In this document: positions 1 to 64,000 of the stretch, piece by piece | Layout: the number at the start of each line of letters is the position of its first letter | Numbering within the stretch: position 1 is the first letter of the stretch | Source of the DNA: an uncultured Ruminiclostridium sp. | GTDB taxonomy: Bacteria > Bacillota > Clostridia > Oscillospirales > Ruminococcaceae | Assembly (NCBI GenBank): GCA_947594425.1 | Contig: CANQED010000002.1 | Span: 250,364 to 314,363, forward strand | DNA: 64,000 nt | Direction of reading: 5' to 3' | Position numbers and translations under genes: made by a program | The notes under the pieces: model-generated | What the model saw: only the letters and a program-made list of their open reading frames with translations | Told to the model about the DNA's origin: nothing | The model's database searches: none

Positions 1-1496
1 ATGCTTTCAAGCATTTCGGGCTCAAAGAAATCGTCAGAATCAAGAAAAGACAGATATTCACCTTTAGCAATGGCTAAGCCCTTATTTCTTGCAGCACCTG
101 CGCCGAGATTATCCTGATAAAGCACCTTTACACGATCGTCATTGGCTTCATATTCTTTAAGTATTTCGGCGCTGCTGTCAGTCGAGCCGTCGTCAACGCA
201 TATGACCTCTATCTCTTTCATTGTCTGGTTCAAAACGCTGTCAAGGCATTGACGTAGATATTTTTCGGTATTGTAAACGGGAATTATCACAGAAACCTTA
301 ATACTGTCGGCGCAGTGCTGTTCATAATAATCTTCAGGGGCAAAAGCGACCCATTCAAATTCATCTGCCTCATACGGCATAAATGCGTCTTTGACATATT
401 CTCCATTTTCGATAGATTTTCTGAAATCCTCAGAGATATTGATAAGGTACTCCTTTTGATCATCTGCACCTATCCTGCGATAATTATTCATATAATTATG
501 GAATTTTTTCAAAGTATAAATTCCTATAAATTTTGTAAAAAGCTCAGGCTCTGAACTTAATATGTCGTGTATATAATTGTATTCGTGATTGATGTTGTAA
601 ACTTTCTTTTTATTGTAAACCGAAGAATTAGGATTGTCTCTTCTGTTCATATAATACGGTTTGTCAACTACATATATCCTGTCGGCTCTTATCATAGTCT
701 GAAACCAAAATCCGTTATCCTGAAAAGACGCGCCGGGGGTTTCCTGATGTCTGATACAGTTATCCACCAAAAAATCACGTCTGTATATACCGCTCCAAGT
801 ATTCATTATAAATCTAAACGAAAACGGTTCATCCAACGGACACATAACTTTGTTGTAGTATTCTTTCTTTTTTGCAACATCATTATATGTACATTTCAAA
901 CTGCCGTCGTTTTCTCTTAAGAAACGGTTGAAATCCGCTTTGACCCAGTCCACGCCGTTTTCCTCAGCGGTCTTGTACAGCTCCTCATACATATTAAGCT
1001 CTACAAAGTCGTCGCTTTCAACAATGCCTATGTATTCGCCTCTTGCCATATCCATGCCGATATTCATGGTGTGGCCGTAACCCGCGTTGTCCTTATCTAT
1101 TACTTTTACTCTGTCATCCTTTTCGGCGTATTCCTTAAGTATATCAAGGCAGCCGTCTGTCGAGCCGTCGTTTACGCAGATTATCTCTATTTCTCGCAGG
1201 GTCTGATTTACACAGCTGTCAAGGCATTCGCGAAGATACTGCTCGACGTTGCAGACAGGTACGACTATAGACACCTTTATGGGGCTGTCGGGCTGCTTGT
1301 CAAAGTTTATGAGCTGATGTATCGTAACCTTTTCGCGTGTCAGCCTGACAGCGCTCTCATATTCGTCCGATACGGCAGAAAGCGCTTTTGCGCCGTTATT
1401 GATACTGTTCTGTTCTTCCGCCTGAGTGTAGATCTCGGTTACAACGCCGCTTTGCGCCTCGGTATGATTTCTTTTCTTTCTTTCGTTTTTCGCCAT
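1..1496 (-). CDS. Tandem-domain GT2 glycosyltransferase (3' end outside window)
   Basis: The frame is open from the ATG at 1494-1496 to the window edge, about 498 codons with no stop, so the C-terminus is missing. A Shine-Dalgarno AGGAGA lies just upstream. Two GT-A family 2 nucleotide-sugar transferase domains are visible. The first starts near residue 75 (VSIVVPVCNVEQYL, VNDGSTDG, acidic ESDD metal site). The second follows about 300 residues later (VIIPVYNTEKYL, VDDGSTDS, DSDD). It is a paralogue of the next gene: the segment between the domains shares the string TPGASFQDNGFWF. It probably adds sugars to a surface or secreted polysaccharide at the cytoplasmic membrane face. Donor and acceptor cannot be read from sequence. 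It is the last visible gene of a leftward operon. Confidence 0.9.
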   Translation of the reverse strand, partial: MAKNERKKRNHTEAQSGVVTEIYTQAEEQNSINNGAKALSAVSDEYESAVRLTREKVTIHQLINFDKQPDSPIKVSIVVPVCNVEQYLRECLDSCVNQTLREIEIICVNDGSTDGCLDILKEYAEKDDRVKVIDKDNAGYGHTMNIGMDMARGEYIGIVESDDFVELNMYEELYKTAEENGVDWVKADFNRFLRENDGSLKCTYNDVAKKKEYYNKVMCPLDEPFSFRFIMNTWSGIYRRDFLVDNCIRHQETPGASFQDNGFWFQTMIRADRIYVVDKPYYMNRRDNPNSSVYNKKKVYNINHEYNYIHDILSSEPELFTKFIGIYTLKKFHNYMNNYRRIGADDQKEYLINISEDFRKSIENGEYVKDAFMPYEADEFEWVAFAPEDYYEQHCADSIKVSVIIPVYNTEKYLRQCLDSVLNQTMKEIEVICVDDGSTDSSAEILKEYEANDDRVKVLYQDNLGAGAARNKGLAIAKGEYLSFLDSDDFFEPEMLES

Positions 1497-1532
1497 TTTC
1501 TATCTCCTACATAAATTTACGGTTATATATAT

Positions 1533-3674
1533 TTAATATCCCCTTATCTTCCTCGGCAGCCAGGTTATCGCCCTGCCTATCTTAAAGGACAGAGAATTTC
1601 TTGTTTCCTCCAGCGCATGCCGCCAGTATGCCGCCTCCTGCGTGTCGACAGAGATCTGCGGCGTGTCCGCTTGGGTGAGACGTACATCCAACCGCTTTTT
1701 AAGCTCGATGTTCTCGATGTTCATAACGGCGAGCCGATAGGTCACATAATCGTTATCCGACCGCATTATCTGCTCGTATTGCTTGTACTCGGCGGGCACC
1801 CTAAACCATACCTTGGGCGCGTCGGTTATGCCGAGCTTGCCGAACCATTCGGCCTTAAGCTTATCGTACAGCTTCTTCCCCTCGTTGTCGCTGAGGGTCT
1901 TTAAATTCCACAAACAGCTGTTAAGCGCATAGTCGGTAAAATCGGGGCGGTATTTTTCCCATATCCCCATATTTTTAAGCTCTGTGCGCATTGCGCATAA
2001 CGCATTGAAAAAGCAGTCCCACGATTTTTCTCTCGTATTTGAAAGCGAACCCGATACGTTCCTGCGCTGGTGATAAAGGTACTGCTCGCAGGTAGTTATC
2101 TTTGCGGCCTTATACAAAGACATAAAGGTAAAATACATATCGTTAGTGGTGCGCTGCTCCTGAAATTTAAGCCCGCTGCTCAGCACAAAGCTGCGGCGGT
2201 ACAGCTTGTCCCACGCCCAGCCCATAAAGCTCCTGAAAACGGTATTGTCCATATCTCTCGCGGCAAACGGGCGATAGCTCGGCAGCTTGTCAAGCCTAAG
2301 CGAATAGGTACATCGGGTGGAGCTTCCGCTCTCGTTGTCAAAGAGCTCGGCGCGAAACACCGTCACGTCCGCCTTGTCCCTCTCCGCCGTTTTGTACGCC
2401 GCAGACAGCATCTGCGGCTCAAACCAGTCGTCCGAATCCGGAAAGGCGAGATACTTGCCGCAGGCGGCTTCTATCCCCGCGTTTCTAGCCGCTCCCGCGC
2501 CCTTGTTCTCTGTGTTTATTATCACAAAGCGCATATCCTTTGCGGCGTATTCTTTTAGTATTTCGGGCGAGCTGTCTGTAGACCCGTCATTAACGCAGAT
2601 TATCTCGATATCCTTAAGTGTCTGCGAGACAAGGCTGTCAAGGCACTGCCTCAGGTACTTTTCGCAATTGTAGACGGGGAGTATCACCGACACCTTAATT
2701 CGTTCGCGCTCTACGGTGTAGTAGTATTCTTCGGGGTCGCGTATCATAAGCATAAGGTCGTTCCACTCGCTGTTGGTGTATATCGACCTCGGGAGCTCGC
2801 CCTTTTGATAACTGTCCGCAAACTCCGCGGAAAATCTCCTTATATATTCGTGGCGAAACTGCGGCGCTATGCGCTTTAGATTAAACACGTAGGTGTGCAG
2901 CTTCTTCATCATAAACACGTCGATAAATTTCGACTTAAGCTCGGGATTTTTGCTTAACCAGTCATATATCAGGGCATATTCTTCGTTACCGCAGTATACC
3001 TTTTCTTTATTTGCGACCGAGGAGCCGGGATTGTCCCGACGGTTCATATAGAACGCCTTGCTAAGCACCATAAGCCGCCTTGCACAGCAAAAGCCCTTAA
3101 ACCAAAAGCCGTTATCCTGAAAAGATGCTCCGGGCGTTTCGTTGTGATAAATGCCGTTATCAAGCAAAAATTCACGCCTGTATATCCCGCACCATGTGTT
3201 CATTACAAATCTAAAGCATTCTTTCTCCTCCGAGGGGTCTATCACTCGGTTGTAATTCTTATCCTCTCTCGCCACGCGCCAAAGCGTTTTATCCTCTCCG
3301 TCGCCCGTAAAGCGGAAAAAATCGGATTTAACTATATCGCAATTATTCGCCTTTGCCGCATTGTACAATGTATTAAACATTTTCGGCAGTACAAAATCGT
3401 CCGGCTCGACTATACCGATATATTCTCCGCATGCCGCCGCAACGCCTACGTTCATAGCCTTGCCGTAGCCGCCGTTAGGTTGGGATATCACCCTTATCCT
3501 GCGGTCTTTTTCGGCATATTTTGCAAGAATTGCGGGGCTGCCGTCCGTCGAGCCGTCGTTGACGCATATTATCTCGATATCTTTAAGCGTCTGCCGCAAT
3601 ATGCTGTCAAGGCACCGCGCGAGGTAACTCTCCACATTGTAAACAGGCACTATGATCGAAATCGCCGTTTTCAC
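1533..3674 (-). CDS. Tandem-domain GT2 glycosyltransferase
   Basis: 713 residues with two GT-A family 2 domains. Domain 1 is at about residues 5-95 (ISIIVPVYNVESYL, VNDGSTDG, EPDD). Domain 2 starts near residue 330 (VSVILPVYNCEKYL, VNDGSTDS, DSDDW). Both keep the acidic metal-binding motif, so both may be active, as in bifunctional polysaccharide polymerases. That comparison is inference. The start is GTG at 3672-3674, one base after the stop of the upstream GT4 gene and preceded by AGGAGA, so translation is coupled. The 36-base gap to the next gene also supports one operon. Its likely role is synthesis of a cell-surface glycan; the exact linkage is unknown. Confidence 0.92.
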   Translation of the reverse strand: MKTAISIIVPVYNVESYLARCLDSILRQTLKDIEIICVNDGSTDGSPAILAKYAEKDRRIRVISQPNGGYGKAMNVGVAAACGEYIGIVEPDDFVLPKMFNTLYNAAKANNCDIVKSDFFRFTGDGEDKTLWRVAREDKNYNRVIDPSEEKECFRFVMNTWCGIYRREFLLDNGIYHNETPGASFQDNGFWFKGFCCARRLMVLSKAFYMNRRDNPGSSVANKEKVYCGNEEYALIYDWLSKNPELKSKFIDVFMMKKLHTYVFNLKRIAPQFRHEYIRRFSAEFADSYQKGELPRSIYTNSEWNDLMLMIRDPEEYYYTVERERIKVSVILPVYNCEKYLRQCLDSLVSQTLKDIEIICVNDGSTDSSPEILKEYAAKDMRFVIINTENKGAGAARNAGIEAACGKYLAFPDSDDWFEPQMLSAAYKTAERDKADVTVFRAELFDNESGSSTRCTYSLRLDKLPSYRPFAARDMDNTVFRSFMGWAWDKLYRRSFVLSSGLKFQEQRTTNDMYFTFMSLYKAAKITTCEQYLYHQRRNVSGSLSNTREKSWDCFFNALCAMRTELKNMGIWEKYRPDFTDYALNSCLWNLKTLSDNEGKKLYDKLKAEWFGKLGITDAPKVWFRVPAEYKQYEQIMRSDNDYVTYRLAVMNIENIELKKRLDVRLTQADTPQISVDTQEAAYWRHALEETRNSLSFKIGRAITWLPRKIRGY

Positions 3675-3675
3675 C

Positions 3676-4701
3676 TTACATTATCTCCTGAAAAATTTTA
3701 ATAAGCTTTGCGTAATAATCGTTTTTATCCGCATATTGTGCGAATTTAGCGTAGGATATTCTCCCCGCCGTTTCAAGCTCGCCGCTGTTAGCGATAAAAA
3801 AGCTCATCGCGGCCGAGAGCGCCGAGGCGCTGCCTGTCTTTACCACAAAGCCGTTGCCGTCCACGATATACTTTGCCCCCACATTTTGCGTCACTATCAT
3901 CGGTCTTGCGTACATCGCACCCTCAAGCGCCGTCAGCGAGCAAGACTCGTCAAACGACGGGACAAGCACCACGTTTGCCTTTTTATACATTCGGCTTTTG
4001 CCGTGCGTGAGCTCTCCGTGATAATTTACGCCGTCATATTTCTTGGCAAAAAGCGGCTTGTGATAACCCGCGGCCCAGCTCGGAGCGCTGCCGTATATGT
4101 CTAGCACAGCTCTTTTTTTAAGCTCGCGTGGCAAAATTTTAAAAGCCTCTATCGCCACGGATATCCCTTTTCTCGGCTCGATAGTCGCCGCTATGACAAA
4201 GCGGACCTTTTTACGCGCCCTGTTAAGCGTGGCAGTTTTGATAAAGGGCTTTATCAAAAAATTATGGAGTACAAATATATTCTTAGGCCTGTATGTCCTT
4301 TCGATAAAATGCGCCGCATATTCGCTGACGCAGACAATATGCTCGGCATTGCAGATACAGCCCTCGTCTATTTTATTTCTTTCAAGTATATCGGGGAGAT
4401 TTTCGGCCTCCCTGATATACAGTACGGTCGGGATATGCTCCTGCATCTTAAGCGCGGCTTCTCCGCAAAAAACGGTGTTGCAGACCGCTATATCAAAGCG
4501 GCTCGAAAGCTCCCTGCACCTTTGTATATCAAATTTCCTCACTCTAAAGCCGTACTGTGCGAACCTGCGGGAGAAAGTCCCTTTCGTCTGCGTGTACACC
4601 TTTACCTTATGCCCGTGGCCGCGCAAGACCCGCGCCACATTCAATAGGCTGTGCGGAGCACCCGTGTAGGTCATCTCGTGTGACAGCAATAATATCCTCA
4701 T
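3676..4701 (-). CDS. GT4-like glycosyltransferase (GT-B fold)
   Basis: 341 residues. The N-terminus (LLLSHEMTYTGAPHSLLNVA) is typical of GT-B glycosyltransferases that act on lipid-linked or polymer acceptors. The C-terminal half carries the family 4 E-x7-E signature in SFDESCSLTALEGA, which binds the nucleotide-sugar donor. No signal peptide or membrane segment is seen, so it should work at the cytoplasmic membrane face. It starts only 30 bases after the stop of the degenerate tyrosine recombinase at 4732-5649, with a weak ribosome binding site (AAAGATAAG), and runs into the GT2 gene with a one-base gap. The operon therefore appears to be recombinase-GT4-GT2-GT2. Confidence 0.88.
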   Translation of the reverse strand: MRILLLSHEMTYTGAPHSLLNVARVLRGHGHKVKVYTQTKGTFSRRFAQYGFRVRKFDIQRCRELSSRFDIAVCNTVFCGEAALKMQEHIPTVLYIREAENLPDILERNKIDEGCICNAEHIVCVSEYAAHFIERTYRPKNIFVLHNFLIKPFIKTATLNRARKKVRFVIAATIEPRKGISVAIEAFKILPRELKKRAVLDIYGSAPSWAAGYHKPLFAKKYDGVNYHGELTHGKSRMYKKANVVLVPSFDESCSLTALEGAMYARPMIVTQNVGAKYIVDGNGFVVKTGSASALSAAMSFFIANSGELETAGRISYAKFAQYADKNDYYAKLIKIFQEIM

Positions 4702-4731
4702 CTTATCTTTGCCGAAAACAGCGCCCGCCCA

Positions 4732-5649
4732 TCAGCTGACTTCCTTAGAGATTAGATTTACCGCCTCTATCTTGCTCCGCATAGTCGGCTTCTCGCAATA
4801 CGCTGCCGCGCTCTGCACCGAGGCGTTGCCCAATACGTCGGCGAGAACCGTCACGTCCGCCCCGCGGCTGAGACAGCGCTTGATGAACAGCTTGCGCAGC
4901 TCGCTGAAACTGATATCAGGCAAATATGACTTTTTGAGAAAGGCGCGCAGGCGGTACTGCATTGTGCGGGGCTCGATGGGGGAAGTTGTACCCGAGAGGA
5001 AAAACTTCTCAGCATCCGTTTTAAATTTTAACAGGATATCCTGCAAAAATGCCGCGATAGGCACTTTTCGGCTGGAGCATGGCTTAAGCTCGGTCAGGAC
5101 AAGCCCGGTATTTTCTCCCACAGATACGCGCTGGAGGGTCTTTGATATATTAAGAAAGCCGCCGTCAAGGTCGATATCCTCCCACTTAAGCGCGCAAAGC
5201 TCGCCTATTCTAAGCCCGGTGTAAAGCGTCATCAGTATTCCGCACTTTGTAAGGTCGGGGTCGGCGGTCAGCGCCTCGCACAAGCGCCCGCAATTGATCT
5301 CGTCGTAGGAGCTTTTGACAACATCAGGCTCGGGGCGCGCAAAAACCGCGTCTATCGCCGGGTCGGGACAGCCGCATGCGCGCGAGATGTATTTAGTTAT
5401 CATCTTGACCTGAATTAAAATATCGTAAACATACTGCGGGGTCAGCCCCTCGGTGCAAAGCCGCTCGCTAAGCTCGCTCAGCTTGTCCGCATTTATGTCC
5501 CGAAGAGGGGTGTTTTTGAAATATGGGAGAATGTTTTTCTCAAGTCTCGCGGTGTACTGAGCACAAGAAGTCGGCTTTATGCGCGGCTTTACTGCGTCGA
5601 GCCATTTCGCCGCAGCGGCTTCAAAAGTCATATTCTCAGCATTTGCCAT
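4732..5649 (-). CDS. Tyrosine recombinase homologue lacking both catalytic histidines
   Basis: 305 residues with a core-binding domain (about 1-110) and a phage-integrase catalytic domain (about 115-305). It is clearly paralogous to the neighbour at 5744-6796. Arg147 (TGLRIGEL), the hairpin Lys (near 189), Arg252 and Tyr284 are kept. The HxxR histidine is Ser249 (FSELR instead of FHALR) and the second histidine (LGH) is Asn275. Loss of both histidines should strongly reduce or abolish cleavage, so it may be a directionality or regulatory partner, a very slow enzyme, or a decaying gene. The intact length, good SD (GGAGGGG) and coding continuity argue against simple decay. It lies 30 bases upstream of the glycosyltransferase genes in the same direction. 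Confidence 0.85.
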   Translation of the reverse strand: MANAENMTFEAAAAKWLDAVKPRIKPTSCAQYTARLEKNILPYFKNTPLRDINADKLSELSERLCTEGLTPQYVYDILIQVKMITKYISRACGCPDPAIDAVFARPEPDVVKSSYDEINCGRLCEALTADPDLTKCGILMTLYTGLRIGELCALKWEDIDLDGGFLNISKTLQRVSVGENTGLVLTELKPCSSRKVPIAAFLQDILLKFKTDAEKFFLSGTTSPIEPRTMQYRLRAFLKKSYLPDISFSELRKLFIKRCLSRGADVTVLADVLGNASVQSAAAYCEKPTMRSKIEAVNLISKEVS

Positions 5650-5743
5650 AAGCCCCTCCTTGCACTAAACAAATATAATTCGGGAATTTCATCTTTCGCG
5701 AAAAAGGCGCGGGCATGGCATAATATTCAGTTTTTGACGGCAA

Positions 5744-6796
5744 TCACGCCGCGAAAGTAAGCTTTTTCATAAAGCGCTTTTTGCGCTCCATAGAGGAGTG
5801 AACGTACCTGTTGAGGGTAATCTCAACGCCCGAGTGACCCAAGATTTCACTGAGCGACTTAACGTCAAACCCCATTTCAACGCAATTTGTGGCAAACATG
5901 TGGCGCAGCGCGTGAAAGTGTATCGACGGCAGTTTTGCTTTTTTCAGTAGCTTTTGAAAGCGGTATTGCATAACGCGAGGTTCTATAGGTTTTGGTGTCG
6001 AAGAAAGAAAATAGGTATCCTTATCCGAGAAAAACCGCTTTAAAATGCCGATAATGCAGTCGGGAATAGGAATTTCTCTGACGGAAGAATTACTTTTCGG
6101 CTCGGTGATAATCAGCTTAGTGCCGCAGCTTGTGCGTATGCGCTGAATGGTTTTCGTAACGCAAATTGTGCGCTTTGAAAGGTCGATATCTGACCACTTA
6201 AGCGCGCATAATTCTCCTATTCTAAGCCCCGTGAACAGCGACAAAGCAACCCCTGCCGAGGTGAGGTTTTGGTTTTCTCTAAGATACCTTTGCAGACGGA
6301 TTTGCTGCGATTTTGACAGCAATTGTACTTGGGATTTTTTACGCTTTGGGAGCACGACTTCTGCGATAGAATTGCGGATATTGTACCTCGCGGCGGCGTA
6401 CTTCATTACCGACTTCAGCAAAATAACAATGTCCGCGACATAGTTCGAGGACAGCCCGCTTTGCAGCCTGTCGGCTATGAATTGTCGCAGCTGCCGAGGC
6501 GACAGTTCATCAGCTTTTGTGCTGCCGAAAACGGGCAAGATGTGGCTCTCCGCCTTGCCTATGTAGTTTGCGACCGTAGACTCTTTGAGCCTGACACTCG
6601 CCGCATCAAGCCATTCCTCAAAAAGAAATCTCACCGTCAGCCCCGAGCGGCTGTAGCTTTTGCTATCCTTAAATGCTTTCATTTTTTGCGCCACATCTTC
6701 TCGGGTTTTCCCGTAAAAGTAGCGGAGTTTGCGATTTTTGCCGTCAGACAGCCGTCCCTCAAACCGCCCGTCCCTGCGCAGATAAATATTTTCCAT
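5744..6796 (-). CDS. Tyrosine recombinase (phage integrase family)
   Basis: About 350 residues from the chosen ATG at 6796. AGGAG lies 7-8 bases upstream of it, and the upstream in-frame ATG at 6823 overlaps a divergent promoter. The N-terminus has an AP2-like/SAM-like DNA arm-binding region and a core-binding domain. The catalytic domain carries all expected residues: Arg in TGLRIGELC, HxxR in FHALRH, His in LGHSG and Tyr in NRYVH. It should cut and rejoin DNA at specific sites through a 3'-phosphotyrosine link. It sits directly upstream of its degenerate paralogue (about 94 bases apart) and next to surface-polysaccharide genes, which suggests either element mobility or site-specific inversion controlling the operon. 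No inverted-repeat target was recognised. Confidence 0.92.
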   Translation of the reverse strand: MENIYLRRDGRFEGRLSDGKNRKLRYFYGKTREDVAQKMKAFKDSKSYSRSGLTVRFLFEEWLDAASVRLKESTVANYIGKAESHILPVFGSTKADELSPRQLRQFIADRLQSGLSSNYVADIVILLKSVMKYAAARYNIRNSIAEVVLPKRKKSQVQLLSKSQQIRLQRYLRENQNLTSAGVALSLFTGLRIGELCALKWSDIDLSKRTICVTKTIQRIRTSCGTKLIITEPKSNSSVREIPIPDCIIGILKRFFSDKDTYFLSSTPKPIEPRVMQYRFQKLLKKAKLPSIHFHALRHMFATNCVEMGFDVKSLSEILGHSGVEITLNRYVHSSMERKKRFMKKLTFAA

Positions 6797-6816
6797 CATT
6801 TTTCTCCTTTTTCGTG

Positions 6817-6845
6817 TTGACATTTACACGGTTTTATGATACAAT
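6817..6845 (+). promoter_or_regulatory. Sigma-A promoter divergent from the tyrosine recombinase
   Basis: TTGACA at 6817-6822 and TACAAT at 6840-6845 with a 17-base spacer. It fires rightward, away from the tyrosine recombinase, towards a stretch that ends in an intrinsic terminator (6983-7015) before any convincing gene. Confidence 0.7.
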
Positions 6846-6851
6846 AAATTT

Positions 6852-7015
6852 GATTTAGTGGCGATTGTGCGTTATTGCACTTTTTCGCAACTATATTTTA
6901 TTATACTTTTTGTGTTTCGTAAATGATGAATTTAGCGAAAGATACGCTTACGCTTTTGCGCACATTTTTTCGTGTAAAAAACAGGGCAGACGTTGGATAT
7001 GTCTGCCTTATTTTT
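6852..7015 (+). ncRNA. Possible small RNA between recombinase genes
   Basis: This roughly 165-base stretch lies between a near-consensus promoter and an intrinsic terminator and has no convincing coding sequence. The one short open frame crossing it (6865-7065) has no ribosome binding site and runs through the terminator stem. It could be a small regulatory RNA or a terminated leader for the genes at 7092. This is inferred only from the promoter-terminator layout; no known RNA family was recognised. Confidence 0.35.
6983..7015 (+). terminator. Intrinsic terminator upstream of the serine recombinase locus
   Basis: A 9-bp stem (AGGGCAGAC with GTCTGCCTT) and a 9-base loop are followed by ATTTTT. 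It would stop transcription from the 6817 promoter before the ORF at 7092. Confidence 0.65.
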
Positions 7016-7091
7016 ATGCGTTAAAATCAATAACTCTATCATACCGTACAAGCGCCGACGCATAAGATTTCAGTGACGGAGGTGTCGGCTT

Positions 7092-7325
7092 ATGAAGCAC
7101 AGAGAGTTTGTGTTTATCGGGGATAGCGCCCCGATCATAGACGAAAAGGAAAACGCGCAATTTTTGCTTTTATTTCAAAAGGCGATACTTTGCTCGCTCG
7201 AAAAAAGAAAATTACTGACCTATGAGCAAAAAGAGCGCTGTATCAAAGAGCTTGCAAAAGCTCAGCCGTACGCGGAATACTCCGATACAGACGAGAGAAG
7301 TGACAGCCGTGCCGGAAAAATATGA
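7092..7325 (+). CDS. Small SHOCT-like protein preceding a serine recombinase
   Basis: 77 residues with an SD-like GACGGAGG just upstream of the ATG. The middle (LEKRKLLTYEQKERCIKEL) resembles the short SHOCT-type helical hairpin of small proteins encoded just before large serine recombinases in clostridial elements. That likeness is from memory and is weak. The 3' end overlaps the 5' end of the recombinase reading frame, so the two may be translationally coupled. It could be a recombination directionality or accessory factor. Function is not established. Confidence 0.55.
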   Translation: MKHREFVFIGDSAPIIDEKENAQFLLLFQKAILCSLEKRKLLTYEQKERCIKELAKAQPYAEYSDTDERSDSRAGKI

Positions 7326-8895
7326 GCTGCTCTATCGGGAGAAAGAGATACGGCAGGGAAAGAAAACGGTCGCTGCTTACTGTCGGGTCTCCACAGACAG
7401 CGAGGATCAGGCGAACTCTTTTGAAAGTCAGCAGAGATATTTTAGGCAGTATATAGAGCGCCACCCCGGATGGGAATTGTACGATATATTTGCCGACGAG
7501 GGCATATCGGGGACAAATACCAAAAATCGCAGAGCCTTTAACCAAATGATATCCTGCGCTAAGGCGGGCTGTTTTGAGCTTATTATTACAAAAGAAATAT
7601 CCCGTTTTGCGAGAAATACGCTTGACAGCATATTTTATACCCGCGAGCTTAAAAAATACGGCGTAGGCGTTATCTTTATGAACGACGGAATAAATACCTT
7701 AGACGGCGACGCCGAGCTGCGCCTTTCTATTATGTCGTCTATCGCGCAGGAAGAAAGCCGCAGGACCTCTCAGCGCGTCAAGTGGGGGCAAAAGCGGCGA
7801 ATGGAGCAGGGCGTGGTATTCGGCAGCAATATGCTCGGCTACGACGTTAAAAACGGCAAAATGACCGTCAATGAAAAGGGCGCGGAGATAGTAAGGCTTA
7901 TTTTTCATAAATACGCATACGAGGGCAAAGGCGCTCACGTTATCGCCCGCGAGCTTATCGAGGCGGGCATTTCTCCAATGAGGACAAAGCGCTGGTCAAA
8001 TACCGCCGTTCTCAGGGTGATAAGAAATGAAAAATACTGCGGCGATCTGGTGCAGAAAAAGACGATAACTCCGGATTTTCTTTCTCACGAGAAAAAATAC
8101 AATCACGGCGAGGAAGAATTTGTTATCATAAGAGATCATCACGAGCCTATTGTCTCCCGCGAGCTTTTTGACAAAGCAAACAGGCTGCTTGAAAGCCGCT
8201 CTTTATCCCAAGAGGGCAAATCAAAGCACAGCAGTCGTTATCCTTTTTCCGGGAAGATAAAGTGCGGGATCTGCGGTTCAAGCTTTGTCGCGAGGTATAA
8301 GACAAGAAAAGACGGCTCAAAGTACAAGTCCTGGCGTTGCTATGAGGCGGCAATCAACGGAAGCCCCCACGTCGACGGACTGGGAAACCGCGTCGGCTGC
8401 CGCGCAGGCTCGATAAGAAACGAGGACGCGGTCTATCTTATGTATCTCGTTTGCAAAGAGCTAAAAATCGACCGCGAAAAGCTTGCGAAAAAGCTTATCA
8501 AGACGATTAAGTCGGTAATATCCTGCGGCCTTTCCGACATAAAAGCATTAAATGAAAAAATAAATGCTGTAAATAAAAAGCGTACAAGTCTTATAGACCT
8601 GTACGTCGGCGGCGATATCGATAAAGATGAATTTTTATCACTCAGAGCAAAATATGACGCTGAGCTTGCGAGGCTAAAAGCTGCGGCTGAGGATGCCGCA
8701 ATACGGCAGGATATGCTCGACGGGCAGGAGGCGATCATTAAGATACAAAGCGCCGTAAACGAGCTTTTAAACGGGGTATTATACGAGGATGAATTTTACT
8801 CTGCTATTCTTGATAAAATGGTCGTCTTGGATAAAGAGCATATCGACATATACCTAAATATGCTGCCGTATAAGTGGTCGTATGCGGCGTTTTGA
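7300..8895 (+). CDS. Large serine recombinase (site-specific integrase)
   Basis: About 531 residues. The N-terminal resolvase catalytic domain begins with VAAYCRVSTDSEDQ, whose Ser is the nucleophile, and continues with GISGTNTKNR and EISRFARN, which hold the catalytic arginines. Next come the recombinase domain, a zinc ribbon (CGICGSSF...CYEAA...GCRAG) and a coiled-coil C-terminus. Large serine recombinases integrate and excise phages and integrative elements at short att sites. The start is uncertain: GTG at 7300 or 7309 fits the family's usual short N-terminus, while ATG at 7222 has no ribosome binding site. The gene ends about 45 bases before a truncated cotJC, which places the attachment junction there. 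Confidence 0.92.
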   Translation: MTAVPEKYELLYREKEIRQGKKTVAAYCRVSTDSEDQANSFESQQRYFRQYIERHPGWELYDIFADEGISGTNTKNRRAFNQMISCAKAGCFELIITKEISRFARNTLDSIFYTRELKKYGVGVIFMNDGINTLDGDAELRLSIMSSIAQEESRRTSQRVKWGQKRRMEQGVVFGSNMLGYDVKNGKMTVNEKGAEIVRLIFHKYAYEGKGAHVIARELIEAGISPMRTKRWSNTAVLRVIRNEKYCGDLVQKKTITPDFLSHEKKYNHGEEEFVIIRDHHEPIVSRELFDKANRLLESRSLSQEGKSKHSSRYPFSGKIKCGICGSSFVARYKTRKDGSKYKSWRCYEAAINGSPHVDGLGNRVGCRAGSIRNEDAVYLMYLVCKELKIDREKLAKKLIKTIKSVISCGLSDIKALNEKINAVNKKRTSLIDLYVGGDIDKDEFLSLRAKYDAELARLKAAAEDAAIRQDMLDGQEAIIKIQSAVNELLNGVLYEDEFYSAILDKMVVLDKEHIDIYLNMLPYKWSYAAF

Positions 8896-8929
8896 CCGAG
8901 TCAGCGGGGATAAAACGGAACATTTTTGA

Positions 8930-8946
8930 TACATATATAGGTACCG
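8930..8946. other. Inferred att junction of the recombinase element in cotJC
   Basis: Manganese-catalase homology starts abruptly at the codons for IGTEEL (ATA at 8937, then GGTACC). Upstream sequence in the same frame is unrelated and runs into the recombinase 3' end. A large serine recombinase crosses over at a 2-bp core inside a short site, so the crossover is expected within or next to ATAGGTACC. The partner att site with the cotJC 5' part is not in this window. Confidence 0.6.
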
Positions 8947-9314
8947 AGGAGCTATCCCACCTTGAGATGATAGGCTCTATAGTGTCGCAGCTCACCACGG
9001 GCGAGGGCGCGCGCAGCTTTGACCGCTACGGCGTGGGGGATTATTACATCGACCACGCAAACGCCGTGTACCCCGCTAGCGCCGCGGGCGTGCCGTTTAC
9101 CGCCGCATATATACAGTCTAAGGGCGACCCGCTCGCGGATCTTGCGGAGGATATGGCGGCGGAGCAAAAGGCCCGCGCCACCTATGACAACATACTTCGT
9201 ATGAGCGACGACCCCGACGTAAACTGCGCTATACGCTTCTTGAGAGAGCGCGAGGTCGTGCATTTTCAGCGGTTCGGCGAGATGAGAAATCTGCTGCAGG
9301 AAAAGATAAAGTAA
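8937..9314 (+). pseudogene. cotJC: cotJC 3' fragment (spore-coat manganese catalase), interrupted
   Basis: The reading frame encodes the last 126 or so residues of a CotJC-type manganese catalase: IGTEELSHLEMIG, then VDH-like YIDHANAVYP, AAGVPFTAAYIQSKGDP, AAEQKARATY and RFLREREVVHFQRF. Intact CotJC is about 190 residues, so roughly the first 60, including the first helix with metal ligands, are missing. The break coincides with the 3' side of a large serine recombinase gene. The retained part shows no stops or shifts and has its own terminator, so it is well preserved. This suggests a gene split by an element and perhaps rejoined by excision during sporulation. It could also be a dead remnant. 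Confidence 0.85.
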
Positions 9315-9325
9315 ACACGCGATAT

Positions 9326-9366
9326 TCCGCCGAGGGGGCATTTACCTCTCGGCGGATTTTTATTTA
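9326..9366 (+). terminator. Terminator of cotJC
   Basis: A strong GC-rich hairpin (TCCGCCGAGG with CCTCTCGGCGGA) is followed by TTTTTATTT. It lies directly after the cotJC stop. Confidence 0.85.
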
Positions 9367-9381
9367 AAATCCCGCAGGAAT

Positions 9382-9412
9382 AAAAAAATCCCGCCGACCA
9401 CGGGTCAGCGGG
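9382..9412 (-). terminator. Terminator of the rubredoxin gene
   Basis: On the minus strand, CCCGCTGACC pairs with GGTCGGCGGG around a 3-base loop, followed by ATTTTTTTA. It lies 20 bases after the rubredoxin stop. Confidence 0.8.
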
Positions 9413-9431
9413 TGACAGTGTGAACTGCCGC

Positions 9432-9581
9432 TTACTTCTTGGTAAACGAATCCTTACCTAATCCGCAGACGGGGCATACCCAATCGTCCGGGATATCCTC
9501 AAAAGCAGTGCCGGGAGCTATTCCTCCGTCGGGATCTCCTTTTTCGGGATCGTACACATAACCACATACACATTCGTACAT
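9432..9581 (-). CDS. Rubredoxin with an atypical first cysteine motif
   Basis: 49 residues, preceded by a strong AAAGGAGG. The fold signature is clear: [33 protein letters not shown], then a short tail. Rubredoxin binds one iron through two CxxC knuckles and carries single electrons, for example to peroxide or oxygen reductases in anaerobes. The second knuckle is normal (CPVC). The first reads C-V-C-G-Y (Cys4, Cys6), one residue shorter than the usual CxxCGY. Either the first knuckle is a genuine shortened variant or one codon has been lost. It is a single-gene unit with its own terminator. Confidence 0.9.
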
Positions 9582-9641
9582 AAAAATGCCTCCTTTAAAC
9601 ATTCAGAAATAAACTCGTACTCGACTGCGGCAAGGGGAGAA

Positions 9642-9875
9642 TTAATCTATCTCCACCATTACCTTCTGGTCGTACCTTACGGCGCCGGCACGCATGATGG
9701 TACGAATAGCCTTGGCTATTCTGCCCTGCTTGCCTATAACGCGTCCCATATCATCGGGGGCAACATGAAGGTGATATACGGTAATGCCCTCTTCGTTAGG
9801 CTCATCAACGACAACCTCAATTGCAGACTTGTCGTCTACCAGCTCCTGTACCATGGCAATAAGCAATTCTTTCAT
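9642..9875 (-). CDS. khpA: KH-domain RNA-binding protein KhpA
   Basis: 77 residues from the ATG at 9875. The ATG five codons upstream overlaps the AAAGGAAA ribosome binding site and is unlikely to be used. A single KH domain is present, with the GxxG loop in DDMGRVIGKQGRIAKAIRTI. KhpA, usually with KhpB/Jag, binds RNA and affects cell division and elongation in Firmicutes. The gene follows rpsP in the conserved ylxM-ffh-rpsP-khpA order, so it is probably cotranscribed from the promoter near 12040. Confidence 0.95.
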   Translation of the reverse strand: MKELLIAMVQELVDDKSAIEVVVDEPNEEGITVYHLHVAPDDMGRVIGKQGRIAKAIRTIMRAGAVRYDQKVMVEID

Positions 9876-9928
9876 AGCGTTTCCTTTCATAAAACAGCAA
9901 TAAATGCAGTTTCAGCTTGATTTTATCT

Positions 9929-10171
9929 TTATTTTTTTTCTGCGCTGATCTTTATCAGCTTGTTTACCGTATCGGTGGGCTTTGCACCGTTTGCTATCCA
10001 TTTATTGACCTTTTCCATATCAAGAGAAATGACCGAAGGATCTTTTGTAGGATCATAATAGCCTATCTCCTCGATAAATCGACCATCTCTGGGATAACGC
10101 GAATCCGCCACGACTATCCTGTAAAAAGGACTTTTCTTAGCGCCCATTCGCCTAAGTCTGATCTTAACCAC
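9929..10171 (-). CDS. rpsP: 30S ribosomal protein S16
   Basis: 80 residues. The start [25 protein letters not shown] is the hallmark of S16, which helps assemble the 30S body. The start chosen is the GTG at 10169-10171, about 8 bases after AGGAGG. The GTG at 10180 overlaps that ribosome binding site. Its position between ffh and khpA is the usual Firmicutes order. Normal length and no oddities. Confidence 0.97.
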
Positions 10172-10240
10172 ACTTTTCACCTCCTACAACAATGATAGGC
10201 ATTCGCCGTTTTATTTTAACCTTTCGGTAAAAATCAAAGC

Positions 10241-11608
10241 TTACATTCCCGGAAAGCCGCCGCCCATACCGCCCATTGAGCCCATGGGAAATTTCGGCAG
10301 GCGTTTCCTCTTGCCGCCGCGCATACCGCCCCTCTGCTTAACCATCTTCTGCATGGCGTCAAACTGCTTTAGCAGCATATTCACGTCCTCGACCCTTGTG
10401 CCGCTGCCCGCGGCTATCCTGCGCTTGCGCTTTGCGTCAATTATCGAGGGGCGCTCGCGCTCTTTTTTGGTCATTGAAGAAATTATCGCCTTTGTGCGGT
10501 ACATACGCCTTTCGTCGATATCCTCTTCTTTTACCTTACTGCCGACGCCGGGTATCATCTTTATCAGTGAGGACACGCTGCCCATCTTTTCTATCTGCTC
10601 AAACTGGGCGTACAGGTCGTTCATATCGAACTTGTTGTCCTTTAGCCGCTTAGTAAGGCGCTCCTGCTCTTTTTCGTCGACGGTGACCTTGGCCTTTTCT
10701 ATTAATGAGAGCACGTCCCCCATACCGAGTATGCGGTCCGCCATTCTGTTAGGGTGGAAAATTTCAAGGTCGTCTATCTTTTCGCCTACGCCCGCAAATT
10801 TGATCGGCTTACCTGTTACGGCAAGCACCGATAAAGCCGCGCCGCCTCTGGTGTCGCCGTCGAGCTTAGTCAGTATAACGCCGCTTATTTCGAGCGCCTC
10901 GTTAAAGCTCTTAGCCACATTGACCGCGTCCTGACCCGTCATAGAGTCAACGACAAGCAGTATCTCCTGCGGCTCGGTCTCTTTCTTAATATTCTTCAGC
11001 TCGTCCATTAGCACCTCGTCTATATGAAGACGACCTGCCGTATCGAGCAATACCACGTCATAGCCGTTGTCGCGTGCATAGCGTATGCCGTCCTTTGCGA
11101 CCTTAACGGGGTCGGTCTGACCGAGCTCGAACACCGCCGCGCCCGCGCGCTCGCCCACGACCTTAAGCTGGTCGATAGCCGCAGGACGGTATATGTCGCA
11201 CCCGACTAACAGCGGGCGGCGGTTCATGCCCTTAAGATATTTTGCAAGCTTAGCGCAGTGGGTGGTCTTGCCCGCGCCCTGTAGTCCGCACATCATTATG
11301 ACGCAGGGCGGCTTTGACGGAAAATTAATATGCGACGACTCGCCCCCCATAAGAGAGATAAGCTCGTCGTGTACTATGTCTATTACCTGCTGGGCGGGAG
11401 TAAGGCTGTTCATGACCTCGCTTCCGACCGCGCGCTCGCTTACTTTGTTAACAAAATCCTTTACCACGGGAAAGCTGACATCCGCCTCGAGCAAGGCCAT
11501 CTTGACCTCGCGCATAGCCTCTTTGACGTCCTTATCCGACAGCTTGCCGTGATTTTTCAGCTTGCCGAATACCTTTGACAGCTTATCCGAAAGTCCCTCA
11601 AATGCCAT
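10241..11608 (-). CDS. ffh: Signal recognition particle GTPase Ffh
   Basis: 455 residues. The N domain is followed by the GTPase G domain with P-loop GLQGAGKTTHCAKLA, DTAGRLHID and TKLDGDTRGGA. The M domain ends in a methionine- and glycine-rich tail (GSMGGMGGGFPGM). Ffh with 4.5S/scRNA recognises signal sequences on nascent chains and delivers ribosomes to FtsY. The SRP RNA gene is not in this window. It lies 16 bases after ylxM, which modulates SRP in related bacteria. Confidence 0.98.
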   Translation of the reverse strand: MAFEGLSDKLSKVFGKLKNHGKLSDKDVKEAMREVKMALLEADVSFPVVKDFVNKVSERAVGSEVMNSLTPAQQVIDIVHDELISLMGGESSHINFPSKPPCVIMMCGLQGAGKTTHCAKLAKYLKGMNRRPLLVGCDIYRPAAIDQLKVVGERAGAAVFELGQTDPVKVAKDGIRYARDNGYDVVLLDTAGRLHIDEVLMDELKNIKKETEPQEILLVVDSMTGQDAVNVAKSFNEALEISGVILTKLDGDTRGGAALSVLAVTGKPIKFAGVGEKIDDLEIFHPNRMADRILGMGDVLSLIEKAKVTVDEKEQERLTKRLKDNKFDMNDLYAQFEQIEKMGSVSSLIKMIPGVGSKVKEEDIDERRMYRTKAIISSMTKKERERPSIIDAKRKRRIAAGSGTRVEDVNMLLKQFDAMQKMVKQRGGMRGGKRKRLPKFPMGSMGGMGGGFPGM

Positions 11609-11623
11609 AGCTCTCCCCCCTTT

Positions 11624-11944
11624 TTATGAATAAATAGTTCTTCTTATGTCCTCAATAAGCTCTGACAGACGCGGATCGTCGGAGATTATCTGCATCTTGT
11701 CCAAATCGTCGGATATATGCCTGTATTTTCTCGCGCAGCCGAGCGAACGCTCGAGCCTTAGCAGATAATCCTGCGCTAAGGTGATGCTCTTATGCACCCC
11801 CTGCCGCGTAATACCGAAATTCTCGGCTATCTCAGCTAAAGAAAGATCGTCGTTATAGTACGCGCTCAGCGTTTCGTACTGCTTATCGGTGAGCATAGCT
11901 CCGTATATATCAAGCAAAACGGCGTTGTCGAGATTTTTTGCCAT
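11624..11944 (-). CDS. ylxM: YlxM/p13-type helix-turn-helix SRP-associated protein
   Basis: 106 residues with a sigma-70 region 4-like helix-turn-helix (LSLAEIAENFGITRQGVHKSI) of the UPF0122 family. In streptococci YlxM binds SRP components and tunes Ffh GTPase activity; its role here is inferred from family and position. It is the first gene of the leftward ylxM-ffh-rpsP-khpA operon, about 80 bases downstream of a TTGACA/TATAAT promoter. Confidence 0.93.
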   Translation of the reverse strand: MAKNLDNAVLLDIYGAMLTDKQYETLSAYYNDDLSLAEIAENFGITRQGVHKSITLAQDYLLRLERSLGCARKYRHISDDLDKMQIISDDPRLSELIEDIRRTIYS

Positions 11945-12022
11945 ATATGCGTCCTTTCGCCCGCGGCACCTGACTGTGCGGAATATCTGTAATCCATTTA
12001 GGGTTTACACCTATCAATTAAT

Positions 12023-12050
12023 ATTATACACATTTTTTTTGATATGTCAA
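12023..12050 (-). promoter_or_regulatory. Promoter of the ylxM-ffh operon
   Basis: On the minus strand, TTGACA (12045-12050) and TATAAT (12023-12028) are 16 bases apart with an A8 tract in the spacer. Confidence 0.8.
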
Positions 12051-12088
12051 GAGGAAAATTAAAATTTTGGCTGAAAATACGGTTTTAC

Positions 12089-12117
12089 TTGCATTTTTAC
12101 CGACAATCCGTTATAAT
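12089..12117 (+). promoter_or_regulatory. Promoter of the trypsin-like protease gene
   Basis: TTGCAT (12089-12094) and TATAAT (12112-12117) with a 17-base spacer. It lies about 30 bases upstream of the ATG, with GGAGG before the start. Confidence 0.75.
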
Positions 12118-12146
12118 TATACTATAAAACTTTTACGGAGGATAAA

Positions 12147-13055
12147 ATGAGGATACTGAGGACACTCGCCGCGCTTGCCGCTGCGGCATTGCTGACACTG
12201 TCCGCCTCGGCCCAGGACGGCGACGTCGATATAGAAGAGGCTATGTCGTCGGTGGTTATGATATACGGCGACGACGGCTTTGGCAGCGGGTTTGCGGTAG
12301 GCGAAAACTGCTTAGTGACAAACGCTCACGTTATAGCGGTGCTCGATGATAAGGTAAATATAAGGTGCTCGGACGGCTCTCAGCACGAGGGCTATTTGAT
12401 AGACGCGGACTATGAGAAAGACCTCGCACTAATCGGGATAGACGATTTGACCTTTCAGCCGCTTATTATCAAAAATTCCGAGCAGGTAAAGATCGGCAGC
12501 GACGTATACGCCCTCGGCTCGCCAAAGGGCATGAGCTTCTCAGCGACAAAGGGCATACTCTCCCGCAGAGAAGAGCTCGGAAGCTTTGACAGCCGCATAC
12601 AAAGCGACGCGATAATATACGGCGGAAACAGCGGCGGCCCGCTTATCGACAGTACGGGCTGTGTTATCGGCGTAAACTCCGATAACGTAAACGGCACGCC
12701 GGGTATCTCGTTTGCCATCCCGAGCGAGACGGTAAAGGATTATATCCAAGCCGTCGGTCTTAAGCAGGACGAAAACGGCAACGTTATCGAGCGTATGACT
12801 GCGACAGAACACGCGATAGACCTCCCGACCCGCGAGCAGCCCGAAACGCCCGACGCTCCGTCCGCACCCGCACCCGCGACATTTATCTCGCTCGGCGCGT
12901 CCGAGCTTGCGCTCGGGGCGGCTATACTCGCGGCGTTAGCCATTATCGGCATAGTGATACTTATTCTTATTTTGCGGCGTACAAATGAAAGAATAAAGCT
13001 GCTGACCTATCAGCTTGAGCAAAAAAATTCCTCGATAAAAGATAATAAAAATTGA
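12147..13055 (+). CDS. Membrane-anchored trypsin-like (S1C) serine protease
   Basis: 302 residues. An N-terminal signal peptide (residues 1-22, likely cut after SASA) is followed by a chymotrypsin-fold protease domain. The catalytic triad is visible: His in VTNAHVIAV, Asp in KDLALIGID and Ser in GGNSGGPLID. A proline/alanine-rich linker leads to one C-terminal transmembrane helix (about 250-275) and a basic cytoplasmic tail. It lacks the PDZ domain of HtrA/DegP. It probably acts outside the membrane in envelope quality control or processing. It is followed at 18 bases by a P-type ATPase and may be cotranscribed with it. Confidence 0.88.
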   Translation: MRILRTLAALAAAALLTLSASAQDGDVDIEEAMSSVVMIYGDDGFGSGFAVGENCLVTNAHVIAVLDDKVNIRCSDGSQHEGYLIDADYEKDLALIGIDDLTFQPLIIKNSEQVKIGSDVYALGSPKGMSFSATKGILSRREELGSFDSRIQSDAIIYGGNSGGPLIDSTGCVIGVNSDNVNGTPGISFAIPSETVKDYIQAVGLKQDENGNVIERMTATEHAIDLPTREQPETPDAPSAPAPATFISLGASELALGAAILAALAIIGIVILILILRRTNERIKLLTYQLEQKNSSIKDNKN

Positions 13056-13073
13056 TATAAAGCAGGATAACAT

Positions 13074-15491
13074 ATGGACGAACAGCATACCGACATAGAC
13101 TACGGTCTGTCAAAGCAGGAGGTGCTAAGGCGCGTCGCCGACGGCAAGGTAAACGGCGAGATAAACGTGCCGAGCAAATCGATAAAGCAGATATTTATCG
13201 ACAACTGCTTTACCTTTTTCAATTTTATAAATATAGTGCTTGCCGCTTTTGTCATAGCGGTAGGCTCTCCTAAAAACGCCCTTTTTCTCGGGGTGATAAT
13301 CTGCAACACCGCTATCGGAATTTTCCAAGAGATACGCTCTAAGCGCGCGGTAGATAAGCTGTCTTTGCTATCCGCGCCAAAGGCGACCGTGCTGCGCGAC
13401 GGCAAAGAAGAGGTAATACCGATTAGCGAGGTAGTACTCGGCGACGTTATGCTGTTATCGGCGGGAAGTCAGATATGCGCCGACAGCAAGGTCGCATTCG
13501 GCGAGATAGAGGTGAACGAGAGCCTTATCACCGGCGAAAGCGACCCGGTGACAAAGCGCGTCGGAGACGAGCTGCTTTCCGGCTCGTTTGTCATAAGCGG
13601 CAATGCCAAAGCCGAGGCAATACGCGTCGGCAGCGACAGCTATGCCGCGGGTATAACAAGCGGCGCAAAGTATATCAAAAAGAACAATTCCGCTATGCTG
13701 CGCTCGATAAATAACGTGCTCAAGGTAATAAGCGTCTGCATAATCCCGATGATAATGATAATGTTCGGCAAAGAGATGCTGGTGTCGGGCGCGGATTTTT
13801 CCGACGCGGTGGTAGCTACGGTATCGGCGGTGATAGGTATGATACCCGAGGGGCTTGTGCTTATGGCGAGTATGGTTATGGCAGTAAGCGTTATCCGCCT
13901 TGCCATGAATAAGACCTTAGCGCAGGATCTATACTGCGTCGAAACGCTCGCGCGGGTGGACGTACTGTGTCTTGACAAGACGGGCACGATAACCGAGGGC
14001 AGCATGGAGGTGACCGAGGTCATCCCATTGACAAATGACGACCCCGTGCCTATAATGTCCGCGCTGGTATCCGCTCTCGACGACAAAAATCCGACATACA
14101 CCGCGATAAAGGCATATGTTGCGAGCGATACGGATAAAAAATGCGTGGGCAGCATACCCTTTTCCTCCGCTAAAAAATGGAGCCTCGCCGAGTTTGAGGG
14201 CGAGGGCACTTATATTATGGGTGCGGCGGAATTTATACTTAAGGACAGTCTCAGCGCCGATATGCGCGAGCGCCTGACAGAGCTGTCAAAAGACGGCTGC
14301 CGCGTAATACTTATCGCGCGGTCGGATAATTCTCCCGACTATGAAAATAAAGAGCTGCCGCAGGGCATAATCCCTCTCGCCCTTGTAAAAATAAGCGACA
14401 AGATAAGGAAAGAGGCTCCCGATACGCTGGGCTTTTTCGAGCAGCAGGGAGTGGATTTGCGCATAATCTCGGGCGATAACCCCGTCACGGTGTCGGGGGT
14501 CGCAAAGCGCGCGGGTATGAAAGGCTATGACAGCTATATAGACACCTCGCTTATTAAGGACGACGACGAGCTTAATGACGCGGTGGGAAAATATAAGATA
14601 TTCGGGCGCGTAACCCCCGACCGCAAGCTCGCCTTAATTAAGGCGCTAAGGGCGCAGGGGCATACCGTGGCTATGACGGGCGACGGCGTAAACGACGTAC
14701 TCGCTCTTAAAGAGGCGGACTGCTCGGTCGCTATGCAATCCGGGAGCGACGCGGCTCGCAATGTTTCTAATATAGTGCTGCTCGATTCAAATTTTGCCTC
14801 GATGCCGAAAATAGTAGCCGAGGGCAGGCGCTCTATAAACAATATCGAGCGCTCGGGGACGCTGTTTTTATACAAGACCGTGTACTCATTCCTCGCGGTG
14901 CTGATGTTCTGCTTTATCCCGATAGGCTACCCGCTCGAGGCGATACAGCTTACGCTTATCAACGTGTTTACAAACGGTATACCGTCGTTCTTGCTCGCGC
15001 TCGAGCCTAATTTTGACATAGTCAGGGGGCGGTTTATAGAAAACGTCCTGCCGCGCTCGATACTGTACGGGCTTATCATCACGATAAATTTTGTGCTTAT
15101 GATAATTGCGCGGATAATACTGAGCGTAAACGGCATAATGCCCTCAGCCGAGTTTGATACGTACGCGGGAACATACGCGATAATAGCGATAGGCTTTGCG
15201 GCGTTCGCGGTATTGTTTAGGGTATGTATGCCGCTAAAGGGCTGGAAGATAGGACTGCTTACGCTGCTTATAGCGGGCTTCTCGCTCGGTATACTTATAC
15301 TCGGAGGGCCGCTGCTCGACCTTACAGTGCCGCCCTTACCGATAATAATATCTATGCTTTGCTCTATGGGAATAACGATAGGGCTTACCGCGCTGATAAG
15401 CGTATTTGAGAAAAAGCTCGCGGGGCTAATTCTCCGCATACAAAGAAAAGCCGCGGGCTTATTTTCCAAAAAGGAGAGGCAAAGCGTATGA
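13074..15491 (+). CDS. Cation-transporting P-type ATPase (CtpE/Exp7-like)
   Basis: 805 residues. It has the actuator motif [12 protein letters not shown], the phosphorylation site [11 protein letters not shown] with Asp301, and the hinge [16 protein letters not shown]. About ten membrane helices are arranged in pairs around these domains, and no N-terminal heavy-metal CxxC domain is present. Transmembrane helix 4 has PEGL, as in Ca2+/Mn2+/Mg2+-type pumps. Overall layout resembles CtpE/Exp7 proteins implicated in divalent cation (calcium) transport; the ion is inference. It overlaps rnhA by four bases (ATGA). Confidence 0.9.
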
Positions 15492-15931
15492 AAGTAGAGA
15501 TATTCACCGACGGTGCATGCAGTCACAACCCCGGGCCCGGCGGCTACGGCGCCGTGCTGCGCTGTAAGGGCAAGGAAAGGGAGATCTGCGGCGGCGAGGC
15601 GTCTACCACTAACAACCGTATGGAGCTTATGGGCGTGATAGCGGCGCTCTCGGAGCTTAAATACCCCTGCGAGGTGACGCTCACCACCGACAGCCGATAT
15701 GTCGTAGACAGCATAACAAAGGGCTGGGTGTACGGCTGGCAGAAAAACGGCTGGAAAAAGTCCGACAAGTCCCCCGCGCTAAACGTCGACCTATGGGAAA
15801 GGCTGTTGCCGCTCCTAAAAACGCACAAGGTGGAATTTCGCTGGATAAAGGGGCACGCGGGACACCCCGAAAACGAGCGCTGTGACGCGCTTGCGGTGAT
15901 GATGAGAGATAAATACGCGGGTATAAAGTAA
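15488..15931 (+). CDS. rnhA: Ribonuclease HI
   Basis: 147 residues, normal for the family. The catalytic acidic residues are present: Asp in [15 protein letters not shown], Glu in NNRMELMGV, Asp in [10 protein letters not shown] and Asp in NERCDALA. The basic patch [13 protein letters not shown] matches the hybrid-binding handle of bacterial RNase HI. It degrades the RNA strand of RNA-DNA hybrids. The start overlaps the ATPase stop by four bases, so translation is coupled. A bidirectional terminator follows at once. Confidence 0.96.
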
Positions 15932-15957
15932 AAGAGCGGCGCGTGCCGCTCTTTTTA
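15931..15957. terminator. Bidirectional terminator between rnhA and degV
   Basis: A 10-bp perfect stem (AAAGAGCGGC with GCCGCTCTTT), loop GCGT, with T runs on both strands. It serves the convergent rnhA and degV genes. Confidence 0.9.
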
Positions 15958-15959
15958 TG

Positions 15960-16835
15960 TTATCTTCTTGCTTTTCCTCTTATGACTATCCCTATCATAT
16001 GCGGGCCCGTGTTGGTAGCGACCGCAGCGCCGCAATAGCTCTCCATTACGGGCTTAGAGCCGACCATTCCCGAGTATATACGGATAAATTCTTCCTCAAG
16101 CTCTCCCATGGTGCTGCGCAGTATCTGCCAAGGGGTCTCGGGCACGGCGAGCTTAGAGATATATTCCGCCGCGTCCTTGACGGCGTTTTTATCCCCGCGC
16201 GACTTTTTGACCACCTTGCTCTCTCCGTCGATAAGAGAGATAATAGGCTTAAGCCCCATCAGGTCGCCGAGGAATGCCGCCGCCGCGCTTATCCTGCCCG
16301 ACTTTTTCATATGCCTTAACTCAAAGCCGATTATGTATATCTCGCAGCAGTTGAACATATCAACGAGGTAATCCACCACCATATCCACGCTTTGCCCCGC
16401 CTCGAGCTTTTTCGCCGCCTCAAGCACGGGATAGCCGTACCCCACCGAATAGCAGTGGGTGTCGATTATCTCGAGCCGCATATTCTTAAACCCGTCTATC
16501 TCCTCGCTCAGCTTTTGCTTTGCAAGCAGGGCGTTTGAGTAGGTCTGCGAGCCCGTGGAGTTTATCAGCACGCATATGACCGCGTCATAGCCCTCGTTAA
16601 AGCAGTCGGTGAACTTTTCTTCAAAGCGCGGAACGGTTATCTGCGCGGTCTTGGGCAGATACTCGGACTTGTCTATCTTCTCGAAAAATTCCTGCGGGGT
16701 GATGTCTATCCTCTCTCTGAATGTTTCGTCCCCGAGCGTGATGTCAAAGGACATTATATCTATCATATCCTTGTGCGCCGCCTCGTCCTCGGGCGGCATA
16801 TCACAGCAGCTGTCGGTTATTATCTTTACCTTCAT
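15960..16835 (-). CDS. DegV family fatty-acid-binding protein
   Basis: 291 residues starting with VKIITDSCCDMPPE, the characteristic DegV N-terminus. It has the family motifs SQITVP-like AQITVPRFEEKF, INSTGSQTYSNA and the ligand-binding GHMIGIVIRG-like C-terminus. DegV (FakB) proteins bind a fatty acid and present it to the FakA kinase so that exogenous fatty acids enter phospholipids. No fakA is nearby. It lies leftward, 21 bases after trmL, and ends at a shared terminator. Confidence 0.92.
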   Translation of the reverse strand: MKVKIITDSCCDMPPEDEAAHKDMIDIMSFDITLGDETFRERIDITPQEFFEKIDKSEYLPKTAQITVPRFEEKFTDCFNEGYDAVICVLINSTGSQTYSNALLAKQKLSEEIDGFKNMRLEIIDTHCYSVGYGYPVLEAAKKLEAGQSVDMVVDYLVDMFNCCEIYIIGFELRHMKKSGRISAAAAFLGDLMGLKPIISLIDGESKVVKKSRGDKNAVKDAAEYISKLAVPETPWQILRSTMGELEEEFIRIYSGMVGSKPVMESYCGAAVATNTGPHMIGIVIRGKARR

Positions 16836-16856
16836 AATATGTTCCTTTCTTGTCTG

Positions 16857-17363
16857 TCACTTAGCGTCGTTCCAATCGTATTGCGTCAGCCGTCCTTTAT
16901 TTTGCAGCTTAGGAAAACCCCAGCCGCGCAACACCTCATAAGCGCCTATAGCGACGCTGTTAGAGAGGTTAAGGCTGCGGCGCTCGCTTATCATCGGGAT
17001 ACGAACGCAACGCTCTTTATTTTTAAACAGCAGCTCCTCGGGCAGCCCCTTATCCTCCCTGCCGAAAACGATATACGCTTTGTCGGGATAGACCACGTCG
17101 CAGTAATTGTTCTCGCCCTTGGTGGTAAAGTAAAAGAACTCCCCGCCGCTGTTTTTTTCAAAAAAATCGTCATAGCCGTCATACACGGTTATGTCAAGAT
17201 AGCTCCAGTAGTCGAGCCCCGCGCGCTTTAGCTTTTTATCGTCTATCTCAAAGCCGAGCGGTCTTATCAAATGCAATCTTGCCCCCGTGACGGCGCAGGT
17301 GCGGGCTATATTGCCCGTGTTCTGCGGTATCTGCGGCTCGGCAAGCACTATATTAAGCTCCAT
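16857..17363 (-). CDS. trmL: tRNA (cytidine(34)-2'-O)-methyltransferase TrmL
   Basis: 168 residues of the SPOUT superfamily. It begins LNIVLAEPQIPQNTGNIARTCA, has the mid motif LIRPLGFEIDDKKLKRAGLDYW and the knot motifs VFGREDKGLPEELL, IPMISERRSLNLSNSVAIGAYE. TrmL methylates the 2'-OH of the wobble base of tRNA-Leu isoacceptors. Normal length. It begins one base after the stop of the upstream transglutaminase-like gene, so the two are coupled. Confidence 0.94.
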   Translation of the reverse strand: MELNIVLAEPQIPQNTGNIARTCAVTGARLHLIRPLGFEIDDKKLKRAGLDYWSYLDITVYDGYDDFFEKNSGGEFFYFTTKGENNYCDVVYPDKAYIVFGREDKGLPEELLFKNKERCVRIPMISERRSLNLSNSVAIGAYEVLRGWGFPKLQNKGRLTQYDWNDAK

Positions 17364-17364
17364 A

Positions 17365-18564
17365 TCACGCCGCCTCTTTAAATGTATATGCTACCAGTGC
17401 GTTTTTGCGGGTCACGGTTATATCCTTGCCGCACTTTATCGACAGCGCCTTGCCGAAATCGCTGTAGGCGTTGCTTTCGAGCGAGCCCGAAAAAGCCGTC
17501 AGCACACAGCCGTTTTTGCTAAGTATCTCACCCGCGCGGGCGGCCTCGTCGTCGGACAGGCTCGTGACGGCTATATCAGCGGCGTGCTCGGCGGGGAATT
17601 CTCCCGTAGTCGGCAGCTTTATCCCCTCGGGCAATTCGTCCGCCTTAAAATAGCTGTCGAGAATATCATCAGTCATAAGGTAATAAAACCTGCCCTTTAC
17701 CCCTAACTCTTTAGCGGCGCTGTCCGAGGTCGGGTCGAGATAATAATGCTCCCCACTAAGGCTCGCTATATCCACGACGTGCCTTTCTCCGTCCGTCACC
17801 GCTCCCTCTGCGGCAAAAGTCCTTATCCCCGCCAAATTATACAGCAGCATAAGGCTGTCCGCAAAGCCGTCGCACACCGTCATATGCTTATCGCTGACAA
17901 GCGCGTCATATACGGGCACGGTATTGCTGTCATACTCGCCGTGCTCGTAAGAGATAAGCTCGACCGCCTTGTCATAAAGATACCCCGCCTTGTCAAAGTC
18001 CTCGGCACAGTCTGCGGGTATATCGCTTACTATATCCTTTGCGGCAAGATACGCCTGCTCGCGCTTGTCGGAATATTCCTCCGAGCTGTGCGGCAATTCA
18101 AAGCAGTACAGCGGCTCGTCTCCCGTATTTACCGCCCCGATATCAAAGCCCTCGTCGCTGAAATAATTATGCTCAAACAGCGGGTCGTCGCAGCTTAGCA
18201 GCGTCAGTATCCGCGAGGGCGGCAATTTTTCATTCATACAGCTTGCGGGAAAATACACGCAGCTGTAATCATTGTCCACAGCGTACAATGCCGCATTGTA
18301 CAGGCACTGTGCGCTCTCGTCGAGCTTAGCCTTATAAAAATCCGACATACAGTCGAAATATTTTGGCTCGTATTCGCTAAGCTCCTGCGCGGAAAGATTT
18401 GTCAATTCCTCGCTAAAATCCTCGGGGTCGCCTTTAGAAAAGTAAAAGCTGCCCTTAGGCGTTGTGTCGTACGCCGACACAAGGCATATTATATATATCA
18501 CGAGCGCCGCGACCGCGGCAGCGGATAAGGTAATTATCACAGCTATGGTTTTCTTGCTTGCCAT
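17365..18564 (-). CDS. Membrane-anchored transglutaminase-like protein
   Basis: 399 residues. One N-terminal transmembrane helix (about 6-30) acts as a signal anchor and the rest should be extracytoplasmic. Residues about 235-290 carry a transglutaminase/protease-like core with a Cys-His-Asp triad: Cys in MTVCDGFADSLMLL, His in GERHVVDI and Asp in YYLDPTSD. Such domains in Firmicutes often act in envelope assembly or peptide processing. The substrate is unknown. It may be cotranscribed with trmL and degV. Confidence 0.75.
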   Translation of the reverse strand: MASKKTIAVIITLSAAAVAALVIYIICLVSAYDTTPKGSFYFSKGDPEDFSEELTNLSAQELSEYEPKYFDCMSDFYKAKLDESAQCLYNAALYAVDNDYSCVYFPASCMNEKLPPSRILTLLSCDDPLFEHNYFSDEGFDIGAVNTGDEPLYCFELPHSSEEYSDKREQAYLAAKDIVSDIPADCAEDFDKAGYLYDKAVELISYEHGEYDSNTVPVYDALVSDKHMTVCDGFADSLMLLYNLAGIRTFAAEGAVTDGERHVVDIASLSGEHYYLDPTSDSAAKELGVKGRFYYLMTDDILDSYFKADELPEGIKLPTTGEFPAEHAADIAVTSLSDDEAARAGEILSKNGCVLTAFSGSLESNAYSDFGKALSIKCGKDITVTRKNALVAYTFKEAA

Positions 18565-18589
18565 AACGCCGTCCCTTTCTTAAATGCGC

Positions 18590-20038
18590 CTATACGGCGA
18601 CGAATATATTACCCGCCTGACATTCTATCCTGCCGTCTATCTCCATATCGGCAAGCAGCTCGGTCACCTCGCCGAAATCCTCTCCTGTCTTGCGCAGTAT
18701 CTCGTCAAGGCTTATGCCGTCCCGAGCCCCTGCGATAAGCCCGTACAGCCTGCCAGCAAGGTCGTCCGACTGAACGGCGGACTCAGGGTCGTCACTTTCT
18801 TCCTGCTCATCGCTTTCTTCCGGCTCGGAAAAGTCAACGGGCTGCTCTTCATCCTCGGCCGTTGTGTTGTCGGTCTCGTCGGTATTGTTATCCTCGTCAT
18901 CCTCGTCAGCTTCGTCAGCTTCGTCGGGCTTCTCGTAGCCGAAAAGTATGCGGTACTTCTTAGGCATAAGCTTTACATAATCATCTACGCCGCCGACCTG
19001 CGGGAGGGGTATATCGTCCTTATTATCAAAGGTAGTATCGGCGGCTGTGCGCTCTATGACGGGCGGGACTGTCTCTATCTTAACGGGCGCGCTCTCTTCG
19101 CGCTCGACAAGTCCCCTGCGCACAAGATAGCCTAAACGGTCGGGGTCTATGCTGTCGGTCTTGAGCCTATCCCTGTATATGTCATAGTATTCGCTTATCA
19201 CGTCATAGTGGTCATAGACGGGCACAGCTCCGTCCCTAAGATACCTTATTATCCGCGAATAACGCCTGTCCAGCGTATCGGGCGGAACGGTAAAGAATAA
19301 GTCCCTGTCCTGCTCGGCGGCGTGCTTTGCGGTTATCAGGCTGCCGCTGTTGTCGTTTGCCCCTATCACGAGAGTTCCTGCGGCGAGCCCCGATATTATG
19401 CGATTGCGATATTTAAAATATTCCGCGTGGCAGCCCGTCCCGGGCAAAAGCTCGCTTATCACCGCGCCGCCGCCCTTAATTATATCTCGGCGCAGCCGGG
19501 CGGTATTAGCGGGGTATTCAACATCGTTGGCGCAGGCGAGCACCGCGACGGTCGGCTCGCCCGCCCTGACCGAGCTTAAGTGCGCGGTCTGGTCTATCCC
19601 GCGCGCAAGCCCGCTTATCAGCACTATACCGCACTGCGCAAGCCCCGCGCATATTGACGACGCGAGCCGCGCGGCGTACATATCGGGCGTGCGGGGTCCT
19701 ACTATCGCCACCGCCGCCCGCTTACCCAGCGCGTCAAGGCTGCCCTGCACAAAGAGCACCGTCGGCGGATTGTAAATATTGCGCAGACTGTCGGGATAGC
19801 GCTCGTCCTCGCGCAAGATGATATCTATCCCGTTTTTATCGCACTGCTCTATTATCCGCTCAGAGCGCTCTATAGACGCCGAGGCGGCGTTATGTCTGCG
19901 GTTGGGCGGCAATGCGTCAAGGTCGCCGCGAGCTATCTCGCGCACCGCGTTCTCGGCAGAGCCGTAATATTCTATGACATTATGTATCAGCGGGTTTCCT
20001 CCGCCGAATATTTGCAGCAGGTACAAATAACTCTTCAT
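18590..20038 (-). CDS. dprA: DNA-processing protein DprA/Smf
   Basis: 482 residues. An N-terminal helix-hairpin region leads to the DprA Rossmann domain (about 100-310): VAIVGPRTPDMYAARLA, GIVLISGLARGIDQTAH, YRNRIISGLA and SGSLITAKHAAEQ. A long acidic low-complexity linker (about 375-430, rich in Asp/Glu) follows, then a C-terminal winged helix (DGISLDEILRKTGEDFGEVTELL). DprA loads RecA on incoming single-stranded DNA in transformation and is often conserved without competence. The acidic linker makes it longer than the typical 290-380 residues. Confidence 0.94.
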   Translation of the reverse strand: MKSYLYLLQIFGGGNPLIHNVIEYYGSAENAVREIARGDLDALPPNRRHNAASASIERSERIIEQCDKNGIDIILREDERYPDSLRNIYNPPTVLFVQGSLDALGKRAAVAIVGPRTPDMYAARLASSICAGLAQCGIVLISGLARGIDQTAHLSSVRAGEPTVAVLACANDVEYPANTARLRRDIIKGGGAVISELLPGTGCHAEYFKYRNRIISGLAAGTLVIGANDNSGSLITAKHAAEQDRDLFFTVPPDTLDRRYSRIIRYLRDGAVPVYDHYDVISEYYDIYRDRLKTDSIDPDRLGYLVRRGLVEREESAPVKIETVPPVIERTAADTTFDNKDDIPLPQVGGVDDYVKLMPKKYRILFGYEKPDEADEADEDDEDNNTDETDNTTAEDEEQPVDFSEPEESDEQEESDDPESAVQSDDLAGRLYGLIAGARDGISLDEILRKTGEDFGEVTELLADMEIDGRIECQAGNIFVAV

Positions 20039-20099
20039 ATCGGGCTTTGCCGCGTATGGCGGCTCTCCTTTCGCTTAAACGAAATGCATTTTAAATAAC

Positions 20100-20135
20100 C
20101 GTGCCGAAGTCCGCGTCGGTCATGCGGCTTCGGCA
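20100..20135 (-). terminator. Terminator of the acyl-CoA synthetase gene
   Basis: A minus-strand hairpin, TGCCGAAGCCGC pairing with GCGGACTTCGGCA with one bulge, is followed by CGGTTATTTAA. The U run is poor, so this is a moderate call. Confidence 0.55.
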
Positions 20136-20143
20136 GGGGAAAA

Positions 20144-21808
20144 TTATTGCTTAGGGTTTTCGTTGTCCTCTTTGCGTATCTGTGCGCGTCTTATCTTGCC
20201 GCTTATGGTCTTGGGCAATTCGTCTACAAATTCTACGATACGCGGATATTTGTAGGGCGCGGTGTTTTTCTTAACATAGTCCTGGAGCTCTTTTTTTAGC
20301 TCCTCGGACGGAGTGTAGCCCTTAGCGAGCACCACGGTCGCCTTTACTACCTGACCTCTTATCGGGTGGGGCGCGCCTGTAACGGCACACTCGAGCACCG
20401 AGGGGTGCTCTATAAGCACGCTCTCTATCTCGAACGGACCTATGCGGTAGCCGCTCGCCTTGATAACGTCGTCGTTTCTGCCGACATACCAGAAATAGCC
20501 GTCCTCGTCTCTCCACGCGGTGTCGCCCGTATGATAAAGACCGTCGTGCCACGCCTTGTCGGTGTTCTCCTCGTCGCGGTAATAGCACTCGAAAAGCCCG
20601 TCCTTGCCGCGCTCGGCACGGACTACTATCTCGCCTGTCTCGCCTACGGGGAGCGAATTGCCGTCGTCGTCGACGATATCCACATCATAAAGCGGGGTGG
20701 GCTTGCCCATAGAGCCGGGCTTTGGCGTCATACCGGGGAGATTAGCAAGCAATGCGGTGGACTCGGTCTGACCGAACGCCTCCATAAGCTTTAGCCCGGT
20801 AAATTCGAGCCACTTATTAAATACCTCGGGGTTGAGCGCCTCGCCCGCTATGCAGGAGTGCTTGAGCGCCGAGAGGTCATAATTCTCAAGTCCCTCTTTG
20901 ATAAAGAAGCGGTACATGGTCGGCGGCGCACAGAAGGTGGTTATCTTATAATCCTGCATTATACGCAGCATATCGGTCGGTATAAATTTGTCAAAGTCGT
21001 ATACAAAAAGGCAGGTGCCGAGCGCAAGCTGACCGAACAGCTTGCCCCATGCGGCCTTACCCCAGCCGGTATCGGATATGGTCAGATGTATGCCGTCGGG
21101 GTCCACATTCTGCCACAGCGCGGTCTGTATATGCGCGAGCGACAGCCTGTGATTATGTATTACCATTTTGGGGTATCCCGTCGTACCGGAGGTAAAGTAC
21201 AGCAGCATATGGTCATAGCAGCTCGTCTGGACCCTCTCCATGGTCTCGGGCATCTTTGTAAGCTCCTCGTCAAAATTTATCCAGCCGTCCTTATTGCCGT
21301 TGGCGACGAATTTGACAAGGTTTATATTCATCTCCGCCTCGGCCTCGTCAATATATTTTTCTATGTCGGGGTTATAGCCTGTAGCGACTATCGCCTTTAC
21401 ACCCGCCGCCTCAAAGCGGTAGGTAAAGTCGTGAGTGGTCAGCAGGTGCGTCGCGGGTATAGCTACCGCGCCGAGCTTTATCAGTCCGAATATAGCTATC
21501 CAGAATTGATAATTTCTTTTCAGCACGAGCATTACCATATCGCCCTTTTTTATACCGTGCGCCGCAAAAAGATTAGCCGCCTGCGTGGACAGCTTAGACA
21601 GCTGCGAATAGCTGAAATCGTGACGGTTCTCCTGTAGGTCTATATGGAGAATAGCGGGGCGGTCGGGCTCTAACTCGCCGTACTTGTCAAGTATATCGTA
21701 TCCGAAATTAAAATTATCGGGGCAGCTCAGCTCAAATTTATTTAATATCCCGCGCTCGTCATACCCCACATTGACGAACTTTTTATAATAGTCCTTTACC
21801 TGTTCCAT
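20144..21808 (-). CDS. AMP-forming acyl-CoA synthetase (medium-chain/AcsM-like)
   Basis: 554 residues of the ANL superfamily. It has the P-loop LYFTSGTTGYPKMVIH, A5-like FGQTEST, the A7 motif LYHTGDTAWRDEDGYFWYVGR and the catalytic lysine motif PKTISGKIRR near the end. The enzyme activates a carboxylic acid to acyl-AMP and then acyl-CoA. The sequence style resembles medium-chain acyl-CoA synthetases, but the acid is not fixed by sequence. It is preceded at 19 bases by an XRE-cupin regulator, and this two-gene pairing is common, with the regulator sensing a related ligand. Confidence 0.9.
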   Translation of the reverse strand: MEQVKDYYKKFVNVGYDERGILNKFELSCPDNFNFGYDILDKYGELEPDRPAILHIDLQENRHDFSYSQLSKLSTQAANLFAAHGIKKGDMVMLVLKRNYQFWIAIFGLIKLGAVAIPATHLLTTHDFTYRFEAAGVKAIVATGYNPDIEKYIDEAEAEMNINLVKFVANGNKDGWINFDEELTKMPETMERVQTSCYDHMLLYFTSGTTGYPKMVIHNHRLSLAHIQTALWQNVDPDGIHLTISDTGWGKAAWGKLFGQLALGTCLFVYDFDKFIPTDMLRIMQDYKITTFCAPPTMYRFFIKEGLENYDLSALKHSCIAGEALNPEVFNKWLEFTGLKLMEAFGQTESTALLANLPGMTPKPGSMGKPTPLYDVDIVDDDGNSLPVGETGEIVVRAERGKDGLFECYYRDEENTDKAWHDGLYHTGDTAWRDEDGYFWYVGRNDDVIKASGYRIGPFEIESVLIEHPSVLECAVTGAPHPIRGQVVKATVVLAKGYTPSEELKKELQDYVKKNTAPYKYPRIVEFVDELPKTISGKIRRAQIRKEDNENPKQ

Positions 21809-21827
21809 TTGTATATGTCCCTTTCTT

Positions 21828-22388
21828 TTATATAAGCACCGCTAAAAATTTGCAGTCAGCGCCGTCTGTCGCTATCATTCCGTGCGGGTTCATGCTGTCA
21901 TAATATACGCAGTCGCCCTCGTTTAATATCTCTATATGCTCGCCTATCTGAAATTTGAGCGTGCCCGAAAGTATATAGTCCATCTCCTGCCCGTCGTGTA
22001 CGGATAGGTGGATAGGCTTATCCTGCTCTGCCTCGTCGTACGGCGCGGTTACAAGCAGCGGCTCAATTTTCTTCTTTTTAAACAGATATGCCAAGTGCTG
22101 ATATGCAAACCTCTCGCGCCTTTCTATCGGCAGTCCGCGATCCTTGCGCACTATAGAATAGGTGTTGAGCTTAGGCGTAACGCCCGTGAGCAATTCTATA
22201 AGCTCCACCCCGAGCGCCTCGGCGGCCTCGTTTAAAAATGAAAGCGAAAAGTCCTTTTCCCCGTTTTCGAGCGATATGTACTCCTGCGGCGTTACATTTG
22301 TCTTTTCAGCCATATCCTCAACGGTTATGTCGAGATACTCTCTTGTGCTTTTAAGACGACCGGATACGTCCTTGATATTATAGTTCAT
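21828..22388 (-). CDS. XRE-family regulator with cupin sensor domain
   Basis: 186 residues from the ATG at 22388, which follows GGAGG by 5-6 bases; an ATG four codons upstream overlaps that site. An N-terminal helix-turn-helix (LDITVEDMAEKTNVTPQEYISLENG) is joined to a C-terminal cupin barrel (HLSVHDGQEMDYILSGTLKFQIGEH, EGDCVYYDSMNPHG). Such proteins are ligand-responsive repressors or activators. Because it is cotranscribed with the acyl-CoA synthetase, it probably responds to the acid or a downstream metabolite. Its own promoter is at 22418-22446. Confidence 0.9.
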   Translation of the reverse strand: MNYNIKDVSGRLKSTREYLDITVEDMAEKTNVTPQEYISLENGEKDFSLSFLNEAAEALGVELIELLTGVTPKLNTYSIVRKDRGLPIERRERFAYQHLAYLFKKKKIEPLLVTAPYDEAEQDKPIHLSVHDGQEMDYILSGTLKFQIGEHIEILNEGDCVYYDSMNPHGMIATDGADCKFLAVLI

Positions 22389-22417
22389 AGCACCCTCCAA
22401 AAAACATTATTTTTTTT

Positions 22418-22446
22418 ATTATATCAAATCCTACAAATAAAATCAA
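22418..22446 (-). promoter_or_regulatory. Promoter of the XRE-cupin/acyl-CoA synthetase operon
   Basis: On the minus strand, TTGATT (22441-22446) and TATAAT (22418-22423) with a 17-base spacer, about 30 bases from the start codon. Confidence 0.75.
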
Positions 22447-22480
22447 CCGTTTTGCTCTATATTTTTATAATATTTAATGC

Positions 22481-22515
22481 AAAAATCCCGCAGAGCTTAT
22501 CTTTTACTCTGCGGG
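22481..22515 (-). terminator. Terminator of nth
   Basis: CCCGCAGAG pairs with CTCTGCGGG and is followed on the minus strand by ATTTTTG. It lies just after the nth stop codon. Confidence 0.85.
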
Positions 22516-22522
22516 AAGTGTG

Positions 22523-23161
22523 TTATTTTTTCTTTACATCAAGCTTTTTGCAATAATCCGAGATAGCGCAGGTATCGCAGGCGGGCTTTCGCGCGGAGCA
22601 TACTCCTCTTCCGTGCCATACAAGCCTATGGCAAAAGTCAAGGCTCTCCTCGGGCTGGAGCAAGGCGGCAAGCTGCCTCTCTACTTTCACCGCGTCGGTG
22701 CTGTCCGCAAGCCCTATGCGGTTAGAAAGGCGTATAACGTGCGTATCGCATACCACGGCGGGCTTTTTATACAGATCGCCGACAATCAGATTAGCGGTCT
22801 TTCTTCCCACCCCCGGGAGGGTGACAAGCTCTTCTATTGTGTCCGGCACAATGCTTTGATATTTATCCCTAAGCATAACGCACATATTGACTATATCCGC
22901 CGCCTTGGTCTTAAACAACCCGCATGATTTTATGTACTCTTCTACCTCGGACACGTCCGCCGCCGCAAAGTCCTCTATCGACTTAAACCTCTCAAACAGC
23001 GCGGGCGTTACCATATTCACCCTAACGTCGGTACACTGCGCGGATAATCGCGTAGCTATCAGCAATTCGTGCGGGCGAGTGTAATTAAGCGCGCATTTTA
23101 CCTCGGGGTATTCTTTTTTTAACAGCTGTGATACAGCCTCGGCGCGTTGCTTTTTTGTCAT
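22523..23161 (-). CDS. nth: Endonuclease III
   Basis: 212 residues. The helix-hairpin-helix TLPGVGRKTANLIVGD holds the catalytic Lys and VCDTHVIRL the catalytic Asp. The C-terminal loop C-x6-C-x2-C-x5-C (CSARKPACDTCAISDYC) binds the [4Fe-4S] cluster. It removes oxidised pyrimidines from DNA as a glycosylase/AP lyase. Typical length. It lies 7 bases after the lipoprotein gene at 23169 in the same direction and is likely cotranscribed with it. Confidence 0.97.
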   Translation of the reverse strand: MTKKQRAEAVSQLLKKEYPEVKCALNYTRPHELLIATRLSAQCTDVRVNMVTPALFERFKSIEDFAAADVSEVEEYIKSCGLFKTKAADIVNMCVMLRDKYQSIVPDTIEELVTLPGVGRKTANLIVGDLYKKPAVVCDTHVIRLSNRIGLADSTDAVKVERQLAALLQPEESLDFCHRLVWHGRGVCSARKPACDTCAISDYCKKLDVKKK

Positions 23162-23168
23162 AAGCGCC

Positions 23169-23858
23169 TCACTTTACTTCTATGCTGTCGGCAAGCGAGG
23201 CTATCATCTGAGAAAATTCCTCATTCTCGCCCGTTTGGCTGAATGACAGCGTGTACTGCTTATCTCCCGACTGCACTATATACTGTGATATCGTCGTCCT
23301 TACGGTCATCATAGAATATGTGCCCGACATACAGATATACGCCGCGGGCTTTTGGTCTATCTGCATGGTCTTAAAGTCCACAAGCTCATAATCGCTCATA
23401 AGCGTCGGATAGCTGCCGCTCATATTATCCGCCGTCAGATCCTCCGCCGGTATCGTAACGTCGGAGAGCACAAGATTAAAGGAGCAGCCAGCATAATCTT
23501 CGTTTTCAAACTGATAAGCAATGCCTGTATCCTCAAAATTCCACCCGTCGGATAATTCAAACGAAAATTCCCCGTCATTCAGCGAAAATCTCCCGCCGTC
23601 TATCTGCGCCGCGCTAACGTCCCCGTCGGGAACATCGGAGGGGTCGCCCTCGGCGGGCGCTTCGGTCTCGTCGGCGGTGGGCGCTTCAGTCTCGTCGGCG
23701 GAGGTCTCGGCCTCTTCGCTGACCCCGCCCGAGGTGTCGCCTACTCCCGCCTGAGAAGACGAGTTCGACTGTGTGCCGTTGTTGCACCCGCATAAAGAAA
23801 ATGTCAACATCATCGCCCCGACAGAGGCTAAGGTAATATATCTTACAGCGCTCTTCAT
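23169..23858 (-). CDS. Lipoprotein of unknown function
   Basis: 229 residues. A type II signal peptide ends in lipobox LCGC with Cys25 as the lipidation site. Next comes a low-complexity linker with repeats of the form TADETEAP, then a globular domain (about 90-229) with no recognised catalytic motif. The linker and exported domain suggest a cell-surface sensor or binding protein. It has its own promoter and precedes nth. Confidence 0.8.
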   Translation of the reverse strand: MKSAVRYITLASVGAMMLTFSLCGCNNGTQSNSSSQAGVGDTSGGVSEEAETSADETEAPTADETEAPAEGDPSDVPDGDVSAAQIDGGRFSLNDGEFSFELSDGWNFEDTGIAYQFENEDYAGCSFNLVLSDVTIPAEDLTADNMSGSYPTLMSDYELVDFKTMQIDQKPAAYICMSGTYSMMTVRTTISQYIVQSGDKQYTLSFSQTGENEEFSQMIASLADSIEVK

Positions 23859-23887
23859 AGCATCTGCTCCTTAATGTGTTTTTTCTC

Positions 23888-23916
23888 AGTTTACCATACT
23901 CGGCGAAAAAAGTCAA
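23888..23916 (-). promoter_or_regulatory. Promoter of the lipoprotein-nth unit
   Basis: On the minus strand, TTGACT (23911-23916) and TAAACT (23888-23893) with a 17-base spacer. It is divergent from the ssrA promoter, which has the same two hexamers. Confidence 0.7.
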
Positions 23917-23937
23917 TGAAAAGGCGGTGAAAATGTA

Positions 23938-23966
23938 TTGACTTTTTGCTGAATGTATGTTAAACT
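23938..23966 (+). promoter_or_regulatory. Promoter of ssrA
   Basis: TTGACT (23938-23943) and TAAACT (23961-23966) with a 17-base spacer, about 55 bases before the mature tmRNA 5' end. That fits a precursor trimmed by RNase P. Confidence 0.7.
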
Positions 23967-24025
23967 TAACTTTACCCCAAAGGCGCAGTGTTAGTATACG
24001 CCGCCTTGCGGGGATAATTCACCGC

Positions 24026-24377
24026 GGGGCCGTAAAGGTTTCGACGGGGGCGAAGAAGTCAACTAAGCACGCAGAGTACGCCCGCACTCTTCAAAACGGG
24101 CAACTTAAATTTAAACGCAGACAATAGATCTGAGTTAGCAGCTGCCTAAGCGCACTGCCGTCCGCGCGGGAACCGCTGCGATCCCGTATCGGGCGTCGAC
24201 TGAGCAGCCAACATTTTCGGTGAGAGCCTTGCAGCCGTTAATGTATCAAAGGGCTACCGCGACCGCGATCCTGTAAGTCGGAGCGCAGTCACGGGAAGTA
24301 CAAACGACTTACTAAGCGTGTAGAAAGGTCGGCGGATGCGCTTTCGGACAGGGGTCCGACTCCCCTCGGCTCCACCA
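24026..24377 (+). ncRNA. ssrA: Transfer-messenger RNA (tmRNA)
   Basis: The 5' end GGGGCCGTAAAGGTTTCGACGG and the 3' end CGGCTCCACCA are diagnostic. They form a 7-bp acceptor stem (one G-U pair) with encoded CCA at 24375-24377. A tag frame ends in GAG TTA GCA GCT GCC TAA. Reading back, a plausible tag is (A)GNLNLNADNRSELAAA, with the resume codon GGC uncertain. tmRNA with SmpB rescues stalled ribosomes and tags the peptide for proteolysis. Its 3' end abuts an accessory segment with a broken recombinase, and ssrA is a classic integration site. Confidence 0.97.
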
Positions 24378-24382
24378 AATTG

Positions 24383-24433
24383 AAAGCTACATTTTTAATG
24401 CAAATTGCACAAAGAATGTAGCTTTTTATTTTA
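24383..24433 (+). terminator. Terminator of ssrA
   Basis: An 11-bp perfect stem (AAAGCTACATT with AATGTAGCTTT) is followed by TTTTTATTTTAT, just after the tmRNA 3' end. Confidence 0.85.
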
Positions 24434-24491
24434 TATGTTCACTAACCGTAGGTTGAAATATTCCTGCGGTTTTGTTTTTTGGAGATAAGCG

Positions 24492-24889
24492 ATGAATAAA
24501 TTGCGAGTTGCTGCATATTGCCGAGTAAGCACAAATCATGAAGGACAAGAATCAAGTCTTGAAACACAGATTTCATACTATGAAAAGCGATAACAGAACA
24601 TGAAGGCCGGCAATTGGTGAAAATCTATGCCGAACGTGCCTCGGAAACTCAGCTGAAGAAACGTCCTGAATTTATGAAAATGCTTAAGGATTGTAAACGC
24701 AGAAAGATTGACCTGATCCTGACAAAGTCATTTAGTCGTTTTGGAAGGTACACGTTGGATACTTTGAAAACACTGTATGAGCTTTTCAACTTAGGCGTTA
24801 AAGTCTATTTTGAGAAAGAAAGCCTTAATAATTATGATAATATTCACCAACAAGGATACAACAATTTTTCTTATCTCTTGACAGCATAA
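24492..24889 (+). pseudogene. Broken serine recombinase beside ssrA
   Basis: The first 33 codons encode a resolvase N-terminus (RVAAYCRVSTNHEGQESS) with the catalytic serine, then TAA at 24591-24593. The same protein continues in another frame from about 24600 (LVKIYAERASETQLKKRPEF, IDLILTKSFSRFGRYTLDT) to a stop at 24889. The recombinase and zinc-ribbon domains of a full large serine recombinase (about 500 residues) are absent. It is therefore frameshifted and truncated. Its place next to the ssrA 3' end marks the scar of an integrated element. The cas promoter overlaps its end. Confidence 0.85.
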
Positions 24890-24906
24890 ATTTTCCTTGT
24901 TATAAT
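24878..24906 (+). promoter_or_regulatory. Promoter of the cas operon
   Basis: TTGACA (24878-24883) and TATAAT (24901-24906) with a 17-base spacer: both hexamers are perfect. It overlaps the end of the recombinase pseudogene and lies about 45 bases upstream of cas5c, so the cas genes are probably expressed constitutively. Confidence 0.85.
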
Positions 24907-24950
24907 TTAATTATGGACTTTAAATTTGAAAAAGAAAGGAGAATTTGCTT

Positions 24951-25616
24951 GTGACAAGAAAAATCTATCCTGTTGCAATGGAAACGGCGGGAAATACCGC
25001 GATGTGGACAAGACCTGACAGCGGCGATTCGCCTTGCAGTTACCCTGCGCCAACGTATTCCGCTGTACGCGCGCTATTTGAAAGCGTTCTCTGGGGACCG
25101 GATGTGCTTATAATTCCGCGCAAAGTAGAATTGTGCAGTGTGCCTGTATATCATTCCTACGCTACGAATTACCGTGGACCATTGCGCGAGTCTAAGGACA
25201 TAAAGGGAGGCAACAACCGCCAAATGTTTGCAACAGTGTTGCTTGACGTTTGCTATCGGCTTTACGCTGATGTAGTTCCAAATCCGAAGAAAGACAATTT
25301 GCCGCAATCCGCCATAAAGTGGGACAATGCTACAACTTCCCCGTGTCACGCTTATCAGGAGATTTTCAATCGCCGTTTGGCGCGCGGACAGTCTTATGCA
25401 ACGCTTTCGCTTGGTTGGAGCGAGTTTACCGTGTCGTATTTCGGACCGTTTCGCGAGAGTACGAATGTTTGCACAGATCTTCCCGATATTTATATTCCGT
25501 CAATGCTCAGAAGTGTATTTAACGACGGCTATTGCTCGCAATACCGTGCGGTTTATGACGCCGATCTTGTTATTCACGGCGGTGTTCTGGAGTTTCCGAG
25601 GAGGGATTGCCCGTGA
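24951..25616 (+). CDS. cas5c: Type I-C Cas5c (Cas5d), crRNA-processing endonuclease
   Basis: 221 residues from GTG at 24951, nine bases after AAAGGAG; TTG at 24945 is the alternative. Family features include GNTAMWTRPDSGDSPCSYPAPTYSA near the N-terminus, RALFESVLWGP and LGWSEFTVSYFGPFRE. In subtype I-C, which lacks Cas6, Cas5 cuts pre-crRNA in the repeat and stays bound to the 5' handle in Cascade. It overlaps cas8c by four bases (GTGA). It is the first gene of a compact effector operon. Confidence 0.93.
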   Translation: MTRKIYPVAMETAGNTAMWTRPDSGDSPCSYPAPTYSAVRALFESVLWGPDVLIIPRKVELCSVPVYHSYATNYRGPLRESKDIKGGNNRQMFATVLLDVCYRLYADVVPNPKKDNLPQSAIKWDNATTSPCHAYQEIFNRRLARGQSYATLSLGWSEFTVSYFGPFRESTNVCTDLPDIYIPSMLRSVFNDGYCSQYRAVYDADLVIHGGVLEFPRRDCP

Positions 25617-27748
25617 TAAATGAACTGTATAATTTGTCTGTGGCAATGGACAGCGCGGGCATCAAGGCGAAAAACTGGAGCAGAAAATACATTGTACTTC
25701 CGAATATATCAGCAAAAAAGCCGTGCTACCGTATTACTATACAAGACGGTAAGGTTTTGGAGATATCGACTGTTGACCAAGAACTCGGCAAACTTTTACG
25801 CAAATACGGTTCAAATCATGGCACTTTCCCGATAATGAACCTTACCCCACTATATCTTGTGACTGATAATTCAATAAAGAATGAAATCTCCAAACTAACT
25901 GCGGAGATGTTGAATGATGATAAACTTGAAGAAATTTACAGTTGGTGTCAAAATAACAACTGGGACAATAAAAATTTCCGCACGTTGTACAAGGGCCATA
26001 TGGAAAGTGTGCCGAACGAACTCGAAAAACTTGTCCCTGACTTTGAACCGCTGAAAATTTTGACAGAGGAAAGCCGACGGTTTATTGACCCGCAAGTTCT
26101 TCATCAAGAACTTGAAAACAAAGTGTTCACAATGCTTGCAGAACGCAAGAATATTTCACTTGCGCTCGGTATTCTCTTTCTTTGTAAAGAAAATGAGAAC
26201 AAAAAGAAAGAAGCCCACGACAATATACTGGCAGCGTTTGAAACACCGCGCCTTATAGATATGGGAATACCCGCAGTAAGCGATACGTTTGTAACGGAAC
26301 TGAATACGGCTCTTCTCTCATCAGAGGGTGATGCCGACTCCGGTGAGTTGGATGCTTTCGGTTCGCCATATTCACCTATAAATGATCCCATGCCTCAAGT
26401 AAAGCTGAAGGGTATTACCGTTTCGCTTCGCACGATGTCCGCGAACTATGAGTGTCAACACAGATACAAGCGGATTGAAAGCGCAAGTTATCCGATTTCT
26501 TCAAAGAACCGAAAAGATCTTCAGGCGGCTTTAGAATGGCTTGGCGGTGAGGAACAAGAGGGAAAAATGTGGACCGTTACCGATATATCCGAAATACTTT
26601 TCGCTTATCCGCTGCACCTTCCCAAAACGCCGTTTTCGTTTGTAAATACATTTTCGTGCAGCGGCAACAGCGTTTTTTCAGCCTGCGCAAAAAATCTTAT
26701 AGACGAACTGAGGCATGGAAAGGAAATCGGCTCAGACCCAAATGCCGACGGACTTCAGATTTTTATTTTGAAGAAAATCGACAAAGGGCGCACAAAGGTT
26801 ATGTATTCTCGCTCAACCGACGCTAAGGAACTTGAAGTGATGAGCGAGCAATGGACAGCGGGCGGAGAAAATCTTCCCGAATTTAAGTTTGAACAACCTC
26901 CCGTAATTTTCCCGACAACTGCCGCTGATGTTCTGAACCGCTTTTGGAAACAAAACGGCGAACTCATAAAGCGAAAGGACAAAAATGGCAAAGAAAAGGA
27001 GATAAAACTGATACCGAAATACCATGGGATCCAACTTATGTTAGAACCCTCGGTATCAGCCGCTGCTGATCTGCACCATATAGCAGAGCAAGCAACAAAG
27101 CTCGGCGGAGTTGTCGGCAGTAAGGCGGCGGCAGGAGAACTAAAGGACGAGAAATTTGTTGATAATAAGACCACTGCCAAAAATTCACGGAAAAAAGATG
27201 GTAAGAACAGTTTGCCATTTATAGACTGCATTAAAGAAATGCTCTCGCTTATGGGAATTTTGCTGTACCGCGAGGGCATACGAAAGGAGAATTACATGGA
27301 TAATCTACCTTATCTTTTAGGACAGCTTTTAAAGGTGTCAGACGAACTTCACGTGTTGTATTGCCGCGTTGTGCGCGGCGGCGATTTGCCGACACAGCTT
27401 GCGGGTAGCGGTATGTACCGATCCGCAGCGGAGAATCCCGTTCGCACTATTAATATGCTCGGCACAAGAATGAACCCGTATATCACTTGGGCAAAGTCTT
27501 ATTGCAAAAAGAATGAAAACGACACGGGAAAAGAAAGTTGGCGGGCGGGGTGGCTTTTATCGCTTTATGAAAATATTGCGTCGGATTTACACAAGGCATG
27601 GCAGTCCGACATACGATTTGGCGACGCTGAAAAAGCACAGCTTTTTATAGGATATCTTGCAAAATTTCCGAAAAAGGAAAACGGAGATTTAACTTTAGAC
27701 GAGAACACGGAAAACAATAATGCAACGGAGGATTTTATCAATGAATAA
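25613..27748 (+). CDS. cas8c: Type I-C Cas8c (Csd1) large Cascade subunit
   Basis: 711 residues from GTG at 25613, preceded by GAGGAGGG and overlapping the cas5c stop by four bases. Csd1-family features include the N-terminal NELYNLSVAMDSAGIKAKNW and the central STDAKELEVMSEQWTAGGENLPEF. The C-terminal helical region contains MNPYITWAKSYCKKN. Cas8c recognises the PAM and starts R-loop formation. An internal, in-frame ATG at 27296 with a strong ribosome binding site would yield Cas11c. It overlaps cas7c by eight bases. Confidence 0.93.
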   Translation: MINELYNLSVAMDSAGIKAKNWSRKYIVLPNISAKKPCYRITIQDGKVLEISTVDQELGKLLRKYGSNHGTFPIMNLTPLYLVTDNSIKNEISKLTAEMLNDDKLEEIYSWCQNNNWDNKNFRTLYKGHMESVPNELEKLVPDFEPLKILTEESRRFIDPQVLHQELENKVFTMLAERKNISLALGILFLCKENENKKKEAHDNILAAFETPRLIDMGIPAVSDTFVTELNTALLSSEGDADSGELDAFGSPYSPINDPMPQVKLKGITVSLRTMSANYECQHRYKRIESASYPISSKNRKDLQAALEWLGGEEQEGKMWTVTDISEILFAYPLHLPKTPFSFVNTFSCSGNSVFSACAKNLIDELRHGKEIGSDPNADGLQIFILKKIDKGRTKVMYSRSTDAKELEVMSEQWTAGGENLPEFKFEQPPVIFPTTAADVLNRFWKQNGELIKRKDKNGKEKEIKLIPKYHGIQLMLEPSVSAAADLHHIAEQATKLGGVVGSKAAAGELKDEKFVDNKTTAKNSRKKDGKNSLPFIDCIKEMLSLMGILLYREGIRKENYMDNLPYLLGQLLKVSDELHVLYCRVVRGGDLPTQLAGSGMYRSAAENPVRTINMLGTRMNPYITWAKSYCKKNENDTGKESWRAGWLLSLYENIASDLHKAWQSDIRFGDAEKAQLFIGYLAKFPKKENGDLTLDENTENNNATEDFINE
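27283..27748 (+). CDS. cas11c: Internal translation unit for Cas11c within cas8c (ATG 27296)
   Basis: Inside cas8c, AAAGGAG at about 27283-27289 lies 6-7 bases before an in-frame ATG at 27296-27298 (codon 562 of Cas8c). This gives a separate 150-residue helical protein, MDNLPYLLGQLLKVSDELHV onward, sharing the Cas8c stop. In characterised I-C systems the small subunit Cas11 is made from an internal start in cas8c and is needed for full Cascade assembly. The site here fits that in position, frame and spacing. Expression is inferred, not shown. Confidence 0.75.
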
Positions 27749-28613
27749 TGAAATAAAAAGAGCAACAGGTATGCTTGTAATTGAAGCAGTAAACTCAAAT
27801 CCGAACGGCGACCCGGACCGCGAAAGCGACCCGCGCCAGCGCGACAACAGCGGGCGCGGAGAGATTTCTCCCGTGTCATTTAAGCGCAAGCTGCGTGACC
27901 TTTTGGAGGATCATAACTCGCCGTTTTTCAAATCTCTCCCACAAAAATTCTTAGATAACGAAAGTCACTACAACATTCTTGAACAGCGCGGACGTAAACG
28001 ATCAACAGTATCGAAAGAAATGGGTGACGACCCGGCTAAATTTATGGAAAGTAAATTTGTCGAAAAATACTGGGACGCTCGTGTTTTCGGAAATACATTT
28101 CTTGAGAAGGAGAACGACAAAGGATTTATAAAAAGCGGCGTTGTACAATTCGGAGTAGGCGTTTCGCTTGCCCCGATAAACATTCTTCGTGAAACTAATA
28201 CCAACAAAGCGGGTGTTCAGGAGGGAAAAAATTCGGGAATGGCTCCTCTTGCTTTCAGAATTGTAGAACATGGCGTTTATGTTATGAACTTTTTTGTAAA
28301 TCCGAATTTTGCTCAAAAAACAGGCTGTACATCGGACGATATTGAACTGTTAAAACTTCTTATTCCGTATGCTTACGATATGAACCGCTCCGCTATTCGT
28401 CCCGATGTACGCATTCGTCATGCGTGGTATATTGAACACAAAAACTTGCTTGGCAGCTGTCCCGAACATTTGCTTATTGAGGCGCTTACACCTAAAAAAC
28501 TCGGCAATGCAAATGAACCGTCTACGTCATGGAGCGATTACGAAGATGTTACCGCTCTTCCGGAAAATTTGCTGAGCCGAGTTAAAAGCTGCGTTGACCT
28601 TGTAACAAATTGA
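27741..28613 (+). CDS. cas7c: Type I-C Cas7c (Csd2) Cascade backbone subunit
   Basis: 290 residues from ATG at 27741, with CGGAGGA upstream and inside the end of cas8c. It carries the Cas7/Csd2 N-terminal signature GMLVIEAVNSNPNGDPD and the typical SPVSFKRKLRDLLEDH and VQFGVGVSLAPINI segments. Cas7 forms the filament that holds the crRNA spacer. Normal length. The stop overlaps the TTG start of cas3 (TTGA). Confidence 0.95.
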   Translation: MNNEIKRATGMLVIEAVNSNPNGDPDRESDPRQRDNSGRGEISPVSFKRKLRDLLEDHNSPFFKSLPQKFLDNESHYNILEQRGRKRSTVSKEMGDDPAKFMESKFVEKYWDARVFGNTFLEKENDKGFIKSGVVQFGVGVSLAPINILRETNTNKAGVQEGKNSGMAPLAFRIVEHGVYVMNFFVNPNFAQKTGCTSDDIELLKLLIPYAYDMNRSAIRPDVRIRHAWYIEHKNLLGSCPEHLLIEALTPKKLGNANEPSTSWSDYEDVTALPENLLSRVKSCVDLVTN

Positions 28614-30796
28614 GAGAAAAATATCTTGCTCACAGCGCAAAAGGCGGTTTTGCAGCGCAGTTATATCAGGCGCATATAACTGCCGTCACAAACAATGCCG
28701 CTCGTTATGCTGCGAAAGCTGAGGAGTACTCGAAAAAGTACAGCGGTGAGCTTGAGCGTATTGTGAGAAATGCCGCCGCATTTCACGACCTTGGCAAACT
28801 TCTTGAAGAAAATCAATCGGCGCTTTGTGCGGACGACAAGAAACACGCACATCTTCCTATAAATCATGTTGACGCGGGGTGCGCCGAATTGCTTTCAGAA
28901 GGAGCGACATACTCCGCACTTGCGGTTTATTCCCACCACAGAGGACTTCCCGATATATCTGAGGAATGTACTCGCGAAAATCTTATTTTTCGCGACAATA
29001 AAGCCGATGTACGCAAAGTTGTAGACAATTCTCTTTCGGAACTTCTTTTAACACACAAAACTCTTTGCCCGAACGAAATTACAAAACCCGAACTTCGCGT
29101 TGACGGAAATCCGATGTTTTTGAGAATGGCATTGTCCTGCCTCGCCGACGCAGACCATTCTGACACGGCGGGAGTATACGGCGATGTTGTTGATGAAAGC
29201 AATATACCGAAACTACGGGCAAAAGAACGTCTTGATGCGCTCGACAGGTATGTAAATTCACTCGGCGGCAATGATGACCGCAGCATATTTCGCACGAAAG
29301 TGTACAATACGTGCCGCAATGCAAACGCGGATACACCCTTTTCTGTCTGCGACAGCCCCGTAGGTTCAGGGAAAACTACCGCCGTTATGGCTAATCTTTT
29401 AAGGCAGGCGATAGAGAACAACTTGCGGAGGATATTTGTAATTCTGCCGTTTACAAACATCATAGAACAATCGGTAAACGTTTACCGAAAAGCATTGATA
29501 CTGCCCGGCGAAAATCCCGAAGATGTCGTTGCTGAACTGCATTTTCGTGCGGATTTTCAGAGCAAAGAGGCTCGATACCTAACTTCTCTTTGGCGCGCGC
29601 CTATTATCGTTACAACTGCAGCGGCGTTTTTCGGAACACTTTCATCTTCAAAGCCGTCTGCCCTCAGACGGCTTCACGAGCTACCCGGAAGCATAGTCTT
29701 GATTGATGAGGCTCACTGCTCGCTGCCGATAAAACTGATGCCGTTGGCGTGGCAATGGATGAATACCCTAGCCGAAGACTGGGGCTGCAGGTGGGTTTTA
29801 GCGTCAGGCTCGCTTGTGCGTTTTTGGGAATTTAGGAGCTTGAATTTGCCGCGTCCTAAGATAACGGAGCTTACGGACAGTGAATTGCATAAAAAGCTTG
29901 CCGATTACGAGGCGGGAAGAGTGATGTTTCGCGCTATAAAAAACGCGCTTTCCCGCAGTGAACTTATAAATTCCGTGCAGAAAAGTGCGGGACCGCGCCT
30001 TTTAATTGTCAATACAGTACAATCGGCGGCGGTGATAGCGGAGGATATTTGCACTCAATACGGCAGACAATGCGTTGAACATTTATCAACGGCACTTAAT
30101 CCGCATGACAGAAACGCTGTTGTACAGCGTATTATAAATCGTTTGAAAGATAAAAATGACACTAATTGGACGCTGGTGGCGACTTCATGCGTTGAGGCCG
30201 GAGTGGATTTTTCATTCAGAACGGGTTTTCGCGAAAATTCTTCATTGCTCTCGCTTTTGCAAGCGGCAGGCAGAGTGAACCGTCACGGAGAGTACGGCAC
30301 TGCAGAAATGTGGAGTTTTTCATTTGTTGATGATAAAATGCTGACTAAAAACAAAGGTCTGAAATATTCCGCTTTGGTTCTTGAAAGGTATTTAAAAAAC
30401 GGGATAGAGATAAAACCGGAACTCAGCACAAAATCCCTTGAAGACGAAATAAACGTTGAGGGCGGCATGACATTAAGGGATATCAACAAATTCATCAAGC
30501 TTGAAAATGATATGAGTTTCAGAACCCTGGACGAAGAATTTGAGCCAATTGAAAATGATACCGTAATCGCAGTAACAAATGATAGTATTGCTGATGAAAT
30601 TGCGCATGGAGGCGGCAATCCGCATAAAATTCAAATTTACTCCGTTAACATTCGCCGCAGTATAATGAAAAAGTATGAATTATCTGAAATCTTACCCGAG
30701 GTCTACCGTTGGACGCTTGGCTATGATGATTTCCTGGGATATATGCGCGGGGTGCTTGACAGGCGGATATTTGAAACGGGTTTTCTGAACGTTTGA
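28610..30796 (+). CDS. cas3: Type I-C Cas3 nuclease-helicase
   Basis: 728 residues from TTG at 28610, overlapping the cas7c stop and so coupled. The N-terminal HD nuclease domain has His59-Asp60 (AAAFHDLGKLLEENQ), NHVDAG and SHHRGLP. The SF2 helicase has Walker A SPVGSGKTTAV (about 249-259), DEAH at about 366, motif III LASGSL and motif VI QAAGRVNRHG. Cas3 nicks and degrades the DNA displaced by Cascade. Near the 3' end the heptamer G GGT TTT (30778-30784), in the right phase for a -1 shift, precedes an alternative frame open to 30909. The true C-terminus may therefore be about 38 residues longer. cas3 is last, not first as in canonical I-C operons. Confidence 0.93.
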   Translation: MREKYLAHSAKGGFAAQLYQAHITAVTNNAARYAAKAEEYSKKYSGELERIVRNAAAFHDLGKLLEENQSALCADDKKHAHLPINHVDAGCAELLSEGATYSALAVYSHHRGLPDISEECTRENLIFRDNKADVRKVVDNSLSELLLTHKTLCPNEITKPELRVDGNPMFLRMALSCLADADHSDTAGVYGDVVDESNIPKLRAKERLDALDRYVNSLGGNDDRSIFRTKVYNTCRNANADTPFSVCDSPVGSGKTTAVMANLLRQAIENNLRRIFVILPFTNIIEQSVNVYRKALILPGENPEDVVAELHFRADFQSKEARYLTSLWRAPIIVTTAAAFFGTLSSSKPSALRRLHELPGSIVLIDEAHCSLPIKLMPLAWQWMNTLAEDWGCRWVLASGSLVRFWEFRSLNLPRPKITELTDSELHKKLADYEAGRVMFRAIKNALSRSELINSVQKSAGPRLLIVNTVQSAAVIAEDICTQYGRQCVEHLSTALNPHDRNAVVQRIINRLKDKNDTNWTLVATSCVEAGVDFSFRTGFRENSSLLSLLQAAGRVNRHGEYGTAEMWSFSFVDDKMLTKNKGLKYSALVLERYLKNGIEIKPELSTKSLEDEINVEGGMTLRDINKFIKLENDMSFRTLDEEFEPIENDTVIAVTNDSIADEIAHGGGNPHKIQIYSVNIRRSIMKKYELSEILPEVYRWTLGYDDFLGYMRGVLDRRIFETGFLNV

Positions 30797-30992
30797 AACG
30801 GTTGCAGCTGTTTTACGAAAAGCGCCAAGATGTAATGACTATGTGCGGAATAAGTGTAATGCCGCAGGGACACAGCTTTGAAAACGGCTTTGCTTTTTGT
30901 TTTGCATAAATTGAAATATACTGAAAAGTATAATATAATTCAATTGTAAGGAGTCGGTCGAAAAAATCTTTTTTGTAAAGGATAGACAGTAC

Positions 30993-31026
30993 TCCCACAC
31001 CCCGTTATACGGGTGTGGGATTTTTT
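30993..31026 (+). terminator. Terminator after the cas operon
   Basis: TCCCACACCC pairs perfectly with GGGTGTGGGA around an 8-base loop, followed by TTTTTT. It closes the cas operon. The palindrome style also resembles ends of IS200/IS605-type elements. Confidence 0.8.
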
Positions 31027-31040
31027 GTAAGAAACAGCTG

Positions 31041-31066
31041 TCCCCTCAGCTTTAGTGCTGAGGGGA
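31041..31066. repeat. Perfect 10-bp palindrome next to the cas terminator
   Basis: TCCCCTCAGC and GCTGAGGGGA flank the loop TTTAGT. No U run follows, so it is a poor terminator. With the hairpin 15 bases upstream it could be a remnant of a palindrome-ended mobile element or a protein-binding site. No transposase is present. Confidence 0.5.
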
Positions 31067-31120
31067 AATTTGCATCTCTGCAATATTCTCCGCTTTAAAA
31101 AGATAATTTTACCGAAAAGC

Positions 31121-31150
31121 TTGCTTTCAGTCAAAAAATTGTGTTATTAT
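31121..31150 (+). promoter_or_regulatory. Probable promoter of the zinc-ribbon membrane protein
   Basis: TTGCTT (31121-31126) and TATTAT (31145-31150), spacer 18, about 75 bases before the start codon. The hexamers are imperfect, so this is a moderate call. Confidence 0.45.
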
Positions 31151-31225
31151 ATATAAATAGGATAATGTTTTATCAAGTCCGCCGACTTTTTTGCCTGCGG
31201 CGAGAGGTGAAAGGAGCTCAGGCTT

Positions 31226-31993
31226 ATGATATGCAAAAATTGCGGAGCACAAATAGGTGATAATTATCAATTCTGCGGTAAGTGCGGAGCACCTACAGGC
31301 TTAATTTCTCAGCCGATAGAGCCAAACGGGACAGCTGCCGTTTTGCAAAAGTCAGGCAACAAAGCCATAAAGCTAGTTTTAATAATAGCAGCTGTGGTAA
31401 TTATCGCTTTAGCAAGCACAATAGCGATAGTCATAAACTCAAGGTCGCAAATATCCCCCGAAGAGCTTGCCAAAAAATTATCCATTGCGGTGGCGGAGGT
31501 GGATTATGACACGATATGTGATTGTATTGCTTTTGATTATGACGGAGCAGTAAACCTTATGGTGAAATATAATTCTTTTCTCAAAAATCATCTTGAAGAA
31601 ACCTACGGCACTTCAAATGTCAGGCAGATATGGAACAGACCCGAGGAACGGGAAAAGGTAAAAGAGCGGTATATGTCACTCTACGGTGATGATTATAAAA
31701 TATCCTGCGAGATAGTAAGCTCGTCCGTTTTGACCGAAAGCGAGCAAGCAGAAACCATTGAAAATTATAAGGAAATGTTTTTTGATATAACCAAGAATAC
31801 CGATTTTTTAAACGAATTAAGCCTGCTTTACAAGCAATCAAATCTTGATAATACCGAGGAAATCCGCCTTATTGAAATGAACACTGCGATCAAAGGGAGC
31901 TTGGGTGAGCATACCGATGATTTTTCCGTATATTGTGTAAAAATAAACGGCGTTTGGAAAGCCATTACGTTCAATTTCCCGTCGTTTATCTGA
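31226..31993 (+). CDS. Zinc-ribbon single-pass membrane protein of unknown function
   Basis: 255 residues, starting 8 bases after AAAGGAGCTC. An N-terminal double CxxC zinc ribbon (CKNCGAQIGDNYQFCGKCGA) is followed by a linker, one transmembrane helix (about 48-70, LVLIIAAVVIIALASTIAIVI) and an extracytoplasmic domain (about 80-255). The layout is common in Clostridia and usually uncharacterised. The C-terminal domain could be a DUF4878-like small barrel (VYCVKINGVWKAITFNF ends it). It is more AT-rich than the core and ends the accessory segment. Confidence 0.75.
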   Translation: MICKNCGAQIGDNYQFCGKCGAPTGLISQPIEPNGTAAVLQKSGNKAIKLVLIIAAVVIIALASTIAIVINSRSQISPEELAKKLSIAVAEVDYDTICDCIAFDYDGAVNLMVKYNSFLKNHLEETYGTSNVRQIWNRPEEREKVKERYMSLYGDDYKISCEIVSSSVLTESEQAETIENYKEMFFDITKNTDFLNELSLLYKQSNLDNTEEIRLIEMNTAIKGSLGEHTDDFSVYCVKINGVWKAITFNFPSFI

Positions 31994-32073
31994 AACGTTA
32001 AAAGCAGCGGCTTAAATATTACAACTTTCCCGCTTATAGCTTTTCCCTATATCTCTCCATAGTTTTTTAGCTA

Positions 32074-32102
32074 TTGACTTTTGCTCTGAGAGGTGTTATT
32101 AT
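32074..32102 (+). promoter_or_regulatory. Promoter of metY
   Basis: TTGACT (32074-32079) and TATTAT (32097-32102), spacer 17. Between it and the ribosome binding site, CCTATTAAAAAGGTCGGAAT (from 32110) looks like a possible site for a CymR/Rrf2-type sulfur regulator. No SAM riboswitch or T-box was recognised in the short leader. Confidence 0.7.
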
Positions 32103-32159
32103 ATACTTAACCTATTAAAAAGGTCGGAATTAAATAAACAAAAGAAAGAGGTAACTATT

Positions 32160-33440
32160 ATGAGCTACAGATTTGAAACCTTACAATTGCACGTTGGGCA
32201 GGAGCAGCCCGATCCCGCGACGGATGCGCGCGCGGTGCCTATCTATCAGACAACGTCTTATGTGTTCCGCAACTCGCAGCATGCGGCTGACCGCTTTGGG
32301 CTTGCGGACGCGGGCAACATATACGGCAGACTGACCAACTCCACTCAGGACGTGCTCGAAAAGAGACTTGCGGCGCTCGAGGGAGGAACGGCGGCGCTCG
32401 CGCTGTCGTCGGGCGCGGCGGCTATCACCTACACTATCCAGGCGCTCGCGCAGGCGGGAGAGCATATCGTCGCACAAAAGACCATCTACGGCGGCAGCTA
32501 TAACCTCCTTGCGCATACCCTGCCGCAGTACGGGATAAACACCACCTTTGTTGACGCGCACAATTTAAGCGAGGTAGAAGCGGCTATCCAACCTAACACC
32601 AAGGCGGTATTTATCGAGACGCTCGGCAATCCCAACAGTGACATCCCCGACATCGACGCTATCTCCGAAATCGCACACAAGCACGGTCTGCCCGTAGTAA
32701 TTGATAACACTTTCGGCACGCCTTACCTTATCCGCCCGATAGAACACGGCGCTGATATTGTGGTACACTCCGCCACTAAATTTATCGGCGGTCACGGGAC
32801 TACCTTAGGCGGAATAATAGTGGACAGCGGCAAATTTGACTGGAAGGCGAGCGGAAGATACGCGCCCATATCCGAGCCCAACCCGAGCTATCACGGGGTG
32901 TCCTTTGCCGAGGCGGCGGGCGACGCTGCGTTTGTCACCTACATAAGGGCGATACTGCTGCGCGACACGGGCGCGACCATCTCGCCGTTCAACGCATTTT
33001 TGCTGCTGCAGGGCGTAGAGACCCTCTCGCTGAGGCTCGACCGCCATATCGAGAACACCAAAAAGGTAGTAGAGTTCTTGTCCTCTCACCCGCTTGTAGA
33101 AAAGGTAAATCACCCGTCGCTCCCCGACCATCCCGACCATGCGCTGTATGAGAGATATTTCCCCAACGGCGGCGGCAGCATCTTTACCTTTGATATAAAG
33201 GGCGGGCAGGCCGAGGCGCACAAGTTTATCGACAGCCTTAAGATCTTCTCCCTGCTCGCAAATGTGGCGGACGTAAAATCCCTTGTTATCCACCCCGCTA
33301 CTACCACCCATTCGCAGATGACCGAGGAGGAGCTTAACGCGTCGGGCATACACCCGAACACCATCCGCCTGTCGATAGGCACCGAGCATATCGACGATAT
33401 CATAGACGACTTAAAGCTCGGCTTTGCCGCTGTTGAATAA
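32160..33440 (+). CDS. metY: O-acetylhomoserine (thiol)-lyase
   Basis: 426 residues of the Cys/Met-metabolism PLP family. It has the N-terminal VPIYQTTSYVF and YGRLTNSTQDVLEKRLAALEGG, VIDNTFGTPYLIRPIEHGAD and the PLP lysine in VHSATKFIGGHG. The length (about 425) and the inserted region after residue 220 fit O-acetylhomoserine sulfhydrylase rather than the shorter cystathionine gamma-synthases (about 380). It makes homocysteine from O-acetylhomoserine and sulfide, feeding methionine synthesis. It is a single-gene unit with a consensus promoter and a strong terminator. Confidence 0.92.
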   Translation: MSYRFETLQLHVGQEQPDPATDARAVPIYQTTSYVFRNSQHAADRFGLADAGNIYGRLTNSTQDVLEKRLAALEGGTAALALSSGAAAITYTIQALAQAGEHIVAQKTIYGGSYNLLAHTLPQYGINTTFVDAHNLSEVEAAIQPNTKAVFIETLGNPNSDIPDIDAISEIAHKHGLPVVIDNTFGTPYLIRPIEHGADIVVHSATKFIGGHGTTLGGIIVDSGKFDWKASGRYAPISEPNPSYHGVSFAEAAGDAAFVTYIRAILLRDTGATISPFNAFLLLQGVETLSLRLDRHIENTKKVVEFLSSHPLVEKVNHPSLPDHPDHALYERYFPNGGGSIFTFDIKGGQAEAHKFIDSLKIFSLLANVADVKSLVIHPATTTHSQMTEEELNASGIHPNTIRLSIGTEHIDDIIDDLKLGFAAVE

Positions 33441-33456
33441 TTTTTGCCATAACACA

Positions 33457-33499
33457 AGATCCGCAAGGGCTTTTTTACACCCTTGCGGATCTCTTTTTA
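33457..33499 (+). terminator. Terminator of metY
   Basis: A 13-bp perfect stem (AGATCCGCAAGGG with CCCTTGCGGATCT) is followed by CTTTTTAT. It may also serve the convergent aroG transcript. Confidence 0.9.
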
Positions 33500-33509
33500 T
33501 ATCGAATTA

Positions 33510-34538
33510 TCAAAGCGCGTCGGCGATGTCGAGTATCAGCCTTTCTGTCTTTTCCCAGCCTAAGCAGGGGTCGGTTATCGACTTGCCGTAGACGGTATCT
33601 TCGACGCCCTGATTGCCGTCCTCTATATAGCTCTCTATCATCAGACCCTTGACAAAGCGCCTGATATCGTCGCTGTGGCGGCGCGAGTGAAGTATCTCTT
33701 TAGATATGCGTATCTGCTCGAGATATTTTTTGCCCGAATTGGAATGATTGGTGTCGACTATCACCGCCATATTCTCGAGATTTTTCTTGCAATACAGCTC
33801 GTATAATAGGCTGAGATCCTCATAGTGATAATTAGGCAATGTCTGGTCGTGCTTATTTACCGCTCCGCGCAAAATAGCGTGAGCGAGCGGGTTGCCGTCC
33901 GAGTGTACCTCCCACCCGCGATAGATAAAGGTGTGCGACGACTGCGCGGCCTTTATCGAATTGAGCATAACGGACAAGGTGCCGCTCGTGGGATTTTTCA
34001 TACCGACGGGGATATCTATGCCGCTCGCGGTAAGGCGGTGCTGCTGATTTTCCACCGAGCGCGCGCCGACCGCCACATAGCCGAGCAGGTCGGACAGATA
34101 GCGATAATTCTCGGGATAGAGCATTTCGTCCGCGCAGGTAAAGCCGGTCTGCTCTATCGCGGTCTGGTGCAGTCTGCGCACCTGTACTATTCCCTCAAGC
34201 ATATCCTCGTGCTTTGTCGGGTCGGGCTGATGTATCATACCCTTATACCCCTCGCCGGTGGTGCGGGGCTTATTAGTATAGATGCGGGGGATTATGACTA
34301 TCTTATCCTTTACCTTTTCCTGCACGGGCACAAGGCGCGATATGTAGTCGAGCACCGGCTCGGGCTTGTCCGCCGAGCAGGGGCCTATGATAAGTATGAA
34401 CTTATCCGACTTTCCGGTAAATACATCGGCTATCTCCTTATCCCTGCGCTCCTTTATCTGCTGTATCTTGTCGGTGACAGGGTACATTTTTTTGATGTCC
34501 GCAGGTATCGGCAGCTTTCTTATAAAATTCATTCCCAT
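33510..34538 (-). CDS. aroG: 3-deoxy-7-phosphoheptulonate synthase (DAHP synthase, type I alpha)
   Basis: 342 residues resembling the AroF/G/H family: ILIIGPCSADKPEPVLDY, PRIYTNKPRTTGEGYKGM, VGARSVENQQHR, PVGMKNPTSG and DTNHSNSGKKY with the metal and substrate ligands. It condenses PEP with erythrose-4-phosphate as the first step of the shikimate pathway. The start follows AAAGGAG by eight bases. It is the last gene of the leftward pheA-ispD-ispF-aroG set. The paralogue type (F, G or H) and its feedback effector cannot be told from sequence. Confidence 0.93.
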   Translation of the reverse strand: MGMNFIRKLPIPADIKKMYPVTDKIQQIKERRDKEIADVFTGKSDKFILIIGPCSADKPEPVLDYISRLVPVQEKVKDKIVIIPRIYTNKPRTTGEGYKGMIHQPDPTKHEDMLEGIVQVRRLHQTAIEQTGFTCADEMLYPENYRYLSDLLGYVAVGARSVENQQHRLTASGIDIPVGMKNPTSGTLSVMLNSIKAAQSSHTFIYRGWEVHSDGNPLAHAILRGAVNKHDQTLPNYHYEDLSLLYELYCKKNLENMAVIVDTNHSNSGKKYLEQIRISKEILHSRRHSDDIRRFVKGLMIESYIEDGNQGVEDTVYGKSITDPCLGWEKTERLILDIADAL

Positions 34539-34558
34539 TGTTTTTATCTCCTTTTCTT

Positions 34559-35041
34559 TTATTTCTTATTATCAAGCGTATTTAGCAGTACCACCGCGTG
34601 AGCGGAAATGCCCTTTCCCCCCGCGCCGAGCCCCTCCTCGGTGGTAGCCTTTACGCTTATCACATTCTTATCTAAGGCAAGAGCGTTTGCGATATTCTCC
34701 CGCATTGCTCCTATATAGTCTTTAAGCTTCGGTCGCTCGGCTATTATCGTTATATCGGCGTTTGAGAGAAAATAGCCCTCGTTATTGATAAGCTCGTTTA
34801 CTTTTTGCAAAAGCAGCATGCTGCTTATCCCCTTATATCTCTCGTCGGTATCGGGAAAATGCCCGCCTATATCGCCCAGCGCCGCCGCGCCTAACATAGC
34901 GTCCATAAGCGCGTGAACGGCGACATCTGCGTCCGAGTGCCCGAGCAAGCCCTCGTCATACTCTATCCTTTCGCCGCACAATATAAGCTCTCTGTTCGGC
35001 ACAAGGCGGTGCATATCATAGCCGTGACCTATTCTGAACAT
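34559..35041 (-). CDS. ispF: 2-C-methyl-D-erythritol 2,4-cyclodiphosphate synthase
   Basis: 160 residues. The metal-binding GHGYDMHRL, the [26 protein letters not shown] segment and [19 protein letters not shown] are characteristic of IspF. It cyclises the CDP-methylerythritol 2-phosphate intermediate in the MEP isoprenoid pathway, normally as a trimer. The reading frame overlaps ispD by 13 bases, so the two consecutive-pathway enzymes are coupled. Confidence 0.97.
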
Positions 35042-35751
35042 TGCTTTCTCCTTATCCTGCCGCCAAATTCGGGGTACGCCCCGACTATTGCCTCGGCGTA
35101 TATCATATCCTCGGGGGTGGTGAGCTTGATATTGCGCATATCGCCCTCTACCGTCCTAACGGGATAGCCCGCATATTCAAATAATGACGCGTCGTCGGTG
35201 ACAAAGCTTATTTTATCCCCGATAAGCCCCGCCGCCGCGAGATATTTTTCCTTGTCAAAGCCCTGCGGGGTCTGCACCGAATAAAGCGTGCTGCGGTCGG
35301 GAGTATTTATCACCGTACCGTCTGTGCAGAATTTAACGGTATCTTTAAGCGGCACGACGGGTATAGCCGCGCCGTATGACAGCGCCGCGTTTATCACGTC
35401 TTTTATCACTCTGCCGCAGACGAATGGTCTCGCCGCGTCGTGTATCAGCACCGTCCGCGCCCTGTCAAAACAGGCGGCTATGCCGTTTAGCGCCGAGCCC
35501 GCCCTTGTGTCTGCGCCGTAGGCGAATTTTATCGGCTTAGTTAGCTGATAATCCGACAAGATACGACAGTATTCGTCTTTTTTATCCGAGGGGATAACAA
35601 GTATCAGCTCGTCGGCGTATTCGCCTAAGGCGGACATGCTGTAGATAAACACAGGCACGCCCGAGACGGGTGAAAGCAGCTTGTCCTTTCCCATTCGGGT
35701 CGAACTGCCGCCCGCGACTATCACCGCCGATACAAATATATCATTCGACAT
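35029..35751 (-). CDS. ispD: 2-C-methyl-D-erythritol 4-phosphate cytidylyltransferase
   Basis: 240 residues. The nucleotide-binding start [28 protein letters not shown] and [13 protein letters not shown] are IspD signatures. It transfers CMP from CTP to methylerythritol phosphate in the MEP pathway. Its start overlaps the end of pheA by 11 bases and its end overlaps ispF, so aromatic and isoprenoid genes are mixed in one operon. Confidence 0.97.
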
Positions 35752-36871
35752 GGCTGTAATTGCCGAGATACTTAAAATATCTCATCTCCTGCGAAAGATC
35801 GGTCAAAAGTCTTACCACGTCGGGATTTTTGACGCTTCCCTCAAAATCGAGATAAAATATAACGTCGAACGCCTCGGTCTTGATATCCCTCGCGCGGTGC
35901 GGAACAGGCGCGCTTTGTATGCGGGTGAGGTTCAGCCCGTAAAAGTAAAATCTCGTAAGCAGTCTGTACAGTGCGCCGGATGTATGCGGCACGGACAATG
36001 ACAAAGATATTATATCCGAGTCGTAATCGACCTCGTTATGCTTTGACACGCAGATAAAGCGGGTGGTGTTGTCGGGGTTGTCCGCTATCCTGCGCTGTAG
36101 TATCTCCAGCCCGTACAGCCCGGCACAGTCCTCCGAGCAGATAGCCGCTAAGCCCTCTTCGTCCGACTCCGCTACCATTTTAGCGGCAAGAGCGGTATTG
36201 CTGTAGCCGTGCGGCTTAGCCCCGCTGCGCTTTAAAAACTGCGAGCACTGCATAAGCGCCTGCTCGTGGGAGTAAATATTCTTTATCTCCCCCGCCGTCT
36301 TTTTCGCCGCAAGGCAATGGTCTATCGACACCTGTGTGCTTTTTACTATATAAAAATCATATTCGGCAAGCAATTCGTAAGTAAGGTCGACCTCGCCCGC
36401 GGACGAGTTTTCTATCGGCAAAACGCCATAATCCTCTCTGCCGTCGTTTACCGCGCGGAATATGTCCTCAAAGTCGGGATAGAATGTAAGCGTCGTATCG
36501 CCGAATATCTTTCTGCATGCCTTTTCGGTGTTGCTGCCCACAGTCCCCGGGCAGGCTACCCGTCTGCCCACCCCAAAGGGCTCGGTGAGCATGGGCTCGG
36601 GGCAGGACAAAACATTGCGCTGCAGGCATTTAGAGATATCCATTAGGTTAGTAAAGAGCAGCTTTGCCCCATCGGATAATTCGTCGGGAGCGGCGGCGGA
36701 CATACGCTTAAGTATATCCTCCTCGCGCTTTCCCTGAAATACGGGCATACCCTTTTCTTTCTTGTATTTTGCCACCGATACGCAAAGATCCATTCTCCGC
36801 AGGAAAAGCTCAAGCAGCTTATCGTCTATATCGTCTATTTCCCCGCGTATGCTGTTAAGATCTAACTCCAT
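35741..36871 (-). CDS. pheA: Bifunctional chorismate mutase/prephenate dehydratase
   Basis: About 376 residues from the ATG at 36871 (AAAAGGAAAA upstream); an ATG 11 codons earlier has no ribosome binding site. The N-terminal AroQ chorismate mutase domain (IRGEIDDIDDKLLELFLRRMDL) is followed by the prephenate dehydratase domain (LPIENSSAGEVDLTYELL, NTTRFICVSK) and a C-terminal ACT domain (SGALYRLLTRFYFYGLNLTRIQS). It makes phenylpyruvate from chorismate. The usual phenylalanine-binding ESRP of the ACT domain reads QSAP, so feedback may be weaker. That is inference. Confidence 0.95.
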   Translation of the reverse strand: MELDLNSIRGEIDDIDDKLLELFLRRMDLCVSVAKYKKEKGMPVFQGKREEDILKRMSAAAPDELSDGAKLLFTNLMDISKCLQRNVLSCPEPMLTEPFGVGRRVACPGTVGSNTEKACRKIFGDTTLTFYPDFEDIFRAVNDGREDYGVLPIENSSAGEVDLTYELLAEYDFYIVKSTQVSIDHCLAAKKTAGEIKNIYSHEQALMQCSQFLKRSGAKPHGYSNTALAAKMVAESDEEGLAAICSEDCAGLYGLEILQRRIADNPDNTTRFICVSKHNEVDYDSDIISLSLSVPHTSGALYRLLTRFYFYGLNLTRIQSAPVPHRARDIKTEAFDVIFYLDFEGSVKNPDVVRLLTDLSQEMRYFKYLGNYSHVE

Positions 36872-36905
36872 CCGTTCTTTTCCTTTTCTGCCTTTTTCTA
36901 TCATC

Positions 36906-36939
36906 TATAAAGCGCCGCAATATATCTACTGCGGCGCTT
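36906..36939 (-). terminator. Hairpin between the pseudokinase gene and pheA
   Basis: AAGCGCCGCA pairs perfectly with TGCGGCGCTT. On the minus strand only TTTATAG follows, so termination may be partial, with some read-through from the pseudokinase gene into pheA. Confidence 0.55.
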
Positions 36940-36958
36940 AGAGGTCTATATATTCAGA

Positions 36959-38722
36959 TCATTCGCCGCTCGACTGCCCGCCCTGCTCGCCGCCTGATTG
37001 CTCGCTCGTATTAGCGCCTGAGCTTTCTTCGGGAGCCTTGGCATAATATACGGTTATGACCTCGCTCTTTTCAACGTCGACCATTTCGCCGACCGCCTTG
37101 TTGCAGTATACCACGTAACCCTCTTTTACATCGGCGGTGGTTATCTGCTTGGTGTCGTATTTTATATTCTTCTGTGAAAGCAGCAATACATACTGCTCCA
37201 TAGTCTTATCCTTATAATCGGGGAGAGCTATCTTGCGCGGTCCCTTGCTTACCGTGAGGGTTATCTCCGCGCCCTCGCTTATCTCGGTGCCGGGCTTTAT
37301 GCTCTGCTCGGTGATAAAGCCGCTTCCTATCTCGTCGTTAAACTCATACTTGACGGTTATCTTGAGATAATCGTAACGCTCGTTCTGATTTACGTTGGAT
37401 ATAAGATTGCCCTCAAAGGTCGGACATTCATATATAACATCGGGAACATAAGAGGTGTCGTCCATGGTGGTCACCGTCGTCTCGGGCAGAGAGGACTGGG
37501 CCGAGGTCTGCTCGGGAGCAGAATAAAAGTTAGGGTCGTTATTTGAGCTTGTATTGGACTTATCCATAGCAAGCAGGGCTATCGCCACCGAAAAGCCTAT
37601 TATCACCGCTAAGCACACCGCTATCCCCGCGATAACTATTATGCGGTTGTTGCGCTCTTTTTTCTTTGCGGCCTGAGCCCCTGCCTGCGCCGCTACTACT
37701 CTCGCCTTAGCGGCTTGGGGCTTAACGGCGGGCTTAATAGCCTCGGTCTCGGCGGTGTTAAAGCGCGGCTGCTCGAACAGCTTGACTACAAGCTCGGTAA
37801 TGGTCTGTATCCTCGACGAGGTGTTGAGCTTAAGCCCGTTCATTATCACCTTAGATACGTGCGAGGGTATGTTGCGGTTTATCGCCATTGGCTCGGGGCA
37901 GCTGCCGTCGTCTATCCTGCCGATAGCCTCGGGAGGAGTAAGCCCCGTCAGCACCCTGTAAAGTGTAGCGCATATGCCGTATACGTCCGTCCACGTCCCG
38001 TGCCATTCGCTCGACGAATATTGCTCGGGCGCGGAATATCCCGGCACAAGGTCGCACGCTATCTCGGTATTTGTCGTCCTTGCGGCGGATATCTGAAAAT
38101 CTATCAGCTTCAGCTCGTTTTTGTCGGTAACGAGTATCGTCTGCGGGCTTATGCCTCTGTGTATTATCCCCGCGGAATGCACAAGGCTGAGCGTGGTGAG
38201 TATCGGCGGGAAAAGCTCTTTTACCTTATCCCAGCTGAGCTCTCCGGAGCAGTTTTGCAAATACGCCTTTAGCGTAATGCCGTTGATATATTCATACACC
38301 ACATATGCGGTATTGTTTTGCGGAAATATATCCAGCACCGTCTGGATATGCGTCATAGACCTTGCTTTCATAAGCGCGCGGTTGAGCTCGACAAATTCCG
38401 ACATATAGGTCTTATACAGCGGCAGGCTGTTAGGCTCCACCGTTATCGTCTCGGCGTCCTTTTTCCTTGTGCAAAGGGCGTCGGGCATATATTCTCTTAT
38501 CGTGACCTTAGCGGCGGTCACTTTGTCATAGCCGATATAGGTAGCGCCCTCGCCGTTATAGCTGAGCAGCTTTCCTGCGATATATCTGTCATTAAGCAGC
38601 GTACCCGGTGCGAGATATGAGGGAAGATACGGGGCGTCGTCGCTGTAGCCGCAGTGCTCGCATACGCCCTCTTTGTCCTTCACATTCATACAACCCATGC
38701 AAAGTTCGCTTTTTTCCGTCAT
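36959..38722 (-). CDS. Zinc-ribbon pseudokinase with PASTA-like C-terminus
   Basis: About 587 residues from the ATG at 38722 (AAAGGA upstream). The N-terminus has a zinc ribbon (Cys8, Cys11, Cys21, Cys24), then a Ser/Thr-kinase-fold domain (about 40-310), a lysine/alanine-rich linker, one transmembrane helix (about 360-385), and extracellular PASTA-like modules ending in a Ser/Gly-rich tail. Key catalytic residues are altered: the ATP-binding Lys is Arg76 (VTIREY), HRD is His-Arg-Gly190, the following Asn is Thr195, and DFG is Asp-Phe-Gln210. The kinase is thus probably inactive. It may sense cell-wall fragments and signal by binding. An active kinase is elsewhere or absent. Confidence 0.88.
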   Translation of the reverse strand: MTEKSELCMGCMNVKDKEGVCEHCGYSDDAPYLPSYLAPGTLLNDRYIAGKLLSYNGEGATYIGYDKVTAAKVTIREYMPDALCTRKKDAETITVEPNSLPLYKTYMSEFVELNRALMKARSMTHIQTVLDIFPQNNTAYVVYEYINGITLKAYLQNCSGELSWDKVKELFPPILTTLSLVHSAGIIHRGISPQTILVTDKNELKLIDFQISAARTTNTEIACDLVPGYSAPEQYSSSEWHGTWTDVYGICATLYRVLTGLTPPEAIGRIDDGSCPEPMAINRNIPSHVSKVIMNGLKLNTSSRIQTITELVVKLFEQPRFNTAETEAIKPAVKPQAAKARVVAAQAGAQAAKKKERNNRIIVIAGIAVCLAVIIGFSVAIALLAMDKSNTSSNNDPNFYSAPEQTSAQSSLPETTVTTMDDTSYVPDVIYECPTFEGNLISNVNQNERYDYLKITVKYEFNDEIGSGFITEQSIKPGTEISEGAEITLTVSKGPRKIALPDYKDKTMEQYVLLLSQKNIKYDTKQITTADVKEGYVVYCNKAVGEMVDVEKSEVITVYYAKAPEESSGANTSEQSGGEQGGQSSGE

Positions 38723-38791
38723 AGCAGACTGTCCTTTCCGTCGACATTCTTTGTTCTGCACTAATAATCAAAATTTTCCCATACGTCTATT

Positions 38792-38820
38792 ATAATAACG
38801 TATAAAATTAAGAATGTCAA
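38792..38820 (-). promoter_or_regulatory. Promoter of the pseudokinase gene
   Basis: On the minus strand, TTGACA (38815-38820) and TATTAT (38792-38797), spacer 17, about 65 bases upstream of the start. Confidence 0.75.
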
Positions 38821-38940
38821 CGGTTTTTTTAAAGTTGTAATTATTTTGTAACCTTTATAAAAAAATCGGTATTAAAATAGATAATCCCGACCTTAAAAAA
38901 GGTAAATGTTTTTGTATAACTTGACTAAGCGCGCTTATCC

Positions 38941-39255
38941 TCAAAACTTATCGGCAAAGTACGCCGTCACCGACATCTCCCTGCCGCTCGTCTTATCCTT
39001 TCCGCGCACGGTTATCCCCGATAAATTCATAAGAAATCCGACCCGTACCTCGCTTATATCGCAGCGCATAACGTCCTTGCCGCCGCACACGAGCACAAAG
39101 TCCCCGTCCATTATATTGACGGCGCCGTTTCCTCCGACCCTATGCTCGGCATAGGTCTCGCTGTCGCGCTCGACGACGTATTTCAGCGGGCGGCGGTCTA
39201 GCGCCTCTTTTTCCTTTACCGACATGGTGTCGGTGCTTTTTGCCTTTTTAAACAT
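38941..39255 (-). CDS. Hypothetical protein at the end of the fabD operon
   Basis: 104 residues, not recognised. The N-terminal third is charged and the rest looks like a small beta-rich domain (VNIMDGDFVLVCGGKDVMRC, GITVRGKDKTSGREM). No signal peptide or membrane segment is seen, so it should be cytoplasmic. It lies 2 bases after acyP, so it belongs to the same leftward operon. Confidence 0.7.
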   Translation of the reverse strand: MFKKAKSTDTMSVKEKEALDRRPLKYVVERDSETYAEHRVGGNGAVNIMDGDFVLVCGGKDVMRCDISEVRVGFLMNLSGITVRGKDKTSGREMSVTAYFADKF

Positions 39256-39257
39256 AT

Positions 39258-39527
39258 CTACCTTATCTCAAAATCGCGGTCGTCCTCTAACGGGACGTCC
39301 TTTACGCTGAAATTCTCTATCCTGATATAGCTGCCGCTCTCTATAGACAGCAGGACCTTTTCTATATCCTGCTCGCTGCCCTCGAGCTCCATCTCGACAT
39401 TGCCGTCGGCTAAATTCTTGACCCAGCCCGTGACGCGGTACAGCTGCGCCGTGTGATACGCCCTATAGCGAAAGCCCACGCCCTGCACAAGCCCGCTGAA
39501 TACATAATGTCTGCGTATTTTTTGCAT
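39258..39527 (-). CDS. acyP: Acylphosphatase
   Basis: 89 residues. The phosphate-binding loop VFSGLVQGVGFRYRAYHTA with its conserved Arg, and the Asn of VTGWVKNLADGNVEMELEG, are present. It hydrolyses small acyl phosphates such as acetyl or carbamoyl phosphate. It lies 2 bases downstream of the fumarase alpha gene in a tight leftward operon. Confidence 0.95.
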   Translation of the reverse strand: MQKIRRHYVFSGLVQGVGFRYRAYHTAQLYRVTGWVKNLADGNVEMELEGSEQDIEKVLLSIESGSYIRIENFSVKDVPLEDDRDFEIR

Positions 39528-39529
39528 AG

Positions 39530-40372
39530 CTATATACGCGCGTGGGCGTGGCGTGTGACGTGGCAGCCGATATTTACCGCTACGGGCAGCCCCGCTATAT
39601 GCGTGGAGAATTTTTCTATATTGACATACAGGGCGGTCACCGTCCCGCCAAAGCCCTGAGCCCCTATGCCGAGCATATTTATCCGCCTAAGCATCTCGCT
39701 CTCCATTTCGGCGTACAAGGGGTCTGAGTTGCGGGTATTAAGGTCGCGGCACAGCGCCTTTTTGGCGAGCAGCGCGCTGTACTCAAAGTCGCCGCCTATG
39801 CCCACCCCGACCGTTATCGGCGGGCAGGGATTGCTCCCCGCACTTGACACCGTGTCCACGACAAAATCAATAATATCCTCTTTTGTCGCCGACGGGGTAA
39901 ACATCTTAAGCGCGCTCATATTCTCACTGCCAAAGCCCTTAGGCGCTACGGTCACATCCACCCCGTCGCCCTCGACTATGCGGGTGTGTATCACGGCGGG
40001 GGCGTTGCAGTCTGTATTCTTCCTTACCAAAGGGTCGCCGACTATCGACAGCCTCAGCCGCCCGTTTATGTACCCGTCCGACACGCCGTCGTTTATCGCC
40101 TGCTCAAGGCTTCCGCCGACAAAATGCACGTCCTGCCCGACGTCGATAAAGATGACCGCCATGCCGGTATCCTGACATATCGGCACGCCGAGCTGCTTTG
40201 CGCAGTCTATGTTGCTGACTATATCGCCGAGCACCGAGCGGCACAGCTCGCTTTGCTCGTCTTCTATACAGCCGCTTATCTTTTCTTTCATGCCGTCGGG
40301 GAGGAAAAGATTGGCGCTGATACAAAGCTCGCTAACTTTGCTCCTTATCTCACTTACATCTATCTCACGCAT
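39530..40372 (-). CDS. Class I fumarate hydratase/tartrate dehydratase, alpha subunit
   Basis: About 280 residues from ATG at 40372, eight bases after AAAGGG; the GTG at 40381 overlaps that site. Three Fe-S cluster cysteines are visible in ICQDTGM, SNPCPPITVG and NIGCHVTRHAH. The alpha subunit of class I hydratases works with a beta subunit to interconvert fumarate and malate or act on tartrate. The beta gene, usually next door, is not in this window. The start overlaps the end of the amidohydrolase by eight bases. Confidence 0.9.
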   Translation of the reverse strand: MREIDVSEIRSKVSELCISANLFLPDGMKEKISGCIEDEQSELCRSVLGDIVSNIDCAKQLGVPICQDTGMAVIFIDVGQDVHFVGGSLEQAINDGVSDGYINGRLRLSIVGDPLVRKNTDCNAPAVIHTRIVEGDGVDVTVAPKGFGSENMSALKMFTPSATKEDIIDFVVDTVSSAGSNPCPPITVGVGIGGDFEYSALLAKKALCRDLNTRNSDPLYAEMESEMLRRINMLGIGAQGFGGTVTALYVNIEKFSTHIAGLPVAVNIGCHVTRHAHARI

Positions 40373-41552
40373 TGCTTTCACCCTTTACTTTCTTTCCGTC
40401 GATTATCACAGTGTGCGGCGTTACTCTTACGTCGAGCGGGTCGCCGTCAAAAAGCAGTATATCCGCGTCCTTTCCCGCCTTTATGCTGCCGACCCTGTCG
40501 TCTATGCGGGCTATGCGGGCGGGGTATATCGTGATAGCCTTAATAGCCTCGGTCTTATCCAGTCCGCCGCGCACCGCTATTGCCGCGCTGAGAGGCAGGT
40601 ACTGCTCGGGCACGACCGGGTGGTCGGTGCATATACATATCGGCACGCCCGCCCTGCTTAATATCGCGGCATTTTGTATCGTCTGATTTTTTAGCTCGGG
40701 CTTGCTGCGGTCGCATATGATAGGACCTACCACTGCGGGATATCCGTCCTTAGCGAGCTCGTCGGCGATAAGGTGTCCCTCGGTCGCGTGTATCAGCACG
40801 CCGTCTATGTCAAACTCCCTGCACAGCCTTATCGCGGTAAAAATATCGTCCGCCCTGTGAGCGTGTATATGCGCGGGTATCTCTTTTCTTATCAGCGGCA
40901 AGAGCGCCTCGCACTTAGCGTCATAGTCGGGGCGGTCTAGCTCGTCGTCGGTGCCTATGCTGCCCAGCCATTTGTCAGTGTCCTCGGCGTAGCGCTTAGC
41001 CTTGCTCAGCTGCTCGCGGATTATCGCGGCGGTCGCCATTCGGGTGGTGGGCGCGCAGTCCTTATCTTTATAGACGGATTTAGGATTTTCGCCGAGGGCA
41101 AATTTTACCGAAAGCGGCTGCTTTATCACACGGTCGTCTATCCTCGGGCTGCCGTATGTTTTCATGGCGAGAAAAGTCCCGCCGAGCGGGTTGGCGCTGC
41201 CCATACCGGTTATCACGGCGGTTACCCCCGCGTATGCCGCCTCGTCAAAGCAGCGGTCGGTCGGGTTTATCATATCCAGCGCGCGAAGATTAGGAGAGGA
41301 GGGGTCGTTCTCCTCGTTGCCGTCGTCCCCCTCAAAGCCGAGCCCGTCCTCCCACGCGCCTATATGGCAGTGGCAGTCGACAAAGCCCGGATATGCGGTA
41401 AGCCCCCGCGCGTTGATATCCCCCTCGGCAGGCGAGAGCGTAAGCTCGCTCATCTTGCCGACGGCGGATATTTTATCCCCCTCTATCATGATATATCCGT
41501 CCTTAATATTTTCTCCCTCGGCGGTAAAAATGTCCGCATTGTATATCAGCAT
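40365..41552 (-). CDS. Amidohydrolase-superfamily enzyme
   Basis: About 395 residues from ATG at 41552 (GGAGG four bases upstream). It shows the metal-binding HxH (FVDCHCHIGAWEDG), His in HIHAHRADD and HATEGHLI, and Asp in ICTDHPVVPEQ. A small N-terminal beta domain (LIYNADIFTAEGENIKDG) completes the imidazolonepropionase-like/dihydroorotase-type layout. It should hydrolyse a C-N bond in a cyclic or amide substrate; which one is not known. It is cotranscribed with aroK upstream and fumarase alpha downstream. Confidence 0.87.
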   Translation of the reverse strand: MLIYNADIFTAEGENIKDGYIMIEGDKISAVGKMSELTLSPAEGDINARGLTAYPGFVDCHCHIGAWEDGLGFEGDDGNEENDPSSPNLRALDMINPTDRCFDEAAYAGVTAVITGMGSANPLGGTFLAMKTYGSPRIDDRVIKQPLSVKFALGENPKSVYKDKDCAPTTRMATAAIIREQLSKAKRYAEDTDKWLGSIGTDDELDRPDYDAKCEALLPLIRKEIPAHIHAHRADDIFTAIRLCREFDIDGVLIHATEGHLIADELAKDGYPAVVGPIICDRSKPELKNQTIQNAAILSRAGVPICICTDHPVVPEQYLPLSAAIAVRGGLDKTEAIKAITIYPARIARIDDRVGSIKAGKDADILLFDGDPLDVRVTPHTVIIDGKKVKGESNA

Positions 41553-41562
41553 ACAGCCTCCA

Positions 41563-42066
41563 TTATCTGTCAAGCATATTTATAAACTTTACTATCTCCG
41601 CGACTATCGAGCGATCGTCTATGTTGGCGTTTATCTCATAGGTGCAGTTTTTGCGGTAAATAGGCAACCGCTTGTCGTACAGCTGCTTTAGCTGCTCGCG
41701 GGTATTTTGCTGCACAAGAGGGCGGTTGGTATCGTCTTTTATCCGCTCATAGCAGGTATCGAACGACACGTTTAAAAAATACACCGTGCCGTTTTCTCTC
41801 GCGCGTGCGGCGGTCTCATCGTTAAGCATAGCCCCGCCGCCAGTAGCGACCACGGTATCTTTATCAAAGCCGAGTATATATTTCGCCTCGAGCTGCCTAA
41901 AATGCGGCTCGCCGTACTTATCGAATATCTCGGGTATCGTCATACCCTCTCCCTCGACTATACAGCGGTCGAGGTCGACAAATTCCGCCTTTGTCGAGCG
42001 CGAGAGCATTCTGCCTATGTGGCTCTTTCCGCAGCCCATAAAGCCGCAAAGGTACACCGTGCGCAT
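41563..42066 (-). CDS. aroK: Shikimate kinase
   Basis: 167 residues from the ATG at 42064-42066, which overlaps the aroE stop by one base (TAATG). Walker A GFMGCGKSHIG, the shikimate-binding Asp/Arg in FVDLDRCI and FRQLE, GGGAML and the lid Arg in TNRPLVQQ are all present. It phosphorylates shikimate in aromatic amino-acid synthesis. Translation is coupled to aroE, the preceding step. Confidence 0.95.
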   Translation of the reverse strand: MRTVYLCGFMGCGKSHIGRMLSRSTKAEFVDLDRCIVEGEGMTIPEIFDKYGEPHFRQLEAKYILGFDKDTVVATGGGAMLNDETAARARENGTVYFLNVSFDTCYERIKDDTNRPLVQQNTREQLKQLYDKRLPIYRKNCTYEINANIDDRSIVAEIVKFINMLDR

Positions 42067-42887
42067 TATACGAGCGCCTCCATATCGCGTACAAGCTGCC
42101 TTATATCGCCCTCGTCGTACTCCGAGCCGTCCCATATCTTATGCGCCGCGACAGCCTGCCATACAAGCATATTCATACCGCCGCAGACCTTAGCGCCCTT
42201 AGCCCTCATGAGCCGCATAAGCTTAGTCTCGCCCGGATTGTATATCAGGTCGAAAAAGCACGCCGCGTCTATCACGCTAAGCGCCTCTTCGCTAAGCGGA
42301 GAAGCGTCGACATTGGGGCTCATACCCACGGGGGTGGCGTTTATTACAAGGTCGTACTTCCCCGCAGCGTCCTTAAGCAGACAATATTCCGCGCTGTCGG
42401 GAGCAAGCGCGTTCAATTCCTCGCACAGCGCCGCCGCGACGGGCACGTCGTCGGGGCGCACCGCCACGGTGAGCTTTGCGCCGCGCATAACGGTCTCTAT
42501 AGCCGCCATACGCCCCACGCCTCCGCAGCCGAGCAGCATGACCCTGCCCGCGTTCTCCGCCCCGAGAGCCTTGACCGTGAGATTAAAGCCCACGCAGTCG
42601 GTATTGTACCCCACCGCCTCATTGTCGATGCAGTTTACGCTGTTATAGCGCTTTGCGCTGTCGTCAAGGCGCGCGCACATCTTGATTATATTTATCTTAT
42701 GCGGGATTGTTATATTAAAGCCGTCGAGAGTCCTCAGCATATCAAACGACTGCTCGAGCTTTTCGGGCGGTATCTCTATCGCGGTGTAGGTAAAATCCTC
42801 CACCCCCGACAATTTAAACAGCCGAGTATGTATCTGCGGGGACAGCGTATGCCCGAGCGGACAGCCTATCAATGCGTACTTTTTCAT
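42066..42887 (-). CDS. aroE: Shikimate dehydrogenase (NADP+)
   Basis: 273 residues. The substrate site has LIGCPLGHTLSP, FNITIPHKINI (catalytic Lys) and YNTDCVGF. The Rossmann motif is LLGCGGVGRMAAIE, and ATPVGMSPN follows. It reduces 3-dehydroshikimate to shikimate. Its start overlaps the PAP2 gene by four bases and its stop overlaps aroK by one, so the shikimate genes are embedded in the fabD operon. Confidence 0.97.
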   Translation of the reverse strand: MKKYALIGCPLGHTLSPQIHTRLFKLSGVEDFTYTAIEIPPEKLEQSFDMLRTLDGFNITIPHKINIIKMCARLDDSAKRYNSVNCIDNEAVGYNTDCVGFNLTVKALGAENAGRVMLLGCGGVGRMAAIETVMRGAKLTVAVRPDDVPVAAALCEELNALAPDSAEYCLLKDAAGKYDLVINATPVGMSPNVDASPLSEEALSVIDAACFFDLIYNPGETKLMRLMRAKGAKVCGGMNMLVWQAVAAHKIWDGSEYDEGDIRQLVRDMEALV

Positions 42888-43459
42888 AATCTACCTCCGT
42901 TAGAAGAAAATTTATTATTCAGCCTGTCGGCGACCTTGTCATAAAATGCGTTTACTATCAGCATAGCCGCCACGGCGCAGATAATGCCGAGTATCAGCCC
43001 GCCCAGCACGTCGGTCGGATAATGCACATACAGATACAGCCGCGAAAAGCCCATCAGCCCCGCGTACACGAGCGCCGCCGCGCCCAGCCGCTTATGATAG
43101 ATAAACAGCGATACCGCCGCGCCGACCGACGCGAGGGTATGCCCCGACGGGAATGACGGATCCTCGGGCGGCGGGACGATAAGCGTTATCCATTGGTGAA
43201 GTTCATATGGGCGCGGGCGGTCGATGATATTTTTCAGCAGAAGATTGCCGAATATCACCCCGAGTATCAGCGCGACAGCCATACATACACCCGCCTTTCG
43301 CGTTTGCTTAAAGCATAGGCAGGCTATCGCCGCTATTATCCATATTGCGCCCGCCTCGCCCGTAAAGCTTATCGCGCTCATTATCACGTCGAGTATCGGG
43401 TTAGCGATATTGTCCCTTATTGCGTCAAGTATCGAAAAGTCTACAGCGACGATATCCAT
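42884..43459 (-). CDS. PAP2-family membrane phosphatase
   Basis: 191 residues with about five transmembrane helices. The three phosphatase motifs are present: LLKNIIDRPRP, FPSGHTLAS and SRLYLYVHYPTDVLGG. Bacterial PAP2 proteins dephosphorylate lipid phosphates such as undecaprenyl pyrophosphate or phosphatidylglycerol phosphate on the outer membrane face. The exact lipid is unknown. The ATG overlaps the fabD stop (TAATG). Confidence 0.92.
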   Translation of the reverse strand: MDIVAVDFSILDAIRDNIANPILDVIMSAISFTGEAGAIWIIAAIACLCFKQTRKAGVCMAVALILGVIFGNLLLKNIIDRPRPYELHQWITLIVPPPEDPSFPSGHTLASVGAAVSLFIYHKRLGAAALVYAGLMGFSRLYLYVHYPTDVLGGLILGIICAVAAMLIVNAFYDKVADRLNNKFSSNGGRL

Positions 43460-44391
43460 TATACCGCGCTCTCCAAGGTCTTAACGTCCTCGACATTTAT
43501 CGCCGTAACGTCCGATAGCGTCTTTTTAACAAGCCCCGTCAGCACCTTGCCCGGACCGAGCTCGATAAATGTATCTATGCCGCTACTTTGCATTGCCCTG
43601 AGCTCATCGGTAAATCTCACGGGAGAGCATATATGCTGAGACAAATAGCTCGGCATATCAGAAAAGTCGGTCAGCCTCTCGCCCTTAAGATTGCTGTAAA
43701 ACGCTATATTTGCGGGCTTGAACGGGAAATCGGCTATCTTCTCCTTAAACTCGTCCGCAGCGCCCCTCATAAAATCCGAGTGAAATGCCGCGCTGACTGC
43801 GAGGCGTACCGCGCGGCGCGCACCCGCCGCCTTAAGTGCCTCCTCCGCCTTAGCTACGCCCTCGGCGCTGCCCGCTATTACGGTCTGTGCGTCGGAGTTA
43901 AAGTTTACCGCGCTGACATAGTCTCCCCCTGCCGCTATCTCGCTGCATATGCGCGCGATATCCACGGCGGGAAGTCCCATTATCGCGGACATACAGCCGG
44001 GATTAAGCTTAGCGGCCCTGTCCATAGCCTCGCTCCTAAGCTTTATCGCCTTAAACGCCTGCTCGACCGAGAGCATACCCGCGGCGGTCATAGCTGCGTA
44101 TTCTCCGAGCGAATGTCCCGCGACGGCGCATGCGTCTATGCCCCTTTCTCTTACGGCCTCGAGCGCCATAAGGGATACCGCGAGTATCGCGGGCTGAGAT
44201 ACGGTGGTCTGGGCGAGCCGCTCGGGCTCGGCATTAAACATTATCTCGGCAAGGTCGGTACTTAGCACCTCGCACGCGGTATCGAGTATCTTTTTGCAGG
44301 CGGGGATATTGTCATAAAATTCTTTGCCCATACCGGTATACTGACTGCCCTGACCCGAAAATAAAAACGCGGTCTTTTCTTTTTGTGCCAT
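43459..44391 (-). CDS. fabD: Malonyl-CoA:ACP transacylase
   Basis: About 310 residues from ATG at 44391, after AAAGGAG; an in-frame ATG eight codons upstream overlaps that site. Motifs are FLFSGQGSQYTGMG, the catalytic Ser in AVAGHSLGEYAAM, and the His in AVSAAFHSDFM. It loads malonyl groups on ACP for chain elongation. It is divergent from the fabH operon and heads a leftward operon with PAP2, aroE and aroK, unlike the usual clostridial order with fabD inside the fab cluster. Confidence 0.97.
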   Translation of the reverse strand: MAQKEKTAFLFSGQGSQYTGMGKEFYDNIPACKKILDTACEVLSTDLAEIMFNAEPERLAQTTVSQPAILAVSLMALEAVRERGIDACAVAGHSLGEYAAMTAAGMLSVEQAFKAIKLRSEAMDRAAKLNPGCMSAIMGLPAVDIARICSEIAAGGDYVSAVNFNSDAQTVIAGSAEGVAKAEEALKAAGARRAVRLAVSAAFHSDFMRGAADEFKEKIADFPFKPANIAFYSNLKGERLTDFSDMPSYLSQHICSPVRFTDELRAMQSSGIDTFIELGPGKVLTGLVKKTLSDVTAINVEDVKTLESAV

Positions 44392-44712
44392 ATAATAAGC
44401 TCCTTTAAACTTCATTATACTTTGTCAAAACACACATATAGTGAAAAATATGTCCGTTTTCCCGATTTTGGCGGATATTTTGTCCGAAAAGTGACAAAAC
44501 CATTAAAATAAGGTTGACAAAACACCCGTAAATAGGTTAAAATAGAGAGTGGAGTATTTTGTTCTGTCGACGTCGGACTGTACCGTCCATTTAATTATAC
44601 AACAAAACCGAATTAAAATCAACCGTTAAATTGCCGCCAAAGAAAATCTATACGGCACGGCGGCATATCGGAGCAGAAAGGAGCGTCTTTCCCCTTAGGA
44701 AAGTACAAAGCT
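44392..44712. promoter_or_regulatory. Divergent fabD/fabH control region
   Basis: This 321-base gap holds a rightward promoter, TTGACA at 44514-44519 with a TTAAAA/TAAAAT -10 at 44537-44543. A TATAAT on the minus strand near 44415 may serve fabD with a weak -35. Upstream of the rightward promoter, AATATGTCCG (44447-44456) recurs as ATTTTGTCCG (44477-44486), with an inverted CGGATATTTT between them (44472-44481). This could be an operator for a fatty-acid regulator, but it does not match the FapR or FabT consensus that I know. The fabH leader is about 160 bases without a clear RNA motif. Confidence 0.5.
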
Positions 44713-45708
44713 ATGAGCGGAATAAAGATAATCGGAACAGGCACATATCTTCCCGAATTTATTGCAACAAACGAGATGTTTACCAAGTTTATAGACACCA
44801 CCGACGAATGGATAACCACCCGCACGGGCATATCCGAGCGGCGCATAAGCCCCGACAAGCCTAATTTTGTAATGGCCGCCGAGGCGTCAAAGCAGGCTAT
44901 GCAAAACGCGGGGGTGACTGCTAAAGATATCGACGCTATCATAGTTTCTACCTGCTCGCCCGACTTTTTCTACCCTAACACCGCGTGCCTGATACAAAAT
45001 CTGATAGGCGCGAACGGCTCGGCGGCTATGGATATAAATACCGCCTGCACGGGCTTTATCAGCGCGCTCGACGTAGCGCGGGTGTACCTTGCCGCCGACG
45101 TTTATAAGACAATTCTCGTCGTCGCGAGCGAGCGGCTTACGAGCCAGATAGACTACGAGGACAGGGCAAGCTGCATACTGTTCGGTGACGGCGCGGGTGC
45201 CGCCGTAGTGCAAAAGGGAGACGGGCTGTATTATTCTCACCTCGGCGCTCAGGGGGATATGCTGAAAGACCTTTACTGCAAGGTATTATACGACCGCAAT
45301 AATCCCTTTTTCAAGGGCGACGATATGCTTAAAGATATAATTAACACTCCGCAAAAAGAGCGCTATCTCCAGATGGACGGCAAGGCGGTGTACAAATTTG
45401 CCGTGGACGCTATGGCGGCGGCGGTAGAAAAGGTATGCGCCGACTCGGGCTTTGATATAAACGAGCTTGATTTAGTGATACCTCATCAAGCTAATATACG
45501 GATAATCCAATCCGCGCTCAAAAAGATGAACGTCGACCAGAGCAAGGTCTATACCAACCTCGAAAAGCACGGCAACACCTCCAGCTCCTGCATACCTATG
45601 TGTCTTGCGGAGCTTGATAAGGCGGGGAGATTAAAGCGCGGAATGAAGATATGCCTTGTCGGCTTCGGCGCGGGGCTGACCTACGGCGCATGCATATTTG
45701 AATATTGA
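44713..45708 (+). CDS. fabH: 3-oxoacyl-ACP synthase III
   Basis: 331 residues. The catalytic Cys is in DINTACTGFISAL, His in IPHQANIRI and Asn in NLEKHGNTSSSC, the FabH triad. It starts fatty-acid synthesis by condensing a CoA primer with malonyl-ACP. It is the first gene of the rightward operon fabH-fabK-fabG-fabF-accB-fabZ-accC-accD-accA, about 170 bases after its promoter. Confidence 0.97.
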   Translation: MSGIKIIGTGTYLPEFIATNEMFTKFIDTTDEWITTRTGISERRISPDKPNFVMAAEASKQAMQNAGVTAKDIDAIIVSTCSPDFFYPNTACLIQNLIGANGSAAMDINTACTGFISALDVARVYLAADVYKTILVVASERLTSQIDYEDRASCILFGDGAGAAVVQKGDGLYYSHLGAQGDMLKDLYCKVLYDRNNPFFKGDDMLKDIINTPQKERYLQMDGKAVYKFAVDAMAAAVEKVCADSGFDINELDLVIPHQANIRIIQSALKKMNVDQSKVYTNLEKHGNTSSSCIPMCLAELDKAGRLKRGMKICLVGFGAGLTYGACIFEY

Positions 45709-45732
45709 TAATTATGAAAGGAACGGTAAAAT

Positions 45733-46662
45733 ATGAAAACAAGGATAACCGAGCTTCTTAATGTACAATACCCCATACTTCAGGGAGGTATGGCGTGGGT
45801 AGCCGAGAGCACGCTTGCCGCAGCGGTATCCGCCGCGGGAGGAGTGGGACTTATCGCGGGCGGCTCTGCCCCGATAGACTATCTCAGGGCGCAGATACGC
45901 CGCGCGCGCGATCTCACCGACAAGCCCTTTGGTGTAAACATAATGCTTATGTCGCCTAACGCCGAGGATCTCGCCCAGCTCGTCATAGACGAAAAGGTAC
46001 CCGTGATAACCACGGGCGCGGGCAATCCCGGGCAGTATATGTCGGCGTGGAAGGACGCGGGCATAAAGGTGATACCCGTCGTGCCGAGCGTCGCACTCGC
46101 TAAGCGCATGGAGCGCGCGGGGGCGTCGGCGGTGATAGCCGAGGGCACCGAGTCGGGCGGACATATAGGGGAGAACACCACTATGTGCCTTGTGCCGCAG
46201 GTGGTCGACGCGGTGGAGATACCCGTCATAGCCGCGGGCGGCATAGCGGACGGAAGAGGAATTGCCGCAAGCTTTATGCTCGGAGCCGAGGGCGTGCAGG
46301 TCGGCACTCGCTTTCTTGCCGCTGAAGAATGTCAGATACACCCGACATATAAGCAGCTCGTGGTGGACGCTAAGGACACCGACAGCATAGTTACCGGAAG
46401 ATACACAGGGCACCCCTGCCGCAACCTTAAGACAAAGTTTTCTAAGCGGCTCGCAAGCGGTGAGAACAGCGGCTCGATAACCCCCGAGGAGTTTGAAGAG
46501 CTGACGGTGGGCTCGCTGAGAAAGGCCGTACAAGACGGCAACCTTGAGGAGGGCTCGTTCCTCTGCGGAGCGATAGCGGGTATGGTCAAAAAGATACAGC
46601 CCGCAAAGGAGATAATAGACGAAATGTTTGCCGAGGCGGAAAAGCTGCTCGGCGATAAATAA
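45733..46662 (+). CDS. fabK: FMN-dependent enoyl-ACP reductase II
   Basis: 309 residues of the nitronate monooxygenase/FabK barrel family: YPILQGGMAWVAEST, GGVGLIAGGSAPIDYLRAQI, EGTESGGHIGE and IAAGGIADGRG. In the fab operon context it is FabK, the triclosan-tolerant reductase of the last elongation step. No fabI is present nearby. The start follows AAAGGAACGG. Confidence 0.95.
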   Translation: MKTRITELLNVQYPILQGGMAWVAESTLAAAVSAAGGVGLIAGGSAPIDYLRAQIRRARDLTDKPFGVNIMLMSPNAEDLAQLVIDEKVPVITTGAGNPGQYMSAWKDAGIKVIPVVPSVALAKRMERAGASAVIAEGTESGGHIGENTTMCLVPQVVDAVEIPVIAAGGIADGRGIAASFMLGAEGVQVGTRFLAAEECQIHPTYKQLVVDAKDTDSIVTGRYTGHPCRNLKTKFSKRLASGENSGSITPEEFEELTVGSLRKAVQDGNLEEGSFLCGAIAGMVKKIQPAKEIIDEMFAEAEKLLGDK

Positions 46663-46682
46663 AGACGGAAAGGAATAATAAT

Positions 46683-47417
46683 ATGGCGACTGCGATAATA
46701 ACAGGCTCGGCTCGCGGCATTGGCGCGGCGATAGCACTTAGGCTTGCAAAGGACGGCTATGACATAGCCTTAAACGACATAGCGGAAAGCTGCTTTGATA
46801 ACAACGACATAACCGATAAGATAAAGGCTCTCGGAGTTAAATGCGGCATATACATCGCCGACGTGTCTAATCACGACGCCTGCGCTGATATGGTAAAGAA
46901 AGTAAAGGCGGACTTTAGCAGCATAGACGTGCTTGTAAATAACGCGGGGATAACCCGCGACGGACTGCTTGCGAGAATGAGCGAGGAAAATTTCGACCTT
47001 GTCATCTCGGTAAATCAAAAGAGCGTGTTCAATATGACTAAGCACGCGGGCGCGGTCATGATGAAGCAGCGCAGCGGCAGGATAATAAATCTTTCCTCGG
47101 TCGCGGGCGTATACGGAAACGCGGGGCAGATGAACTATTCCGCGTCTAAGGCGGCGATAATCGGTATGACTAAGACCACCGCCAAAGAATTAGGCTCGAG
47201 AGGGATAACCTGCAACGCGGTAGCCCCCGGCTTTATCGAAACGCCTATGACGGCGCAGCTTTCGGACGAGATGAAGACCGCAATTTTATCGCAGATAGCG
47301 TTAAAGAGATACGGACAGGTAGAGGAGATAGCGGGCGTTGTATCTTTTCTCGCGTCCCCCGACGCTAGCTATGTGACGGGACAGGTCATAGAGATAAGCG
47401 GCGGACTGTCGATGTAA
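46683..47417 (+). CDS. fabG: 3-oxoacyl-ACP reductase
   Basis: 244 residues, a short-chain dehydrogenase. The NADP-binding motif is IITGSARGIGAAIALRLA. NNAGITRDGLLARM and the catalytic Ser-Tyr-Lys (NLSSVAGVYGNAGQMNYSASKAA) are present. It reduces 3-ketoacyl-ACP in each elongation cycle. Normal length. It lies 20 bases after fabK. Confidence 0.97.
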   Translation: MATAIITGSARGIGAAIALRLAKDGYDIALNDIAESCFDNNDITDKIKALGVKCGIYIADVSNHDACADMVKKVKADFSSIDVLVNNAGITRDGLLARMSEENFDLVISVNQKSVFNMTKHAGAVMMKQRSGRIINLSSVAGVYGNAGQMNYSASKAAIIGMTKTTAKELGSRGITCNAVAPGFIETPMTAQLSDEMKTAILSQIALKRYGQVEEIAGVVSFLASPDASYVTGQVIEISGGLSM

Positions 47418-47434
47418 ATTAAGGAGAGGAAAAT

Positions 47435-48673
47435 ATGAGCAGAGTTGTTATAACGGGGCTCGGCGTCGTCAGCCCGATAGGAAATACCAAGGAGCAGTTT
47501 TGGGACAGCCTTGATAACGGCAGGCACGGCTTTACGCTTGAAGAATGGTTCCCGGGGCAGAGCGAGGAGCTAAATATCAAGGCGTCGGTAAAGGATTTTG
47601 ACCCGAGCGAATATTTTGACAAAAAGGATCTGCGCCGCACCGACATACTTACACAATACGCGGTGTACGCGTCGCTCAACGCGCTAAAGGACGCGGGCAC
47701 GGATTTTAAGGACATAGACCCCTACCGCTGCGGAGTTATAATAGGCTCGGGCATAGGCGGGATGGAGACCACCCAGACCGAAATGCTAAATTATCACAAT
47801 AAGGGCAACAAGCGTGTGTCGGTATTTACTATCCCGATGATGATAGGAAATATGGCGGCGGGCACGGTCGCAATAAGGACAGGCTTTAAGGGTGTAAATT
47901 ACTGCACGGTCAGCGCCTGCGCGAGCGGCACTCACGCTGTGGGCGAGGCGTTTCACGCCATCAAAAACGGCTATATCGACTGCGCGATAGCGGGCGGCAC
48001 CGAAAAATGCTCGATAGGCTTTGCGTATGCGGGCTTTAACAATATGCACGCCATAACAAAGTCCACCGACCCCGACCGCGCGAGCATACCGTTTGACGCA
48101 GAGCGCAGCGGCTTTGTGCTCGGCGACGGCTGCGGTATAGTGGTGCTTGAAGAATACGAGCACGCTAAGGCACGCGGCGCTAATATCTACGCAGAGATAG
48201 TCGGCTACGGCGCTACCTGCGACGCGTATCACGAGACCAGTCCCGACCCCGAGGGCAAGGGCGGAGCTAAGGCTATGGAGCTCGCGGTTAAAGAATCGGG
48301 GCTGTCAATAGAGCAATTCAACTACATCAATGCCCACGGCACCTCTACCCCGATAAACGACCGCACCGAGACGGCGGCGATAAAGATAGTGTTCGGCGAG
48401 CACGCCAAAAATATCGCGATAAATTCTACTAAATCCATGACGGGACATCTGCTCGGAGCGGCGGGCGGCGTTGAGGCTGTAGCCACCGCATTGCAGATAA
48501 AGAATAATAAGGTGCACCGCACCTTAGGATACAAAACGCCCGACCCCGACTGTGACCTCGACTATGTCACCGAGCAGTCGAGCAGAGAGCTTAAGATAAC
48601 GGGCGCGCTGAGCAATTCGCTCGGGTTTGGCGGACATAACGCCTGCATAGCGTTTGCCCCCGTAAAAGACTAA
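47435..48673 (+). CDS. fabF: 3-oxoacyl-ACP synthase II
   Basis: 412 residues. The start RVVITGLGVVSPIGNTKEQFW, the active-site Cys in TVSACASGTHAVGEA, and the two His in NAHGTSTPINDRTE and KSMTGHLLGAAGG mark a condensing enzyme of the FabF type. It elongates acyl-ACP with malonyl-ACP and controls the temperature response of fatty acids in some bacteria. It lies 17 bases after fabG with AAGGAGAGG upstream. Confidence 0.97.
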   Translation: MSRVVITGLGVVSPIGNTKEQFWDSLDNGRHGFTLEEWFPGQSEELNIKASVKDFDPSEYFDKKDLRRTDILTQYAVYASLNALKDAGTDFKDIDPYRCGVIIGSGIGGMETTQTEMLNYHNKGNKRVSVFTIPMMIGNMAAGTVAIRTGFKGVNYCTVSACASGTHAVGEAFHAIKNGYIDCAIAGGTEKCSIGFAYAGFNNMHAITKSTDPDRASIPFDAERSGFVLGDGCGIVVLEEYEHAKARGANIYAEIVGYGATCDAYHETSPDPEGKGGAKAMELAVKESGLSIEQFNYINAHGTSTPINDRTETAAIKIVFGEHAKNIAINSTKSMTGHLLGAAGGVEAVATALQIKNNKVHRTLGYKTPDPDCDLDYVTEQSSRELKITGALSNSLGFGGHNACIAFAPVKD

Positions 48674-48687
48674 AGAGGAGAATAATT

Positions 48688-49146
48688 ATGCAATACGAGA
48701 AAAACGAGCTTATCGGCGCGATAAAAGAGCTTATCGGCGTTATGAAAGAAAGCGGTCTTGATTATCTCAGAGTGGTAAATGATAAATTCGAGGCGGAGCT
48801 CGGACAAAAGCCCGCAATGCCCCCTCAGCTGCCGCTCCCCGTACCCGTACCGCAGGCGCAGGCGGCGCAGCCTGCCCCCGCCCCCGAGCAGTCGCAGGCG
48901 CAAAAGTGCTCCTGCAAGGCTATTACGAGCCCGATAGTCGGGACGTTCTACTCCGCTCCCGCCCCCGGAAAGCCGCCTTTTGTAAAGGTCGGCGACACCG
49001 TAAACGAGGGCGACGTCGTATGTATAATTGAGAGCATGAAGGTAATGAACGAGATACAGGCGGACGTTTCGGGCGTTGTAGAGTGCATAAACGCCAAGGA
49101 CGGCGAGACCGTCGAGTTCGGCGAGCAGCTTATAGTGTTAAAGTAA
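48688..49146 (+). CDS. accB: Biotin carboxyl carrier protein of acetyl-CoA carboxylase
   Basis: 152 residues. An N-terminal helical region is followed by a Pro/Ala/Gln-rich linker (about 52-72) and a C-terminal biotinyl domain, with the biotinylated Lys in IIESMKVMNEI. It shuttles carboxybiotin between AccC and AccDA. Normal length and order before fabZ and accC. Confidence 0.97.
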   Translation: MQYEKNELIGAIKELIGVMKESGLDYLRVVNDKFEAELGQKPAMPPQLPLPVPVPQAQAAQPAPAPEQSQAQKCSCKAITSPIVGTFYSAPAPGKPPFVKVGDTVNEGDVVCIIESMKVMNEIQADVSGVVECINAKDGETVEFGEQLIVLK

Positions 49147-49161
49147 AGGACGGACAGAGCT

Positions 49162-49590
49162 ATGCCTTTAATGGACAAAGAACAGATAATGCAGATAATA
49201 CCGCACCGCGACCCGTTTTTGCTGATAGATACCATTGAGGAGATGGAGCCGGGTCAGCGCGTGGTGGCTACTAAGCTTATGAAGCCCGACGAGTTTTGGT
49301 TTAAGGGTCATTTTCCCGATTATCCGGTAGTGCCGGGCGTGCTTATGCTCGAGATGCTCGCGCAGGCGGGCGCGGTAGCTATGCTTGCCCTCCCCGAGAA
49401 TAAGGGAAAGATAGGCTTTTTCGGCGGGGTAAAGGAAGCAAAATTTCGCAGGCAGGTAGTGCCGGGCGACCTTTTGCGATTAGAAGTCGAGATAATCAAG
49501 GTCAAAGGACCTGTCGGCGTAGGAAAGGGCACCGCCACCGTAAACGGAGAAAAGGCGGTATCGGCGGAGATAACCTTTGCTATCAAATAA
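49162..49590 (+). CDS. fabZ: 3-hydroxyacyl-ACP dehydratase
   Basis: 142 residues with the hot-dog fold signature IPHRDPFLLIDTI. The catalytic His is in FKGHFPDYPVVPGVLMLEML, which also includes the Glu. It dehydrates 3-hydroxyacyl-ACP to trans-2-enoyl-ACP. It lies between accB and accC as in other Firmicutes. Confidence 0.97.
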   Translation: MPLMDKEQIMQIIPHRDPFLLIDTIEEMEPGQRVVATKLMKPDEFWFKGHFPDYPVVPGVLMLEMLAQAGAVAMLALPENKGKIGFFGGVKEAKFRRQVVPGDLLRLEVEIIKVKGPVGVGKGTATVNGEKAVSAEITFAIK

Positions 49591-49611
49591 GCTTGTAAAG
49601 AGGAATTTTTG

Positions 49612-50955
49612 ATGTTCAGTAAAATTCTTATCGCCAACAGAGGCGAGATCGCCATACGTATAATACGCGCGTGCAGAGAGCTCGGCATAAAGACGGTCGC
49701 GGTATATTCGGCGGCGGATAAGTCGGCGTTGCACGCCCAGATCGCGGACGAGGCGGTATGTATCGGTCCCGCGCCGAGCAAGTACAGTTATCTTAATACA
49801 AAGTCCCTGCTCGCCGCGTGCGAGGTCACGGGGGCGCAGGCGATACACCCGGGCTTCGGCTTTCTTTCCGAGAACAGCTCGTTTGTACGGCTTTGCGACA
49901 AGTGCGGGATAAAATTTATAGGCCCGTCCGCGGCGGCTATGGACGCGCTAGGCGACAAGGCAAACGCGAAGAAAACCATGATAGAGGCGGGAGTGCCGGT
50001 CGTACCCGGCTCCGACGGCGTGGTAGCGAGTCTCGACGAGGCTAAGGCTATCGCCGAGAAGATAGGCTATCCCGTTATGGTAAAGGCGAGCGCGGGCGGC
50101 GGTGGACGCGGCATAAGGCTTGCGCAGACCCCCGACGAGCTCGAGGGCGCGGTCACCGCGGCAAAGCAGGAGGCTAAAGAATTTTTCTCCAACGACGACA
50201 TTTATCTCGAAAAATTTATCGTTGATCCCCGCCACGTCGAGATACAGATACTCGCCGACGAGCAGGGAAACACGATCTACCTCGGCGAGCGCGACTGCTC
50301 GTTACAGCGGCGCAATCAAAAGGTGATGGAAGAGAGCCCTTGCCCCGTAATGACCGAGGAGCTTCGCCGTAAGATGGGCGAGGCGGCAGTCCGCGCGGCT
50401 AAGGCGTGCGGCTACGCTAACGCGGGCACGGCGGAATTTTTGGTAGATAAGGATCTTAACTTTTACTTTATGGAAATGAACGCCCGCATACAGGTCGAGC
50501 ACCCCGTCACCGAAATGGTCACGGGCGTGGACCTTGTAAAGGCGCAGATAAATATAGCGGCGGGATTGCCGCTCGAATACCGTCAGGAGGACATCAAGCT
50601 GACGGGGCACGTCATAGAGTGCCGCATTAATGCCGAGGACCCGCGCCACGGCTTTCGCCCCTGCCCCGGACGTATCAAGTCGATACATATGCCGGGCGGC
50701 TTTGGCGTAAGGATCGACTCAGCGGTGTATCAGGGCTATGAGATACCGCCGTTTTACGACAGCATGATAGCTAAGGTGCTGGTAAAGGGCAGAGACCGCA
50801 AAGAGGCGATACAGAAGATGAAGGTCGCGCTCGGCGAGTTTTTGATAGAGGGGATAACCACCAACATCGATTTTCAGCTTGAATTGCTCAGAGACGAGGA
50901 CGTTGAGAGCGGGAACGTCGATATCGGCTTTCTCAACCGAAAGAGCTTTGAATAA
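49612..50955 (+). CDS. accC: Biotin carboxylase subunit of acetyl-CoA carboxylase
   Basis: 447 residues from ATG at 49612 (AGAGGAA six bases upstream; a TTG directly before it is the alternative). Family motifs include KILIANRGEIAIRIIRAC, the ATP-grasp glycine loop KASAGGGGRGIRL, EKFIVDPRHVEIQIL, ERDCSLQRRNQKVMEESP and MNARIQVEHPVTEMVTGVDL. It carboxylates biotin on AccB using ATP and bicarbonate. The last 57 bases of the gene and its 3' flank are duplicated directly downstream (see the repeat). Confidence 0.97.
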   Translation: MFSKILIANRGEIAIRIIRACRELGIKTVAVYSAADKSALHAQIADEAVCIGPAPSKYSYLNTKSLLAACEVTGAQAIHPGFGFLSENSSFVRLCDKCGIKFIGPSAAAMDALGDKANAKKTMIEAGVPVVPGSDGVVASLDEAKAIAEKIGYPVMVKASAGGGGRGIRLAQTPDELEGAVTAAKQEAKEFFSNDDIYLEKFIVDPRHVEIQILADEQGNTIYLGERDCSLQRRNQKVMEESPCPVMTEELRRKMGEAAVRAAKACGYANAGTAEFLVDKDLNFYFMEMNARIQVEHPVTEMVTGVDLVKAQINIAAGLPLEYRQEDIKLTGHVIECRINAEDPRHGFRPCPGRIKSIHMPGGFGVRIDSAVYQGYEIPPFYDSMIAKVLVKGRDRKEAIQKMKVALGEFLIEGITTNIDFQLELLRDEDVESGNVDIGFLNRKSFE

Positions 50956-51052
50956 AATACCCTTATGCGGATAAGGACGTCGAGAGCGGGAACGTCGGTA
51001 TCGGCTTTCTCAACCGAAAGAGCTTTGAATAAAATACCCTTTTGCGGGTAAG
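50899..51052 (+). repeat. 77-bp tandem duplication of the accC 3' end
   Basis: Two adjacent 77-base copies (50899-50975 and 50976-51052) differ at four positions. Copy 1 holds the last codons of accC with its TAA and the flank. Copy 2 repeats them as non-coding spacer before accD, including the base run of the stop codon. Each copy contains an internal inverted repeat, TCGGCTTTCT with AGAGCTTTGA nearby. Confidence 0.95.
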
Positions 51053-51066
51053 AGAGGAATGATAGA

Positions 51067-51945
51067 ATGCTTGAAGATCTCTTTAAGATGGTAAAGGATC
51101 GCTTTAATGAGGAAAAAAGCGAGCAGACGCCCGAGAGCGTCCCCGAGATACCTAAGGATCTTATGTTCAAATGTCCGCGCTGTCAGAGCGTATTTTATAT
51201 GGACGAGTTTGTGTCACTGCGAAAGACCTGTCCTACCTGCAATTATCACGCTCGCTTAAGCTGGAAAGAGCGGCTTGATATAACCGCAGACCCCGGCAGC
51301 TTTAAGCCGTTCGACGAGAATATGACCTCGCTTAACCCGATAGGCTTTCCCGATTACGAAAAGAAGATACATGCGCTTCAGGACGCTAACGGGATAAAGG
51401 ACGCAATAGTGACGGGCGAATGCACCATACGCGGCTATCGTGCTGTCATAGGCATAATGGACTCTAATTTTCTTATGGCAAGTATGGGCAGCGTCGTCGG
51501 CGAGAAGATAACCAGAGCCTTTGAATACGCGACCGAGCACAAGCTGCCCGTCATTATGTTTACCGCCTCGGGAGGGGCGCGTATGCAAGAGGGCATAATC
51601 TCGCTTATGCAGATGGCTAAGACCTCGGGCGCGGTAAAGCGGCACTCGGACGCGGGCGGGCTGTATATAGCTGTTATGACCGACCCGACTACGGGCGGCG
51701 TAACTGCGTCGTTTGCAAGCCTCGGGGATATAATCCTCGCGGAGCCTAAGGTGCTTATCGGCTTTGCGGGCAGGAGAGTTATACAGGACACAATAAGGCA
51801 AAGGCTGCCCGACGATTTTCAGACCGCGGAATTTTTGCTGCAAAGCGGGTTCGTCGACGCGATAGTCGACAGAAAGTCTATGAGAAAGGCTTTATCCAAT
51901 ATACTGAGACTTCACAACTTTAAAAAAGAAGAGCCCGCCCAGTAA
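51067..51945 (+). CDS. accD: Acetyl-CoA carboxylase carboxyltransferase beta subunit
   Basis: 292 residues. The N-terminal zinc ribbon (CPRCQSVFY, then TCPTCNYH) and the crotonase-like core (MFTASGGARMQEGIISLMQMAKT, FAGRRVIQDTI) are typical of AccD. With AccA it transfers the carboxyl group from carboxybiotin to acetyl-CoA. It lies just after the duplicated spacer and 19 bases before accA. Confidence 0.97.
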   Translation: MLEDLFKMVKDRFNEEKSEQTPESVPEIPKDLMFKCPRCQSVFYMDEFVSLRKTCPTCNYHARLSWKERLDITADPGSFKPFDENMTSLNPIGFPDYEKKIHALQDANGIKDAIVTGECTIRGYRAVIGIMDSNFLMASMGSVVGEKITRAFEYATEHKLPVIMFTASGGARMQEGIISLMQMAKTSGAVKRHSDAGGLYIAVMTDPTTGGVTASFASLGDIILAEPKVLIGFAGRRVIQDTIRQRLPDDFQTAEFLLQSGFVDAIVDRKSMRKALSNILRLHNFKKEEPAQ

Positions 51946-51964
51946 GGCATAAGGAGATGATAAT

Positions 51965-52768
51965 ATGTCCAATTTATCAGCTACCCAAAGGTTAGAGATA
52001 ATCAGAGAAAAGACCCGCCCGACGGTAAACGACTATATACCTGTTATTTTTCACCACTTTACCGAGCTGCACGGCGACCGCAGGTTCGGCGACGACGCGG
52101 CGATAATAGGCGGCATAGCTACGCTGAACAGCGTGCCCGTCACCGTCATAGCTCAGGTAAAGGGCAGAAATCTCGACGAAAATAAAAAGAGCAACTTTTC
52201 CATGCCCCACCCCGAGGGCTATCGCAAGGCGCTTAGGCTCGCTAAGCAGGCGGAGAAATTCCACCGTCCCGTTATCTGCCTTGTCGACACCCCCGGCGCA
52301 TTCTGCGGCATAGACGCCGAGAAGCGCGGTCAAGGCGAGGCGATAGCGGAGAATATAGCGGAGTTTATGACGCTAAAGACCCCCGTCATCTCGGTCGTGC
52401 TCGGCGAGGGAGGAAGCGGCGGCGCGCTCGCACTTGCCGTATGCGACGAGCTGGCCATGCTCGAAAACGCGCTGTATTCGGTCATATCGCCGCGCGGCTT
52501 TGCGTCGATACTGTGGAAAGACCCCTCCCGCGAGAAAGAGGCGGCGGAGCTTATGAAGATAACCGCCGAGGACTTAGTCGGCTTCGGCGTATGCGATAAG
52601 ATAATAGCCGAGCCCGCCGGCGGCGCGCATAACGATATGCGCCTTACCGCCGACAATATTTCCGAGTACCTTATGGACGCGGTGACAAGACTGTCCGCGA
52701 TAGATACAGACACGCTGCTAAATAAAAGATATGACAAGTTTAGGCGCATAGGAGTATTCAGCGAATAG
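51965..52768 (+). CDS. accA: Acetyl-CoA carboxylase carboxyltransferase alpha subunit
   Basis: 267 residues. The FTELHGDRRFGDDAAIIGGI start, GMPHPEGYRKA-like MPHPEGYRKALRLA, VDTPGAFCGIDAEKRGQGEA and GEGGSGGALALAV motifs belong to AccA. It is the last gene of the operon. No strong terminator follows. It is shorter than the roughly 320 residues of E. coli AccA, as is common in Firmicutes. Confidence 0.97.
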   Translation: MSNLSATQRLEIIREKTRPTVNDYIPVIFHHFTELHGDRRFGDDAAIIGGIATLNSVPVTVIAQVKGRNLDENKKSNFSMPHPEGYRKALRLAKQAEKFHRPVICLVDTPGAFCGIDAEKRGQGEAIAENIAEFMTLKTPVISVVLGEGGSGGALALAVCDELAMLENALYSVISPRGFASILWKDPSREKEAAELMKITAEDLVGFGVCDKIIAEPAGGAHNDMRLTADNISEYLMDAVTRLSAIDTDTLLNKRYDKFRRIGVFSE

Positions 52769-52874
52769 GTCGGTTTTTTGCCTTTTGGGTAAAAATTTGT
52801 AAAAATTGTGTAAACTGACGAAATACCGCACATAAATTTATGAATTTTTTTCTTATTTTTTAGTGTGTACGTAC

Positions 52875-52903
52875 TTGATTATTTTGCGGCAATGCCGTAT
52901 AAT
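52875..52903 (+). promoter_or_regulatory. Promoter of acpP
   Basis: TTGATT (52875-52880) and TATAAT (52898-52903), spacer 17, about 50 bases upstream of acpP. It allows ACP to be made apart from the fab operon. Confidence 0.8.
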
Positions 52904-52953
52904 AGTATCGAAAGGTGCGTAAGCAATCTTGAAAGAAAACGGAGGAAAATATA

Positions 52954-53187
52954 ATGGTATTTGACAAAGTAAAATCCATAATTGTTGATCAGCTTGATGT
53001 TGACGAGGATAAGGTAACACCCACCGCTTCCATAACCGACGATCTCGGCGCGGATTCTTTGGACGTTGTTGATCTGGTAATGAGCTTTGAAGAGGAGTTC
53101 GACCTTGAGATACCCGATGAGCAGGTAGCCAAGATAAAGACGGTCGGCGACATCGTAAAGTTCATCGAGGACAACACCGACGAATGA
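52954..53187 (+). CDS. acpP: Acyl carrier protein
   Basis: 77 residues, acidic and helical. The phosphopantetheine-carrying Ser lies in [19 protein letters not shown]. It carries growing acyl chains for the Fab enzymes. AGGAGG-like GGAGGAAAATATA precedes the ATG. It has its own promoter, and a hairpin follows the gene. Confidence 0.97.
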
Positions 53188-53201
53188 TCAAAGTAATGTT
53201 T

Positions 53202-53239
53202 GTCAGCCGTATTTGCGTGGCAGATACGGCTGACTGTTA
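53202..53239 (+). terminator. Hairpin after acpP
   Basis: An 11-bp perfect stem (GTCAGCCGTAT with ATACGGCTGAC) is followed by TGTTACTTTAC. It is T-rich but not a clean U run, so termination may be leaky into the SLOG gene. Confidence 0.65.
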
Positions 53240-53268
53240 CTTTACGGGGTCTAATGAAGGGAAATGAA

Positions 53269-53760
53269 TTGAAAAAAATAGCTTTTACAGGGCATCGGGT
53301 GCTAAGCGGCTCAGACTCGCTTCAGGCACGTCAGCTGCTCGACGAGGTACTTACCGAGCTTATCAAAAAGGGCGCGGTGGACTTTTACTGCGGCGGGGCT
53401 TTGGGCTGGGACACCGTCTGCGCAAATATGGTGCTTTATCAAAAGAAACGCCGCGCGCCGCAGATACGACTGCATATGGTGCTGCCCTGCCCTCCCGAGG
53501 AGCAATCCGCAAGGTGGAGCGAGGAGGACAGGCGCTTATACTATATGATACTCGAGAACTCCGACGACGTTGAGATAATAAGCGACACCTATACCGACGG
53601 CTGTATGAAAAAGCGCAACGCCAAATTGATAGAATACGCGGACTGCTGCGTATGCTATTATGACGGCCGCTCGATACGCAGCGGCACATACCAGACTGTA
53701 AATATGGCAAAAGAGAAAGGCATATCGATAATCAATATTTACGATATGGCACAAGAATAA
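53269..53760 (+). CDS. SLOG/YpsA-like (DUF1273) nucleotide-binding family protein
   Basis: About 163 residues from TTG at 53269, seven bases after AAGGG; ATG at 53254 is an alternative. The N-terminus KKIAFTGHRVL, GGALGWDTVCANMV and the C-terminal YDGRSIRSGTYQTVNMAKE match the SLOG fold of YpsA-type proteins, thought to bind nucleotide-derived ligands. YpsA affects cell division in Firmicutes. Function here is unknown. Confidence 0.8.
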   Translation: MKKIAFTGHRVLSGSDSLQARQLLDEVLTELIKKGAVDFYCGGALGWDTVCANMVLYQKKRRAPQIRLHMVLPCPPEEQSARWSEEDRRLYYMILENSDDVEIISDTYTDGCMKKRNAKLIEYADCCVCYYDGRSIRSGTYQTVNMAKEKGISIINIYDMAQE

Positions 53761-53764
53761 AATA

Positions 53765-53805
53765 TACCCCCTCGCGGCTTAAATCACCGTGAGGGGGTAA
53801 TTGTT
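53765..53805. terminator. Convergent terminator
   Basis: TACCCCCTCGCGG pairs with CCGTGAGGGGGTA with one mismatch around a 9-base loop. It separates the rightward SLOG gene from the leftward diguanylate cyclase gene. Confidence 0.75.
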
Positions 53806-53819
53806 GTATGTGTATTTTA

Positions 53820-55844
53820 TTACAGCGTGTGCTGTAGTCCCTCTATCATCGAATCCTCGGGACGGTATACGTGATAGTTGGACTTGCCGTTCTTCTTAAC
53901 AAAGTACATAGCCTCGTCAGCCGCCGCGATAAGCGTCTGGCTGGTCTTGCCGTGCTCGGGCGAGATGGCGATACCGATACTTGCCTTTACATTGATATTG
54001 CTGTTAGCAAGCTCTGAATAATAGCCGTTGTACAGCTCGTCTATCAGGTCCATAGCTATATTCTCGGCGTTGTCTATCTGCTCTTGGTCGGAAATGCACA
54101 GTACGAACTCGTCGCCGCCAAAGCGTCCCGCAAAGCCAGAGCCGCTTATCCTGCTCTTGAGCGAATCCGCCACGAACTTAATTACCTCGTCGCCGACCGA
54201 GTGGCCGTAGCGGTCATTTATAAACTTAAAGTCGTCAACGTCGACAAACAGCAGTGCCACTCTCGAATGAGCGTTGCGCTCAAGCTCGGGCGCAAGCTCG
54301 CGCTCAAAGGTGCTGCGGTTGTACAGCTGCGATAAGAAGTCGTAGCTTGCGCGCTCGGAGAGCTGGAGCTCCATCTTCTTCTCGTTGTCTATGTCTCTTA
54401 CGACGCCGATTATCCTAAGCGGCTCACCCAGACGGTCGGTGACACACATAGTCCTAATAGCGAACCATACCGCCGTGCCGCTCTTGGTCTTTATCTCGTA
54501 CTCGCCGCTGTGACCGTTGCGGTTCTTCATCATTGTATTGATATCCTTATTGAACTGCGCCGCCTGATCCTCTGTCATAAGCTTATCGAGGAACTTGCCC
54601 TCCTCAAGCCTCGAGTCCTCGGCGGTAAGGTCAAACTTCTCGAGGAAGTTTGTCGAGCAGTACATCGTCTCGGTATTAATATCCCACTCAAACAGCATAT
54701 TGTCCGATATATCCGATACCGTCTTATGCAATTCTTCTGACATACATACCTCGTCGAGCATATTATTAAACAGATCCGCTATCGAGGCAAAATCTCCGCT
54801 CGACTTAACGTCGATACGGCTGTCATATCCGCTCTCTTTTACCTCGCGGATACTCTGTATCATCTTATTTATCGGGGAAACCATAGCGTTAGCGCCAAAG
54901 TGGCCGAGTACCGCAAACAGCGCCGCCGCCGCGAGCATAACTAAGAGCGATACGAGCAGGGGTACTATTATCTGCGACAAAGCCATACCGCCGGGGTATA
55001 CGCATATCCACTTCCAGCTGCTGTTGGATACGCCTGTGATGTATCCGCTGCAGCCGAGATAGCCGCCCGCGTCATAGTCGGTAATGCCGGTATTAGCGTC
55101 GGACTTGAATACTCCGAGTATATCGCTGTTTATTTCGCCGAAATGCTTAGCTGTCGCCTCTTCGGCAGCGTCCTCAAAATTGTATACCACATCTGTGCCG
55201 TCGCTTAATGCGAGATAGCCGCTCCCTTGTCCGTAGGTGGTGGATACGAGCAAGGACTTAAGCTTAGTCATCCCTGCGGTGAGCGCGACATAGCCGACAT
55301 TCTCGCCGTTGTCGCCCAGCATACGATATGCCAAGAAGAATACGTCGTCGCCGTAGGAGGTGCCCGAGTATACCTTAGACAGGTAGGGCAATTTTGCGGA
55401 GGCGGAGATATTGGCCTTCTCGAGCTCTTCAAAGCCGTAGAAATAGTCCACGCCCGCCTTTTGCACGCCCGCATGGTCGAGCAGGACCGTGCCCTCGGTG
55501 TTCATAACGGTTATGTTCTTAACGTCATAGCCCTTGCTCATCATAGTGAAGAACAGCTTGTCGAGAAATTCTTTTTCCTCATTATTCTCGGCCTTGCCAC
55601 GCTGGGCAAAGGATATGACCTTGCTGTCGTCGGCAAGCAGCAATACGATGTCCTCATATTTGCCGAAAACTTGGTTTATCGTTTCTGACTGAGCCTTGCC
55701 GCCGGAGCGCGCATACTGCTCGATAGACCCCTTTGCAAAGCCCGACATACTGAAAATGCCTACCACCGACATTATCACCACCGGTACTATTGCAAAAAAC
55801 AGCGCCATCCAGCGTAAAACTGTCCTTATTTTTAATGATGCCAT
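53820..55844 (-). CDS. Membrane diguanylate cyclase (dCACHE-HAMP-PAS-GGDEF)
   Basis: About 674 residues from ATG at 55844 (GGAGGG upstream; an ATG five codons earlier overlaps it). There is a transmembrane helix near the N-terminus (about 10-38), an extracytoplasmic dCACHE-like sensor (about 40-290), and a second helix (LLVSLLVMLAAAALFAVLG). A HAMP-like region, a PAS domain (NMLFEWDINTETMYCSTNFLEKF) and a GGDEF domain with intact FAGRFGGDEF follow. It should make cyclic di-GMP in response to an outside ligand. An allosteric RxxD is not obvious. It has its own promoter. Confidence 0.92.
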   Translation of the reverse strand: MASLKIRTVLRWMALFFAIVPVVIMSVVGIFSMSGFAKGSIEQYARSGGKAQSETINQVFGKYEDIVLLLADDSKVISFAQRGKAENNEEKEFLDKLFFTMMSKGYDVKNITVMNTEGTVLLDHAGVQKAGVDYFYGFEELEKANISASAKLPYLSKVYSGTSYGDDVFFLAYRMLGDNGENVGYVALTAGMTKLKSLLVSTTYGQGSGYLALSDGTDVVYNFEDAAEEATAKHFGEINSDILGVFKSDANTGITDYDAGGYLGCSGYITGVSNSSWKWICVYPGGMALSQIIVPLLVSLLVMLAAAALFAVLGHFGANAMVSPINKMIQSIREVKESGYDSRIDVKSSGDFASIADLFNNMLDEVCMSEELHKTVSDISDNMLFEWDINTETMYCSTNFLEKFDLTAEDSRLEEGKFLDKLMTEDQAAQFNKDINTMMKNRNGHSGEYEIKTKSGTAVWFAIRTMCVTDRLGEPLRIIGVVRDIDNEKKMELQLSERASYDFLSQLYNRSTFERELAPELERNAHSRVALLFVDVDDFKFINDRYGHSVGDEVIKFVADSLKSRISGSGFAGRFGGDEFVLCISDQEQIDNAENIAMDLIDELYNGYYSELANSNINVKASIGIAISPEHGKTSQTLIAAADEAMYFVKKNGKSNYHVYRPEDSMIEGLQHTL

Positions 55845-55947
55845 TGATTTTCCCTCCATATATTTCGGAGTGGAATGTTACATTCCTGACCGTTTATTTA
55901 ACTGTAAAAATATTACAATCGTTTTTTAATGATACTTAAACAAGATA

Positions 55948-55976
55948 ATTATACACTAAAACTGAAAATAAATCAA
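55948..55976 (-). promoter_or_regulatory. Promoter of the diguanylate cyclase gene
   Basis: On the minus strand, TTGATT (55971-55976) and TATAAT (55948-55953), spacer 17. The rest of 55845-56200 holds no further gene. Confidence 0.75.
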
Positions 55977-56121
55977 GCGAATTTTGCAGGAAATTTCACT
56001 TAAATATAAAATAACGCTGATTTTAGGCATAATGCTCTAAAACGGCCGCCCCGCTTTGTGCATATTGCCCTTAAGGCAAAAAAGAAGTATAAGAAATGTC
56101 GCTTAAACCTTGAAAAAACCG

Positions 56122-56150
56122 TTGACAATCGCGAAAAACGGGTGTATATT
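56122..56150 (+). promoter_or_regulatory. Promoter of the cheY-cheC-cheD operon
   Basis: TTGACA (56122-56127) and TATATT (56145-56150), spacer 17, about 50 bases upstream of cheY. Confidence 0.8.
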
Positions 56151-56200
56151 TAAAATAGGTATTTTTCACCTTTTAGTGACTTTCAGAGCGAGGGGTTAGT

Positions 56201-56563
56201 ATGGACAAAAAGATCCTGATAGTTGACGACGCGGCGTTTATGCGCTCATATATCAAGAAGATACTCGGACAAAACGGCTGGGACAACGTAATAGAGGCGT
56301 CGGACGGCGAGGCCGCAAGGCTAAAGTACATCAGTGAGCGCCCCGACCTCGTGCTAATGGATATAACGATGCCGAATAAGAGCGGGATAGACTCGCTCAG
56401 GGAGATAAGGGACTTTGACCCCGACGCTAAGGTAATTATGTGCAGCGCTATGGGGCAGGAGCTTATGGTGGCGGACGCGATAAGGCTGGGCGCGCTTGAA
56501 TTTATAGTAAAACCGTTCAAGCCCGAGAGGCTTATTGAGACCGTGCGCAGAGCGCTCTCCTGA
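56201..56563 (+). CDS. cheY: CheY-like response regulator
   Basis: 120 residues, a stand-alone receiver. The acidic pair in ILIVDDAAF, phosphoacceptor Asp in PDLVLMDITMP, Thr/Ser in IMCSAMG and Lys in IVKPFKPE are all present. When phosphorylated it should bind a flagellar switch or another partner. It is followed by cheC and cheD, which act on the same signalling step. No flagellar gene is in this window. Confidence 0.94.
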   Translation: MDKKILIVDDAAFMRSYIKKILGQNGWDNVIEASDGEAARLKYISERPDLVLMDITMPNKSGIDSLREIRDFDPDAKVIMCSAMGQELMVADAIRLGALEFIVKPFKPERLIETVRRALS

Positions 56564-56585
56564 TAAAAATTATGGTGGTATCGTA

Positions 56586-57209
56586 ATGTCAATCAAGAGA
56601 TATGAACAGCTAAGCTTTGAGCAGATAGAAGTCCTGAGGGAGATAGGAAATATCGGCTCCGGGAATGCCGCTACGGCGCTCTCGTCCATGCTCGGCATTA
56701 GGGTGGGCATGCAATTGCCGCAGACCGCGCTTGCGAGCTTTGACAGGGCGATAAGCCTTATCGGCGAGCCCGAGCGCCTTACCGCGGGGATAATAATTCG
56801 GCTGTCGGGGGATATGTCGGGTATGCTGCTGCACCTGTACGAAGAGCCCTTTGCGGCGGCGGTGATAAAGAAGATGACAGGCAGGAGCGGTACAAAGCTA
56901 AACGCGCTCTCGCAAGAGGATATATCCCTGCTTTGCGAGGTGGGAAATATAATGAGCGGCAGCTACATAGCCGCGGTGGCTAATATGGTGGGGATGAAGA
57001 TAGAGCTTTCCGTACCGGGGCTTGCGGTGGATATGCTCGGCGCTATTATGAGCGTGCCCGCCGTGGAGCTTGCCGCTGTGGGCGACACAGTGCTATTGAT
57101 AAAAGAAAAATTTACTATAGATACCGTCGAGGTAAATTCTCAGCTGCTGCTGATACCCTCGGCGCAGTCGCTCGGCGTATTGCTCGAGCGGCTTGGAGCC
57201 GAGCTGTGA
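56586..57209 (+). CDS. cheC: CheC-type CheY-P phosphatase
   Basis: 207 residues from ATG at 56586. Two repeated CheC active-site motifs, each with E-x2-N, are visible: SFEQIEVLREIGNIGSGNAA and SLLCEVGNIMSGSYIAAVAN. CheC dephosphorylates CheY-P and is stimulated by CheD. It overlaps cheD by four bases, so the partners are coupled. Confidence 0.93.
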   Translation: MSIKRYEQLSFEQIEVLREIGNIGSGNAATALSSMLGIRVGMQLPQTALASFDRAISLIGEPERLTAGIIIRLSGDMSGMLLHLYEEPFAAAVIKKMTGRSGTKLNALSQEDISLLCEVGNIMSGSYIAAVANMVGMKIELSVPGLAVDMLGAIMSVPAVELAAVGDTVLLIKEKFTIDTVEVNSQLLLIPSAQSLGVLLERLGAEL

Positions 57210-57682
57210 GCCGCATTACAGTCGGTATATCCGACCGAAAGGTATGCCGCGCACCCGACGAGCTTGCGACATATGCGCTCGGAAGCTGCGTAGCGGTCTG
57301 CCTATGGGACAGTACGGCTAAAGTCGCGGGTATGGCGCATATTATGCTGCCTAACAGTGAAGAGATACCGAACGATAATAACGTCAACAAATTCGCCGAC
57401 ACCGCGATAAAGCGCCTTTATGAAGATATGCTCTTAAGCGGGGCGTCAAAGGGCGGCATTATCGCTAAGGCGGCGGGCGGAGCGAATATGCTCGGTGGGA
57501 TAGGTATCCTCAGCAATATCGGCGAAAGAAACGCCGAGGCGGTGACCGCACAGCTAAAGCGGCTCGGCATACCGCTTGTCGCCGAGGATATGGGGCTTAA
57601 TTACGGACGTACCGTGTATTTTCGCGCCGAGGACGGACAGATGACCGTCACCTCGGGGCTTAAAGGGACAAAGATAATCTAA
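57206..57682 (+). CDS. cheD: Chemoreceptor glutamine deamidase CheD
   Basis: 158 residues. The catalytic Cys-His-Thr residues lie in LGSCVAVCLWD and GMAHIMLPNSE. CheD deamidates receptor glutamines and also binds CheC. Normal length. It is directly upstream of the large repeat protein (16 bases), suggesting they share a transcript. Confidence 0.95.
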   Translation: MSRITVGISDRKVCRAPDELATYALGSCVAVCLWDSTAKVAGMAHIMLPNSEEIPNDNNVNKFADTAIKRLYEDMLLSGASKGGIIAKAAGGANMLGGIGILSNIGERNAEAVTAQLKRLGIPLVAEDMGLNYGRTVYFRAEDGQMTVTSGLKGTKII

Positions 57683-57698
57683 AGTGAGGTGAGGCGCG

Positions 57699-60392
57699 GT
57701 GCAAGCGCTTGTCGAGAAAAACAGAACGATCATAAAGCTGCTTATATTCTTTGCGGCTGCCGTTATGCTGCCGCTGGTACTGGCTGTGACGGCGGGCGCG
57801 GTAAGCGTTACTAAGTGCACCGTCTCGGGGATAACCTCCGCTGCCTACACGGGCTCCGCGATCCATCAAAAGGGAATAAAGGTAACATATAACGGCAAAA
57901 AGCTCACTCTTAACAAGGACTTTACCGTAAGCTATAAAAATAACGTCAACGCGGGCACCGCGTCGGTGATAGTAAAAGGCAAAGGCAGCTATTCGGGCAC
58001 GGTCACCAAAAAATTTACCATCGCCAAAAAATCCCTGTCCTTTGCAACTGTCTCCAAAATAGCGGACAAGTATTATACAGGAAAGGCGCTAAAGCCTCTC
58101 CCCGCCGTTAAACTGTCGGGTAAGATATTAAAGTACGGCACGGATTATACCATAACCTACAGTGCTAATACCAAGGTCGGCACCGCAAAGGCCGTTATAA
58201 AAGGCAAGGGCAACTACAGCGGCAGCAAGACCGTTACATTTAAGATAAAGGCGGTGACATTATCTAAGGCGACCGTCACCGTACCCGATATCTATTTTAC
58301 CGGAAAAGCGGTAAAGCCCGCCGTAAAGGTAAAATACGGTTCAACTGTATACAAATCGGGCACCGATTATACCGTTACATATAAAAATAACATAAATACC
58401 GGCACGGGCACCGTCACGGTAAAGGGCAAGGGCGGCCTCTCGGGCTCGAAAACCCTTAAATTTAAAATAAAGGCGCGCCCCGTATCCACAATTAAACTCT
58501 CGGTCAGCAGCCCGACCTATACGGGAAAGGCGCTTAAGGCCACGGTAAAGGCCACCTACGGCAGTATGACCTATACGCTTAATAAGCACTATACGCTGAC
58601 ATATAAGAATAATATTAAGTCGGGCACAGCCTCAGTCACCGTAAAGGGCAAGGGCGGTCTTACGGGCTCAAAGACTATCACCTTTAAGATAAAGGCCGCG
58701 TCGCTTTCCTCCGCGTCGGTCGCCGTGCCGCCCGCTACATTTACCGGAAAGGCGTTAAAGCCCGCTGTGTCCGTGACCCTCGGCAAGCTGACGCTGAAAA
58801 GCGGGACGGACTACACGGTTACTTACGCCAATAATACCAACGCGGGCGGCGCGACAGTCACCGTAAAAGGAAAGGGCAACTACACAGGCACTCTGAAAAA
58901 GGCCTTTACTATATACCCGCGCCCGCTCTCGCAGGTCAAGCTAACGGGCTCGGCTGATTTCTCCCCGCTCGGGGTGCAGGCGGAGGTTGTCGGCACATAT
59001 TCCTCTTATACGCTAAAAAGCAGCGATATCACCTATACCGTACCCAACGAGGTCGGCACGCACTCCGTCACAGTCAGCGGCAAGGGCAATTTTTCGGGCA
59101 GCAAGGATATAAGCGTTAAGGTGCTTCCCGCCGATATATCCGAGGCTCTCGCAGAGATAACCGTCGGCGAGAATAATGCCTTTGACGTGACGGTGACCTT
59201 AGGCGAGTATGTGCTCGACCCGCAGACCGACTATACGGCTCAGATAGAAGAGAACGACGGCACAGTCACCGCGCATATTACAGGCACGGGCAGCTACACG
59301 GGCGAGACAGAGCAGTCCACGCCGCTCGCCGCGCTGCTGTACAGCTTTGATATCACCGATATTGCCGACCAGACCTACACCGCAAAGGCGATAAAGCCCT
59401 CTTTTTCCGTGATACTTAACGGCGGAAAGCTTATTCCCAACGAGGATTATACCTACGAATATAAAAATAATACCGAGGTCGGCACCGCCGAGCTTATCGT
59501 CACAGGCAAGGGCGATTATGAGGGGATAATCGGCGCAAAAGAATTTAAAATAATCTCCGCCGAGATAAAAAAGGCCAAGGCCGCCTTTGAGTCCGAATAC
59601 ATATACGACGGCAAGGCGGTAAAGCCCGTACCTACCCTTACCTTTAACGGCAAGACCCTAAAGCAGAATAAGGACTTTAAGATATCCTCCTACTCGTCTA
59701 ATACCGCCCCCGGCACGGGCAAAATGGTGATAAAGGGCATAACCGACTTTACCGGCAGCGTGACGCTTTCTTTTAAGATAATAAAGAAGCCCGCCGAGAG
59801 CTCGGAGGAGGCTAAGGTAAAGCAGCGCCTCGACGATATGATGGCGGGAAAATACAACCGCAAGATAAACTCGTATATGCACAGCTATAAGCTGGGCGAC
59901 TACTTTAACACCTACCTTACCTCGCCGTGCACCTGCCACAGCTTTTGCAACAACGGGTACGAGGACGGGTGCAGCTGTCTTATCGGACGCAGCAACCTGC
60001 TGCGCGACGCATACGGCAATCCCTTCTCGGGAATACAGTGCGCGGGCTTTACCTTTGAGGTGTTCGAGTACCTGTTCGGCAGCACAAACGGCGCGGGAGA
60101 GAACACCCTCACCCGCTATGGCAGCGACTGCGGCAACTGGAACTTAAGCGCGATAAAAAAGAGCTTTTCCGAAAACTTCCGCCCCGGGGACTATCTCGCA
60201 TACACCAACGTAAAATACGGCTACGACCACTATGTGATAGTGTACGACACCGACGACACGGGGATATGGGTGTACGAGGCAAATTACGGCGGGCGCTGCA
60301 AGATAAACTTCCGCAAGATGACATACGAGGAGATATACGAGCAGCTCGACTATATCTACCACAGAACGCCGAATAATTATAAGCTGGGGTAA
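57699..60392 (+). CDS. Secreted repeat protein with papain-like C-terminal domain
   Basis: 897 residues from GTG at 57699. A signal peptide/anchor (about 14-35) is followed by nine Ig-like repeats of about 75 residues (about 37-715). The pattern is YTGKAxKPxxxVxxxxxxLxxGxDYTVTYKNNxxxGTxxVxVKGKGxYxGSxxxxFxI. Repeats 6 and 7 are degenerate. After a short linker, residues about 715-897 form a papain-like domain with likely Cys (IQCAGFTFEVF) and His (YDHYVIVYD), as in NlpC/P60 or CHAP amidases. It probably sits on the cell surface and cleaves peptidoglycan or another amide. It follows cheD in the same operon, an unusual partner. Confidence 0.85.
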   Translation: MQALVEKNRTIIKLLIFFAAAVMLPLVLAVTAGAVSVTKCTVSGITSAAYTGSAIHQKGIKVTYNGKKLTLNKDFTVSYKNNVNAGTASVIVKGKGSYSGTVTKKFTIAKKSLSFATVSKIADKYYTGKALKPLPAVKLSGKILKYGTDYTITYSANTKVGTAKAVIKGKGNYSGSKTVTFKIKAVTLSKATVTVPDIYFTGKAVKPAVKVKYGSTVYKSGTDYTVTYKNNINTGTGTVTVKGKGGLSGSKTLKFKIKARPVSTIKLSVSSPTYTGKALKATVKATYGSMTYTLNKHYTLTYKNNIKSGTASVTVKGKGGLTGSKTITFKIKAASLSSASVAVPPATFTGKALKPAVSVTLGKLTLKSGTDYTVTYANNTNAGGATVTVKGKGNYTGTLKKAFTIYPRPLSQVKLTGSADFSPLGVQAEVVGTYSSYTLKSSDITYTVPNEVGTHSVTVSGKGNFSGSKDISVKVLPADISEALAEITVGENNAFDVTVTLGEYVLDPQTDYTAQIEENDGTVTAHITGTGSYTGETEQSTPLAALLYSFDITDIADQTYTAKAIKPSFSVILNGGKLIPNEDYTYEYKNNTEVGTAELIVTGKGDYEGIIGAKEFKIISAEIKKAKAAFESEYIYDGKAVKPVPTLTFNGKTLKQNKDFKISSYSSNTAPGTGKMVIKGITDFTGSVTLSFKIIKKPAESSEEAKVKQRLDDMMAGKYNRKINSYMHSYKLGDYFNTYLTSPCTCHSFCNNGYEDGCSCLIGRSNLLRDAYGNPFSGIQCAGFTFEVFEYLFGSTNGAGENTLTRYGSDCGNWNLSAIKKSFSENFRPGDYLAYTNVKYGYDHYVIVYDTDDTGIWVYEANYGGRCKINFRKMTYEEIYEQLDYIYHRTPNNYKLG

Positions 60393-60411
60393 AAATTGAA
60401 CACATTATAAA

Positions 60412-60450
60412 ACCTCCTGTGGTTTCTATTATACCATAGGAGGTCTTTTT
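60412..60450 (+). terminator. Terminator after the repeat protein
   Basis: ACCTCCTGTGG pairs with CCATAGGAGGT (one G-U) followed by CTTTTTATC. It ends the cheY operon. Confidence 0.85.
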
Positions 60451-60521
60451 ATCACTGTTCGTTTGTTTTTTACGGCGAGGTTCAATTAACAGATAAGAAT
60501 ATTCTTCTTCCCGATTTCTCT

Positions 60522-61556
60522 CTAAAATGAAATTTTCATTTGAGAAAAGGTATTTGCCATACTGCCAACGAGGTGCCATTGCCGCCGCATATGGTTTTTC
60601 AAATCGTCTGTTAGCATTTTATAGTTATCGCAAATCAAGTCATAATTGTCAAAGTAATCGCAGATAGCACGAGCTATGCAACAGCCGCTTTCCAATCCTG
60701 CGGAGATCCCTTCTCCCATCGGATTAAGAAATCCCGCCACTTCGCCCGCAAAGAATATTCTTCCTGCACCATAATCGATATGGCAGGCAGGGCTAATATG
60801 CGGCATGATCCATCTATCTTCTTTGAGTTGTTCAACAATATATAGATTATGTTTAAGTTTCAGATATTCGACAAATCTGCTATAATAGATGGGTATTTTG
60901 CTAATGTCCTTTACCGCAACTCCGAGCACCAACATATCATCTTTAACATTAAGCCACGCATCATATTCAGATAATTCAGGCTGTAAATAGGCATAAAAAT
61001 AGTGATGATCCAAATCAATTCTGCCCCTGTTAAAGGTCTGAAAAGTCTTGATTAGTTGCGGCTTAGTCCCCAAAATCTTATGTTTAAGAGTTCCGATCCC
61101 ACCCTCGCAGTCTATGACATAACGCGCTTGTTCTGTATAAACGTCTCTCCCTTTGAGAGTGACCGTTACGCCGCTGTCGTTTTGTTCGCAAGCAATGACC
61201 GAAGTATTTTCGATAACATTTGCTCCCGCTTTTTCTGCTATTTTCAAAAGCCAATAATCAAAAGAACTGCGCCACACATTTAAGCCGTTTTGCCCAAATG
61301 TGAACTCCCGACCTCGATCATCTGTAAAAATCATACCGCGATTCTCGTAAGGACTGCAAGTAACTTCCATAGGTACGTTTGCCCCGAAATACTTTTTAAC
61401 CAAATCGAGTGTCTTTTGTATCAACATTCCCGAACACGACTTATAACGAGGAAGTTTTTGTTTCTCTGCAACAAGAACTTTCTTTCCATTTTCTGCAAGC
61501 GTTTTGGCGGCTGTACTTCCTGTCGGTCCACCGCCAATAATGATTACATCATACAT
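60522..61556 (-). CDS. Geranylgeranyl-reductase-like FAD oxidoreductase
   Basis: 344 residues. The N-terminal Rossmann motif VIIIGGGPTGSTAAKTLAENG binds FAD. A CSGMLIQK segment follows, and the second FAD motif FFAGEVAGFLNPMGEGISAG is near the C-terminus. The family reduces isoprenoid double bonds or oxidises small molecules, and the substrate is not clear. The gene is visibly AT-richer than its neighbours, with codons such as AAA, TTT and ATT in place of the window's GC-rich choices, which suggests recent transfer. It is convergent to the repeat-protein gene and follows agcS at 11 bases. Confidence 0.85.
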   Translation of the reverse strand: MYDVIIIGGGPTGSTAAKTLAENGKKVLVAEKQKLPRYKSCSGMLIQKTLDLVKKYFGANVPMEVTCSPYENRGMIFTDDRGREFTFGQNGLNVWRSSFDYWLLKIAEKAGANVIENTSVIACEQNDSGVTVTLKGRDVYTEQARYVIDCEGGIGTLKHKILGTKPQLIKTFQTFNRGRIDLDHHYFYAYLQPELSEYDAWLNVKDDMLVLGVAVKDISKIPIYYSRFVEYLKLKHNLYIVEQLKEDRWIMPHISPACHIDYGAGRIFFAGEVAGFLNPMGEGISAGLESGCCIARAICDYFDNYDLICDNYKMLTDDLKNHMRRQWHLVGSMANTFSQMKISF

Positions 61557-61567
61557 ACAAAGTTTCT

Positions 61568-63130
61568 CTAAACTCCGACTTCTTCTTTAACTTCCTCGGA
61601 ATATTCTTTAGCGAGCTCCTCTTCCGCCTGCTGCTGGAGCTTAGGGTCGTATGAGAGCAGCGGCTTTACCTTTTTGCCCTTGATGCGGCGATCCACATAA
61701 TTCTTTGTTATCCGCGCCACGAGCGGGGAGAGCGCCACCACCGCGATAAGGTTAGGCACCATCATAAACCCGTTAAAGGTATCAGATATATCCCACGCGA
61801 GCGACGAGGTCATAATTGCGCCCGAGATTATCATAATAACGAATATCACCTTGTATATCTTAGTAGCCTTAGTGCCCGCGAGATACTCGACCGCCTTAGA
61901 GCCGTAATGCGACCAGCCGAGCACTGTAGTAAACGCAAACATCAGCATAGCCAGCGCGATAAATATCTCCCCCGCCTGTCCGAACACATTGCCGAAAGCC
62001 TGCGACACGAGCGTCGCGTCGTTTACCCCCTCGGCGGCAAGTCCCGTCTCAAGGTCGATATACCCCGACGAGAGTACGACTATCGCAGTCATGGTGCAGA
62101 CGACTATAGTATCGACGAACACCTCGAATATCCCCCACATGCCCTGCTTAACGGGCTCTTTTACATTAGAGGAGGAGTGTACCATTACCGACGAGCCCAG
62201 TCCCGCCTCGTTAGAGAATACCCCGCGCTTAAAGCCTTGGGTTATCACTTGGCTTATTACCACTCCCGCGGCGCCGCCGACTACCGCGTCTATGCCGAAA
62301 GCAAAGCGGAATATAGAGGCAAACATATCGCCTATCGAGCCTATATGCACAAACATAACTATAAGCGAGCCGACTATGTAGGTTATCGCCATAAACGGCA
62401 CTATCTTCTCCGCAAATGAGGCTATACGCTGGAGCCCTCCGAGGATAATAAGCCCCGCGAGTATCATAAGCGCTATGCCGATAACAAGATTTATAACGGG
62501 TATCCCCGCCACCGTGCCGAGGTCAACATTGCCGAAAAACGCCGACTCGAGATTAAGCACTATCTTATTTATCTGCCCCATATTTCCTATGCCGAACGAC
62601 GCTAAGATAACGAACACCGAGAACAATGCCGCGAGTATGCGGCTTATTATCCTGCAATGCTTTTTGCTTCCCAGTCCGTCGGCGAGATAGTACATAGCGC
62701 CGCCCGACCATTCGCCGTCCTTATTGCGGCGGCGATAATATATACCGAGCACGTTTTCGGAAAAGTTTGTCATCATTCCGAAAAACGCCGCTATCCACAT
62801 CCAAAATACCGCTCCGGGGCCGCCTATCACTACCGCAGCCGCTACGCCCGCTATATTGCCCGTGCCCATTGTCGCGGCAAGCGCGGTGCACAGCGCCTGA
62901 AACTGCGAGATAGTCTTTTTATCGGTCTTTTTAGTAGTAGAGCTTCCGCGGCGAAAGACGCTGCCGATAGTCTCCTTTATCCAGTGCCCGAAATGGGTTA
63001 TCTGAAAGAATTTAGTGCAGCACGTCATTAAAACGCCCGTAAAGATAAGCAGTATAAGCCCTACCTTTACCCAGATAAAATCAGATATAACGCCGTTTAC
63101 CTCGGCGAGCCAGTCAAAAAACGCGTCCAT
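61568..63130 (-). CDS. Sodium:alanine symporter (AgcS family)
   Basis: About 520 residues from ATG at 63130 (CGGAGG upstream), with about 11 transmembrane helices. The AGCS signature is present: ALAATMGTGNIAGVAAA, RRRNKDGEWSGGAMYYL and FSNEAGLGSSVMVHSS. It imports alanine or glycine with Na+ or H+. A charged C-terminal tail is rich in Glu/Lys. A TTGCAA/TATAAT promoter lies at 63168-63196. Confidence 0.95.
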   Translation of the reverse strand: MDAFFDWLAEVNGVISDFIWVKVGLILLIFTGVLMTCCTKFFQITHFGHWIKETIGSVFRRGSSTTKKTDKKTISQFQALCTALAATMGTGNIAGVAAAVVIGGPGAVFWMWIAAFFGMMTNFSENVLGIYYRRRNKDGEWSGGAMYYLADGLGSKKHCRIISRILAALFSVFVILASFGIGNMGQINKIVLNLESAFFGNVDLGTVAGIPVINLVIGIALMILAGLIILGGLQRIASFAEKIVPFMAITYIVGSLIVMFVHIGSIGDMFASIFRFAFGIDAVVGGAAGVVISQVITQGFKRGVFSNEAGLGSSVMVHSSSNVKEPVKQGMWGIFEVFVDTIVVCTMTAIVVLSSGYIDLETGLAAEGVNDATLVSQAFGNVFGQAGEIFIALAMLMFAFTTVLGWSHYGSKAVEYLAGTKATKIYKVIFVIMIISGAIMTSSLAWDISDTFNGFMMVPNLIAVVALSPLVARITKNYVDRRIKGKKVKPLLSYDPKLQQQAEEELAKEYSEEVKEEVGV

Positions 63131-63167
63131 ATTACCTCCGATATCAGCAAAGTATTTGTACTTTTCT

Positions 63168-63196
63168 ATTATACTATGCTTTAAAAGAATTTGCAA
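63168..63196 (-). promoter_or_regulatory. Promoter of the AgcS gene
   Basis: On the minus strand, TTGCAA (63191-63196) and TATAAT (63168-63173), spacer 17, about 40 bases from the start codon. Confidence 0.75.
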
Positions 63197-63268
63197 GTTA
63201 ATTTTTTAAATATGCAAAATCAGCCGGTATTTTACCCTATTCGTCATAATTTCCGTATTTGCGGCAGC

Positions 63269-63275
63269 TTCGACA
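63269..63275. promoter_or_regulatory. Candidate 0A box upstream of the spo0A-like gene
   Basis: TTCGACA followed by AAAA is an exact reverse complement of the Spo0A box TGTCGAA. It lies about 160 bases before the spo0A-like ATG. It suggests control by Spo0A itself or a paralogue. The rest of 63197-63434 shows no further recognisable gene. Confidence 0.45.
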
Positions 63276-63434
63276 AAAGCAGTGATTATTCCCTATGGAT
63301 TTTTCCGCTAAGTTCGATATAATTGAAATTGAAATATACGAGGTTCGATTTATATTAACAAAATATTTTCGCAGCCGATAAAATATAAGCGATACCGAGG
63401 TATATTGCAAACTGGTGAAAGGAATGATACAAAA

Positions 63435-64000
63435 ATGTCAGAATCTTTGAAAGTACTTATCGGGGACAATTCCCCCGAGCCGGGGACCGCGTGGGCGGCG
63501 GCATTCAAGCAGGCGGGATTTTACGCCATAACGAGGGCGGCACAGGGTCAGGCGATAGCCGACTGCGCCGAGAACATACGCCCCGACGCGGTGATACTTA
63601 TAGCCTCGCAGGACAGTCCCCGCATTATACGCTCATTGCGCGGGATAGAGGATTATTCGCCGCTTATAATAGCGGTGACGGACAGCTTATGCGACGTTAC
63701 CGACAGGGAGCTTATCAATTCGGGAGCGGACTGCTGCGTCAGCCGTCCCGCCGATATATCGGAGCTTGTGGCGAGAACGCTGTCGCTTACCTCCTCGGCA
63801 AAGGAGGCGGTGCAGAGCTCTCAGGACGACCGCGAGAAGCTGAATATCGAGCGCGCCGTCACCGAAATTATCCACCAGATAGGAATACCCGCCCATATCA
63901 AGGGCTATCACTATCTTCGCACCGCGATAATGCTTTCTATAAACGACCCAGAGATGATAAACAGCGTGACTAAGGTGCTTTACCCCTCGGTCGCGCGTCA
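63435..64000 (+). CDS. spo0A: Spo0A-like regulator with degenerate receiver (3' end outside window)
   Basis: The first 188 codons are in the window. The N-terminal receiver-like domain (about 1-115) has lost key residues. The acidic pair is Gly10-Asp11, the phosphoacceptor position is Ile56 (PDAVILIASQ where PDxVLLD is expected), and the conserved Lys is Arg104 (VSRPAD). The linker and start of the Spo0A DNA-binding domain are well conserved: AVTEIIHQIGIPAHIKGYHYLRTAIM and NSVTKVLYPS. It should bind 0A boxes but probably cannot be phosphorylated in the usual way. It may be the cell's only Spo0A with an altered trigger or a second Spo0A. The gene symbol is for the family only. Confidence 0.88.
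   Translation, partial: MSESLKVLIGDNSPEPGTAWAAAFKQAGFYAITRAAQGQAIADCAENIRPDAVILIASQDSPRIIRSLRGIEDYSPLIIAVTDSLCDVTDRELINSGADCCVSRPADISELVARTLSLTSSAKEAVQSSQDDREKLNIERAVTEIIHQIGIPAHIKGYHYLRTAIMLSINDPEMINSVTKVLYPSVAR

Follow-up and report, generated by a model that had tools for sequence, protein, structure and literature searches.

The window analyzed here is a 64,000-nucleotide stretch (C2:250364-314363) of G000, a 2.6-Mb draft genome of 43 contigs (99.95% complete) from a gut bacterium that has spo0A and spoIVA and that we take to be close to Eubacterium siraeum; its closest relatives with a name are MAGs deposited under Ruminiclostridium sp. An open reading frame (ORF) at 8874-9314 matches Pfam Mn_catalase over profile positions 61-195 (E 5.4e-32); it contains the 3' part of cotJC, which runs undamaged to its stop at 9314 and is followed by a terminator-like stem (Table 1). 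Only two loci in the whole genome matched Mn catalase: the 3' part just described and, 23.4 kb upstream on the same contig and strand, a 5' part; both are free of internal stops. The 5' part reads ...LLTDIG and then departs from the gene, and is preceded by two ORFs, recognized by eye, that presumably are cotJA and cotJB.

The preliminary description, made from the sequence alone, had noted a cotJC truncated next to a serine recombinase, with undamaged C-terminal codons and its own terminator, and this is confirmed. The 5' fragment that it predicted, ending in D-I-G beside a matching core, is present on the same strand of C2, and the Mn catalase search found no second, intact cotJC in this 99.95% complete genome.

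Between the two parts lies an element with 17 ORFs of at least 70 aa and a 77-aa ORF that overlaps the recombinase gene. Its polysaccharide genes encode a nucleotidyl transferase with ManC-like parts, two transketolase halves, an iron alcohol dehydrogenase, an HMGL-like protein, a GDP-mannose dehydratase, two epimerases, a DegT aminotransferase, a UDP-glucose/GDP-mannose dehydrogenase and four glycosyltransferases. Three glycosyltransferase genes fall in the window, the first truncated by its start, and the ORF map bears out the earlier proposal that the element reaches left past them. A Pfam scan of all 18 ORFs found no phage structural families, nor the structural and packaging genes of a prophage.

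Table 1. Coordinates of the split cotJC gene and its intervening element (window positions unless prefixed by G000:C2, which marks positions outside the window)
Feature	Position	Strand	Basis or remark
cotJC 5' part (residues 1-62)	G000:C2:235669-235853	+	Pfam Mn_catalase match at 235669-235854, profile 1-63
Partner att core ATATAGG, left end	G000:C2:235847-235853		
Partner arm AAATGTTCCG, element left end	G000:C2:235868-235877		
Right-hand part of 23.4-kb element	1-8934		Element starts at G000:C2:235854
Polysaccharide cluster, window part	1-4701	-	Pfam glycosyltransferase families
Second tyrosine recombinase within element	4732-5649	-	Pfam Phage_integrase
Tyrosine recombinase within element	5744-6823	-	Pfam Phage_integrase
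Vegetative-type promoter-like site TTGACA-17-TACAAT, towards recombinase	6817-6845	+	11/12 consensus bases
77-aa ORF 5' of recombinase, candidate directionality factor	7092-7325	+	No Pfam family
Large serine recombinase, start codon uncertain	7222-8895	+	Pfam Resolvase, Recombinase, Zn_ribbon_recom; site-C clade
Inverted-repeat arm CGGAACATTT, element right end	8916-8925	+	Sequence, symmetry test
att core ATATAGG, element right end (attR)	8935-8941	+	Sequence, join
cotJC 3' part (residues 61-185 and stop)	8937-9314	+	Pfam Mn_catalase, joined translation
Terminator-like stem 3' of cotJC	9326-9356	+	

Attachment sites and the join of the halves

The break lies close 3' of the serine recombinase stop codon, as first described: the element's own large serine recombinase adjoins the att site, with the core ATATAGG 39 bases beyond that stop. 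The longer core originally proposed, ATAGGTACC, holds in part, since ATATAGG is common to both ends, whereas TACC is found on the gene side only. The core-to-core distance is 23,451 bp, and the insertion point falls within the codons for D-I-G^T-E-E. When the halves are joined at the shared ATATAGG, a complete 185-residue CotJC is restored in frame (...LLTDIG^TEELSHLEM...). Joining the ends of the element gives an attP in which a perfect inverted repeat of 10 bp flanks the core. It is symmetric at 18/25 positions, a value matched by 0/300 random centres (p=0.002 in another run). A search of IMG/VR with the 28-base attP pattern for an excised circle gave 0 matches.

Among 55 split pairs from related genomes, 53 gave a stop-free join at the longest shared run; for the remaining two (G208 and G026) a chance run had been picked, and a second method of choosing cores joins both of them free of stops. 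The attP symmetry reached p<0.05 in 34/55 pairs and p<0.01 in 26/55; some of the cores behind these figures are chance runs (G069, G208, G306C, G026 and others), and the second method chose poor cores for some pairs (G067, G155).

Insertion sites, recombinases and phages across Clostridia

Mn-catalase matches were obtained in 55/71 genomes of the genus and, by our reading of these matches, 25 have an intact CotJC, 26 have CotJC fragments, 3 have contig-end pieces only and 1 has another Mn catalase only. The fragment ends cluster near residues 30 (site A), 51, 62 (site C), 123, 137 (site E) and 176 (site F); the insertion in the window is at site C, with a variant, C2, a few codons further on. 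CotJC can be aligned with solved Mn catalases, and sites A, C, E and F are located at or near glutamate and histidine motifs that we take to be the metal ligands of the enzyme. Counts of ligand motifs per piece were dropped because the alignments overrun the breaks. One genome (G061, L071) contains an intact cotJC and an extra piece (residues 133-177) ~5 kb downstream, and another (G067, L045:3714-5897) has the recombinase and the cotJC 3' part in one continuous frame of 728 codons.

At the family level, 277/396 genomes matched Mn catalase and 96 seemed fragmentary. We re-searched 74 of these, the omitted genomes being mostly less complete, and read at least two complementary, separate CotJC pieces in 62/74; the other 12 were not counted, as the second piece was not listed, overlapped the first or came from another protein. 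For the class, 230/343 genomes of at least 90% completeness matched, and we read separate, complementary pieces in 35/44 of those re-searched, a survey that left out G516, G684, G669 and G728 (neighbouring, frameshift-like pieces), G591 (overlapping contig-end pieces), G574, G743, G733 and G723. According to this reading, 23 families, the family of the window included, have cotJC broken at the same small set of positions.

Some of the piece pairs are on different contigs, where no element is demonstrable. For 35 genomes, at least one element has its two ends on a single contig, on the same strand and in the right order, so the draft state of the assemblies does not explain the split gene. These include single-contig genomes: G624, with a gap of 8.1 kb, G489, with one of 157 kb, and G578 and G403, each with three pieces. 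Gap lengths range from about 2 to 157 kb, and some genes consist of three or four pieces. Elements at these few cotJC sites are found in many other Clostridia, in some cases two or three of them in a single gene.

Several arrangements stand apart. In the single-contig genome G001 (L040, L041), ~675 kb separates the two halves, which lie on the same strand, and G032 (L042, L043) has the same flanks on both sides, the 5' flank resembling ordinary chromosome. The order is reversed in G213 (L177), where the 3' half is found ~11 kb upstream of its 5' counterpart, and the halves are on opposite strands and could be joined by an inversion in G169 (L181); both may be misassemblies.

By our reading, the retrieved stretches of all 35 genomes with both element ends on one contig (35/35) contain a serine recombinase gene, mostly at a junction. 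Outside this set, the retrieved stretch of G213 has no such gene, nor do the 3' sides retrieved for G195, G193 and G161. In a tree of 56 recombinases, the sequences are sorted by insertion site (11 changes versus 33.2 in shuffles, 0/200 as low): site E forms one group, site C forms one clade that includes two non-cotJC rows, and C2, A and F are apart. The exceptions are one site-A row (G046) placed elsewhere and one site-D row within A; row G003n groups with F, consistent with a site-F element in G003. This is a quick tree with several long end branches, in which the order among clades is unreliable, and the clades largely follow the cotJC insertion site. Small ORFs resembling the 77-aa ORF precede other site-C recombinases, many of these matches being weak.

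G000 has three other PF07508 genes, two at a phage-like contig start and one at a contig end, and no split host gene was recognized beside them. The former are tandem serine recombinases on C1 (L159:4623-8222) behind a SHOCT_2 small protein, and both fall within the site-C clade.

CotJC is also encoded on 21 IMG/VR contigs, where provirus contigs end in cotJC and the protein starts at profile residues 61-65 (13 contigs), 20-32 (7) or 111 (1); the fetched flanks of 13/21 contain a serine recombinase. A PHROGs scan of ten proteins from six of the 21 contigs identified a tail tape-measure protein on L208, the others belonging to DNA-metabolism families (helicase, ParB-like, SbcC-like, replication initiation) or to families of unknown function. 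The recombinase in the window has relatives in phage records with up to 48% identity. As judged by these contigs and by the content of the G000 element, phages and non-phage islands use the same cotJC sites.

Selection on the halves and predicted promoters

We compared substitution patterns in split and intact genes. G208 and G414 have a common 9-kb element that is syntenic through its ORFs (51-95% protein identity), and the insertion therefore predates their split. Their cotJC genes differ by 84.5 synonymous and 6.5 amino-acid changes (pN/pS 0.024, 95% 0.007-0.050), with low values in both pieces, and G001 and G032, with flanks common on both sides, give 0.058 (0.027-0.099). The 25 closest intact pairs span 0.004-0.267, mostly 0.03-0.09. 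The halves of a cotJC split by an element common to two species are under purifying selection.

For G000 itself, the comparison with the intact gene of G064 gives pN/pS 0.089 (0.051-0.133), with 9 amino-acid changes on the G000 branch versus 0 on that of G064, and 20 and 10 synonymous changes, respectively. The G000 branch exceeds all 12 control branches from six intact trios (0-6 amino-acid versus 20-34 synonymous changes) and, though far from neutral (p=2e-7), may reflect some relaxation of selection. A pooled branch test was not used, because 4 of the 5 changes attributed to G066 are element residues at the junction.

Upstream of cotJA, the genus shares a motif, gTaAC-N16-gCATAaAATA, which we take to be a mother-cell sigma site; 36/42 upstream regions (35 distinct) passed the motif search, and in G000 the motif is present from C2:235153 on. 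A sporulation promoter 5' of the recombinases was rejected as a general rule, with 7/48 scorable sites at p<0.05 and 12/48 at p<0.1. The sense versus antisense comparison for a cotJA-like motif 5' of the recombinases gave p=0.07, the best candidates being G447 and the near-identical site-E elements of G026, G050 and G051. Scanning 16 whole elements for promoters placed only some above shuffles (G000 8 versus 3.0, G447 2 versus 0.3, G414 1 versus 0.2), and one of the 8 hits in G000 is the vegetative-type site. A vegetative consensus scan found 6 sites in the region versus 4.1 in shuffles. Predicted promoters are a weak pointer to control of the recombinases by the mother cell. In known systems the directionality factor can be the controlled step, according to the available text of PMC5025042, and a vegetative-type site is for this reason compatible with regulated excision.

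The two best sigE/K-like genes of G000 appear intact, which speaks against a skin element in this genome. In G011 and G014 (L228-L230), whose cotJC is split, a sigK-like gene is fragmented as well, and a serine recombinase adjoins its 5' piece.

A probable skin-like element in cotJC and alternative explanations

Serine recombinases have split cotJC at fixed sites with matching att sites, and selection has been kept on the halves in elements common to two species. Recurrent breakage at few fixed spots in spore-forming relatives suggests that the gene is rejoined during spore making. These observations, together with spo0A and spoIVA in G000 and the sporulation-type motif upstream of cotJA, support the earlier interpretation of the G000 element as skin-like and extend it well beyond this genome. 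We consider it probable that the element is an intervening one, which the mother cell cuts out to restore an intact cotJC. As the anatomy shows, the serine recombinase inserted the 23.4-kb element by attP x attB recombination into cotJC, which appears to be the third and last gene of its operon, after cotJA and cotJB. During growth, and in the chromosome of the spore, cotJC would remain split. During sporulation, the recombinase and a directionality factor may join attL to attR in the mother cell, and release of the element would make a complete cotJC available for the spore coat. The lineage would keep the element, since the mother cell dies. Excision in sporulating mother cells is inferred from three things: the selection seen on both halves where two species share an element, the recurrence of the splits, and the known precedents. 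Use of the rebuilt gene is inferred as well, indirectly, from constraint on split genes. Several observations weigh against this interpretation: the attP search of IMG/VR gave 0 matches, a cotJA-like promoter 5' of the recombinases is not general and G000 has a vegetative-type site there, the G000 branch carries more amino-acid changes than the intact controls, and the halves are far apart in G001, reversed in G213 and on opposite strands in G169. Nor is CotJC known to be essential.

The elements could instead be parasites of a safe site, without programmed excision, if cotJC is silent in growth and dispensable. The intact state of the halves would then reflect turnover of the elements, with selection acting on cotJC in cells of the lineage that have none. 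The presence of both phage contigs and non-phage islands at cotJC sites is in keeping with this, as are the weak promoter evidence, the intact cotJC in 25/55 matching genomes of the genus and the near-identical site-E recombinases of G026, G050 and G051, which point to recent transfer. However, the elements common to two species stayed put while both halves were constrained, and some genes are in three or four pieces; we regard this explanation as unlikely.

It is very improbable that cotJC of G000 is simply dead, with halves that fit only because the insertion is recent: amino-acid changes are somewhat raised on the G000 branch, but its halves have no stop or frameshift, the same sites are hit in 23 families, and shared elements show constraint. 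An assembly of separate polypeptides into a working catalase, requiring no DNA joining, appears scarcely credible. Every piece is an open frame, and the recombinase and cotJC 3' part of G067 share one, yet several cuts fall at or near the metal-ligand motifs, genes are in up to four pieces, and the 3' pieces bear unrelated leading residues that differ between elements.

Excision of a skin-like element from cotJC has precedents in sigK, spsM, spoVFB, gerE and yabG, sporulation genes for which intervening elements are described in the accessible text of PMC5595907 and PMC10747680. The closest in form is gin in gerE of Bacillus cereus ATCC 10987 (PMC5595907, as far as its available text goes): both are islands without phage genes (28.6 kb versus 23.4 kb) with a serine recombinase, a short shared core (9 bp in gin, 7 bp in cotJC) and exact restoration of the sporulation gene, predicted for cotJC from the sequence join. 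gin differs in its target gene and class and in having three serine recombinases, and its excision in sporulation is demonstrated. Skin in sigK of Bacillus subtilis and Clostridioides difficile (available text of PMC5025042, PMC4191935 and PMC10747680) is likewise a serine-recombinase element in a mother-cell gene; skin-like sigK splits also occur in G011 and G014 of the same genus, whereas the target in G000 is the coat catalase and its sigE/K-like genes are intact. The yin element of Clostridium botulinum V73, again a clostridium, likewise has a PF07508 serine recombinase and occupies a gene of late sporulation, yabG, and its excision rises during sporulation; the accessible text terms it unique to one strain (PMC10747680), whereas the cotJC sites recur in 23 families. 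The phi027 prophage of C. difficile R20291 borders a CotJC-like Mn-catalase gene, CDR20291_1465, which the available text calls adjacent and not interrupted (PMC11222575), unlike cotJC of G000. A literature search, with preprints and most subscription papers outside its scope, found no earlier report of a split cotJC, and the word "catalase" is absent from the main text of a serine recombinase survey (PMC10083194).

A broader reading can be put forward tentatively, as one that may well not hold: cotJC could be a standing gene-in-pieces of Clostridia, spliced at the DNA level in several steps by mother cells. Five lineages of serine recombinases would each serve largely one site, with up to three insertions per gene and parts far from each other in some lineages (~675 kb in G001, with the same flanks in G032), so that in the extreme case the chromosome would be resolved into two circles.

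Few sporulation intervening elements have been described, in scattered genes; in cotJC, several distant integrase lineages strike a single gene at the same codons in 23 families. One consequence is that annotations will often show cotJC as absent or broken. If the interpretation is correct, programmed DNA rearrangement would be common in the sporulation of gut Clostridia, many natural integrases would be at hand whose target and partner sites are known, and comparative study could address what such elements cost their hosts and what they bring them.
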